A stretch of 35,541 nucleotides of DNA from Candidatus Rifleibacteriota bacterium (GTDB lineage: Bacteria > Muiribacteriota > Ozemobacteria > Ozemobacterales > Ozemobacteraceae), in contig JAQVCG010000017.1 of the NCBI GenBank assembly GCA_028689875.1, positions 1 to 35,541 on the forward strand. Reading direction: 5' to 3'. The notes under the pieces were generated by a model that searched no databases, was not told where the DNA came from, and saw only the letters and a program-made list of their open reading frames with translations. The position numbers and the translations under genes were made by a program. Each line of letters opens with the position of its first letter. Position 1 is the stretch's first letter. Below are positions 1-35,541 of this stretch, piece by piece.

Positions 1-80
1 TGTGCGCTGACGTGGGTTGTATTTATCAATAACAGTATCAAAGATACCGCCATAATTTTAAAGATGATTCTTATATTCAT
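1..80 (-). CDS. Secreted protein, N-terminal fragment (signal peptide only)
   Basis: This is a leftward reading frame that runs off the left edge. It begins with ATG at 80-78 and encodes 26 residues before the edge. These read as a classic signal peptide: a basic start (MNIRIIFK), a long Leu/Ile core (SLILLLI) and a small-residue end (HVSA) consistent with signal peptidase I cleavage. A modest ribosome-binding sequence (TTAGGT) lies about 6 bases upstream of the ATG. A second in-frame ATG at 53-51 would shorten the n-region. The mature protein is outside the window, so no function can be given. It is divergent from the LysM gene, and both share the AT-rich region 81-249. Confidence 0.55.
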   Translation of the reverse strand, partial: MNIRIIFKIMAVSLILLLINTTHVSA

Positions 81-184
81 TTTTTTACCTAACAGTTTAA
101 ACTTTTTACATTTACATAAGTATTCTATATTAAGTATACGTAAAAATTACCGGTTGTGTAGTAAAAAAAATAATTATTTTGAGG

Positions 185-213
185 TTACTGTACATTAAAA
201 AAAAGTGTATAAT
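185..213 (+). promoter_or_regulatory. Candidate promoter of the LysM gene
   Basis: A perfect TATAAT lies at 208-213, about 37 bases before the chosen ATG at 250. The -35 side is poor (TTACTG at 185-190, 17-base spacing). The 11-base string AAAGTGTATAA occurs twice, at 202-212 and 220-230, so a second -10-like element (TATAAC) sits 18 bases downstream. The region is AT-rich. Confidence 0.4.
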
Positions 214-249
214 CATATGAAAGTGTATAACTATTCGGAGGTTGGCATT

Positions 250-1881
250 ATGAAAAAAACTGGTTTGTTTATATTTATTTTTATCGGTCTGTTGTTAGCA
301 GCGCCGACATCATATGCAAATGATTCATCGGGATTGTTCAATGTTTCGACAGAAATTGAACAGCCGGCAGTTAATATTCCAGTGTCCTCTGAAGAAGTCC
401 AGGTAACAGTTACATCCACTTCGGCACCTGAAACTGAAGAAGCTCCTGCTGCTACAGCTCCCGTTGTTGAGTCTGAGCCGATTTCTTATACAATAGAGAG
501 CGACGATAATCTTTGGTCTCTTGCTGAAAAATACCTTGGCGATGGTAACCGATACCCCGAAATCGTAGAGGCAAACAAAGATAAATATCCTTCTTTGGTT
601 AGTAACCCAGATTTAATACACCCAGGCTGGAATCTCGAAATACCACCCAAAGAAGAGCCTAAAAAAGAAGAACCCAAAAAAGACGAGCCCAAGGTAGAAT
701 CCAAAGATGAAAAGGGCGCAGAAGACGTTGTAGTTGAACGCGATTCCGGAACAAACGTAGATAAAGTTGTTCAGGTTAAGCCCATGACTACTGTTCAGAA
801 GCTTAAAAAGCTCAACAATGCCCTCGACAAAATCAATAAAGATATTAAATCTGACGGCTATAAAATCACTGATCTAACCGAAAAAACCGTAAGAGATCTT
901 ATCGACAAAGGTTACATGACCGAAGAAGAATGGATGTCAATGAATCCGCCCGAAGGCTGGAGCTACGACGTCAGATTCGGCAAAGTAACTCTTGTTAATA
1001 AACGCAACAGACCTCTTACAAATCTTGAACTTCTTGTAATGACTGTTAAAGACGTAATTAATATAAATAAAGACAAAAAAGAAGCTGAAAAAGCTAAATT
1101 AGAAGCAGACAAGGCTAAAACAACAGAAGTCAAAAAAGAAGAACCCAAGAAAGAAGAAGTTAAAGAGCTCTCAGACGAAGAATTAGCCAAAAACGATTCT
1201 GAATCTAAGCAAAAGTCATATGACGAAGCAATGGGAAGAACAACAAAAACTGCAACTCAAACTCAGACTGCAACTCAAACCGCCACTGAAACAGAAGTTA
1301 AGAAAGCGGTAGAAGAAGTTAAAGTCGGTGCTGACAAACTTTATGCAGATGCAATCACAGAAATTGGTGTTCCCGATATAAGAAGCGTAAAACAAAGAGA
1401 TTATTCTAAGGCTATGAGCGCTCTTACCAGACTCTTGACCTGGAAAGAAGAAAACAAATACGCTTATGTTCTTAACGGCTATTCAAACATCATAGATCTC
1501 GAAAAAACTCTCAAATCTTCTCAAGAAACTTATGTTAAAAAGGTCGATAAAGATGATACCGGTTGGTTCGGCGGCAGCATTAAATCTGCCGGCAATAACG
1601 TAGAATCAAACAAAAAGACCCTTAAAAAAGCTTGGACTTCACTCGAAGAAGCTATCAAAATAGCAAAAGCTAAAGCTGACGAAAGCGCCAAGAAAATTGA
1701 AGAAAACAAAAAGCTTGCCGAAAGTCTTGCAAAGCAAAAAGAAGAAATCGGATACGACACCTCTAAAGCAAAAGAACTGCAACAAATTGCAAAACAGATT
1801 AAAGACCTCGAATCTGACAACAAAGATCTTCAAAAAGACGTTGATGCATACAAAGATATAGTAGCAGTTTTTAAAGTTTGA
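250..1881 (+). CDS. Secreted LysM-domain, Lys/Glu-rich coiled-coil envelope protein
   Basis: Exported protein of 543 residues. The start at ATG 250 is chosen because GGAGG at 237-241 sits 8 bases upstream and a signal peptide follows directly (MKKTGLF, hydrophobic core, ...TSYA|ND). An upstream in-frame GTG at 205 overlaps the -10 box and is rejected. After a Thr/Pro/Glu-rich linker, residues about 79-131 form a LysM domain (SYTIESDDNLWSLAEKYLG ... NPDLIHPGWNLEIPP), a family that binds peptidoglycan or other N-acetylglucosamine polymers. The rest is low complexity: KKEEPKKDEP repeats, a Thr-Gln repeat near residue 340, then a long charged helical tail likely to form coiled coil (about 440-535). 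It probably links the cell wall to another structure. The mature N-terminus (SGLFNVSTE) resembles that of the protein at 7150-8520. Confidence 0.85.
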   Translation: MKKTGLFIFIFIGLLLAAPTSYANDSSGLFNVSTEIEQPAVNIPVSSEEVQVTVTSTSAPETEEAPAATAPVVESEPISYTIESDDNLWSLAEKYLGDGNRYPEIVEANKDKYPSLVSNPDLIHPGWNLEIPPKEEPKKEEPKKDEPKVESKDEKGAEDVVVERDSGTNVDKVVQVKPMTTVQKLKKLNNALDKINKDIKSDGYKITDLTEKTVRDLIDKGYMTEEEWMSMNPPEGWSYDVRFGKVTLVNKRNRPLTNLELLVMTVKDVININKDKKEAEKAKLEADKAKTTEVKKEEPKKEEVKELSDEELAKNDSESKQKSYDEAMGRTTKTATQTQTATQTATETEVKKAVEEVKVGADKLYADAITEIGVPDIRSVKQRDYSKAMSALTRLLTWKEENKYAYVLNGYSNIIDLEKTLKSSQETYVKKVDKDDTGWFGGSIKSAGNNVESNKKTLKKAWTSLEEAIKIAKAKADESAKKIEENKKLAESLAKQKEEIGYDTSKAKELQQIAKQIKDLESDNKDLQKDVDAYKDIVAVFKV

Positions 1882-1887
1882 AATTTG

Positions 1888-1917
1888 TTGAATAAGTTGT
1901 TCTAAATAGTTTATAAT
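1888..1917 (+). promoter_or_regulatory. Candidate promoter of the TolB-like gene, abutting a terminator
   Basis: TTGAAT (1888-1893) and TATAAT (1912-1917) are separated by 18 bases. The predicted transcription start near 1924 falls inside the left arm of the terminator hairpin at 1919-1944, so a transcript begun here could not fold that terminator. Confidence 0.45.
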
Positions 1918-1918
1918 T

Positions 1919-1948
1919 CCGGTTGAAGGGTTTCTTTCAACCGGTTTT
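1919..1948 (+). terminator. Rho-independent terminator of the LysM gene
   Basis: A perfect 9-bp stem, CCGGTTGAA (1919-1927) with TTCAACCGG (1936-1944), has an 8-base loop and is followed by TTTT. It lies 38 bases after the LysM gene stop. Confidence 0.8.
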
Positions 1949-2003
1949 ATTTACCGTTTAATTAGAAAACACGTGTGTAATACAAGTATGAAAGGTGTAT
2001 CAG

Positions 2004-2837
2004 ATGCAGAAGAAAATATTAACTGTTTTAATGATGACTTTGATTATTTTTTCGGGGTTTGCTGCCAGCGCACAAGAAAAACCCACAGGAAAAATTTATT
2101 TTATCGATGCCCCAACTACCGATAAATCATTTTTAGCTTCAATAAATGCCGATGGCACCGGTAAAGAGAGACTTACACCCGCTTTTAATAACTTGAGTTT
2201 CCCTATTTATAATGAAAAAAGCGGTTGGATAGGCTTTACTAACAAAACTCCGTCTCTCGAATCAGAAATTTATCTTATGACTCGTAAAAGAGTTAAAAGA
2301 GTCTTAATAGGCGCAACCTTAGAAGACTTTTCACCCGACGGAAAATCTCTTTTATATTCAACTACAGATGGAAAAGCTGAATTGTACATATATAACATTG
2401 CAAGAAAAAGATCTGTTAAAATATCTCAAGACCTTAAAATCGTTTCTGCAAAATGGTCTCCTGACAGCGAATGGATAATAGCAAGCGCTTTTACAGACGA
2501 TGGAACCACTGATTTATATCTTATTTCAACTCTTGCACAGGGAATAAAAAGACTTACAGATACAAAAAAAGTTAACGAGTCTTTTCCCATATTCTGCAAT
2601 GACAGCAAAACTATTCTTTATACAACCGACAGATACGGAGACTACGAAATGGAATACATGGCCGTTGAAACTCCCGATATTTACAGACCGGCCATTCACG
2701 GTTTGTTTCCAACATTGTCGTCTGATAACGAATTTATGGCCTATGAGAGCTCTTCAAGGATAATGATTGCCTCTAAAACCGGCCTTAACCCAACCTTTTT
2801 GACAGAAGGTAAAACCCCGTTCTGGATAAAAAAATAA
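2004..2837 (+). CDS. Secreted TolB-like (PD40) beta-propeller protein
   Basis: Exported protein of 277 residues. ATG 2004 is preferred over GTG 1995 because AAAGG (1991-1995) is 8 bases upstream and overlaps the GTG. A signal peptide is clear: MQKKILTVLMMT, hydrophobic core, GFAASAQ. The mature part shows repeating beta-propeller blades of the WD40-like/PD40 type found in TolB: FSPDGKSLLYST, WSPDSEWIIAS, FCNDSKTILYTT and the partner strand pattern 'DLYLIS', 'ELYIYN', 'EIYLMT'. About five blades can be made out. The length is much shorter than TolB (about 430) and there is no TolB N-terminal domain, so it is not called tolB. It stands alone, so the role (periplasmic scaffold or ligand binding) is inference. 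Confidence 0.75.
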   Translation: MQKKILTVLMMTLIIFSGFAASAQEKPTGKIYFIDAPTTDKSFLASINADGTGKERLTPAFNNLSFPIYNEKSGWIGFTNKTPSLESEIYLMTRKRVKRVLIGATLEDFSPDGKSLLYSTTDGKAELYIYNIARKRSVKISQDLKIVSAKWSPDSEWIIASAFTDDGTTDLYLISTLAQGIKRLTDTKKVNESFPIFCNDSKTILYTTDRYGDYEMEYMAVETPDIYRPAIHGLFPTLSSDNEFMAYESSSRIMIASKTGLNPTFLTEGKTPFWIKK

Positions 2838-2856
2838 AAATAAAAGCAAATTAAAA

Positions 2857-2885
2857 TTGACCTACAGCTATATGAATTGTAATAT
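2857..2885 (+). promoter_or_regulatory. Promoter of the UspA-family gene
   Basis: TTGACC (2857-2862) and TAATAT (2880-2885) are separated by exactly 17 bases. The predicted start gives a leader of about 24 bases with a GGGAAGG ribosome-binding sequence before ATG 2916. Confidence 0.6.
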
Positions 2886-2915
2886 AAAATAAAATACTAA
2901 TGGGAAGGTTCTTTC

Positions 2916-3392
2916 ATGCTTAAACTAAAGAAGATTCTTGTACCTATTGATTTTTCAGCCAACTCTGAACTTGCTATTGCTTATGCTACAAGTCTTGCTA
3001 GCGAATATAATGCTCAGATTCATCTTTTGAACGTTGTTGAAGAAGAAGCAATGACAGCCGGAATCGGCGGCGATCCTCTTAATACTGTGCAACGCTGGAA
3101 AGACCAAGCTTTAAAGCAACTTTCCAACTTTGTTCCCGAACAGTTCAGAGACATTGACTTTATTAAACAAGTTCGCGGCGGTCTTGTTTATGAAGCTATC
3201 ATTGAATACGCTAAAGAATACGAAATTAACCTTATCGTAATGGGCGCTCACGGCAAAACAGGTTTCATTGATTCTTGGTTGGGCGGAACCACATACGAAA
3301 TAGCGAGAAAAGCTCCTTGCGCAGTGTTAACAGTAAAACCCGACGGACGTGGGTTTGTTGACGGGCACGGTGAAGTTCGCGACAATTCGTAA
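2916..3392 (+). CDS. Universal stress protein, UspA family
   Basis: Cytoplasmic protein of 158 residues, a normal length for a single UspA domain. The opening KKILVPIDFSANSELAIAYA and the late GAHGKTGFIDSWLGG match the family fold. The ATP-binding loop pattern G-x2-G-x9-G-(S/T) is nearly complete: GAHG, nine residues, then GG followed by TT. The Ser/Thr position is therefore Gly, and whether it binds ATP is open. C-terminal PCAVLTVKP is the usual last beta-strand, followed by about 15 extra polar residues. It is a single-gene unit with its own promoter at 2857-2885. Its terminator candidate lies inside the 3' end of the facing U32 gene. Family members help survival under stress; the exact role is unknown. 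Confidence 0.9.
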   Translation: MLKLKKILVPIDFSANSELAIAYATSLASEYNAQIHLLNVVEEEAMTAGIGGDPLNTVQRWKDQALKQLSNFVPEQFRDIDFIKQVRGGLVYEAIIEYAKEYEINLIVMGAHGKTGFIDSWLGGTTYEIARKAPCAVLTVKPDGRGFVDGHGEVRDNS

Positions 3393-3413
3393 TAATCGAT
3401 TTAATACTGTGAT

Positions 3414-5621
3414 TTAACCAAGCATCCGATTCAAGTTTTCAAAGACTTGAGTCGGATTTTCATTATCTGCTATAGCCACGTCAATTTGATAAGAAACATT
3501 TTTTCGCATGTTCAATGAAGCCGGTTTGTCTTTTAAAAACATGCCTTCACAGCCGTTTCCGAGGTTCATCATAAAGAAATTGTCGTTATGTGAGTTTGTG
3601 GCTGTAATGCCCGGTTGTAACGCATTTGGAAACCTTGTATATGAAACCAGCGGGTTCCAGGCCCGGCCTGTGCGAATTGCAACTAATGAATCCGGTATGC
3701 TGTCTTCGGCCCATTCTTTTGATAAAACCGCATCTAATCGTTGTTTTCGAATGTAGTCCAATGCGCTTAAATTGCATACATTAAAGCACCAGTCAAACAC
3801 AAAAGTTAAGTTCGAAAACATTTCAGCCAGAGCGAACCCTTCCCAGCCGAAGCATCTGAACTCGCCTTTTTTAAGCCCTTTAAGCTCTTTTTGTATGCTT
3901 ACCATTTGTTCGTGGTTAAATATGGGTGGCAGCCAGTAGGTTATTTTCTGCGGGTCTATTTTGCGCGCTGCTTTTTCTTTGTCAGAAAACCAGGGTATTA
4001 TAAATTTGTCGGCAGGCAGCTCTTTTTCAAACGGAAATTTATTATTAAATATTTTTAAATAAACTTCGCTTTTAACATTTTTGTTCTCAAAGTGTTCTGA
4101 GTAGTCGGGTGCTGCCGTGATTACAGGAAAAGGCCTTTTTTGTGGCGGCGGTAACTGGTCTAGTTTGCTAATCGCCTCAACCAGACTTCGTTTTAATTTT
4201 TTAAGAGCCCCGGCACTTAAGTGCAGCCTGTCTCCAAGCATTGTCGAGACATGTCTGCCTGCTCTGTATAAATCGCCTAATACGGCAAATTTATCTTGCA
4301 GCGGCCCGTCTTTGAGGCCGGTGTTAAGCGCCGGGTGCAGTAGTTCTTCGCTTTCAAGGCGCAATTTATGTTCGTTGATTATGGCTTCTACTGCTAATGG
4401 AGTTTGATCGTATCCCGACCAAAACAAATCAATGGGAAGCCTTTCCCAGTCTTTGTTCCACATTGTTTCGTGATAGCTTTCCACGGCTTTTGAAGTGCGC
4501 CTCAACTCTACTTTTGCGCCCAAATCTCTTGGTAGTCCTCTTACCCAAAGGCAGTCTTTTCTCTTTTTATCCGGTTTTATATAGGTTATGCGTGCGCCGG
4601 CTTTAATTCCGTTTATAACCCAAAACAGCCCGTCTCCGGCTTTTAACGGCGCCTTAATCAACAGTTCGGTTAATCCGTCGTTTGTTTTGCCGGTTGTTAT
4701 TGCGGTTAGCACACCTTCGCGGCCCGATGTTTTTCCGGTTTTCCAATTTTGTGCTTGGGGTATACCTCGGTAAAACCCTTTGCCCGAAGCTCTCGAAAAG
4801 ACTTCAGAAAGCTCATTTTGCTCAAAGGTCCCTTCGTCTAGCGCTTTTCGGTATTCTGATACTACCTGATACACGTATTCAGGGCTTTTCATGCGCCCTT
4901 CGATTTTAAGCGAAGTTACTCCGATTTTAGTTAAATCTCCGACTTCTTCAATCAGTCTTAAATCTTTCGGGCTAAAAAGAAATGTTCCTTTTTTGTCTTT
5001 TGAGGTCATGTATTCTTTGCGGCATGGCTGGGCGCAAGTGCCTCTGTTACCGGATCTCGTGCCGAGTGATATGCTCCAAAAACATCTGCCCGATATGCTG
5101 TAACACATAGCACCATGAACAAAAACTTCGATTTCGAATGGGCATGACTTAACTAAATGTTCAATTTCTTGCGCCGTTGTTTCGCGGGGCAAAATAACTC
5201 TGGTTATTCCGAGTTCTTTAAGCTGCTTTATTCCGCCTTGTCCGAACCATGTTGCCTGTGTGCTTAAGTGAATCGGAATTTTGCTCTTTCGTCTTCTCAG
5301 TTCTGCTGCGATTCCTAGGTCTTGCACAATTAAAGCGTCGGGCTGCAAAATTTCATAAAAATCGAGAGTTTCTTTAAGCAGTTTTTGTTCATTTTCAAAT
5401 ACTAATGTGTTTAAAGTAATATAAAGCTTTCTTTGCAAAGAACGGGTGACCCTTCGCGCCCATTTCAGCGACTGTTCATCGAAGTTTGCCGCAAACGCCC
5501 TTGCACCGAATCTTTTTCCGGCCAGATAAACTGCATCAGCTCCGGCTGTCAGGGCTGCCTTTAAACCCGATATGCTGCCGGCCGGTGCTAACAGCTCTGT
5601 TTTATTCTTTTGCTCAGACAT
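3414..5621 (-). CDS. U32-family protein, RlhA-like 23S rRNA hydroxylase candidate
   Basis: 735 residues, last gene of the leftward operon. The N-terminal half is a U32 'peptidase' TIM-like domain (LLAPAGSISGLKAALTAGADAVYLAG). The signature region MCYSISGRC ... GNRGTCAQPCR carries the four cysteines that bind an iron-sulphur cluster in this family. The second half matches the extra DUF3656-type region (DLYRAGRHVSTMLGDRLHLSAG) found in long members. Studied members are RNA or ubiquinone hydroxylases: RlhA acts on 23S rRNA, TrhP on tRNA, and UbiU/V on ubiquinone. The long two-domain layout fits RlhA best, but substrate assignment is inference and old names such as collagenase should be avoided. 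The ATG follows the aroQ stop by 16 bases with no good ribosome-binding site, suggesting coupled translation. Confidence 0.85.
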   Translation of the reverse strand: MSEQKNKTELLAPAGSISGLKAALTAGADAVYLAGKRFGARAFAANFDEQSLKWARRVTRSLQRKLYITLNTLVFENEQKLLKETLDFYEILQPDALIVQDLGIAAELRRRKSKIPIHLSTQATWFGQGGIKQLKELGITRVILPRETTAQEIEHLVKSCPFEIEVFVHGAMCYSISGRCFWSISLGTRSGNRGTCAQPCRKEYMTSKDKKGTFLFSPKDLRLIEEVGDLTKIGVTSLKIEGRMKSPEYVYQVVSEYRKALDEGTFEQNELSEVFSRASGKGFYRGIPQAQNWKTGKTSGREGVLTAITTGKTNDGLTELLIKAPLKAGDGLFWVINGIKAGARITYIKPDKKRKDCLWVRGLPRDLGAKVELRRTSKAVESYHETMWNKDWERLPIDLFWSGYDQTPLAVEAIINEHKLRLESEELLHPALNTGLKDGPLQDKFAVLGDLYRAGRHVSTMLGDRLHLSAGALKKLKRSLVEAISKLDQLPPPQKRPFPVITAAPDYSEHFENKNVKSEVYLKIFNNKFPFEKELPADKFIIPWFSDKEKAARKIDPQKITYWLPPIFNHEQMVSIQKELKGLKKGEFRCFGWEGFALAEMFSNLTFVFDWCFNVCNLSALDYIRKQRLDAVLSKEWAEDSIPDSLVAIRTGRAWNPLVSYTRFPNALQPGITATNSHNDNFFMMNLGNGCEGMFLKDKPASLNMRKNVSYQIDVAIADNENPTQVFENLNRMLG
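3425..3460 (+). terminator. Terminator for uspA embedded in the facing U32 gene
   Basis: An 11-bp stem, TCCGATTCAAG (3425-3435) with CTTGAGTCGGA (3446-3456), has one G-U pair and a 10-base loop, followed by TTTT. It reads in the direction of the UspA gene, 33 bases past its stop, but lies inside the last codons of the U32 coding sequence. Confidence 0.6.
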
Positions 5622-5637
5622 GCTTTGATAAAATTCA

Positions 5638-6057
5638 CTATCTTTCTGAAAAATATAACAGTGCCATTTTATAGCATTCTGTTCCGAGACCGCTTATAAC
5701 ACCTCTGCACACGCCGCTTAAATATGAAAACTGCCTAAAGTCTTCTCTTGTGAAGATATTTGAAATATGCACTTCAATCGCGTCTACCTGCGTGCCAATT
5801 ATGCAGTCTCTTAATGCAATGCTCGTGTGAGCCAGTGCGCCCGGGTTAATAATGATTTTTGTTCCGGGCTCAAGCTGCTGTATATAGTCTAATATAGCAC
5901 CTTCGTGATTGCTCTGAAAAAAATCGACTTCAATTTTGTGTTTTTTCGCAAAAGTTGCGAGTTCACTCATCAAATCAGAAAGAGTTCGCGCCCCATACAG
6001 CCCCGGCTCACGCTTTCCAAGAAGATTCATATTCGGCCCATTTATAACGTGTATCAT
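5638..6057 (-). CDS. aroQ: 3-dehydroquinate dehydratase, type II
   Basis: 139 residues, the usual size. The enzyme removes water from 3-dehydroquinate in the shikimate pathway to aromatic amino acids and works as a dodecamer in the cytoplasm. All family motifs are present in order: NGPNMNLLGKREPGLYG (with the catalytic Arg and Tyr), QSNHEG, INPGALAHTSIALRD and EVHISNIFTREDFRQ. The ATG lies 3 bases after the stop of the upstream gene, and a GAGAGGAAAGG ribosome-binding stretch is inside that gene, so translation is probably coupled. No other shikimate gene is in the window. Its placement between a B12/radical-SAM-like protein and a U32 protein is unusual. Confidence 0.95.
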   Translation of the reverse strand: MIHVINGPNMNLLGKREPGLYGARTLSDLMSELATFAKKHKIEVDFFQSNHEGAILDYIQQLEPGTKIIINPGALAHTSIALRDCIIGTQVDAIEVHISNIFTREDFRQFSYLSGVCRGVISGLGTECYKMALLYFSER

Positions 6058-6060
6058 ATT

Positions 6061-7149
6061 TCAGCTGCCTTTCCTCTCAAGGAGTATATCAAGTATTCTA
6101 TACGAACTTTTAATAAATGCAATAAGTTCTGAAACGTTCTTTATACAAATAAGCCGTTTCAAAAAACGCCCTTTCTGCCACCAAAACTGCTTAATCACGC
6201 GCTTCAATTCGTCGTGCTGCCAGTCAGCGCAATCTTCAATCACAAGCCTATCCACGCTTCCGGTTAAAAGCGTCCCCGCCGTTTCGCAAAAACTTTTATC
6301 GATGTGCAACCCACATAGCACGCCTGCGCTTTTAAGCTCTTTGAGCCGTTCGCTGAGCTCTGCAATGTTGTTCGGTTTATAAAACCAAATTTGCTTTAAG
6401 GGTGCCTTTGCCCATTCAACAGCCTTTAAGTCATTTGTTTCAGGGGAAATTGCGAACGCAGCTTTTTCGCTTTGCATAAGTTCTGTGAGTTCGCGCAGTG
6501 TTTCGCCGGTTATTCCCGAGGGCCTGAAGTGAAACCCCTTAAAACCTGAGCTTTTGAGCCAGACAACCATCGATCTCAGCCAATCGATTTTTGGGTATGT
6601 TTTAATTTTGCTTGTTTGGTCTTGAAGCCCCAGCCAAGGTTGATATATTTCTATGGTTCCGACTGTAAGCATCTTTTCAGGTGAAATCGTGTATCCTTTG
6701 TCGCAAAGTGGCAAATGAGGCACCGGCAGCACACTTTCTTCGCTTTCGTCTGCACCGCAGATTCCGGCTAATTTTTCGCCTTTTAAAATGCGGTAAACAG
6801 ACGATTTTCCGTTGTCTAACACCGCAAAGTCAGCATATTTCTCAAACCCGTCTGGTGCAGAGTTTATGCCGATTGAAATGTGTTTAAAGAGTTTGCGCAG
6901 TTCAATGCAAAAATTCGATATTTTAGCGGGCGAATAATGCTCAGGCAGCGACAGAATCACAGACTTGCACCGGGCAGTTATTAGCGAGGCCACTTCCTCA
7001 AAAACTTGTTGACGACTATCGGCAACCGCGATTCTATCGTTTGCCAATGCAGCCAGGCAACAGAGGCCCAGCGGCGCCTCGTAACTGTCGTCGCAAGAAG
7101 CGCGATCGAGGTGCGATAGGTTAGCAAGTATGATTTCGAAATCGGGCAT
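6061..7149 (-). CDS. Degenerate B12-binding/radical-SAM-like protein without cluster cysteines
   Basis: 362 residues, not confidently recognised. Residues 1 to about 125 follow the layout of the cobalamin-binding domain that precedes many radical SAM enzymes: ILANLSHLD, then APLGLCCLAALA, IAVADSRQQVFEEV, SVILSLPEH, a GINSAPDGFEKYADFAVLD stretch where those proteins have 'GG.hpt..pe...D.vv', and a KGEKL turn. The remainder alternates helices and strands like a TIM barrel (SSGFKGFHFRPSGITGETLREL; APLKQIWFYKPN; VLCGLHID; VDRLVIEDC). However, the place where CxxxCxxC should stand reads VGTIEIYQPWLGLQ, and no such triad exists anywhere. It is probably a catalytically dead relative, or a binding protein. 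The ATG directly abuts the upstream stop (TGAATG), showing tight operon coupling. Confidence 0.5.
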   Translation of the reverse strand: MPDFEIILANLSHLDRASCDDSYEAPLGLCCLAALANDRIAVADSRQQVFEEVASLITARCKSVILSLPEHYSPAKISNFCIELRKLFKHISIGINSAPDGFEKYADFAVLDNGKSSVYRILKGEKLAGICGADESEESVLPVPHLPLCDKGYTISPEKMLTVGTIEIYQPWLGLQDQTSKIKTYPKIDWLRSMVVWLKSSGFKGFHFRPSGITGETLRELTELMQSEKAAFAISPETNDLKAVEWAKAPLKQIWFYKPNNIAELSERLKELKSAGVLCGLHIDKSFCETAGTLLTGSVDRLVIEDCADWQHDELKRVIKQFWWQKGRFLKRLICIKNVSELIAFIKSSYRILDILLERKGS

Positions 7150-8520
7150 TCAGTTCACTATTTTGTCTATGTTGATGAGATAATAGTCTTCTTCGATGTT
7201 TACCTGCGGGTTTAGCGACCAGCGAGTCTTGTAATTCGGAGATCCGCCTTCGAAGGTTACATACAAATAGTGCCCGTCATAGTCGAGGTCTTCGCTGCCT
7301 GCGCCGATTGTAACGGTTTCAGCCCAGTTTTTCGCGTCTGAGAGCTCGTAGCCCGTTGTTTTGTAGGTTTTGCTCTGCCCTTCAGGCTTATAAGATATGA
7401 TCGTGCCCTTTTCGTTTAAGGGGTTTCTGTAAAAGGCCAGCTTGCCATTTTTTGCTCCGTAAGAAATGCTCAGGGCGATATAGTCGTCGCAAACGCTCAT
7501 TCCCTGAACGGATTCGCGGCAGCAAATTACTGCGTCGGGTTTGTGGCCATTTTTAACCGAATCGCCGGACTTGTATTCGTATTTGGTGTTTGAGGTTGGC
7601 ATGCCCTTTGAGTCGGTCAGATAGCCTGATATCCAGGTGCTGCGATTGAAAGGTTTCGATTTGTGGTGCGGTATGGGGGCGTATGAGTCGTCTGATGATT
7701 TAACGAAATCGCCTACCCATAAATACTTACCGTCGAAACTGACAAAACTGGCTTTGCTGTCTGTTTCGTAAATAGCTTTAGCTACAAGCTTTTTGTAAGG
7801 CAAATTGAGGCTTTTAGGTATTCCGGTTGGCTTGGTGTCGGGTTTTTTGGCAGTGTCGTCTTTTATAAAGTCTATGATTGTTTTGGCGTCGAACCCGTAT
7901 ATTTTGCTGCCCGAGGCGGCCCAGATAAATTCGCCCGCAAGTGTGATGCCGCCGGCATGACCGGTATATGCCTTGTCTTCGCTTTGATAAAGCTCAAAAC
8001 GGCAAATAGCTTTTCCTGTTTTGGCGTTTAAAACTACAAGCTGCGATGGTTTTGTGGTCTTTTTGGTGGGATAAAAAGACAAAACGGTGTATGGGTAACT
8101 GTCTTGGTTCTTTTGGTCTGAAGCGGGGCTTATGACTTTGTCACTCAAATAAGTGATGCCTTGGCACACGAATTTCTTGTCGTCGTGTCCCGGTATTTTA
8201 TGTGATTTTGCAACAAATTTTGGCTTTTTGTCGAAAATGTTGTCAATTTTAGCTTCTGCTTTTTCTTTTATTGTTGATGCCCCGTCTTTAATGGCATCTT
8301 TTGCGGTTACAGCAGCTTTTTTGATAGTTTTAGCTATTCTTTTAAAAATGCTGGTCTTTTTGTTTTCACTTTTTTCTGAAGTTTTGGTTTTAGAAACATC
8401 TTCTGAAACCGCCGCCTTTGAACCGTCTGATACTTCGGTATTTACATCAAACAAAGACGCTTCTGAAATGGTGCCGATAAACATGCAAAACAAAACTGCC
8501 AGAATAAATCTTCTTTGCAT
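7150..8520 (-). CDS. Secreted propeller-like protein with Lys-rich helical segment
   Basis: 456 residues; first gene of the leftward operon with the B12-like protein, aroQ and U32. The second ATG (8520) is chosen over 8526 because AGAAAGG lies 8 bases upstream of it. A signal peptide (MQRRFILAVLFCMFIGTISEA) is followed by SLFDVNTEV, resembling the mature start of the LysM protein. Residues about 48-90 form a Lys/Ala-rich amphipathic helix run (FKRIAKTIKKAA, TIKEKAEAKI). The rest is strand-rich with repeat-like turns (LVVLNAKTGKAICRFELY; FVSFDGKYLWVGDF; EDLDYDGHYLYVTFEGG), as in beta-propellers. No known family is recognised. It is probably periplasmic or surface-exposed. Why it heads an operon of cytoplasmic enzymes is unclear. 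Confidence 0.7.
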   Translation of the reverse strand: MQRRFILAVLFCMFIGTISEASLFDVNTEVSDGSKAAVSEDVSKTKTSEKSENKKTSIFKRIAKTIKKAAVTAKDAIKDGASTIKEKAEAKIDNIFDKKPKFVAKSHKIPGHDDKKFVCQGITYLSDKVISPASDQKNQDSYPYTVLSFYPTKKTTKPSQLVVLNAKTGKAICRFELYQSEDKAYTGHAGGITLAGEFIWAASGSKIYGFDAKTIIDFIKDDTAKKPDTKPTGIPKSLNLPYKKLVAKAIYETDSKASFVSFDGKYLWVGDFVKSSDDSYAPIPHHKSKPFNRSTWISGYLTDSKGMPTSNTKYEYKSGDSVKNGHKPDAVICCRESVQGMSVCDDYIALSISYGAKNGKLAFYRNPLNEKGTIISYKPEGQSKTYKTTGYELSDAKNWAETVTIGAGSEDLDYDGHYLYVTFEGGSPNYKTRWSLNPQVNIEEDYYLINIDKIVN

Positions 8521-8573
8521 CGTCATTGCCTTTCTGTTGCTTTCACTTGCTTTATCGCGAGCTTACACTTCTA

Positions 8574-8579
8574 ATTATA
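8574..8579 (-). promoter_or_regulatory. Candidate -10 box of the 7150-8520 operon
   Basis: TATAAT on the minus strand, about 54 bases before the chosen ATG. No convincing -35 box is visible at the normal distance, so this is tentative. Confidence 0.35.
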
Positions 8580-8676
8580 CTATATGAAACGCAAAAAACA
8601 CACAACTTATACGAAAAAGCCAAGATTAAAATGTTATAAGTAAATTTTAAAAATGTACAGACTTTTTGTGAAAAAA

Positions 8677-8685
8677 TGGTATAAT
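8677..8685 (+). promoter_or_regulatory. Extended -10 promoter of an orphan small RNA
   Basis: TGGTATAAT matches the extended -10 consensus TGnTATAAT exactly. The -35 side is weak, as is usual for extended -10 promoters. Predicted start near 8692. Confidence 0.6.
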
Positions 8686-8691
8686 GTAAAC

Positions 8692-8750
8692 AGATGGGCA
8701 AAGTGAGAGATGTGCAAGTTGCTCCGCCAAAAGGTGGAGCTTTTTTTTTT
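8692..8750 (+). ncRNA. Candidate ~59-nt small RNA (orphan transcription unit)
   Basis: This rightward unit sits between two leftward genes and matches no coding sequence. An extended -10 box (8677-8685) predicts a start near 8692. A strong terminator follows: GCTCCGCC (8721-8728), AAAA loop, GGTGGAGC (8733-8740) and ten T's. The 5' part is purine-rich (GGGCAAAGTGAGAGATG). An ATG at 8694 has no ribosome-binding site and its frame runs through the terminator, so translation is unlikely. The RNA would be antisense to any read-through of the facing gene that ends at 8763. It resembles no RNA family I know. Alternatively it is only a promoter/terminator relic. Confidence 0.45.
8721..8750 (+). terminator. 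Strong rho-independent terminator (rightward)
   Basis: An 8-bp GC-rich stem with one G-U pair and a 4-base loop is followed by ten T's. The T run is only on the plus-strand side, so it does not serve the leftward gene at 8763-9731. Confidence 0.85.
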
Positions 8751-8762
8751 ACCTGTCTAGAC

Positions 8763-9731
8763 TTATCGTTTGCGCCTTAGTCTTGCTACATAGTCATTCC
8801 AAGCTTTTTGAATATAACCGGGAAGTTTTTGCTTCGATCTTTTTGTGCTTGGACTTATAACAGTTGCCGAAGGAGATGCGCTTAATCTCGCTATTAGAGC
8901 GTCGTTTTTGTCGACTACATCTATAACCGTTGCGCCGTTATAGTTGTATTTTCGGTAAATTCTTTTGACAGCAGGGGGCGGAACGGCAAGTTTCCCGCCT
9001 ATTACAACCGGAGACGGGGCGTGAATAATCAGCCCGCTGACATCTCTCGGAGTAATATAAGAAGGAATTACGTATTCGTCTCTGTCGCCGATATAATCTG
9101 CTATAATTTGCTTGAATCCAAGTCCTGCAATGTTTTTCAGAAATCGTGCAACGCTGTAGTATTTAGAATCTTTTGCGATTGAGTTAAGATCCATGCCGCG
9201 CGGCGCAATTTTTTCTTCGATTACCATTACTATAGGCCCGTAAAATCTTGCCACACCAATATTCGGCGAAGTAAAAATGAAATGGCTTTCAGCGCTTACA
9301 AGATTTTGATTTTTTGCATTTACGTATAGTTCTTTTGTTGATTCGAGTGTGTCGAAAATTTTCATCAGAGTTTTAGTATGCAATATTTTAGCCTTGTTAA
9401 AGGATTCTGATTCGCTGTTTCCTTCTTTGGCCAGTTTTGCAATTATAGAGCGCATTCCGTGTGAATTGCAGATGGTATCGGTTAAAAAATGAAACCCAAG
9501 CAACTCTTCTTTGTCGATTTTGTCGGCTTTTCGCGAACCAAATCCCCTGTAAAGCACCGAAAAATAGCCGTCAGAGATTCTTTTAACGGCTGTTTTCGAA
9601 TTCATGGAATACATTGATATTTCGTTATCTGTAACGGATTGTGCATATACTGACGAATTGTTTCCGGCCATTATAAGGGCGCACAAACTTAAAGAAAGAA
9701 AAAATCTTTGAGCCATTTTTTTTATCTGCAT
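8763..9731 (-). CDS. Secreted protein of unknown function
   Basis: 322 residues; I do not recognise a family. The ATG at 9731 has GAAGG 8 bases upstream. A signal peptide is evident (basic MQIKKMAQR, core FFLSLSLCALIMAG, then SSVYAQS). The mature protein is mixed helix/strand with no repeats. Notable segments are HFLTDTICNSHGMRS, a Pro/Val-rich middle (IIHAPSPVVIGGKLAVPPPAVKR) and a very basic C-terminus (SKQKLPGYIQKAW ... ARLRRKR). The basic tail could bind a polyanion such as nucleic acid or an acidic envelope polymer. It is a single-gene unit divergent from the small membrane protein gene at 9837. Both promoters lie in the 105-base gap. Confidence 0.6.
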   Translation of the reverse strand: MQIKKMAQRFFLSLSLCALIMAGNNSSVYAQSVTDNEISMYSMNSKTAVKRISDGYFSVLYRGFGSRKADKIDKEELLGFHFLTDTICNSHGMRSIIAKLAKEGNSESESFNKAKILHTKTLMKIFDTLESTKELYVNAKNQNLVSAESHFIFTSPNIGVARFYGPIVMVIEEKIAPRGMDLNSIAKDSKYYSVARFLKNIAGLGFKQIIADYIGDRDEYVIPSYITPRDVSGLIIHAPSPVVIGGKLAVPPPAVKRIYRKYNYNGATVIDVVDKNDALIARLSASPSATVISPSTKRSKQKLPGYIQKAWNDYVARLRRKR

Positions 9732-9753
9732 TAATTTACCTTCATATAAAAAT

Positions 9754-9781
9754 TTGACAATAGTTAATTATATCATATATT
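9754..9781 (+). promoter_or_regulatory. Promoter of the small membrane protein gene
   Basis: A perfect -35 box TTGACA (9754-9759) is followed after 16 bases by TATATT (9776-9781). The predicted start near 9788 gives a leader of about 50 bases. Confidence 0.6.
9767..9772 (-). promoter_or_regulatory. Candidate -10 box of the 8763-9731 gene
   Basis: TATAAT on the minus strand inside the spacer of the opposing promoter, so the two divergent promoters overlap. No good -35 box is seen. Confidence 0.35.
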
Positions 9782-9836
9782 CCATTTTTATGTGTATACT
9801 TATAGAAGTATCAATAAGAAACTAAAGGAGACCATG

Positions 9837-10220
9837 ATGTTGTCACTTATATTTACGACAATTGTATTTGCTTTAATCTCAATTTTTCTGCCCGGCTTTC
9901 AGGTAAAGGGCAGCAAGCTTAATTTAGTTTGGCTTGCTTTGGGCTATCTTATTCTTTTAGCTCTCAGCAATTTAATTCTTTTGCCTGTTACAGGCATCTT
10001 GGGTTTCTTGTTAAAGATAATCAGCATCATTCCGATAATTGGGCCTGCAATTGCGGGAGCCGGACAATTGGTTGCCGCGTTTGTGCTTACTTTCGGTTTG
10101 ACGCTGATTCTTTTGATTATTCTCGATGCCGTAATGGATAGCTTTGAAATGAGATCTAAATGGGTAGCCCTTTTAGCTTCACTTATTCTGTCCGTGGTCA
10201 GAGTGATATTTTTGATTTAA
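9837..10220 (+). CDS. Small four-helix membrane protein, phage-holin-4/YvlD-like
   Basis: 127 residues, almost entirely hydrophobic, with about four membrane segments: [37 protein letters not shown], an [18 protein letters not shown] stretch, and [18 protein letters not shown]. The pattern 'FLPGFQVKG' followed by an '[14 protein letters not shown]' segment resembles the PF04020 (YvlD/'four-TMS holin') family of small bacterial inner-membrane proteins. That is a resemblance judged by eye. The second ATG of the MM pair (9837) is preferred because AAGGAG (9825-9830) is 6 bases away, against 3 for 9834. Its stop overlaps the stop of the facing thiolase by 4 bases, so neither gene has an intergenic terminator. 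The role is unknown. Confidence 0.6.
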
Positions 10221-11395
10221 AGCTTTTCCACCAACATGGCTACACCCATGCCGCCGCCGACGCAAAGAGTTGCCAAACCCTTTGTCTTGTTGGCGTGTTT
10301 CAATTCATGAATAAGGGTTGTCAGAATTCTGGCACCTGAACAGCCGATTGGGTGTCCGATTGCAATAGCGCCGCCGTTTACGTTAACTTTGCTCATGTCA
10401 AAGCCCAGTTCTTTAGAAACGGCTAATGATTGGCTTGCAAAAGCTTCGTTTGCTTCTATCCTGTCGAGGTCTTCGATTTTCCAGCCTGCTTTTGCAAGTG
10501 CAGCTTTAGTAGCAGTGATGGGGCCTAATCCCATAACATTCGGATCAATTGCTGTTGTTGCGTAAGAAACTATTTTGGCTATTGGTTTAAGGCCGTGTTT
10601 TTTTACAAATTCAGCAGATGCTACAATAACTGAGGCTGCTCCGTCGTTAATGCCGGATGCGTTGCCTGCTGTAACGGTGCCGTCTTTTTTAAATGCGGGT
10701 TTTAGCTTGCTGAGGGCTTCAATAGTGGTTTGTGGTCTGAAGTGTTCGTCTTTTTTGAAAATAATGGGGTCGCCTTTTCTTTGAGGAATTTCGACCGGCA
10801 CTACTTCTTCGTCGAATTTGCCGGCTTCCCAGGCAGCAGCTGTTTTTTGCTGGCTTTCAACGGCAAATTTATCTTGTTCTTCTCTTGAAAGGTTATACTT
10901 TTCGGCAACTCTTTCGGCAGTAAGGCCCATATGTTCTTTTGAAAAAGCATCTGTGAGACCGTCTAATACAAGAGAGTCTGTCATTGTCATATTGCCTAAA
11001 TTAAGGCCCGGTCTTACTTGTGCGAGGTGTGGGGCCATGCTCATGCTTTCCATACCGCCCGCAACGATACAATCAGCGCTGCCGGCTTTTATCATGTCGG
11101 CGGCTAATGCTATGCTTTTGAGACCTGAACCACAAATTTGGTTGATTGTCCAAGCGGGAACAGTTTCCGGAATTCCTGCACCAATTGATGCCTGACGTGC
11201 CGGACCTTGTGCCTGACCTGCCATTAGAACGTTACCCATGATGACTTCATTAACCTGTTCGGGTTTAACGTTTGCTCTATTTAGGGCTTCTTTGATTACA
11301 ATGGTGCCTAATTTGGCTGCAGGCACTGTTTTTAAGCTTCCCATAAGGGTGCCGACTGCGGTTCTTACTGCACTTAATATATAGATTTCGCTCAT
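10217..11395 (-). CDS. Acetyl-CoA acetyltransferase (thiolase)
   Basis: 392 residues, standard for a biosynthetic/degradative thiolase II. It interconverts two acetyl-CoA with acetoacetyl-CoA plus CoA. The catalytic set is complete: nucleophile Cys in ICGSGLKSI (about residue 88), NEAFA, base His in [13 protein letters not shown], and second Cys in [20 protein letters not shown] is also typical. GGAGA upstream supports the ATG. It follows the two CoA-transferase subunits in the same direction, with 23 bases to subunit B. The trio mirrors atoDAB, implying acetoacetate or butyrate-type short-chain acid metabolism. The direction of flux cannot be told from sequence. The 3' end overlaps the facing membrane-protein gene by 4 bases. 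Confidence 0.95.
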
Positions 11396-11418
11396 TTCTT
11401 TTCTCCTTGATGAGTGTT

Positions 11419-12090
11419 TTAGTCAATATCCATTACTTTTAAGTCTTCTTCAACAACAATGAAGTCTGCTTCTGTATTAGCTCTGATTTCTTCGATGCTG
11501 CTGTCTTTATTATATTCACTTAGGAATAGTCCGCCCGATGTTACTTTGAATACAGCTAATTCTGTAACAATCATATTAACAACGTGTTTGGCGGTTAACG
11601 GGAGTTTGCATTTTTTTAGAATTTTTGATCTGCCTCGTTCTGTGTGAAGAGTAGAAACAATAACATTTTTTGCTCCGACTACGAGGTCCATTGCTCCGCC
11701 CATACCGGGAACTTTTTTACCGGGGATTATCCAGTTTGAAAGGCTTCCTTCTTGGTCAACTTCTAGGGCGCCTAATACTGTGTATTCAACGTGTTTGCCT
11801 CTGATAAGGGCAAAAGATGTTGCAGAGTCAAAATAGCAGCCATATGGCATTACAGTTACATAAGCGCCGCCTGCATTTGTTATTTCGCGGTTTTCCTTAG
11901 CGAGTTCAGCTACGGGACCCATGCCTATTATTCCGTTTTCTGACTGAAAAATAACGTTTATATCTTTAGGAATATAATTTGTTACCATCGTTGGCAGGCC
12001 GATTCCCAAATTTACGAGCTGATTGTTTTTAAATTCACGGGCAATTCTTTTTGCGATAATTGTTTTTGCAAGATTTACATCTTCTATCAT
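11419..12090 (-). CDS. atoA: 3-oxoacid/acetoacetate CoA-transferase, subunit B
   Basis: 223 residues, close to E. coli AtoA. It carries the catalytic glutamate in [12 protein letters not shown], which forms the glutamyl-CoA thioester intermediate. Further family motifs are [34 protein letters not shown] and [18 protein letters not shown]. With subunit A it forms the heterotetrameric family I CoA-transferase that swaps CoA between acetoacetyl-CoA (or butyryl-CoA) and a free acid such as acetate or succinate. The ribosome-binding site GGGAGG is 6 bases before the ATG. It lies 15 bases after subunit A. The acid partner cannot be decided from sequence; ScoB/CtfB are alternative names. Confidence 0.93.
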
Positions 12091-12105
12091 AATAGTCCTC
12101 CCGGC

Positions 12106-12765
12106 TTATTGTTTTTCAGGTGCGTAAATATGTGTTATAAGAGGTGACGGTGTCATAACCAACTCAGGCTGAATTTCGCCGATATCGACCAGTTTTTGTG
12201 CTTCGACGATAACGGTGTCGGCGGCCATTGCCATAAGTGGATTAAAATTGCGTGTGGTAGCGTTATAAACAACGTTCCCTGCTTTGTCGACGATGCTGCC
12301 GTAAATAAGTGCAAGTTCAGCGCGAATAGGCATTTCAAGCAGGTAGTCAACTCCGTCTATGGTTATTTTCTGTTTGCCTTCTTCGACGATTGTGCCAACG
12401 CCGGTTGGTGTCAGAAAACCCCCGAGACCGGAACCGCCGCATCTGATGCGTTCTACTAATGTGCCTTGAGGTACTAAATCAACTTTAAGGTCGCCTTCGA
12501 ACATTTGTCTGCCTGTTTCGGGGTTTGTGCCTATATGCGAAACAATAACGTGTGATACTTGCCTGAGCGTTATGAGACGGCCGAGTCCGCGGTCAGAAAA
12601 TGCTGTGTCATTTGCGATAATAGTTAGGTTTTTTACACCTTTTTCAAGTACGATGTCTATCAGTCTTTCGGGTGTACCACAGGCGATAAACCCTCCAATC
12701 ATGATGGTCATGTCGTCTTTTAGCAGGTCAGAAATTTCCTCTTTGCTGATAATTTTGTTGAACAT
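12106..12765 (-). CDS. atoD: 3-oxoacid/acetoacetate CoA-transferase, subunit A
   Basis: 219 residues and very close to E. coli AtoD throughout: MIGGFIACGTPERLID, TIIANDTAFSDRGLG, SHIGTNPETGRQMFEG, LVPQGTLVERIRCGGSGLGG, FLTPTGVGTIVEEGKQ and RNFNPLMAMAADTVIVE. This subunit provides the CoA-binding half of the active site. It is the first gene of the atoD-atoA-thiolase operon. AAAGG lies 8 bases before the ATG. The leader holds a small hairpin (CCCGC/GCGGG, 12783-12797) and the perfect palindrome CATGAGCTCATG (12813-12824), a possible regulator site. The operon is divergent from pyk. Confidence 0.94.
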   Translation of the reverse strand: MFNKIISKEEISDLLKDDMTIMIGGFIACGTPERLIDIVLEKGVKNLTIIANDTAFSDRGLGRLITLRQVSHVIVSHIGTNPETGRQMFEGDLKVDLVPQGTLVERIRCGGSGLGGFLTPTGVGTIVEEGKQKITIDGVDYLLEMPIRAELALIYGSIVDKAGNVVYNATTRNFNPLMAMAADTVIVEAQKLVDIGEIQPELVMTPSPLITHIYAPEKQ

Positions 12766-12812
12766 CTACTAAACCTTTCTTTCCCGCATGCAGCGGGTAT
12801 TTTCGTGAGTTC

Positions 12813-12824
12813 CATGAGCTCATG
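12813..12824. promoter_or_regulatory. Candidate operator palindrome upstream of the ato operon
   Basis: CATGAGCTCATG is a perfect 12-base palindrome in the divergent atoD-pyk gap. It lies just downstream of a weak minus-strand -10 candidate (TATGAT, 12843-12838), where a repressor could block transcription. No regulator gene is adjacent. Confidence 0.3.
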
Positions 12825-12905
12825 TTGCAAAAAGTCTATCATATAAAGATGATTAGTGCATCTAAAAACTTAACCATACTTTGAAAGCGGTTTGCCCCGT
12901 ATAGG

Positions 12906-12934
12906 TTGCTTTAAAATCTAAAAACTATTACAAT
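12906..12934 (+). promoter_or_regulatory. Candidate promoter of pyk
   Basis: TTGCTT (12906-12911) and TACAAT (12929-12934) with 17-base spacing. The leader would be about 35 bases. Confidence 0.5.
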
Positions 12935-12976
12935 ATGCCCAACAAAAACCGGCTAAATTAAAATGGAGAAAATATT

Positions 12977-14386
12977 TTGAAGCGAACAAAAATTGTTGCG
13001 ACCCTCGGACCTTCCTCTTCAGATCCTGCAGTCATCGAAAAAATGATTAATGCCGGAGCCAATGTTTTTAGATTGAACTTTTCACATGGCAATCATGAAG
13101 GCCATTTAAAAAATATAAAACAGATACGTGAGATTTCAGAAAAAACCGGCATTTATGTTGGTATTTTAGGCGACCTGTGCGGCCCTAAGATTCGCGTAGG
13201 TAAGTTTGAGTCAGGTTTTGCGGTGCTCGAAATGGGAGATCATTTCTTTTTGAGCGAAGATCCGCTTTGTGTCGGCACTAAAGAGGGGATCGGCACTTCT
13301 TACCCATACCTTACAAAAGATATTAAACCCGGTAATATTGTTTTGCTTGACGATGGCAATATAATGCTTGAAGCTTTGTACCCCGAAAATAACCGGTATT
13401 ATTTCAGGGTGCTTGCGGGTGGGGTGCTAAAAGATAAAAAGGGCCTAAATATGCCCGGAATAAATCTCAGCGTTGAAACCATAACTCAAAAAGATAAAGA
13501 AGATTTGCGATTTATTATCGAAAACGGCTTGGATTTCGTAGCTTTGAGTTTTGTGCGCCGTGCTCAGGATGTTATTGAATTGAAACAGCTGTTAAACGGT
13601 GCAGACTTGAGGATTATCGCAAAAATAGAAAAACCCGAGGCCATTTCCGAACTTGACAAAATATTAGACAACTGCGAAGGCGTGATGATAGCACGCGGAG
13701 ATTTGGGCGTTGAATTGCCCATTCAGTCTGTTCCGGCTATTCAGAAACAAATTTTGAAAAGATGCAGCGATAGGGGCAAAACCGTAATAACCGCAACGCA
13801 AATGCTTGAATCAATGATGGAAAACCAGATACCCACAAGAGCCGAAACGACAGACGTTTATAATGCAATTGTGGACGGCAGCGATGCGGTAATGCTTTCG
13901 GGCGAGACAGCAGCGGGAAAGCACCCTGTTAAAGCGGTTAAAATGATGGCTGATATTGCCTTAGAAGCCGAAAAGGCGGTCGGAGCGATAAATTTTCATT
14001 ATATTTTGCCGGGAGTAGAGCGAAAACTCGAAGAAGTAATGGCTCAGTGTGCTTGCGAAGCTTCTTATAATGCTTATTCGAAGGCTATAGTTACTTTTAC
14101 TCACAGCGGAAACACAGCCCTTAATATATCAAAATATCATCCGTCTACGCTGATATTTGCGTTAACACCATTTCAAAAAACCTGCAGACGCCTCGCGTTG
14201 AGCTGGGGGGTTATGCCGGTTATTGTGAAAGATATGAAATCAACAGACGAAATGCTTGAAGAAGCCGAACAGGTCATGAAAAGACTCGAAGTGGTTAAAC
14301 CGGGTGATATTTTTACTATGGTGGCAGGCTTGCCTATTGGCTTTGTGGGCAACACAAACTTTATGAAACTGCATAAAGTTAAGTAA
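12977..14386 (+). CDS. pyk: Pyruvate kinase
   Basis: 469 residues, a full-length short-form enzyme lacking the extra C-terminal PEP-utiliser domain seen in some Firmicutes. It makes pyruvate and ATP from phosphoenolpyruvate and ADP. Motifs in order: KIVATLGPSS, RLNFSHG, GDLCGPKIRVG, IAKIEKPEAI (catalytic Lys), MIARGDLGVELP (metal-binding region), TATQMLESM and RAETTDVYNAIVDGSDAVMLSGETAAGKHP. The start is TTG at 12977, with GGAGAA (12965-12970) 6 bases upstream; no in-frame ATG is suitable. A five-codon ATG frame (12963-12980) ends on this TTG, but it has no ribosome-binding site of its own. Its pyruvate feeds the oxidoreductase encoded at 30621-34187. No terminator is seen before the facing tRNA. 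Confidence 0.97.
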   Translation: MKRTKIVATLGPSSSDPAVIEKMINAGANVFRLNFSHGNHEGHLKNIKQIREISEKTGIYVGILGDLCGPKIRVGKFESGFAVLEMGDHFFLSEDPLCVGTKEGIGTSYPYLTKDIKPGNIVLLDDGNIMLEALYPENNRYYFRVLAGGVLKDKKGLNMPGINLSVETITQKDKEDLRFIIENGLDFVALSFVRRAQDVIELKQLLNGADLRIIAKIEKPEAISELDKILDNCEGVMIARGDLGVELPIQSVPAIQKQILKRCSDRGKTVITATQMLESMMENQIPTRAETTDVYNAIVDGSDAVMLSGETAAGKHPVKAVKMMADIALEAEKAVGAINFHYILPGVERKLEEVMAQCACEASYNAYSKAIVTFTHSGNTALNISKYHPSTLIFALTPFQKTCRRLALSWGVMPVIVKDMKSTDEMLEEAEQVMKRLEVVKPGDIFTMVAGLPIGFVGNTNFMKLHKVK

Positions 14387-14401
14387 AGAAGGCATAAAAA
14401 A

Positions 14402-14474
14402 AGCGAGATACGGGACTCGAACCCGCAACTTTCACCTTGGAAGGGTGACACTCTACCAATTGAGTTAATCTCGC
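14402..14474 (-). tRNA. tRNA-Gly (anticodon UCC)
   Basis: A complete 73-nt cloverleaf is on the minus strand. It has a 7-bp acceptor stem GCGAGAT/ATCTCGC, D stem ACTC/GAGT, anticodon stem TCACC/GGTGA with loop CTTCCAA (anticodon UCC at 14441-14439, reading GGA and GGG), a 5-base variable loop, and T stem GCGGG/CCCGT with TTCGAGT loop. The discriminator base is U, normal for tRNA-Gly. CCA is not encoded, so a CCA-adding enzyme is required. Seven T's start at the discriminator, so termination may occur at once. It faces pyk with 15 bases between. Confidence 0.95.
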
Positions 14475-14483
14475 GATGAACAG

Positions 14484-14512
14484 ATAATACCACTCAAATT
14501 TGAAAAATGCAA
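14484..14512 (-). promoter_or_regulatory. Promoter of tRNA-Gly
   Basis: On the minus strand, TTGCAT (14512-14507) and TATTAT (14489-14484) are spaced 17 bases. The start would fall just a few bases before the tRNA 5' end. Confidence 0.6.
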
Positions 14513-14698
14513 GAATATTTCTAAAAAAAAGAACGGCGAAATTTTTTTTGGAGTTGAGCTGTAACAAATTATGTGGCTCGAACGTAAAAACAGCAGGGAT
14601 ACATAAAAAAATGCTAATGTCAGAATAAGTGTGTGCCGATTTACGTTCTGCGGATGTGTAGCTTTTTGAAATATTTATTAAAATACATCAAAAAAAGG
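14513..14698. other. Gene-free AT-rich stretch before the acidic-protein promoter
   Basis: The gap 14475-14785 holds the tRNA promoter, then this stretch, then the acidic-protein promoter. I see no gene here. A 9-base inverted repeat, GAACGTAAA (14580-14588) and TTTACGTTC (14640-14648), encloses 51 bases. The last 30 bases are very A/T-rich and could act as an UP element. Confidence 0.4.
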
Positions 14699-14728
14699 TT
14701 GACACGTTTTTTGAAGTATGTCTATATT
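14699..14728 (+). promoter_or_regulatory. Strong promoter of the acidic protein gene
   Basis: Perfect TTGACA (14699-14704), 18-base spacer, TATATT (14723-14728), preceded by an A/T-rich UP-like tract at about 14668-14697. It suggests high expression. Confidence 0.65.
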
Positions 14729-14785
14729 GCAAATGTAATTATGAGTACAAATGATAACGCTTGATACTAGAAAGGATTTATCGTC

Positions 14786-15214
14786 ATGCCGAAACTTTAC
14801 GACAAAGAAGAAAAAACGAAATATTTAGCAGCAAAAGCTGATTGGGATAAAATTGACGACGACGAAGAAGAAGATTTGGAAGATTTCGAAGACGACGAAT
14901 TTGATGACTTTGACGACGACGAATTCGAAGACGACGACGAAGATCTAGATGAAGACGATGACTTCGAAGAAGACGAAGACCTCGACGACGACGAATTTGA
15001 CGACGATGAAGATCTCGAAGACGAAGAAGATGACGACTTCGAAGAAGATGAAGACGACGATTTCGAAGAAGAAGATGATGACGACTTCGAAGACGATGAT
15101 GACTTTGAAGACGACGAAGACGACGAAGACGACGACGACTTCGATGATTTCGACGATTTTGATGAAGACGACGACGATGATGATGACGACGACTTCGAAG
15201 ATGATGACGAATAA
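14786..15214 (+). CDS. Extremely acidic Asp/Glu protein
   Basis: 142 residues. A short basic/aromatic head (MPKLYDKEEKTKYLAAKADWDKI) is followed by 119 residues made only of Asp, Glu, Phe and Leu: 101 acidic, 14 Phe and 4 Leu. The Phe recur in DDDF, DDEF and DDDDF units. AAAGGA lies 9 bases before the ATG, and there is a strong promoter and a strong terminator, so it is a real single gene. The tail recalls the acidic C-terminus of the RNA polymerase delta subunit, or nucleic-acid-mimic and calcium-binding polyacidic proteins. There is no delta winged-helix head, so no function is assigned. It faces a putative winged-helix protein. The mixture of GAT/GAC and GAA codons argues against simple triplet expansion. 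Confidence 0.8.
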   Translation: MPKLYDKEEKTKYLAAKADWDKIDDDEEEDLEDFEDDEFDDFDDDEFEDDDEDLDEDDDFEEDEDLDDDEFDDDEDLEDEEDDDFEEDEDDDFEEEDDDDFEDDDDFEDDEDDEDDDDFDDFDDFDEDDDDDDDDDFEDDDE

Positions 15215-15246
15215 TTAAGCAATTGCATATATATATTTGAAATTAA

Positions 15247-15284
15247 AAAGGCTTCTTTAAAATTTATTAAAGAAGCCTTTTTTT
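15247..15284. terminator. Bidirectional terminator between acidic protein and winged-helix genes
   Basis: A perfect 14-bp stem (15247-15260 with 15267-15280), AAAGGCTTCTTTAA and its complement, has a 6-base loop. It is flanked by A's on the left and T's on the right, so it can stop transcription from both converging genes. Confidence 0.9.
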
Positions 15285-15301
15285 GCTTAATTTAAGGTCG
15301 C

Positions 15302-15952
15302 TTACCCGTTTCTGATTGCCCAATAAGAAGATTTTTCTTCTTCGAGCAGACGGCCGATGTCTTCTTCAGAGAGACCGAATTCTTTGATGTCGGGTCGGCC
15401 TATTAATTCTATCCAGTCAGGGTGGTTCCATTGACCGTTTTTCAGATATACAAATTCTTTTAATTTTCCGAGTAATATTTGTTCCGGGCTTAACTTTGGC
15501 GCTGTCGGCTGAGGTGGCGAGGGTGGTGCTGATACAACAGTTTCGGTTGCTTTAGGAGCTTCAGCGGGAGTTTTTTCTGCTTCAGCTTCTGTTTCGGTTT
15601 TTTTGTCTAAAGCTTTCATTTTCTTTTCTTTTACTTCTTCAGAGACAGCGTAAACTTTTAATCCGCTTCGTTTACCGTGCTCAGTAATATAGCCTTCTCT
15701 TATCATGGCTTGAAAGAGTCTATACATAGAACCTTTTTCGTTTTTATCTAATTTATCTTTGAAGAGTGCTTTATTTACATCGTTAGCGGTAAAGTCCGCA
15801 AGTCCTTCGATGTATCTCATTATTCTTTTTACGTTTTTGGAAATTATTTGGTGAAGGTGAATGTTTCTGTCGTTATCACAGCGGCGTTTGTTGCGGGTGC
15901 CTTCTACTACACCTTTGCAGAATGGAAGTTCACATGTTCTCTTTCGTCCCAC
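15302..15952 (-). CDS. Putative winged-helix DNA-binding protein with Cys-rich head
   Basis: 216 residues from the preferred GTG start at 15952, where AGAGG lies 7 bases upstream. A GTG at 16012 also opens the frame but has no ribosome-binding site and overlaps promoter-like sequence. The head has CELPFC, RRCDNDRNIHLH: a C-x4-C-x12-C plus His pattern that could hold zinc. Residues about 35-105 read like a winged helix (IISKNVKRIMRYIEGL, FTANDVNKALF, GSMYRLFQAMIREGYITEHGKRSGLKVYAVSEE), ending in the usual beta wing. A Glu/Ala/Pro linker follows, then a small C-terminal domain (SPEQILLGKLKEFVYLKNGQW ... DIGRLLEEEKSSYWAIRNG). It is likely a regulator or nucleoid-type protein. No named family is recognised. 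Confidence 0.6.
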   Translation of the reverse strand: MGRKRTCELPFCKGVVEGTRNKRRCDNDRNIHLHQIISKNVKRIMRYIEGLADFTANDVNKALFKDKLDKNEKGSMYRLFQAMIREGYITEHGKRSGLKVYAVSEEVKEKKMKALDKKTETEAEAEKTPAEAPKATETVVSAPPSPPQPTAPKLSPEQILLGKLKEFVYLKNGQWNHPDWIELIGRPDIKEFGLSEEDIGRLLEEEKSSYWAIRNG

Positions 15953-15982
15953 GAGTTTACCTCTGTTTGTGAATTCGCACGA

Positions 15983-16046
15983 ATTATACACAAGTGTGGT
16001 GCGTTCGCGCACAGGAAAGTTTATCGAATAGTTGTTTTTTTGTCAA
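15983..16046 (-). promoter_or_regulatory. Promoter region of the winged-helix gene
   Basis: Two minus-strand candidates are present. One is TTGACA (16046-16041), 17 bases, TAAACT (16023-16018). The other is a perfect TATAAT at 15988-15983 with a poor -35, which would start about 24 bases before the GTG at 15952. Confidence 0.45.
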
Positions 16047-16084
16047 TGTATTTTTGTACACTGCGCTATTGCTTAAGTTATTGC

Positions 16085-16113
16085 TTGAAAAAATAACAAA
16101 GAGAGAATATACT
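16085..16113 (+). promoter_or_regulatory. Promoter of the isomerase-asnS pair
   Basis: TTGAAA (16085-16090) and TATACT (16108-16113) are spaced 17 bases. The leader of about 55 bases ends in a strong GGAGG. Confidence 0.55.
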
Positions 16114-16175
16114 GACCGACAAAAATACGAAACATAAGAGAAGTATATAGAAAAAGAATTCTCCGGAGGTTGATA

Positions 16176-16952
16176 ATGACTAAAATTCATGTGAATGTTG
16201 CTTACCCAAAGGTTGATTCAGAGGGTTTAAAGTATGTTTCTGAAAGCGATTTACATTTAGAGTTTTATTTTTGTGCAAAAGATCTCGATGAGATTGTACC
16301 CGAGAATATTGCCAAATTAAAAAAAGAAATTGAAGCATATAATTTTAGCGTAACTATTCATGCTCCATTTTATGATTTAAATTTAGGTGCTTATGATGCA
16401 GGAGTTCGAAATGTAACTGTTGAAAGATTGATGAGCACATTAGATATCGCAAGCGAACTTGGCGCAAAGATTGTTGTGGTGCACCCGGGTTATTGGCCTT
16501 TTAAAACTGCTTCAGACCGAAATGACTGGTTGAATAACGCACGAGAAGGGGTGGCGGCCATTGTAAAAAAAGCCGAAGAATTAAACATTCAAATAGCTTT
16601 CGAAAATATTTTTGACCGAATGCCTGACGATTTGAAAGAGTTAGTCCTTATGGCAAATTCTAAAAATGTAGGTATTTGTTTTGATACCGGTCACTACAAT
16701 ATGTTTTCAGCCCTTCCTATGCGTGAATGGTTTGAAAAACTTGGCGAGCATATAATTGAATGTCATATTCACGACAATGATGAAACAGCCGACCAACACA
16801 AGCCTCTCGGCACGGGAACCCTTGATTTTGTTCCCTTTGTTGATTGGTACAAAGCTTTGCCTGAGGCCTCGAAACCTCTGATAACAATTGAGCATCAAAC
16901 AAGAAATTATATCCCGATAACCCTAGCCTATTTGAAGGGTGTCGGAATCTAA
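16176..16952 (+). CDS. Sugar phosphate isomerase/epimerase-like TIM-barrel protein
   Basis: 258 residues; ATG 16176 has GGAGG (16165-16169) 6 bases upstream. It belongs to the xylose-isomerase-like/AP-endonuclease-2 TIM-barrel superfamily. Metal-ligand motifs appear in order: VTIHAPF, VVVHPGYW, IAFENIF (Glu), ICFDTGH (Asp/His), ECHIHDND (His/Asp) and ITIEHQ (last Glu), with KPLGTGTLDF before the end. These support a divalent-metal isomerase, epimerase or, less likely, endonuclease IV (which is longer and has more conserved His). Substrate unknown. It is followed 16 bases later by asnS, probably co-transcribed, without an obvious functional link. Confidence 0.85.
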   Translation: MTKIHVNVAYPKVDSEGLKYVSESDLHLEFYFCAKDLDEIVPENIAKLKKEIEAYNFSVTIHAPFYDLNLGAYDAGVRNVTVERLMSTLDIASELGAKIVVVHPGYWPFKTASDRNDWLNNAREGVAAIVKKAEELNIQIAFENIFDRMPDDLKELVLMANSKNVGICFDTGHYNMFSALPMREWFEKLGEHIIECHIHDNDETADQHKPLGTGTLDFVPFVDWYKALPEASKPLITIEHQTRNYIPITLAYLKGVGI

Positions 16953-16968
16953 AAATTAAGGAACCTAT

Positions 16969-18318
16969 ATGAAAGAATATACCCCGATAAGCGAATTTAA
17001 AAATCATGTGGGCGAAGAAGTAACTGTCGCCGGTTGGTGTTATAGCAAACGCAGTTCAAAAAAGCTATACTTTATCAATGTTCGCGATGGAAGCGGCATT
17101 TGTCAGGTTGTTGCATTTTTGCCTGCACTGGGTGAAGAGATTGGTAAAATTTGCGAATCACTCGACCAAGAAACCTCGATTATTGTTAAAGGCAAAGTAA
17201 AAAAAGATGACCGACAAATCGGCGGTTACGAACTTGAAATGACCTATATCGAAGTCGTTGGAGAAAGCAAAGATTATCCGATTACTCCGAAAGAACACGG
17301 TGTTGCCTATTTAATGGAACATCGCCATTTGTGGCTCAGATCAAAACGCCAGCATGCTATTATGCGCGTTAGGCACAATATCGTAAAAGCAATCAGAGAC
17401 TTTTTCAATAACCGTGGCTTTATTAACGTAGATGCTCCAATTCTTACTGCAAACGCCGCTGAAGGTACTTCAAATTTGTTTGAAACCGACTATTTTGATG
17501 ATAAGGCTTATTTGTCTCAGAGCGGTCAGCTTTATATGGAAGCCGCCGCTATGGCTCACGGCAAAGTTTATTGTTTTGGCCCGACTTTTAGAGCAGAAAA
17601 AAGTAAGACCAGAAGACACTTGACAGAGTTTTGGATGGTTGAACCTGAAGTTGCTTATATGAGCCTCGATGAAGACATGGAGCTGGCAGAACAATTCGTA
17701 GAGTATGTTGTTCAAACTGTTGTTGCAAATTGTGAAGAAGAACTTAAAGTTCTCGAAAGAGACGTAGAAAAATTGAAAGCTGTTAAGGCTCCTTTCCCGA
17801 GAGTTTCTTACGATGAAGCGGTAGAAATTTTAAAGGTTAAAAAACAGGAATACGCTGCATCTGACGACGAAGAAAAGCGAAAAATGTCTGAAGATATTTT
17901 GAAAAATGGTCCCGGTGATGATTTGGGCGCAGCTGACGAAACAGTTATCGGAAGCATGCACGACAGACCGGTGATGATTCACCGCTATCCGGCTGCGGTT
18001 AAAGCGTTTTATATGCGCGAAGACCCCAAACAGCCCGGCCGCGCTTTGGCCTTTGACATGATTGCTCCCGAAGGATACGGCGAAATCGTCGGAGCCAGCG
18101 AACGCGAAGCTGATATATCGGTGTTAGAACGGAAAATTGTTGAACACAATTTATCATTAGAAGCCTTTAAATGGTATTTAGATTTGCGCAAATTCGGTTC
18201 AGTGCCTCATTCAGGATTTGGCTTAGGTGTTGAAAGAACTGTTTCTTGGTTATGCGGTTTAACCCACGTTAGAGAAACAATCGCGTTCCCGCGCATGATG
18301 GATAAAATTTGGCCGTGA
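16969..18318 (+). CDS. asnS: Asparaginyl-tRNA synthetase
   Basis: 449 residues, class IIb synthetase that charges tRNA-Asn with asparagine. The N-terminal OB-fold binds the anticodon ([27 protein letters not shown]). Motif 2 reads [25 protein letters not shown] and motif 3 [16 protein letters not shown], then REITAFPR-like RETIAFPRM. The [16 protein letters not shown] stretch and the absence of the extra bacterial AspRS domain point to Asn rather than Asp. AAGGA before the ATG supports the start. The terminator at 18343-18375 ends the unit. The gap to the upstream gene is only 16 bases, so there is no room for a T-box leader. Confidence 0.95.
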
Positions 18319-18342
18319 TCTTTTTAATGTTTGCTTAAATTT

Positions 18343-18375
18343 AAGCGGCGACTCAGATATGGGTCGCCGCTTTTT
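18343..18375 (+). terminator. Rho-independent terminator of asnS
   Basis: A 12-bp GC-rich stem (18343-18354 with 18361-18372, one G-U pair), 6-base loop AGATAT and TTTTT. It opens the 305-base gap 18319-18623. The rest of that gap holds only the ffh promoter; no gene is supported there. Confidence 0.9.
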
Positions 18376-18532
18376 ATTATACAAATTTGCATTTAAAGCT
18401 AATTTTGTGTGTATGCTTTTTAAAATTAGGTGTGTTTTTGATTTTAAAAATACAAAAACAGGGTCGATTTTGCAAATGACAGCTGTGATGGTTGCTATTG
18501 GCTTGTTTTTGTGCTGTAGAAAAAAGTTAAAA

Positions 18533-18560
18533 TTGTACACATAAAACTTGACTGTATAAT
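18533..18560 (+). promoter_or_regulatory. Candidate promoter of the ffh-corC gene run
   Basis: TATAAT (18555-18560) preceded by TTGTAC (18533-18538) at 16 bases. The leader of about 57 bases ends with AGGAG 8 bases before the ffh ATG. Confidence 0.5.
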
Positions 18561-18623
18561 TTAGATGAGTTATACTTGAAACTCTAATCTGGGTAATAAC
18601 AACTATAAACAGGAGTAAACTTA

Positions 18624-19967
18624 ATGTTTCAAGGTCTTTCAGAAAAACTGATATCTGTTTTTGACAACTTGCGCAAATCCGGCAAGCTGACAGAAAAGGA
18701 TATAGATCTTGCTCTGAACGAAGTTAAAATGGCTTTGTTAGAAGCCGATGTTAACTTTAAGGTTGTTAAGACCTTTATTAAGCGAATTAAAGAGCGTGCT
18801 TTGGGTGCCGAGATTCTGAAGAGTCTTACTCCCAGTCAGCAGGTTATCAAAATTGTCATGGAGGAACTTACCGTTCTTTTGGGCGCTGAGCGTTCAAAGA
18901 TAAGCATTTCTCCCAAAAAACCGACAGTAATTTTGATGGCCGGTTTGCAGGGTAGCGGTAAAACCACTACCAGTGCAAAGTTAGCTCTTTATATGCGCAA
19001 AGAAGAAAAAAAGACACCCATGCTTGTGGCCTGCGACATTTACCGTCCTGCAGCCGTTAAGCAGCTTCAGATATTGGGCGATCAGCTCAGCGTTGAAGTT
19101 TTCGCCGGCAAAGAAGGGCAAAAACCTGCTTCTATAGCCAAAGATTCGATTGAACATGCTTTAAACAAAGACTGTGACGTTGTAATCATTGACACGGCCG
19201 GCCGTTTGCATATCGACGATGATATGATGAACGAAGTTAAAGAAATCAGCGCCGCAGTTAAACCCACCGAAGTTCTGCTTGTTGTAGATGCAATGACGGG
19301 CCAAGACGCCGTTAATATGGCTACCAGTTTTAATTCAATATTAGAATTAACTGGAATTATCCTGACCAAGTTAGACGGTGATGCCAGAGGCGGTGCTGCC
19401 TTATCTATTCGCGAAGTTACCGGAAAACCCGTGAAATTCGTGGGCATAGGTGAAAAAACTTCTTCATTAGAAGCTTTTTACCCCGAAAGAATGGCGCAGC
19501 GAATACTCGGTATGGGCGACGTTCTGACACTCATTGAAAAAGCTCAGGCCAACATGGATGAGCAAAAGATGAAGGAAATCGAAAAGCGTGTTCTCGAAGC
19601 AGAATTTAACTTTAACGATTTTCTTTATCAGCTGACCCAGATTAAAAAGATGGGCCCCTTAGATCAGCTTTTGGGCATGATTCCGGGTTTGTCTTCTATG
19701 GGTAATCTCAATGACTTTTCTTTCGACGACAAAAAGTTCAAACGTTTTGAAGCCATAATTCTATCAATGACCGAAGCTGAAAGAAATCAGCCCGACTTGA
19801 TCGACGGTTCGAGACGCAAAAGAATTGCTGCAGGCAGCGGCAATGATATTCAAGATGTGAATCAGCTTTTAAAGCAGTTTTCACAGATGCGTAAAATGAT
19901 GAAACAGTTTGGGACTCTTGCAAAGCGCAAAGGCCCCGGACGTTTTGGAAAACTATTCGGTAAATAA
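18624..19967 (+). CDS. ffh: Signal recognition particle protein Ffh (SRP54)
   Basis: 447 residues, complete. The GTPase binds 4.5S RNA and signal sequences of nascent membrane proteins and delivers ribosomes to FtsY. Visible parts: N-domain four-helix bundle (LNEVKMALLEADVNFKVV), G1 loop GLQGSGKTTT near residue 107, DIYRPAAVKQL, IDTAGRLHID (G3), TKLDGDARGGAALS (G4) and GIGEKTSSLEAF. The C-terminal M-domain is Met-rich with the finger-loop region MIPGLSSMGN and the basic RNA-binding helix (RRKRIAAGSG; QMRKMMKQFG). It is first gene of a long run with rpsP and trmD, the classic SRP/ribosome cluster. Confidence 0.98.
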   Translation: MFQGLSEKLISVFDNLRKSGKLTEKDIDLALNEVKMALLEADVNFKVVKTFIKRIKERALGAEILKSLTPSQQVIKIVMEELTVLLGAERSKISISPKKPTVILMAGLQGSGKTTTSAKLALYMRKEEKKTPMLVACDIYRPAAVKQLQILGDQLSVEVFAGKEGQKPASIAKDSIEHALNKDCDVVIIDTAGRLHIDDDMMNEVKEISAAVKPTEVLLVVDAMTGQDAVNMATSFNSILELTGIILTKLDGDARGGAALSIREVTGKPVKFVGIGEKTSSLEAFYPERMAQRILGMGDVLTLIEKAQANMDEQKMKEIEKRVLEAEFNFNDFLYQLTQIKKMGPLDQLLGMIPGLSSMGNLNDFSFDDKKFKRFEAIILSMTEAERNQPDLIDGSRRKRIAAGSGNDIQDVNQLLKQFSQMRKMMKQFGTLAKRKGPGRFGKLFGK

Positions 19968-20018
19968 ATTTCGTAAACGAACAAATCGTTTTTGGAAAAA
20001 GCTAAAAGGAGTTATCAA

Positions 20019-20318
20019 ATGGCCGTTTCTATCAGATTAAAGATGCTTGGAACAAAGCATCGCCCTTGCTACAGAATCGTAGCATTAGACAGCCGCAAAA
20101 CCCGCGATGGTAAGACCCTCGAAAATCTTGGTCAGTATGCCCCTCTCGGTGCTGAGGCTCACATTGAACTCAAAGAAGACTTGGTTCTCGGTTTCTTGAA
20201 CAACGGTGCTGTTCCGAGTGAAACAGTAAAAAATATTCTTCGCCAGAAGGGTATTGTTAAAGAACAGCAAAAAGCTGAAAATGGTTCAGTTAAACTTGTA
20301 TGGACTAAACGCGCTTAA
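20019..20318 (+). CDS. rpsP: 30S ribosomal protein S16
   Basis: 99 residues, complete. It starts MAVSIRLKMLGTKHRPCYRIVALDSR and contains GKTLENLGQYAPL, the S16 signature; it binds 16S rRNA in the body of the small subunit. AAAAGGAG precedes the ATG at 20019 by a normal distance. An in-frame TTG at 19992 would add nine residues not found in S16 and is rejected. It lies between ffh and khpA as in many bacteria. Confidence 0.97.
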   Translation: MAVSIRLKMLGTKHRPCYRIVALDSRKTRDGKTLENLGQYAPLGAEAHIELKEDLVLGFLNNGAVPSETVKNILRQKGIVKEQQKAENGSVKLVWTKRA

Positions 20319-20339
20319 TAGCGACGTAGGAGTTAAATA

Positions 20340-20582
20340 ATGTCTCAAACTGCTCAATTAATGCTGGAAAGACTTGTGAAAGCTCTTGTTGAACACCCCG
20401 AAGAAGTCGTAGTGACTCCGATCGAAGGTGACGGAACGATAGTTTTCGAAGTTCAGGTTAACCCCGATGATTCCGGCAAAATTATTGGTAAGAAGGGCAG
20501 AACAATAAATGCACTTCGAACCATCATAAAATCTTCGGCAACCACCGGCACCAAAAAGGTGATAATGGAACTGGTTGAATAA
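20340..20582 (+). CDS. khpA: KH-domain RNA-binding protein KhpA
   Basis: 80 residues, the full length of this one-domain family. The KH fold has the GxxG RNA-gripping loop as GKKG within SGKIIGKKGRTINALRTIIKSSA. Family members, often forming a pair with KhpB/Jag, bind small RNAs and affect cell-size control. TAGGAG precedes the ATG. The position between rpsP and rimM is the standard one for this gene (also called ylqC). Confidence 0.93.
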   Translation: MSQTAQLMLERLVKALVEHPEEVVVTPIEGDGTIVFEVQVNPDDSGKIIGKKGRTINALRTIIKSSATTGTKKVIMELVE

Positions 20583-20594
20583 CGAGTAAACGCA

Positions 20595-21188
20595 ATGGCA
20601 ATTTCTGAAATAATAGATCTGAAAGCTCACAAAGAATCAGGGTCTTTAAATGATTCCTGGATAGCCGTGGGTAAAATTCGGAAAACAGTCGGGTTGCAGG
20701 GCTGGCTTAGAATAGGTCTGCTCACAGATTATCCCGATCGTTTTGCTCCGGGTTCAGAGATTTATATTCAGAAGCGTTTCGGAGAACCCGAAATGGCCGT
20801 TGTTGAAGATTGGCGCGATCATTTTTCCGATAACGCGATTGAAATAAAAATCGAGGGAGCGGATGACTGTGATACGGCTTCGGCCTACGTAAACGCCATG
20901 ATAGTTATTCCAAAAGACGAACGGGAAGAATTAGACAGCGACACAGAATTTTATCCCGACGAACTTGAAGGAATGGCCGTTCTTTCTCCCGAGGGAGGGG
21001 CTGTTGGAGAAGTTGTGAAACTCGAGGCCGATGCGCCTTGTCCTTACATTCTTGTAAAAACGACTTATGACGGTAAGGCGACTGAAGTCATGATTCCCTT
21101 TATTAAGAAGTTTGTGGGGGCGGTTGACAGAACAAAGAAGACGGTTAAGCTTGTAGAGCCCATATCGTTTCATGTTCCGGTAGAATGA
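20595..21188 (+). CDS. rimM: 16S rRNA processing factor RimM
   Basis: 197 residues. RimM binds S19 and helps mature the head of the 30S subunit. The N-terminal domain starts WIAVGKIRKTVGLQGWLRI, with TDYPDRF and the PRC-barrel C-terminal part (DELEGMAVLSPEGGAVGEVVKLEADAP, VMIPFIKKFV). About 20 residues precede the usual start of the family. No closer in-frame start is seen, and the ribosome-binding sequence is weak. It ends one base before trmD. Confidence 0.93.
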   Translation: MAISEIIDLKAHKESGSLNDSWIAVGKIRKTVGLQGWLRIGLLTDYPDRFAPGSEIYIQKRFGEPEMAVVEDWRDHFSDNAIEIKIEGADDCDTASAYVNAMIVIPKDEREELDSDTEFYPDELEGMAVLSPEGGAVGEVVKLEADAPCPYILVKTTYDGKATEVMIPFIKKFVGAVDRTKKTVKLVEPISFHVPVE

Positions 21189-21189
21189 G

Positions 21190-21930
21190 ATGAGAGTTGA
21201 TATAATCACTCTTTTACCGTCGGTTTTTGAGAAAATTTTTGATGAAAGTGTTCTTGGTTCTGCTGTAAAAAGCGGTCTTATTGAGGTAGCCGTTCATCGG
21301 TTTCGTGAATATGGCGACGGCAAGCACAGAACCGTTGATGATACGCCGTTCGGCGGCGGACCCGGGATGGTTTTTAAACCGGCTCCTATGGTTCGATGTA
21401 TAAAGGATGTTCGAAAGCTTGGTGTGCCCGCACCGGTAATCGGACTGACTCCGCAGGGCGTAAAGTTGGATCAAAAGATTGTTAAGCAGTTGGCCGGGTT
21501 TGAACGTTTGATTCTTGTTTGTGGCAGGTATGAAGGCTTTGATGAACGAATAGTTCATGAATTTGATCTTCAGCTTTCTATAGGCGATTACGTTCTTACC
21601 GGTGGGGAGATAGCTGCTATGACCGTCGTTGATGCGGTATCGCGAATGATACCCGGAACCGTTGGTACCATGGAATCGGTTGAACAAGATTCTTTTTACG
21701 AAGGACTTCTCGACTGCCCGCAATACACACGGCCGTCTAACTGGCAAGGCTTAGCTGTCCCGGAAGTGCTGTTAAACGGAAATCATTCGCATATAAACAA
21801 GTTTCGACATTCAAGGTCGATGTTGGCCACAGCGGTGAACAGACCTGATGTATTCGCGGCCGCGAATTTAACCGACGCAGACAGAGATGAATTTCAGTCT
21901 ATGTTGATGAAAAAAGAAGCGGCAAAATAA
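21190..21930 (+). CDS. trmD: tRNA (guanine-N1)-methyltransferase TrmD
   Basis: 246 residues. It methylates G37 of tRNAs reading CUN, CCN and CGG codons, using S-adenosylmethionine, and prevents frameshifting. The trefoil-knot SPOUT motifs are intact: [28 protein letters not shown] and [15 protein letters not shown]; the C-terminal PxVLLxGNH region reads [13 protein letters not shown]. The ATG lies 1 base after the rimM stop without its own clear ribosome-binding site, suggesting coupling. Next gene is rplS, the usual order. Confidence 0.97.
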
Positions 21931-21962
21931 TTAGTAATTGTTTCCTTAAAGGAGTTTTTCTG

Positions 21963-22331
21963 ATGAATCCCGTTATTGAAAGTATTGAAAGAAATTATCA
22001 AAAGAATAAGCAGGATTTTCCTAATTTTTTCCCCGGCGACACCGTTCGTCTTGAAATCAAGGTTCGTGAAGGCGAAAAAGAACGCTTACAGGCTTTTGAA
22101 GGCGTTGTAATAGCTCGTCGCCACAATGGTCTTCGCGAAAACTTCACCGTTAGAAAAATTTCTTACGGCGTTGGCGTAGAAAGAACCTTTATGCTTCATT
22201 CACCTGCTATTGCCTCTATTTCTCTTTTGCGCAGCGGTAAAGTTGCTCGCGGCAAACTCTATTATCTTCGCGACAGAGTTGGTAAGAAGACTCGCGTTAA
22301 AGACAAAATTTACTCTAAGGATAAAGACTGA
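21963..22331 (+). CDS. rplS: 50S ribosomal protein L19
   Basis: 122 residues. L19 sits at the interface of the large and small subunits. Motifs [48 protein letters not shown] and the basic tail [16 protein letters not shown] are typical. AAAGGAG precedes the ATG at 21963. The stop lies 2 bases before the TTG start of lepB. Confidence 0.97.
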
Positions 22332-22333
22332 TT

Positions 22334-23344
22334 TTGTTAGAACCATCTAATCCCGGCAGCAATGCCGGGGTAATAATTCATGACTTGTCGATTCGATATG
22401 CCGAGCAGATAATACCTCTCGACTCCCTTGATCTTGACGAAGTTTTGGCCGAGCCAAACCTGCAGCTGTCAGGGAGCATAAGCGGAGCTGTATCTGGGGA
22501 TTTGCGCATTATTACAGAGCAAGCTTACAGATATGGTTTTAAGAAAAAGGTTGATGAAACCGAAGCAGAGGTTACCGGCCGCTCTCGTTTCAGAACAAAC
22601 ATCAAACTGCATAACGGCATTAACGGTCTTATAGTGAAGATCGTTAATGCCGGTGGTTGTGTTTTAGACAAGAAGCACTTTGATTTGCATTACAAGGGCT
22701 CATTCAGAGAGTGGAACGAAACTATTTTTATTGCCTTTTTGTTAGCCATTCTTATAAGAGGTTTGGTCATGCAAGCTTTCTGGATACCCACGGGAAGCAT
22801 GGAACCGACACTTTTTGGTGAAAAGCGAAATGTTTATAATAAGCTTGAGCGAAGCGGAGACCGTATTTTAGTGAGCCGTTTTGCATATGTTTTCGATCTT
22901 TCTCTTGACGGAAGAATTCCATTTGGCCCCAGAATCTGGTTTAAAATGCCTGAGCGCGGCGATATTATTGTTTTTAAATACCCCGACCCAAATAAGGATG
23001 CTCCGCCTAAGGACTATATCAAGCGCGTTGTGGGCCTTCCGGGCGACCGTGTTGAAATCGACCGCCAAGGAATTTTGTATGTTAACAATGTGCCTCTTTA
23101 TGAGCCATACATAGCAGAACCGCCTCTTTCTGAGTTTGCAGCGCGAACTGTTCCGAAAGATAAGCTTTTTGTCTTGGGCGATAATCGTAATAATAGCGCC
23201 GACAGCCGTTATTGGGGTTGGATGCCGCTAGAAAATCTAAAAGGACAGGCAGTATTTAATTACCTTCCGTTAAATAGAATTTCGCCAATTCGCAGCTATA
23301 GTCATGATTTAACGCCTAAAGCGGCTTTAGAAGATAGTTATTAA
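22334..23344 (+). CDS. lepB: Signal peptidase I with extra N-terminal domain
   Basis: 336 residues. It cuts signal peptides of exported proteins at the outer face of the membrane. One membrane segment (about 130-150) leads to IPTGSMEPTL with nucleophile Ser about 155. The general-base Lys is about 230 (DYIKRVVGLPGD), and the late LGDNRNNSADSRYWG box is intact. Unusually, some 125 residues precede the membrane segment. They are strand-rich (VIIHDLSIRYAEQIIPLD; LQLSGSISGAVSG; LHNGINGLIVKIVNAGG), perhaps an Ig-like fold, and by topology would be cytoplasmic. The start is TTG 22334, with AAGGA 11 bases upstream inside rplS; no ATG is available. The rplS-lepB-rbgA order occurs in Firmicutes too. 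Confidence 0.93.
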   Translation: MLEPSNPGSNAGVIIHDLSIRYAEQIIPLDSLDLDEVLAEPNLQLSGSISGAVSGDLRIITEQAYRYGFKKKVDETEAEVTGRSRFRTNIKLHNGINGLIVKIVNAGGCVLDKKHFDLHYKGSFREWNETIFIAFLLAILIRGLVMQAFWIPTGSMEPTLFGEKRNVYNKLERSGDRILVSRFAYVFDLSLDGRIPFGPRIWFKMPERGDIIVFKYPDPNKDAPPKDYIKRVVGLPGDRVEIDRQGILYVNNVPLYEPYIAEPPLSEFAARTVPKDKLFVLGDNRNNSADSRYWGWMPLENLKGQAVFNYLPLNRISPIRSYSHDLTPKAALEDSY

Positions 23345-23345
23345 A

Positions 23346-24224
23346 ATGAATAAAGACTTACCGGGCCATATTAAAAAAGCTTTTCGATCTGTTGAGCGCT
23401 ACTTGCCTGTAGTTGATCTTATTGTTGAGCTTGTAGACGCACGTATGCCAAACGGTTCACGTTTGCGTGATTTTGTAGGCAGACTTTCAAAAGAGTCTAT
23501 TATTGCTCTTTCTAAGTCTGACTTAGCCGATAAAAAAGAAACAGAAGAATGGATAAAACGTTACCAAAGTGAAGGAAAAGTTTGCATGGCTCTCGATTGC
23601 AGAAGTCGTGCATCTGTTAAAGCTCTCGCAAAAAAAATACGGGATGTGGCTTTTGTTTCAAAAGACGGGCGCGCTGTTCAGATGCGCAAAGTAAGACGTG
23701 TTATGGTTATCGGAATTCCTAATGTGGGTAAATCTACTTTGATAAACTCATTAGCCGGCAGAAGTGCTGCGAGAACGGCAAACAAACCCGGAGTAACCCG
23801 AAGCATTCAATGGATAAAACTTAGCGGCGAATTAGAATTGTTAGATTTGCCCGGTATTTTAGATTTCGGTTTGCTCAGGCGCGGCGAAGTTTTAAAGCTT
23901 ATAAATACTATGCCCGGCCAAGATGATGACACTTATACCAAAGCGAAAAACCTTTGTGAATTACTAATTTCAACTCAAAATGCTGCCATACTTCCGGGGC
24001 TTGAAGATGCAGATTATAATTATGATACTTTTATAGAAAATTATGCAAAAAAAATGAATTTTGTTATAAAGGGTGGAAACCCTGATTTACAAAGGGCCAC
24101 AAACGATATTATCAAGCGTTTTCAGTCGGGCGGGTTTGGCCCCGTTACTCTTGAACACGCTGACAATGATTTTTCAGAAATTTTCGACAAAATGAACGAA
24201 AATGAAGGTTCTGAGGATTTATAA
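23346..24224 (+). CDS. rbgA: Ribosome biogenesis GTPase RbgA (YlqF)
   Basis: 292 residues. This circularly permuted GTPase assists late 50S assembly. G motifs are in permuted order: G4-like LSKSDLAD (near residue 57) comes before G1 GIPNVGKSTLINSL, then G3 LDLPGILD. The N-terminal LPVVDLIVELVDARMPNGSR is the YlqF signature. The C-terminal helical domain contacts rRNA. The ATG lies 1 base after the lepB stop, so translation is likely coupled. Confidence 0.93.
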   Translation: MNKDLPGHIKKAFRSVERYLPVVDLIVELVDARMPNGSRLRDFVGRLSKESIIALSKSDLADKKETEEWIKRYQSEGKVCMALDCRSRASVKALAKKIRDVAFVSKDGRAVQMRKVRRVMVIGIPNVGKSTLINSLAGRSAARTANKPGVTRSIQWIKLSGELELLDLPGILDFGLLRRGEVLKLINTMPGQDDDTYTKAKNLCELLISTQNAAILPGLEDADYNYDTFIENYAKKMNFVIKGGNPDLQRATNDIIKRFQSGGFGPVTLEHADNDFSEIFDKMNENEGSEDL

Positions 24225-24225
24225 A

Positions 24226-25212
24226 ATGAATACCGACGATGGTCCTTTATGTCAAAAGTTGCGCTTAGACTTGTCAGAAGAACTTTCAAGACATATTTTT
24301 TCTGTTGAAGATAACAGCGGCTTAAATTTAATTCGAACATTATCAGGTTTGTCTGCAAGCGGACGCGGAAACACCCTTTTTTTGCAGGGCAACAACCAAA
24401 AGGTCAAGCTCGTTAAACAATTTTTAGAAATACTTCAAACTCGAATCGAATCACACGAAAACTTAAACGGGGTTGAAGTTAATCGCCTATTTAGGCAGTT
24501 GACCACAAACGAAAGCTTTGATTTTAAAACATCAGAAATTATTGCAACCCATTTTGGACGTGTAGTTAAAGCAAAAACTCCAAATCAAAGTAAATATTTA
24601 GAAATTATTGAAAAGAATACCGTAACTGTTGCATTAGGCCCGGCCGGAACAGGCAAAACCTACTTGGCCGCTGCAATGGCCGTAAGAGCCTTAAAAGATA
24701 AAAAGGTCAGCAGAGTAATTTTGTCGCGTCCGGTAGTTGAAGCCGGAGAAAGCCTCGGATACCTGCCCGGAGATCTTAAAGAAAAAGTTGACCCCCACTT
24801 TAGACCTTTGTATGATTCTTTACAGGAATTCTTAGGCATGGGAAAATTCGAACAAATGATTAAACAGGGCATTATTGAAATTACACCTTTGGCCTATATG
24901 CGCGGCAGAACTTTTAACGAAGCTTTTGTTGTGCTTGATGAGGCTCAAAATACTACAATGCCTCAAATGAGAATGTTCTTAACTCGCCTCGGTTATGGCT
25001 CAAAAATGGTAGTAACAGGCGATCACACGCAAATAGACCTTCCTAAAACCTCTGATTCATCGTTATTAATTCTTGAAAACATATTAAAAGACGTCGAATC
25101 TGTAGGTTTTATAAGACTTTCTTCAGACGATGTTATTCGCCACGATGTGGTTAGGCGAATAATTAACGCTTTTGATGCATATACAAATAAGGAATCCGAG
25201 ACAGATGAATAA
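24226..25212 (+). CDS. phoH: PhoH-family ATPase
   Basis: 328 residues from ATG 24226, where GAGG (24213-24216) is 9 bases upstream; an ATG at 24202 would overlap rbgA more deeply. The PhoH core is clear: Walker A GPAGTGKTYLAAAMA (about residue 138), SRPVVEAGESLGYLPGDLKEKVDPHFRPLYD, Walker B VVLDEAQNTT, and TGDHTQIDLP. The N-terminal part resembles the KH-like region of PhoH/YbeZ. Family members are linked to RNA metabolism and act with YbeY, encoded two genes downstream. The end overlaps pgpH by 8 bases. Confidence 0.93.
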   Translation: MNTDDGPLCQKLRLDLSEELSRHIFSVEDNSGLNLIRTLSGLSASGRGNTLFLQGNNQKVKLVKQFLEILQTRIESHENLNGVEVNRLFRQLTTNESFDFKTSEIIATHFGRVVKAKTPNQSKYLEIIEKNTVTVALGPAGTGKTYLAAAMAVRALKDKKVSRVILSRPVVEAGESLGYLPGDLKEKVDPHFRPLYDSLQEFLGMGKFEQMIKQGIIEITPLAYMRGRTFNEAFVVLDEAQNTTMPQMRMFLTRLGYGSKMVVTGDHTQIDLPKTSDSSLLILENILKDVESVGFIRLSSDDVIRHDVVRRIINAFDAYTNKESETDE

Positions 25213-27391
25213 AAAGGTGTTTCCTCTTGTTAATAAAATGCTTGAGTGGCTTCATATTCCGATCGGAAAACAAAAGAAGTTTCTCATTCATTTAATGGTT
25301 TTTATGGTTGCAACGGTAGTAGTGTTGGTGATTGAACCTCGAAGCTTTTCGGCCATCCTTATAGAGGGTAAGCCCGCTCCCGAGACCATTCGAAGTCCAA
25401 AGGCCATAAGCTTTGTTGACGATGCGAAAACCAATGAGCTGCGTCAAGTTGAAATGGCAAGAATACAGCCTGTTTATAAGCCAATCGATCCGCCTCCAGA
25501 AGAGGATATGTTAGAAAAATTCGATCGTCAATTCGATAATTTAGCCAAATTCTATGAAGAATTTGTCGTTTTGCCGCCCACAGAAGCACCTCAAAACTTG
25601 ATTGCCTCTTATTTTAACGGCGACCTGCTAATGGAAGAAGAAAAATTAGTTCAGCTCAGAAACCTCAGGTCCGGCCAATTCGAGCGTTTAAGAAGTGCAT
25701 CGAGATATATTCTGACAACACTTGCGCAGATTCCGATTGCAAATACCAACATAGAAAAAATTCAAGGCGACGCGCACAAGCACGTCGAAAGTTACCCCGA
25801 ATCAGCACTTTTCAAAAGTCTGATGGCTTCTATTGTAAGAAGCTCTATAATGACAAACTCTGAAGAACAAATAGAGCTGACGCGCCAACGCAAAGAGGCC
25901 GCTGCTGCGTCAATTCAGCCGGTTAAACGCTCTTTTCAAAAGGGGCAAAAAATTATTGAAGAAGGTATGATTGTTACAGCCGATGACGAATATGTAATCA
26001 GAAAAATATCTGAGCAGATTAAGAAAAGCCATATACTTTCTATATTAGGGTATTTTTTAATGACTGCCATGGTTATGGTTCTTTCGTTAGTATTCTTGAG
26101 ATTAGAAGACAGAAGCTTGTTGGCTGATGCAGAGCAATACAAGCTTATAGGCGTGCTTTTCATTGTGTGTCTTTTGTTGGCGAAAATTACTTATTCTTTT
26201 AGCACCGGCTCTGAGAAAGAGTTTTTAATGATTCTGTTCTCTCCCTTGCCCTCGGTCGCACTGCTTATGAGCATGCTTCTCGAAGGTCCGGTTGTGATTT
26301 TCCATATTCCCGTAATAGGTATTATGATGCTGTTGTCAGCCGAAACCGGTTCGCGCTATGTAATAGTCAGCATATTCGCCGCTATGGCGGGCGCACTTGC
26401 TTGGCAGGCCGTAAATCGTGGCAGTGACGTCAGAAACTTGGTCGGGGCAGCCGGCATTAAAATAGGCTTAGCAAACGCATTAGGCGTATTGTGCTTTATT
26501 CTTCTCGACGGTGACGGATTTTCGTTGATGAACCTCGAGCAAATAGGCATTTACATCGGCTTTGGTTTTATTAACGGTATTTTGTCGGGCATAGTTGCTA
26601 ACGGCGTTTTGCCATATATGGAACGCTTTTTCTCGCTTGCTACCACTTCAAGGCTTTATGAACTTGCAGACCTTTCGCATCCTCTTTTAAGAAAATTAGC
26701 GGAAGAGGCGCCCGGCACTTATCAGCACAGTATCGCCGTGGCTACGTTGGCCGAAGCTGCCGCCGTCGCCATTGACGCAGATCCTTTGCTTACAAAAATC
26801 AGTTCCTATTTTCATGATATCGGAAAAATTAAAAGACCCATGTATTTTGCCGAAAACCTTGCAGCAGGCGAAAATAAACACGATTCGGTAACTCCGTTTA
26901 TGTCAAGCCTCATTTTGATGGGGCATATACGTGATAGTCTTGACTTAGGCCGCGAATACAATCTTCCCGAAAGAGTCTTGGGAATTATGTCGCAGCACCA
27001 CGGAACAACGCTTATTAGCTACTTTTACGAAGAAGCCAAAAAAAAGGAAGGCGACGATGTCAGCAAAGAGCGATTCAGATATCCGGGGCCGAAACCACAA
27101 ACCAAAGAAGCTGCTATTCTTATGCTTGCAGACTCTGTTGAGGCTGCTTCAAGAACGTTGTCGCAGCACACACACAGCAAAGTGGAAACTTTGGTGAATA
27201 AAATTGTTGAACATAAATTAAATGACGAAAACCAGCTTGATGAAAGTGATTTAACTTTAAAAGATATCGAAAAAATCGAGCAGGTATTTGTGAAGGCAAT
27301 TATTTCTATGTATCACGGTAGAATAGATTACCCGGGCAAGCTTTCAAACGCAGAAAAGGAGGAGCCGGCTGATGCAGGTTCTGGCCAGTAA
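25205..27391 (+). CDS. pgpH: 7TM-HD cyclic-di-AMP phosphodiesterase (PgpH-like)
   Basis: 728 residues from ATG 25205. One N-terminal membrane helix (FLIHLMVFMVATVVVLVI), a large outer 7TMR-HDED domain, about seven membrane helices (residues about 280-480) and a cytoplasmic HD domain. Metal-binding residues are intact: YQHSIAVATLAE, YFHDIGKI (about 535), HDSVTPFMSS, SQHHGT and LADSVEAASRTL. Characterised homologues hydrolyse cyclic-di-AMP. The ATG overlaps the phoH stop in ATGAATAA, and ybeY overlaps its end by 20 bases; phoH-pgpH-ybeY is the usual order. No cyclic-di-AMP synthase is in the window. Confidence 0.92.
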   Translation: MNKKVFPLVNKMLEWLHIPIGKQKKFLIHLMVFMVATVVVLVIEPRSFSAILIEGKPAPETIRSPKAISFVDDAKTNELRQVEMARIQPVYKPIDPPPEEDMLEKFDRQFDNLAKFYEEFVVLPPTEAPQNLIASYFNGDLLMEEEKLVQLRNLRSGQFERLRSASRYILTTLAQIPIANTNIEKIQGDAHKHVESYPESALFKSLMASIVRSSIMTNSEEQIELTRQRKEAAAASIQPVKRSFQKGQKIIEEGMIVTADDEYVIRKISEQIKKSHILSILGYFLMTAMVMVLSLVFLRLEDRSLLADAEQYKLIGVLFIVCLLLAKITYSFSTGSEKEFLMILFSPLPSVALLMSMLLEGPVVIFHIPVIGIMMLLSAETGSRYVIVSIFAAMAGALAWQAVNRGSDVRNLVGAAGIKIGLANALGVLCFILLDGDGFSLMNLEQIGIYIGFGFINGILSGIVANGVLPYMERFFSLATTSRLYELADLSHPLLRKLAEEAPGTYQHSIAVATLAEAAAVAIDADPLLTKISSYFHDIGKIKRPMYFAENLAAGENKHDSVTPFMSSLILMGHIRDSLDLGREYNLPERVLGIMSQHHGTTLISYFYEEAKKKEGDDVSKERFRYPGPKPQTKEAAILMLADSVEAASRTLSQHTHSKVETLVNKIVEHKLNDENQLDESDLTLKDIEKIEQVFVKAIISMYHGRIDYPGKLSNAEKEEPADAGSGQ

Positions 27392-27884
27392 CGAACATAG
27401 CTCTTTTGATGATTTAGACCTTGAGGCGGTGAAAAAAATCGCCTGCGAAATTATGATGCTCGAAAAAATACCCGATAATGCAGAGTTATCGTTAGTATTT
27501 TGTGACGATGATACGATAAAAGATTTAAATAATAATTATAGGGGTAAAAATGAGCCAACCGACGTGCTTTCGTTTCCAATGCCTCAAAATAAATTCGACA
27601 ATTTTGAGCCCGAAACAATTTTGCTCGGAGACATTGTGATTAGCCTGGATACCGCGTTAAGACAGGCTAATGAACTTAAACACAGCTTAATTACAGAAAT
27701 TACGTTTCTTTTGATTCACGGCATATTGCATTTAATTGGTTTTGACCACATTAATGAAGAAGAACGAAAAGTTATGCTCGGACGAGAGTCTGATTTATTT
27801 AAAAAGTTGAATTTAAATTCTAAGACTAAAGAAGCAAAAATTAGCGCTTCTACAGTTATAGGTCGCACAGAGTCTTTCGCTTAA
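27372..27884 (+). CDS. ybeY: Endoribonuclease/rRNA maturation factor YbeY
   Basis: 170 residues. The zinc-binding signature H-G-x-L-H-L-x-G-x-D-H is present as HGILHLIGFDH. GKNEPTDVLSFP is the other family hallmark. It acts in 16S rRNA 3'-end maturation and ribosome quality control. About 25 extra C-terminal residues follow the usual end. AGGAGG a few bases upstream, inside pgpH, supports the start at 27372. Confidence 0.95.
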   Translation: MQVLASNEHSSFDDLDLEAVKKIACEIMMLEKIPDNAELSLVFCDDDTIKDLNNNYRGKNEPTDVLSFPMPQNKFDNFEPETILLGDIVISLDTALRQANELKHSLITEITFLLIHGILHLIGFDHINEEERKVMLGRESDLFKKLNLNSKTKEAKISASTVIGRTESFA

Positions 27885-27909
27885 CAGCAGGAGGTATTTG
27901 ATAGTCATA

Positions 27910-29241
27910 ATGGACGACACGGCAGCGAGTATTTTGATTTTTATATTTTTGATTCTTTCGGCGTTTTTTACTTCAGTCGAAACTGTGTATTTGTCACTTT
28001 CGCATCTTAGATTGAAAAAGCTTGAATCTGAAGGCGATACAAAAGCAGGTTTGATTTTAAAAATTCTAGCCGACAAACAAAGAGTGCTGATAACTTGTCT
28101 GATAGGAAATACACTCACAAGCGTTGCCGCAACAGCTTTGCTATTTGCCCTTATTAACGGAGCTTTAAACAATGTTACTGACCCGGTATGGTATACTTGG
28201 GCCGGTTCTAAATTGATTGCTTGTGTTGTTTACTCAACACTTTTAATGACTTTGTTAATGCTGGTTATTGGTGAAATTATACCGAAAACTATAGCAATTT
28301 ACTGCGGCTACTCTTATGCGCGCCTTGTTTCAAGATTTTTTTCGATTATTATGTATTTATCTTACCCGGTAACAGGATTTTCTGTTTGGATAATTAAAAA
28401 GCTTGCACCAAAATATTCAGACTGGAACTCTCATTTAGGCGCCAATTCGACCGATGAAGAAATCGACAACTATTTCGATTTAGGCGAAGAAGTAGGTATC
28501 ATAGAAAAAGACGAAAAAGAAATGATTTCGTCTGTGTTTGAGTTTGGCGATACTATTGCCCGTGAAGTTATGGTTCCAAGACCGGATATCATTGCAATGC
28601 CAATCACAACAACATTCGATGAATTGCTGCAATTCGTAGCTGACGACGGGCACTCAAGGTTTCCTGTTTATGACGGAAGCATAGATAAAATTGTGGGCAT
28701 ACTTTATGTTAAAGACGTGCTTATAAAGCTAAAAGACCTTAAAGAATCTTATAACCTGTTTAAACTTTTGAGGCCGTCGTTCTTTGTTCCCGAGACAAAA
28801 AAGCTCGACGATTTGCTTAACGAATTTCAAAAACGCAAACAGCACCTTGCAATAGTGGTCGATGAATATGGCGGAGTTTCAGGACTGGTAACCATAGAAG
28901 ACCTGTTAGAAGAAATTGTCGGCGAAATTGTAGACGAATACGACTTAGAAGAACAGGACCAAATTATTAAAATAGACGGGCATACCTATAATGTAGACGC
29001 AAGATACAGCATGGAAGATCTCGAAGAAGAAATCTCGTGCAATTTTGACTACGAAGACGCGGAAACGGTAGGCGGCTTTGTTCTCGAAAAACTGGGCCGC
29101 ATACCGGGTCGCGGAGAGGTATTCGAAGTTCCTCAAGGCTCTTTTCATATTACCGAAACGCGTGGTAATAGAATATTGCGGGTAAAAATCAGTTTGAATC
29201 GCGAGAGTTGCCTGATTGACTCTGAAGACGAGACTGTGTAG
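27910..29241 (+). CDS. CNNM/CorC-type membrane protein with CBS pair
   Basis: 443 residues from ATG 27910; TTG 27898 (447 residues) is an alternative. AGGAGG at 27889-27894 is 3 bases from the TTG and 15 from the ATG, so the start is unsure. Order: N-terminal CNNM (DUF21) membrane domain of about four helices (ILIFIFLILSAFFTSVETVYLSL; LIGNTLTSVAATALLFALI; GEIIPKTIA), then two CBS motifs (VMVPRPDIIAMP ... HSRFPVYDGSIDKIVGILYVKDVL; HLAIVVDEYGGVSGLVTIEDLLEEIVGEIVDEYD), then a CorC_HlyC domain (IDGHTYNVDARYSMEDLEEE). Homologues handle magnesium or other divalent ions; some are annotated hemolysin-like without proof. The 3' end overlaps cinA by 53 bases on opposite strands. Confidence 0.88.
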   Translation: MDDTAASILIFIFLILSAFFTSVETVYLSLSHLRLKKLESEGDTKAGLILKILADKQRVLITCLIGNTLTSVAATALLFALINGALNNVTDPVWYTWAGSKLIACVVYSTLLMTLLMLVIGEIIPKTIAIYCGYSYARLVSRFFSIIMYLSYPVTGFSVWIIKKLAPKYSDWNSHLGANSTDEEIDNYFDLGEEVGIIEKDEKEMISSVFEFGDTIAREVMVPRPDIIAMPITTTFDELLQFVADDGHSRFPVYDGSIDKIVGILYVKDVLIKLKDLKESYNLFKLLRPSFFVPETKKLDDLLNEFQKRKQHLAIVVDEYGGVSGLVTIEDLLEEIVGEIVDEYDLEEQDQIIKIDGHTYNVDARYSMEDLEEEISCNFDYEDAETVGGFVLEKLGRIPGRGEVFEVPQGSFHITETRGNRILRVKISLNRESCLIDSEDETV

Positions 29242-30442
29242 TTTCTCTTATTGTTTCGAAAAGCAGCTGTAATGCAGTTCTGGAAACTCTGTTGCGAATC
29301 ATTTCGCGGTCTCCGAGCCAGTTTACGGCAGATGTAACTGTGCCATTTAAGCCCGCTACAGCTACTATTGCCGTTTCATCAATTCCGGTTGTTGCAACGG
29401 CAAAATCTGTTTTAAAGATTTTTTGCGCCGACTTTGCCATTTCTTTGGCAGTTTCTTTCGAGAACTGCCCGTTTTTGTCTAATATAGTCGGGTCTATTCC
29501 GATTAATGCGTGAGTATCGGTGCTGCAAGCCGTTATTCCGCCTTTAAAACAGCAGCTAATTCCGGGGCACGCACTTATCTGCTCTGTCAAAAAACCGCCT
29601 GTTACAGATTCTACTGCAGCAAAAGTCAGATTATTTTCGCTGCAAAGTTTCATTATTGCAGACGGCAGCGTTTCGTTGTCATACCCGTATATCCAAGGCG
29701 CTAAAATCTTGCTTATTTCGTCTACTACGGGTTTCGCGATTTGTTTTGCTTCATCCGTAGACTGTGCCGCCGCCGCAATTCTTATGTCTACTCCGGTCTT
29801 TCGGGCATATGTTCCTATCCCGGGACATTCGAGGCGCGTAAAGGCTTGAATCTTCTCACAAAGATCCGATTCGCCTATTCCCGAAGTATGAATTGTGATG
29901 TGATATAAACTCGTATTGGTTATGGGCAGCAGCTTTTCGGCCTGTTCTGACCACATTTTTGTCATTTCTGAGGGCGGGCCGGGCAGGGCAATTATCGTTT
30001 TGCCGCCTTTTTGCGCGAACCAGCCCGGTGCGGTGCCTATTGGGTTTTTTAAAGCCTTTGCCGAGGGAATAAGCCAAGCTTGTTTTGTATTACTAATAGG
30101 CATTGTGCGGTTTCGAAGTGTGAATTTTTCTTCTAATTCTTTGAAAAGTTCGGGGTCAACTTTTGGGGTTTCGCCAAACACTTCGCATATTGCTTCTCGC
30201 GTTACGTCGTCGTCAGTAGGGCCTAAACCGCCGCTCAAAATGATTATGTCGGCTCGGGTCAAGGCTTCTTTAAGTGCTTGTGTCAGGCGATTGACGTTGT
30301 CGCCCACTGTGTTTTTGCGATACACGAAGATTCCCAAGTCACGCAGTCTCTGACTGAGATAAGTCGAGTTTGTGTCGGTAATTTCGCCGAGTAAAAGCTC
30401 GGTGCCGATACTAAAAATTTCAGCGCAAGTATTTTTTTTCAT
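29189..30442 (-). CDS. cinA: CinA-family protein with altered C-terminal PncC domain
   Basis: 417 residues, full length for CinA. The N-terminal MoCF-like domain (IFSIGTELLLGEITDTNSTYLSQ; ILSGGLGPTDDDVTREA) is typical and in studied proteins hydrolyses ADP-ribose. The C-terminal domain corresponds to nicotinamide-nucleotide amidase (PncC). ESVTGG keeps the active Ser, but the usual SN..K region reads STDTHA, and the normal TGIAGPxGG reads TGIDETAIVAVAG. The amidase may therefore be weak or lost. Leftward gene; its last 53 bases overlap the corC-type gene tail to tail. An extended -10 box lies at 30480-30472. Confidence 0.88.
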   Translation of the reverse strand: MKKNTCAEIFSIGTELLLGEITDTNSTYLSQRLRDLGIFVYRKNTVGDNVNRLTQALKEALTRADIIILSGGLGPTDDDVTREAICEVFGETPKVDPELFKELEEKFTLRNRTMPISNTKQAWLIPSAKALKNPIGTAPGWFAQKGGKTIIALPGPPSEMTKMWSEQAEKLLPITNTSLYHITIHTSGIGESDLCEKIQAFTRLECPGIGTYARKTGVDIRIAAAAQSTDEAKQIAKPVVDEISKILAPWIYGYDNETLPSAIMKLCSENNLTFAAVESVTGGFLTEQISACPGISCCFKGGITACSTDTHALIGIDPTILDKNGQFSKETAKEMAKSAQKIFKTDFAVATTGIDETAIVAVAGLNGTVTSAVNWLGDREMIRNRVSRTALQLLFETIRETTQSRLQSQSGNSRDSN

Positions 30443-30471
30443 AGTTTTTCTCTTAAAAAAAGTGATAGTGA

Positions 30472-30480
30472 ATTATATCA
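30472..30480 (-). promoter_or_regulatory. Extended -10 promoter of cinA
   Basis: TGATATAAT on the minus strand matches TGnTATAAT, about 30 bases before the cinA ATG. The -35 side is poor. Confidence 0.5.
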
Positions 30481-30520
30481 CAATATTGCATTCATTTACT
30501 GATTGTTTGCGTGATTTTAC

Positions 30521-30549
30521 TTGACTAAAAGTTTTATTTGTCTTAAAAT
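30521..30549 (+). promoter_or_regulatory. Promoter of nifJ
   Basis: TTGACT (30521-30526), 17 bases, TAAAAT (30544-30549). The leader of about 65 bases carries a hairpin: GATGCCGG (30563-30570) with CCGGCGTC (30586-30593). Confidence 0.65.
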
Positions 30550-30620
30550 CTCTTTGCTTGCCGATGCCGGATTATTTTTAAACTGCCGGCGTCTTATATT
30601 CAGGTCAGGAGTGCGTTTAA

Positions 30621-33600
30621 GTGACTACAAAAAATTACGCCATGATGGATGGCAACGAAGCAACCGCTCGTATTGCTCACAAAACCAACGAAGTGATCGC
30701 TATTTATCCTATTACCCCCTCAAGTACAATGGGTGAACACGCAGATGCGTATTCAGCTGCCGGAATGAAAAACATTTGGGGAACCGTTCCCTCTGTTTAT
30801 GAAATGCAGTCTGAAGGCGGCGCAGCCGGTGCTGTGCACGGAGCTCTCGCAACCGGCGCTTTAACTACCACCTTTACCGCATCTCAGGGTCTTTTACTTA
30901 TGATCCCGAATATGTACAAAATCGCAGGCGAGCTTACGTCAACCGTTTTCCACGTAACTGCTCGTTCATTGGCTTGCCAAGCTCTTTCAATCTTTGGTGA
31001 CCATGGCGACGTTATGGCCTGCCGTCAGACAGGTTTTGCCATGTTAGCTTCTAACTCAGTTCAAGAAGCTCACGATATGGCTCTTATCTCTCAGGCTGCA
31101 ACCCTCGAATCACGCGTGCCTTTCGTGCATTTCTTTGATGGTTTCAGAACTTCTCACGAAGTAAACAAAATTGAAGTTATTGATGACGAAGTAATTAAAA
31201 CCATGATCAATAACGATCTCGTTTATGCTCATCGTGAACGCGGTTTGAACCCCGAAAAACCTGCAATTCGCGGAACAGCTCAGAACCCCGACGTATATTT
31301 CCAGGGCAGAGAAACTGTTAATCCTTTCTACAATAAAACTCCCGAAATCGTTCAGAACGCCATGGATAAATTCGGCAAGCTAACCGGTAGAAACTACAAA
31401 CTCTATGACTATGTCGGCGCCGCCGATGCAGAAAGAATCGTTGTAGTAATGGGCAGCGGTGCAGAAACTGTTCACGAAGTTGTTGAATATCTTTGCGCAA
31501 AAGGCGAAAAAGTTGGTCTTTTAAAAGTAAGACTCTTCAGACCTTTCTGTGTTAAGAGCTTTATCAGCGCTTTCCCGAAAACCACCAAGAAAATTTCTGT
31601 TCTCGACAGAACAAAAGAAGCCGGCGCAGCAGGCGAACCTCTTTACATTGATGTTAGAAACAGCATCGGCGAAGCTCTTGAAGAAGGTATTGCACCTTTC
31701 ACTTCTTGGCCCAAAGTTGTTGGCGGCCGCTATGGTCTCGGTTCAAAAGACTTTACACCTAATCAGGTTCTCGCTATTTTCGAAAACCTCAACAAAGATA
31801 AACCCAAAAACCACTTCACAGTTGGTATTATTGATGACCTGACCAATTCACACCTCGAATTGGGCGAATCAGTTGAAACCGGCGATCCCAAGACCTTCTC
31901 AGCCATGTTCTACGGAATGGGCTCAGACGGCACAGTAGGCGCAAACAAAGACTCTATCAAAGTTATCGGTAACAACACCAATAATAATGCTCAGGGTTAC
32001 TTCGTTTACGACTCAAAGAAATCGGGCAGCATGACCATTTCTCACTTGAGATTCGGTGAAAAGCCCTTGAGATGCCCATACCTCATTTCTCACGCTAATT
32101 TCGTAGCTTGCCATAACTTTAGCTTTATTGAAAAATACAATATGGTTAAAAACCTCAAAAATGGCGGCACCTTCCTTCTTGAAACTGAATACACCAAAGA
32201 TCAAGTATGGGATAAGCTTCCGGTCGAAACCCAGTCTGAAATCATCAAAAAGAATATCAAATTCTATGTTATCGATGCCAACAAACTTGCAAAAGAAATC
32301 GGCTTAGGCAACAGAATCAACATTTTGATGCAGACCTGCTTCTTCGAAATTTCTAAAATTATGCCCCGCGAAAAATATGTTGAACTTCTCAAAAAGGCTG
32401 TTAAGAAAACTTACGGCAAAAAAGGTGATGAAGTTGTAAACATGAACTGCAAGGCAATTGATGTTGCAATCGAAAATCTGTTCGAAGTTAAAGTGCCTGA
32501 AAAAGCAACTGCTACCGCTAAAATTAAATCGGCTATGGTGCTTAAGAATGCTCCGAAACTCGTTCAAGACGTTCTCGAACCAATCCTCGCCGGCAAAGGC
32601 GATGATATTACCGTAGGTCAGATGCCCATAGACGGCACTTTCCCCAGCGGAACAAGCCAGTTCGAAAAACGCAACGTCGGTCTCGAAAATCCTGTTTGGA
32701 ATCCTGAAACTTGCATACAGTGCGGTATGTGTTCAGCAGTATGCCCGCACGCTGCTATCAGACCCAAAGTTTATGATCCTAAATTTGCTCAGAATGCACC
32801 CGCAACATTTAAGTCTGTAAAAGCAAAACAAGTAAAAGACGAAGCTCTCTTTACTCTGCAAATTGCTGTTGAAGACTGCACAGGCTGCGGACTCTGTGTG
32901 AGCATGTGCCCCATGAAAGCAAAAGAAGCAATCAAATTGCAGCATAAGACCGAAGAATCAAGAGCTAATGAATCCAAAAATTGGGATTTCTTCATGAATG
33001 AAATTCCCGAAACTGATCCTAAATATATCAATATTAAGACCATCAGAGGCACTCAGCTCGTTAGACCTCTTATCGAATTCTCCGGCGCTTGTGCAGGCTG
33101 CGGCGAAACTCCTTACATCAAACTTCTCACTCAAATTTGCGGCGACCACCTGATGATCGCTAACGCAACCGGTTGTTCTTCAATTTACGGCGCTAACTTG
33201 CCGACAACTCCTTACACCAAGAGAGCTGACGGACGTGGTCCGGCTTGGGCAAACAGCCTCTTTGAAGATAACGCAGAATTCGGTTTGGGTATGAGATTGG
33301 CTGCCGACAAGATGACTCAAGAAGCAAAAGAAATTCTAACATCAGCAATGAGCTGTGAAAATTGCTCTAAATCAGGCCTCAAAGAAGTAGCTGAAAGAGT
33401 TCTCGCCAATCCTCAGAAAACTCAGGAAGAAATCGAAGCTCAGCGCGCTGACGTTGCTAAGATCAAAGAAATAGCAGGCAGCTGCAACAGCGATTTGGGC
33501 AAGAGACTTGCACAAATGGCTCAGTATCTCGTGAAGAGATCTGTATGGATAATCGGCGGCGACGGTTGGGCATATGATATCGGTTACGGCGGACTTGACC

Positions 33601-34187
33601 ACGTTCTTGCTTCCGGCAAAAACGTCAAAGTATTGGTGATGGATACCGAAGTGTATTCAAATACCGGCGGTCAGATGTCAAAAGCTACACCAATCGGCGC
33701 AATCGCTAAGTTTGCTGACGGCGGAAAAGTAATGGCCAAGAAAGACATCGGTCTGATGGCTATGACCTACGAAAACATTTATGTTGGCAAAATCAGCATC
33801 GGCGCAGACATGAACCATGCTCTCAAGACCATGCTCGAAGCCGAAGCTTACAATGGCCCGGCCCTTATCATTGCCTATGCTCACTGCATTAACCACGGCA
33901 TTGACATGAAAAAAGGTCTCGAAGGACAGAAAAAAGCAGTTGAAACCGGTCACTGGCCCCTCTTCCGCTTTAATCCTGACCTCAAAGCTGAAGGCAAGAA
34001 TCCGTTTACTCTTGACTCGAAAGAACCGGTTGTTGAATTCATGGAATTTGCTAACCGTGAAAACAGATTCAAACAGCTTCTCAGAAAGAATCCCGATGTA
34101 GCCGGCAAGCTCTTCGACCAGGCTCAGAAAAATGTTAAGTTGAAATATACTCTTTACAAACAGCTTTCTGAACTTAAAGTAGACTAA
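30621..34187 (+). CDS. nifJ: Pyruvate:ferredoxin (flavodoxin) oxidoreductase
   Basis: 1188 residues, the fused single-chain form and full length. It converts pyruvate and CoA to acetyl-CoA, CO2 and reduced ferredoxin, the anaerobic link from glycolysis to fermentation or hydrogen. Domains: pyrimidine-binding start YPITPSSTMGEHAD, CoA-binding middle, two 4Fe-4S ferredoxin motifs (CIQCGMCSAVCP at about 698; CTGCGLCVSMCP at about 753), a proximal cluster region with CAGCGETPY (about 824), and the thiamine-diphosphate site GDGWAYDIGYGG ... VYSNTGGQ (about 980). The start is GTG 30621, with AGGAG 9 bases upstream. It has its own strong promoter and terminator; codon use looks optimised (GTT/GCT/CTC-rich), fitting high expression. 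Confidence 0.97.
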   Translation: MTTKNYAMMDGNEATARIAHKTNEVIAIYPITPSSTMGEHADAYSAAGMKNIWGTVPSVYEMQSEGGAAGAVHGALATGALTTTFTASQGLLLMIPNMYKIAGELTSTVFHVTARSLACQALSIFGDHGDVMACRQTGFAMLASNSVQEAHDMALISQAATLESRVPFVHFFDGFRTSHEVNKIEVIDDEVIKTMINNDLVYAHRERGLNPEKPAIRGTAQNPDVYFQGRETVNPFYNKTPEIVQNAMDKFGKLTGRNYKLYDYVGAADAERIVVVMGSGAETVHEVVEYLCAKGEKVGLLKVRLFRPFCVKSFISAFPKTTKKISVLDRTKEAGAAGEPLYIDVRNSIGEALEEGIAPFTSWPKVVGGRYGLGSKDFTPNQVLAIFENLNKDKPKNHFTVGIIDDLTNSHLELGESVETGDPKTFSAMFYGMGSDGTVGANKDSIKVIGNNTNNNAQGYFVYDSKKSGSMTISHLRFGEKPLRCPYLISHANFVACHNFSFIEKYNMVKNLKNGGTFLLETEYTKDQVWDKLPVETQSEIIKKNIKFYVIDANKLAKEIGLGNRINILMQTCFFEISKIMPREKYVELLKKAVKKTYGKKGDEVVNMNCKAIDVAIENLFEVKVPEKATATAKIKSAMVLKNAPKLVQDVLEPILAGKGDDITVGQMPIDGTFPSGTSQFEKRNVGLENPVWNPETCIQCGMCSAVCPHAAIRPKVYDPKFAQNAPATFKSVKAKQVKDEALFTLQIAVEDCTGCGLCVSMCPMKAKEAIKLQHKTEESRANESKNWDFFMNEIPETDPKYINIKTIRGTQLVRPLIEFSGACAGCGETPYIKLLTQICGDHLMIANATGCSSIYGANLPTTPYTKRADGRGPAWANSLFEDNAEFGLGMRLAADKMTQEAKEILTSAMSCENCSKSGLKEVAERVLANPQKTQEEIEAQRADVAKIKEIAGSCNSDLGKRLAQMAQYLVKRSVWIIGGDGWAYDIGYGGLDHVLASGKNVKVLVMDTEVYSNTGGQMSKATPIGAIAKFADGGKVMAKKDIGLMAMTYENIYVGKISIGADMNHALKTMLEAEAYNGPALIIAYAHCINHGIDMKKGLEGQKKAVETGHWPLFRFNPDLKAEGKNPFTLDSKEPVVEFMEFANRENRFKQLLRKNPDVAGKLFDQAQKNVKLKYTLYKQLSELKVD

Positions 34188-34196
34188 TCGACCTTT

Positions 34197-34231
34197 AAAA
34201 ATGCTCTCACAAATGTGGGAGCATTTTTTTT
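34197..34231 (+). terminator. Rho-independent terminator of nifJ
   Basis: ATGCTCTCAC (34201-34210) pairs with GTGGGAGCAT (34215-34224), with one G-U pair and a 4-base loop. It is extended by AAAA/TTTT and ends in eight T's. Confidence 0.92.
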
Positions 34232-34291
34232 ACCAATTTAGCTAGATGTGATAGGATATAAAAGGTGGATATTTAAAGTGGAGGTATTGAA

Positions 34292-35541
34292 TTGTTTATT
34301 AAAAAATTGTTGTGCTGTGTTTCTATTTTTGTATTTGTTCTTGGAATAGCCGTAGCGGGCGATCTCGCTGATTCGTATCCCGGTAATGCCCTGATGTTTG
34401 CGCGCGTTAATATTCAGGATTATATCAACTCTTACATTGCAGACAGCAAAGGGAACGAGAAGAACATATTAGACCAAGTTATATCGGCCTTAAAAAAGAA
34501 TCACGGAATAAACGTTTCAAATGATATTAAATCTTTTGGTATGTTTATGTTTGATTCGTTAGAGCCAAGCTCTTACGGGGTGCCCGGTTTCAATTTAGTT
34601 TTCTTTGTTGAAGGCAATTTCGAGCCCGAAAAGCATATTTCAGTAATTGCGAAGATTATTGAAGGCAAGGAAGGCACTCCTGTAAAGTCCGGCAATATAA
34701 ATTACAATAATAGTAAGGTTCCTGCCATAAAATGGAAAGACGGGCTTTTTTTCTTTAAAGACAATAATACGCTGATACATTGTAAGAACAATACTTCGAA
34801 GTATTTGCTTAACAATAAGATAACATTTGGCAAAGCTCCTGCAGATGTAGCGAGAGTAATAAATGAAAACCGTTCGTTTGTTTGTTTTTCGGACAATTTC
34901 TGGACCAACAGCACCGTATCAAAGAATTTTGCAAAGGTACCTGCACCGGTTCAAGGTTTTCTTTCAAATCTGAGAATTTTGGCAGGCAAGTATGATGAAG
35001 GTTTTTTAAGTTTATGGATAACTTTTGCAAATCCGGAAGGTGCGAATGGTACTTTTACGCTTTTAGACCAATTACGCGCAAAATTTAACAATGATTCGGA
35101 CCAAGCAATTTCAAAATTTACCGCCAATATAGACAAGCTTTCGGCAAATGAATTGGTCAGCGAAGGATCTCAAGTAATGTCTCTTGCCCGCATGAAAGAT
35201 TTAATTGCTGAAATAAACTTATCTGTTCAAGAAGAAAAGACGTTGTTTATAAAGGGCCCGGTACTTGATTCACATCTAATTCTGGCCGGAATCGGCCTTT
35301 CAGCTGCTATTGCCATTCCGAATTTTCAAGCCGCGAGGGGGCAAGCACGGCAGAAAGCGTGTTTCGCCAATCAGCGCGTTCTTATGGGGGCAATTGAAAT
35401 GTATAACATGGATCACGATGAAATGATCAAGGAAATAACTCCCGATATCTTTAATGCCGGCGGTTTATTGCTAAGAGAAAAATATTTGGCAAATCCATTA
35501 AGAATGCCTGACCCTGATTGTCTCATTTATTCAGAAGGCGA
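34292..35541 (+). CDS. Secreted protein with internal type IV pilin-like module (C-terminus cut by window edge)
   Basis: At least 416 residues, open to the right edge with no stop. The start is TTG 34292, with GTGGAGG about 10 bases upstream. A signal peptide follows (MFIKKLLCCVSIFVFVLGIAVAG). Residues about 30-325 form one or more soluble domains beginning YPGNALMFARVNIQDYI and with NVSNDIKSFGMFMF; this loosely recalls DUF3352-like proteins, but I am unsure. At residue 329 begins a segment like the N-terminal helix of type IV pilins and pseudopilins: LILAGIGLSAAIAIPNFQ, AARGQARQKACFANQ, then RVLMGAIEMYNMD. The prepilin peptidase site (Gly-Phe-Thr-Leu-x-Glu) is missing and the module is internal. 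It stands after the nifJ terminator as a separate unit. Confidence 0.75.
   Translation, partial: MFIKKLLCCVSIFVFVLGIAVAGDLADSYPGNALMFARVNIQDYINSYIADSKGNEKNILDQVISALKKNHGINVSNDIKSFGMFMFDSLEPSSYGVPGFNLVFFVEGNFEPEKHISVIAKIIEGKEGTPVKSGNINYNNSKVPAIKWKDGLFFFKDNNTLIHCKNNTSKYLLNNKITFGKAPADVARVINENRSFVCFSDNFWTNSTVSKNFAKVPAPVQGFLSNLRILAGKYDEGFLSLWITFANPEGANGTFTLLDQLRAKFNNDSDQAISKFTANIDKLSANELVSEGSQVMSLARMKDLIAEINLSVQEEKTLFIKGPVLDSHLILAGIGLSAAIAIPNFQAARGQARQKACFANQRVLMGAIEMYNMDHDEMIKEITPDIFNAGGLLLREKYLANPLRMPDPDCLIYSEG

Follow-up and report, generated by a model that had tools for sequence, protein, structure and literature searches.

A leaderless, pilin-derived module at the C-terminal end of putatively Sec-exported proteins, with a tentative role in docking to the membrane or pseudopilus

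The open reading frame (ORF) at the right end of the window (the whole 35,541-nucleotide contig G000:C112, from a 70.75% complete genome) encodes a protein in which a Sec-type signal peptide and a soluble domain of about 300 residues precede a degenerate internal pilin, consisting from residue 329 onwards of a short hydrophobic helix, an alpha1-C region and a Cys/His head. The initial annotation had described this order as Sec signal, soluble part and pilin-like part without a prepilin site; the description is correct, and the order is conserved in related genomes. We suggest, tentatively and with a probability of about 0.42, that the protein is an 'inverted modular pilin', an exported protein that would dock to the membrane or a pseudopilus through its pilin-derived tail without prepilin peptidase.

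The ORF lies at 34,292-35,539 on the forward strand (416 aa) and stops where the contig does, some 20 aa short of completion judging from homologues. Its start codon, as read from the sequence, is TTG, preceded by a GGAGG ribosome-binding site, and the gene probably forms a separate transcription unit, since an inverted repeat followed by a T run, resembling a terminator hairpin (TGCTC...GAGCA; 34,201-34,232, forward strand), lies between it and the upstream ORF of 1188 aa. Direct reading places the Sec-type signal peptide at residues 1-22 (MFIKKLLCCVSIFVFVLGIAVA; 34,292-34,357, forward strand), where signal peptidase I would likely cleave at AVA/GD, and the homologues also start signal-peptide-like. 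The soluble extracytoplasmic domain (residues 23-323; 34,358-35,260, forward strand; family profile A3, AF2 and Foldseek), with a predicted TP0453-like fold, is followed by the short hydrophobic helix, residues 329-345 (LILAGIGLSAAIAIPNF; 35,276-35,326, forward strand), which corresponds to approximately pilin positions 8-24 without G-F-T-L-I-E. The sequence then runs as QAARGQARQKAC up to the Cys at 357 and as FANQRVLMGAIEMYNMD up to 374, and profile and alignment assign residues 346-374 (35,327-35,413, forward strand), with Cys357 and EMYNMD, to the pilin alpha1-C region. Of the module's C-terminal head (YLxxP...PDPDC...; 35,414-35,539, forward strand), about 20 residues are absent by homologue comparison, the contig stopping before C-x2-H-G. 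Elsewhere in the window, an ORF of 147 aa (14,771-15,211) is extremely acidic, with Asp/Glu runs, and a gene neighbourhood resembling the one around it occurs at L102 ~157-4387.

The likeness of the module to pilins far exceeds what chance would produce at the sequence level, with homology of both alpha1 and head to canonical type IV pilins/pseudopilins. An HMM built on 15 GFTLIE prepilins of the window's phylum matched the ORF at E 1.4e-27, as the sole match among all window ORFs, and the closest canonical prepilin was 53% identical across the window module. A module profile of 38 rows retrieved geopilin, GspG and PilA chains from the PDB at E ~1e-6 to 1e-5. Pfam and NCBIfam searches with the full window protein gave weak matches or none, with nothing above cut-off, and the AF2 model, from a three-row alignment, was unusable in the module (pLDDT <35). 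The HMM and PDB matches bear out the pilin-like helix that had been noticed from residue 329 (base 35,276), as Cys357 and MYNMD at 370-374 do the Cys and the MYNMD motif reported after it; as also reported, no Gly/Phe-Thr-Leu-Ile-Glu processing motif stands ahead of the helix. All of the 38 modules have Cys357, and nearly all have the later Cys and His.

The module has lost the beginning of the pilin. The match starts at approximately pilin position 8-13; leader and cleavage site are missing, as is Glu5, foremost among the pilin positions required for filament assembly. A Sec-type signal occupies the N-terminus where a canonical pilin has a class III leader with a G/A-F-x-x-x-E site, and instead of an alpha1-N of ~25 hydrophobic residues with Glu5 the window helix has 17 hydrophobic residues, with a hydropathy of 1.87 vs 2.99 in canonical prepilins. 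Measured over 19 residues, hydropathy is 2.8-3.0 in canonical prepilins, 2.5-2.9 in multi-pass proteins of ~1850 aa, mostly 1.6-2.1 in the window family, 1.1-1.5 in VIT-VWA-type proteins and <1 in inner module copies. Most members of the window family retain the hydrophobic pilin helix, in a form shorter and less hydrophobic than that of a pilin, and some paralogues (L005 180-1442, L121) have lost it. The second paralogue of family f5 retains the helix, with a charged tail terminating the protein shortly after it.

Complete homologues in which all four parts follow one another (signal peptide, soluble domain, helix, module) were found in families f1 (L003/L032, L004, L005, L007, L008, L012), f5 (L023, L025, L031, L098) and f7 (L135), so that the same order recurs in at least eight other genomes and three families, whose soluble domains are just 17-23% identical. 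Tandem paralogues occur at L003/L032, L004, L005, L023, L025, L031, L096 and L098, and pseudopilin-like genes, judged by eye, adjoin only some homologues. A scan of the genome collection returned one locus only, RUG334 L032, which by its identical length and protein is apparently contig G014:C46 again. The soluble domain also stands alone in family members of 330-350 aa and the module in canonical prepilins, and the gene fusion that had been considered earlier is therefore right in the evolutionary sense. On the soluble-domain tree, which is unrooted, one branch (91/80) separates the domain-only proteins from the rest, and the module group takes four changes, either one gain plus losses or several gains. 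Our search of the open-access literature found no paper describing the order of signal, soluble domain and C-terminal pilin.

The family profile A3 of the soluble domain was found in 29 of the 40 phylum genomes. The domain belongs to no Pfam family; DUF3352 (PF11832) did not match the window family, and proteins of a second phylum gave weak, sub-threshold matches only. AF2 modelled the window domain partly (pLDDT roughly 45-83, three-row alignment). The top PDB match in Foldseek was TP0453 of Treponema pallidum for the models of two paralogues, both of low confidence, at E 8e-7 and a TM-score to target of 0.48 for the window protein and at E 1.2e-7 and 0.51-0.53 for the other, with a probability of 1.0 and ~10% identity in both cases. 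TP0453 is a membrane-associated lipoprotein of Treponema that is not known to carry a pilin tail. A TP0453-like fold is thus possibly present in the soluble domain, as a lead from low-confidence models rather than a family membership.

In the docking that we propose, a C-terminal pilin would have been fused to the soluble domain with loss of its class III leader, Glu5 and helix start. The Sec signal peptide would export the ~300-aa domain, so that residues 23-323 would be outside the cytoplasm, and since the leader is lost and the Sec signal is present, the protein would be placed by the Sec pathway and probably not be cut by prepilin peptidase. The tail would most likely be a membrane anchor and docking module, holding the soluble domain, which may bind lipid or other ligands, at the inner membrane and using pilin-pilin-like contacts to sit beside a type IV filament or the pseudopilins of type II secretion. 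Such docking is favoured by the conserved order, the many tandem pairs, the match to the prepilin HMM and the likeness to pilins/pseudopilins of the PDB, and also by the window genome, which has 15 prepilin motifs and one prepilin peptidase, by the fit of the modules to local prepilins, by the T2SSG match in a second phylum, by the tail-anchor-like end of the second f5 paralogue and by the TP0453 matches of two paralogues. It is weakened by the absence of the filament-assembly positions, Glu5 above all, by the window itself, in which no pilus-assembly genes were recognized when the ORF list was read by eye, by the occurrence of pseudopilin-like genes near only some homologues and by the unusable AF2 model of the module. 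An adaptor joining a pilus without prepilin peptidase, as the initial annotation had put it, is compatible with these data, with the missing helix start, the weaker helix and the helix-free state of some paralogues standing against it, while nothing specific was found in favour of the filament capping suggested along with it.

The module also occurs in many other proteins of the phylum. Its profile had matches in all 40 phylum genomes examined, from 1 to 54 per genome, and 71 distinct complete module ORFs comprised 15 canonical prepilins and 56 others, numbers which give no frequency as the loci were partly picked for long ORFs. The non-canonical contexts include VIT-VWA, TPR, lipoprotein-like (among them a protein of 141 aa), SurA-like (by eye) and multi-pass proteins, with up to three module copies per protein. 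Module proteins of ~810-900 aa with a proline-containing, weakly hydrophobic helix occur at L073 (2463-4961, reverse strand), L068, L069, L072, L080-L082, L084-L086 and L088; Pfam confirmed the one at L073 as VIT-VWA. Helix-free copies are found in other exported proteins (L074, L091, L099, L162), including a TPR protein of the window genome (G000:C145; L162 1554-2705, reverse strand) with the module at residues 182-245 between repeats, and a helix-free head copy is present in the lipoprotein-like L012 835-1257. The helix-free paralogues and the helix-free copies in exported proteins indicate that the head must be useful by itself, which counts against docking. Of pilin origin, the head might then be a small Cys/His mini-domain (metal-bound or disulfide-bonded) that has spread and serves generally in extracytoplasmic interactions, with no pilus role. 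The (nearly) invariant Cys and His, the multiple copies and the variety of contexts all argue for this, but most window-family members keep the hydrophobic pilin helix and the modules of each phylum match local prepilins. We consider the mini-domain an unlikely explanation, yet a close rival of docking.

Another possibility, also close to docking and to be ranked just behind the mini-domain, is a plain C-terminal membrane anchor, a single stop-transfer helix with the soluble domain in the periplasm and the head in the cytoplasm, without pilus contact. The hydrophobic run of ~17 residues followed by Arg/Lys-rich sequence would suit it, and anchoring is favoured by the second paralogues of f5, which beyond the soluble domain are helix and charged tail only, like a tail anchor. 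However, strong conservation of the head persists in proteins with a lost or weakened helix (L005 180-1442, L004 176-1447, L121), and helix-free heads occur in signal-peptide proteins and in the lipoprotein-like L012 protein, which are expected outside the cytoplasm. The inverted order raises the question of whether the head is on the periplasmic or the cytoplasmic side: a membrane-spanning helix after an exported domain, as the f5 paralogues suggest, would place the head on the cytoplasmic side, out of reach of pilin heads, whereas a helix that does not span the membrane would leave the head outside, in line with the helix-free heads of exported and lipoprotein-like proteins. An assembly join, a frameshift or a decaying fusion at 35,260-35,280, which the truncated ORF and the single full copy of the gene in an incomplete genome might suggest, is very improbable here and, as to join or frameshift, is ruled out for the family by the complete same-order homologues in other genomes and by the recurrence of this order in another phylum.

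Among the non-canonical modules of the window's phylum, 80 of 85 had their best match in the phylum's own canonical prepilins when compared against pilins and modules of two other phyla. In a control phylum (G054, three genomes), nearly all of 115 module matches were in canonical-size ORFs. In the second phylum with the inverted order (that of G051, 40 genomes), matches were mostly of canonical size as well, and there were also proteins of 525-727 aa that start signal-like and have the pilin module at the C-terminus, as well as one of 2437 aa (L159 2205-9515, reverse strand) whose internal pilin, residues 931-1002, matches prepilins of its own phylum. All nine long-ORF modules of the G051 phylum were closest to own-phylum prepilins, above those of the window's phylum; the module of L156 is 72.5% identical to the L170 prepilin of the same genome, and Pfam T2SSG was above cut-off at residues 466-530 of a lipoprotein-like protein of 596 aa. 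Since the modules of each phylum are closest to its own prepilins, they look like separate recruitments, and the sequence relationships favour several recruitments, each of a locally matched pilin, over a single ancient fusion. The likeness to local prepilins may stem from recent origin and not from pilus contact. It could further be proposed that at least two phyla independently put their own pilins, lacking leader and cleavage site, at the end or in the middle of unrelated exported proteins, which would be Sec-routed and, with no need of prepilin peptidase, fit into the machinery of type IV filaments or secretion; we regard this extension as doubtful.

The N-terminal leader is the usual mark by which pilins are recognized, surveyed and defined, and a conserved class whose pilin is C-terminal or in mid-protein escapes searches by N-terminal motif, including the published survey of modular pilins, which was based on the N-terminal pilin motif (PMC8179133). 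Modular type IV pilins, such as PilB and PilC of Streptococcus sanguinis, combine a functional domain with a small pilin module in many architectures, including vWA (PMC8179133); their module is N-terminal, with a class III signal peptide cut by prepilin peptidase, whereas in window-type proteins it is C-terminal or internal and leaderless, under a Sec-type signal. The window protein inverts the order by which modular pilins are defined, an N-terminal IPR012902/class III module and then an extra domain (PMC8179133). The module shares helix and alpha1-C sequence with GspG/geopilin/ComGC-type pilins (PDB profile E ~1e-6) but lacks their helix start, Glu5 and processing site. PilJ of Clostridioides difficile, with its dual pilin fold (PMC4471445), has more than one pilin head, as do some module proteins, but is itself a pilin of the C. 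difficile type IV pili, unlike them; Pfam PF22473 (PilJ_Pilin) matched the phylum's modules weakly, below cut-off. Because the N-terminal module and the processing site are both missing, window-type proteins are not filed as pilins here, being pilin-derived, inverted in order and Sec-routed. If they do contact filaments, pilin-pilin contacts would be usable without prepilin peptidase or membrane extraction.

Two further arrangements in the phylum were observed. Multi-pass proteins of ~1850-1935 aa (L052 629-6178, reverse strand; L053-L058; L063-L066), some of them contig-truncated, contain an entire pilin in mid-protein, and several of the ~1850-aa proteins keep an internal GKGFRL[VAI]ELMIV at approximately residue 770, possibly an internal prepilin peptidase site. 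At L104 7554-10111 (reverse strand), three module genes lie adjacent on the same strand, encoding a window-family protein of 447 aa, a lipoprotein-like protein of 141 aa and a two-module protein of 213 aa.
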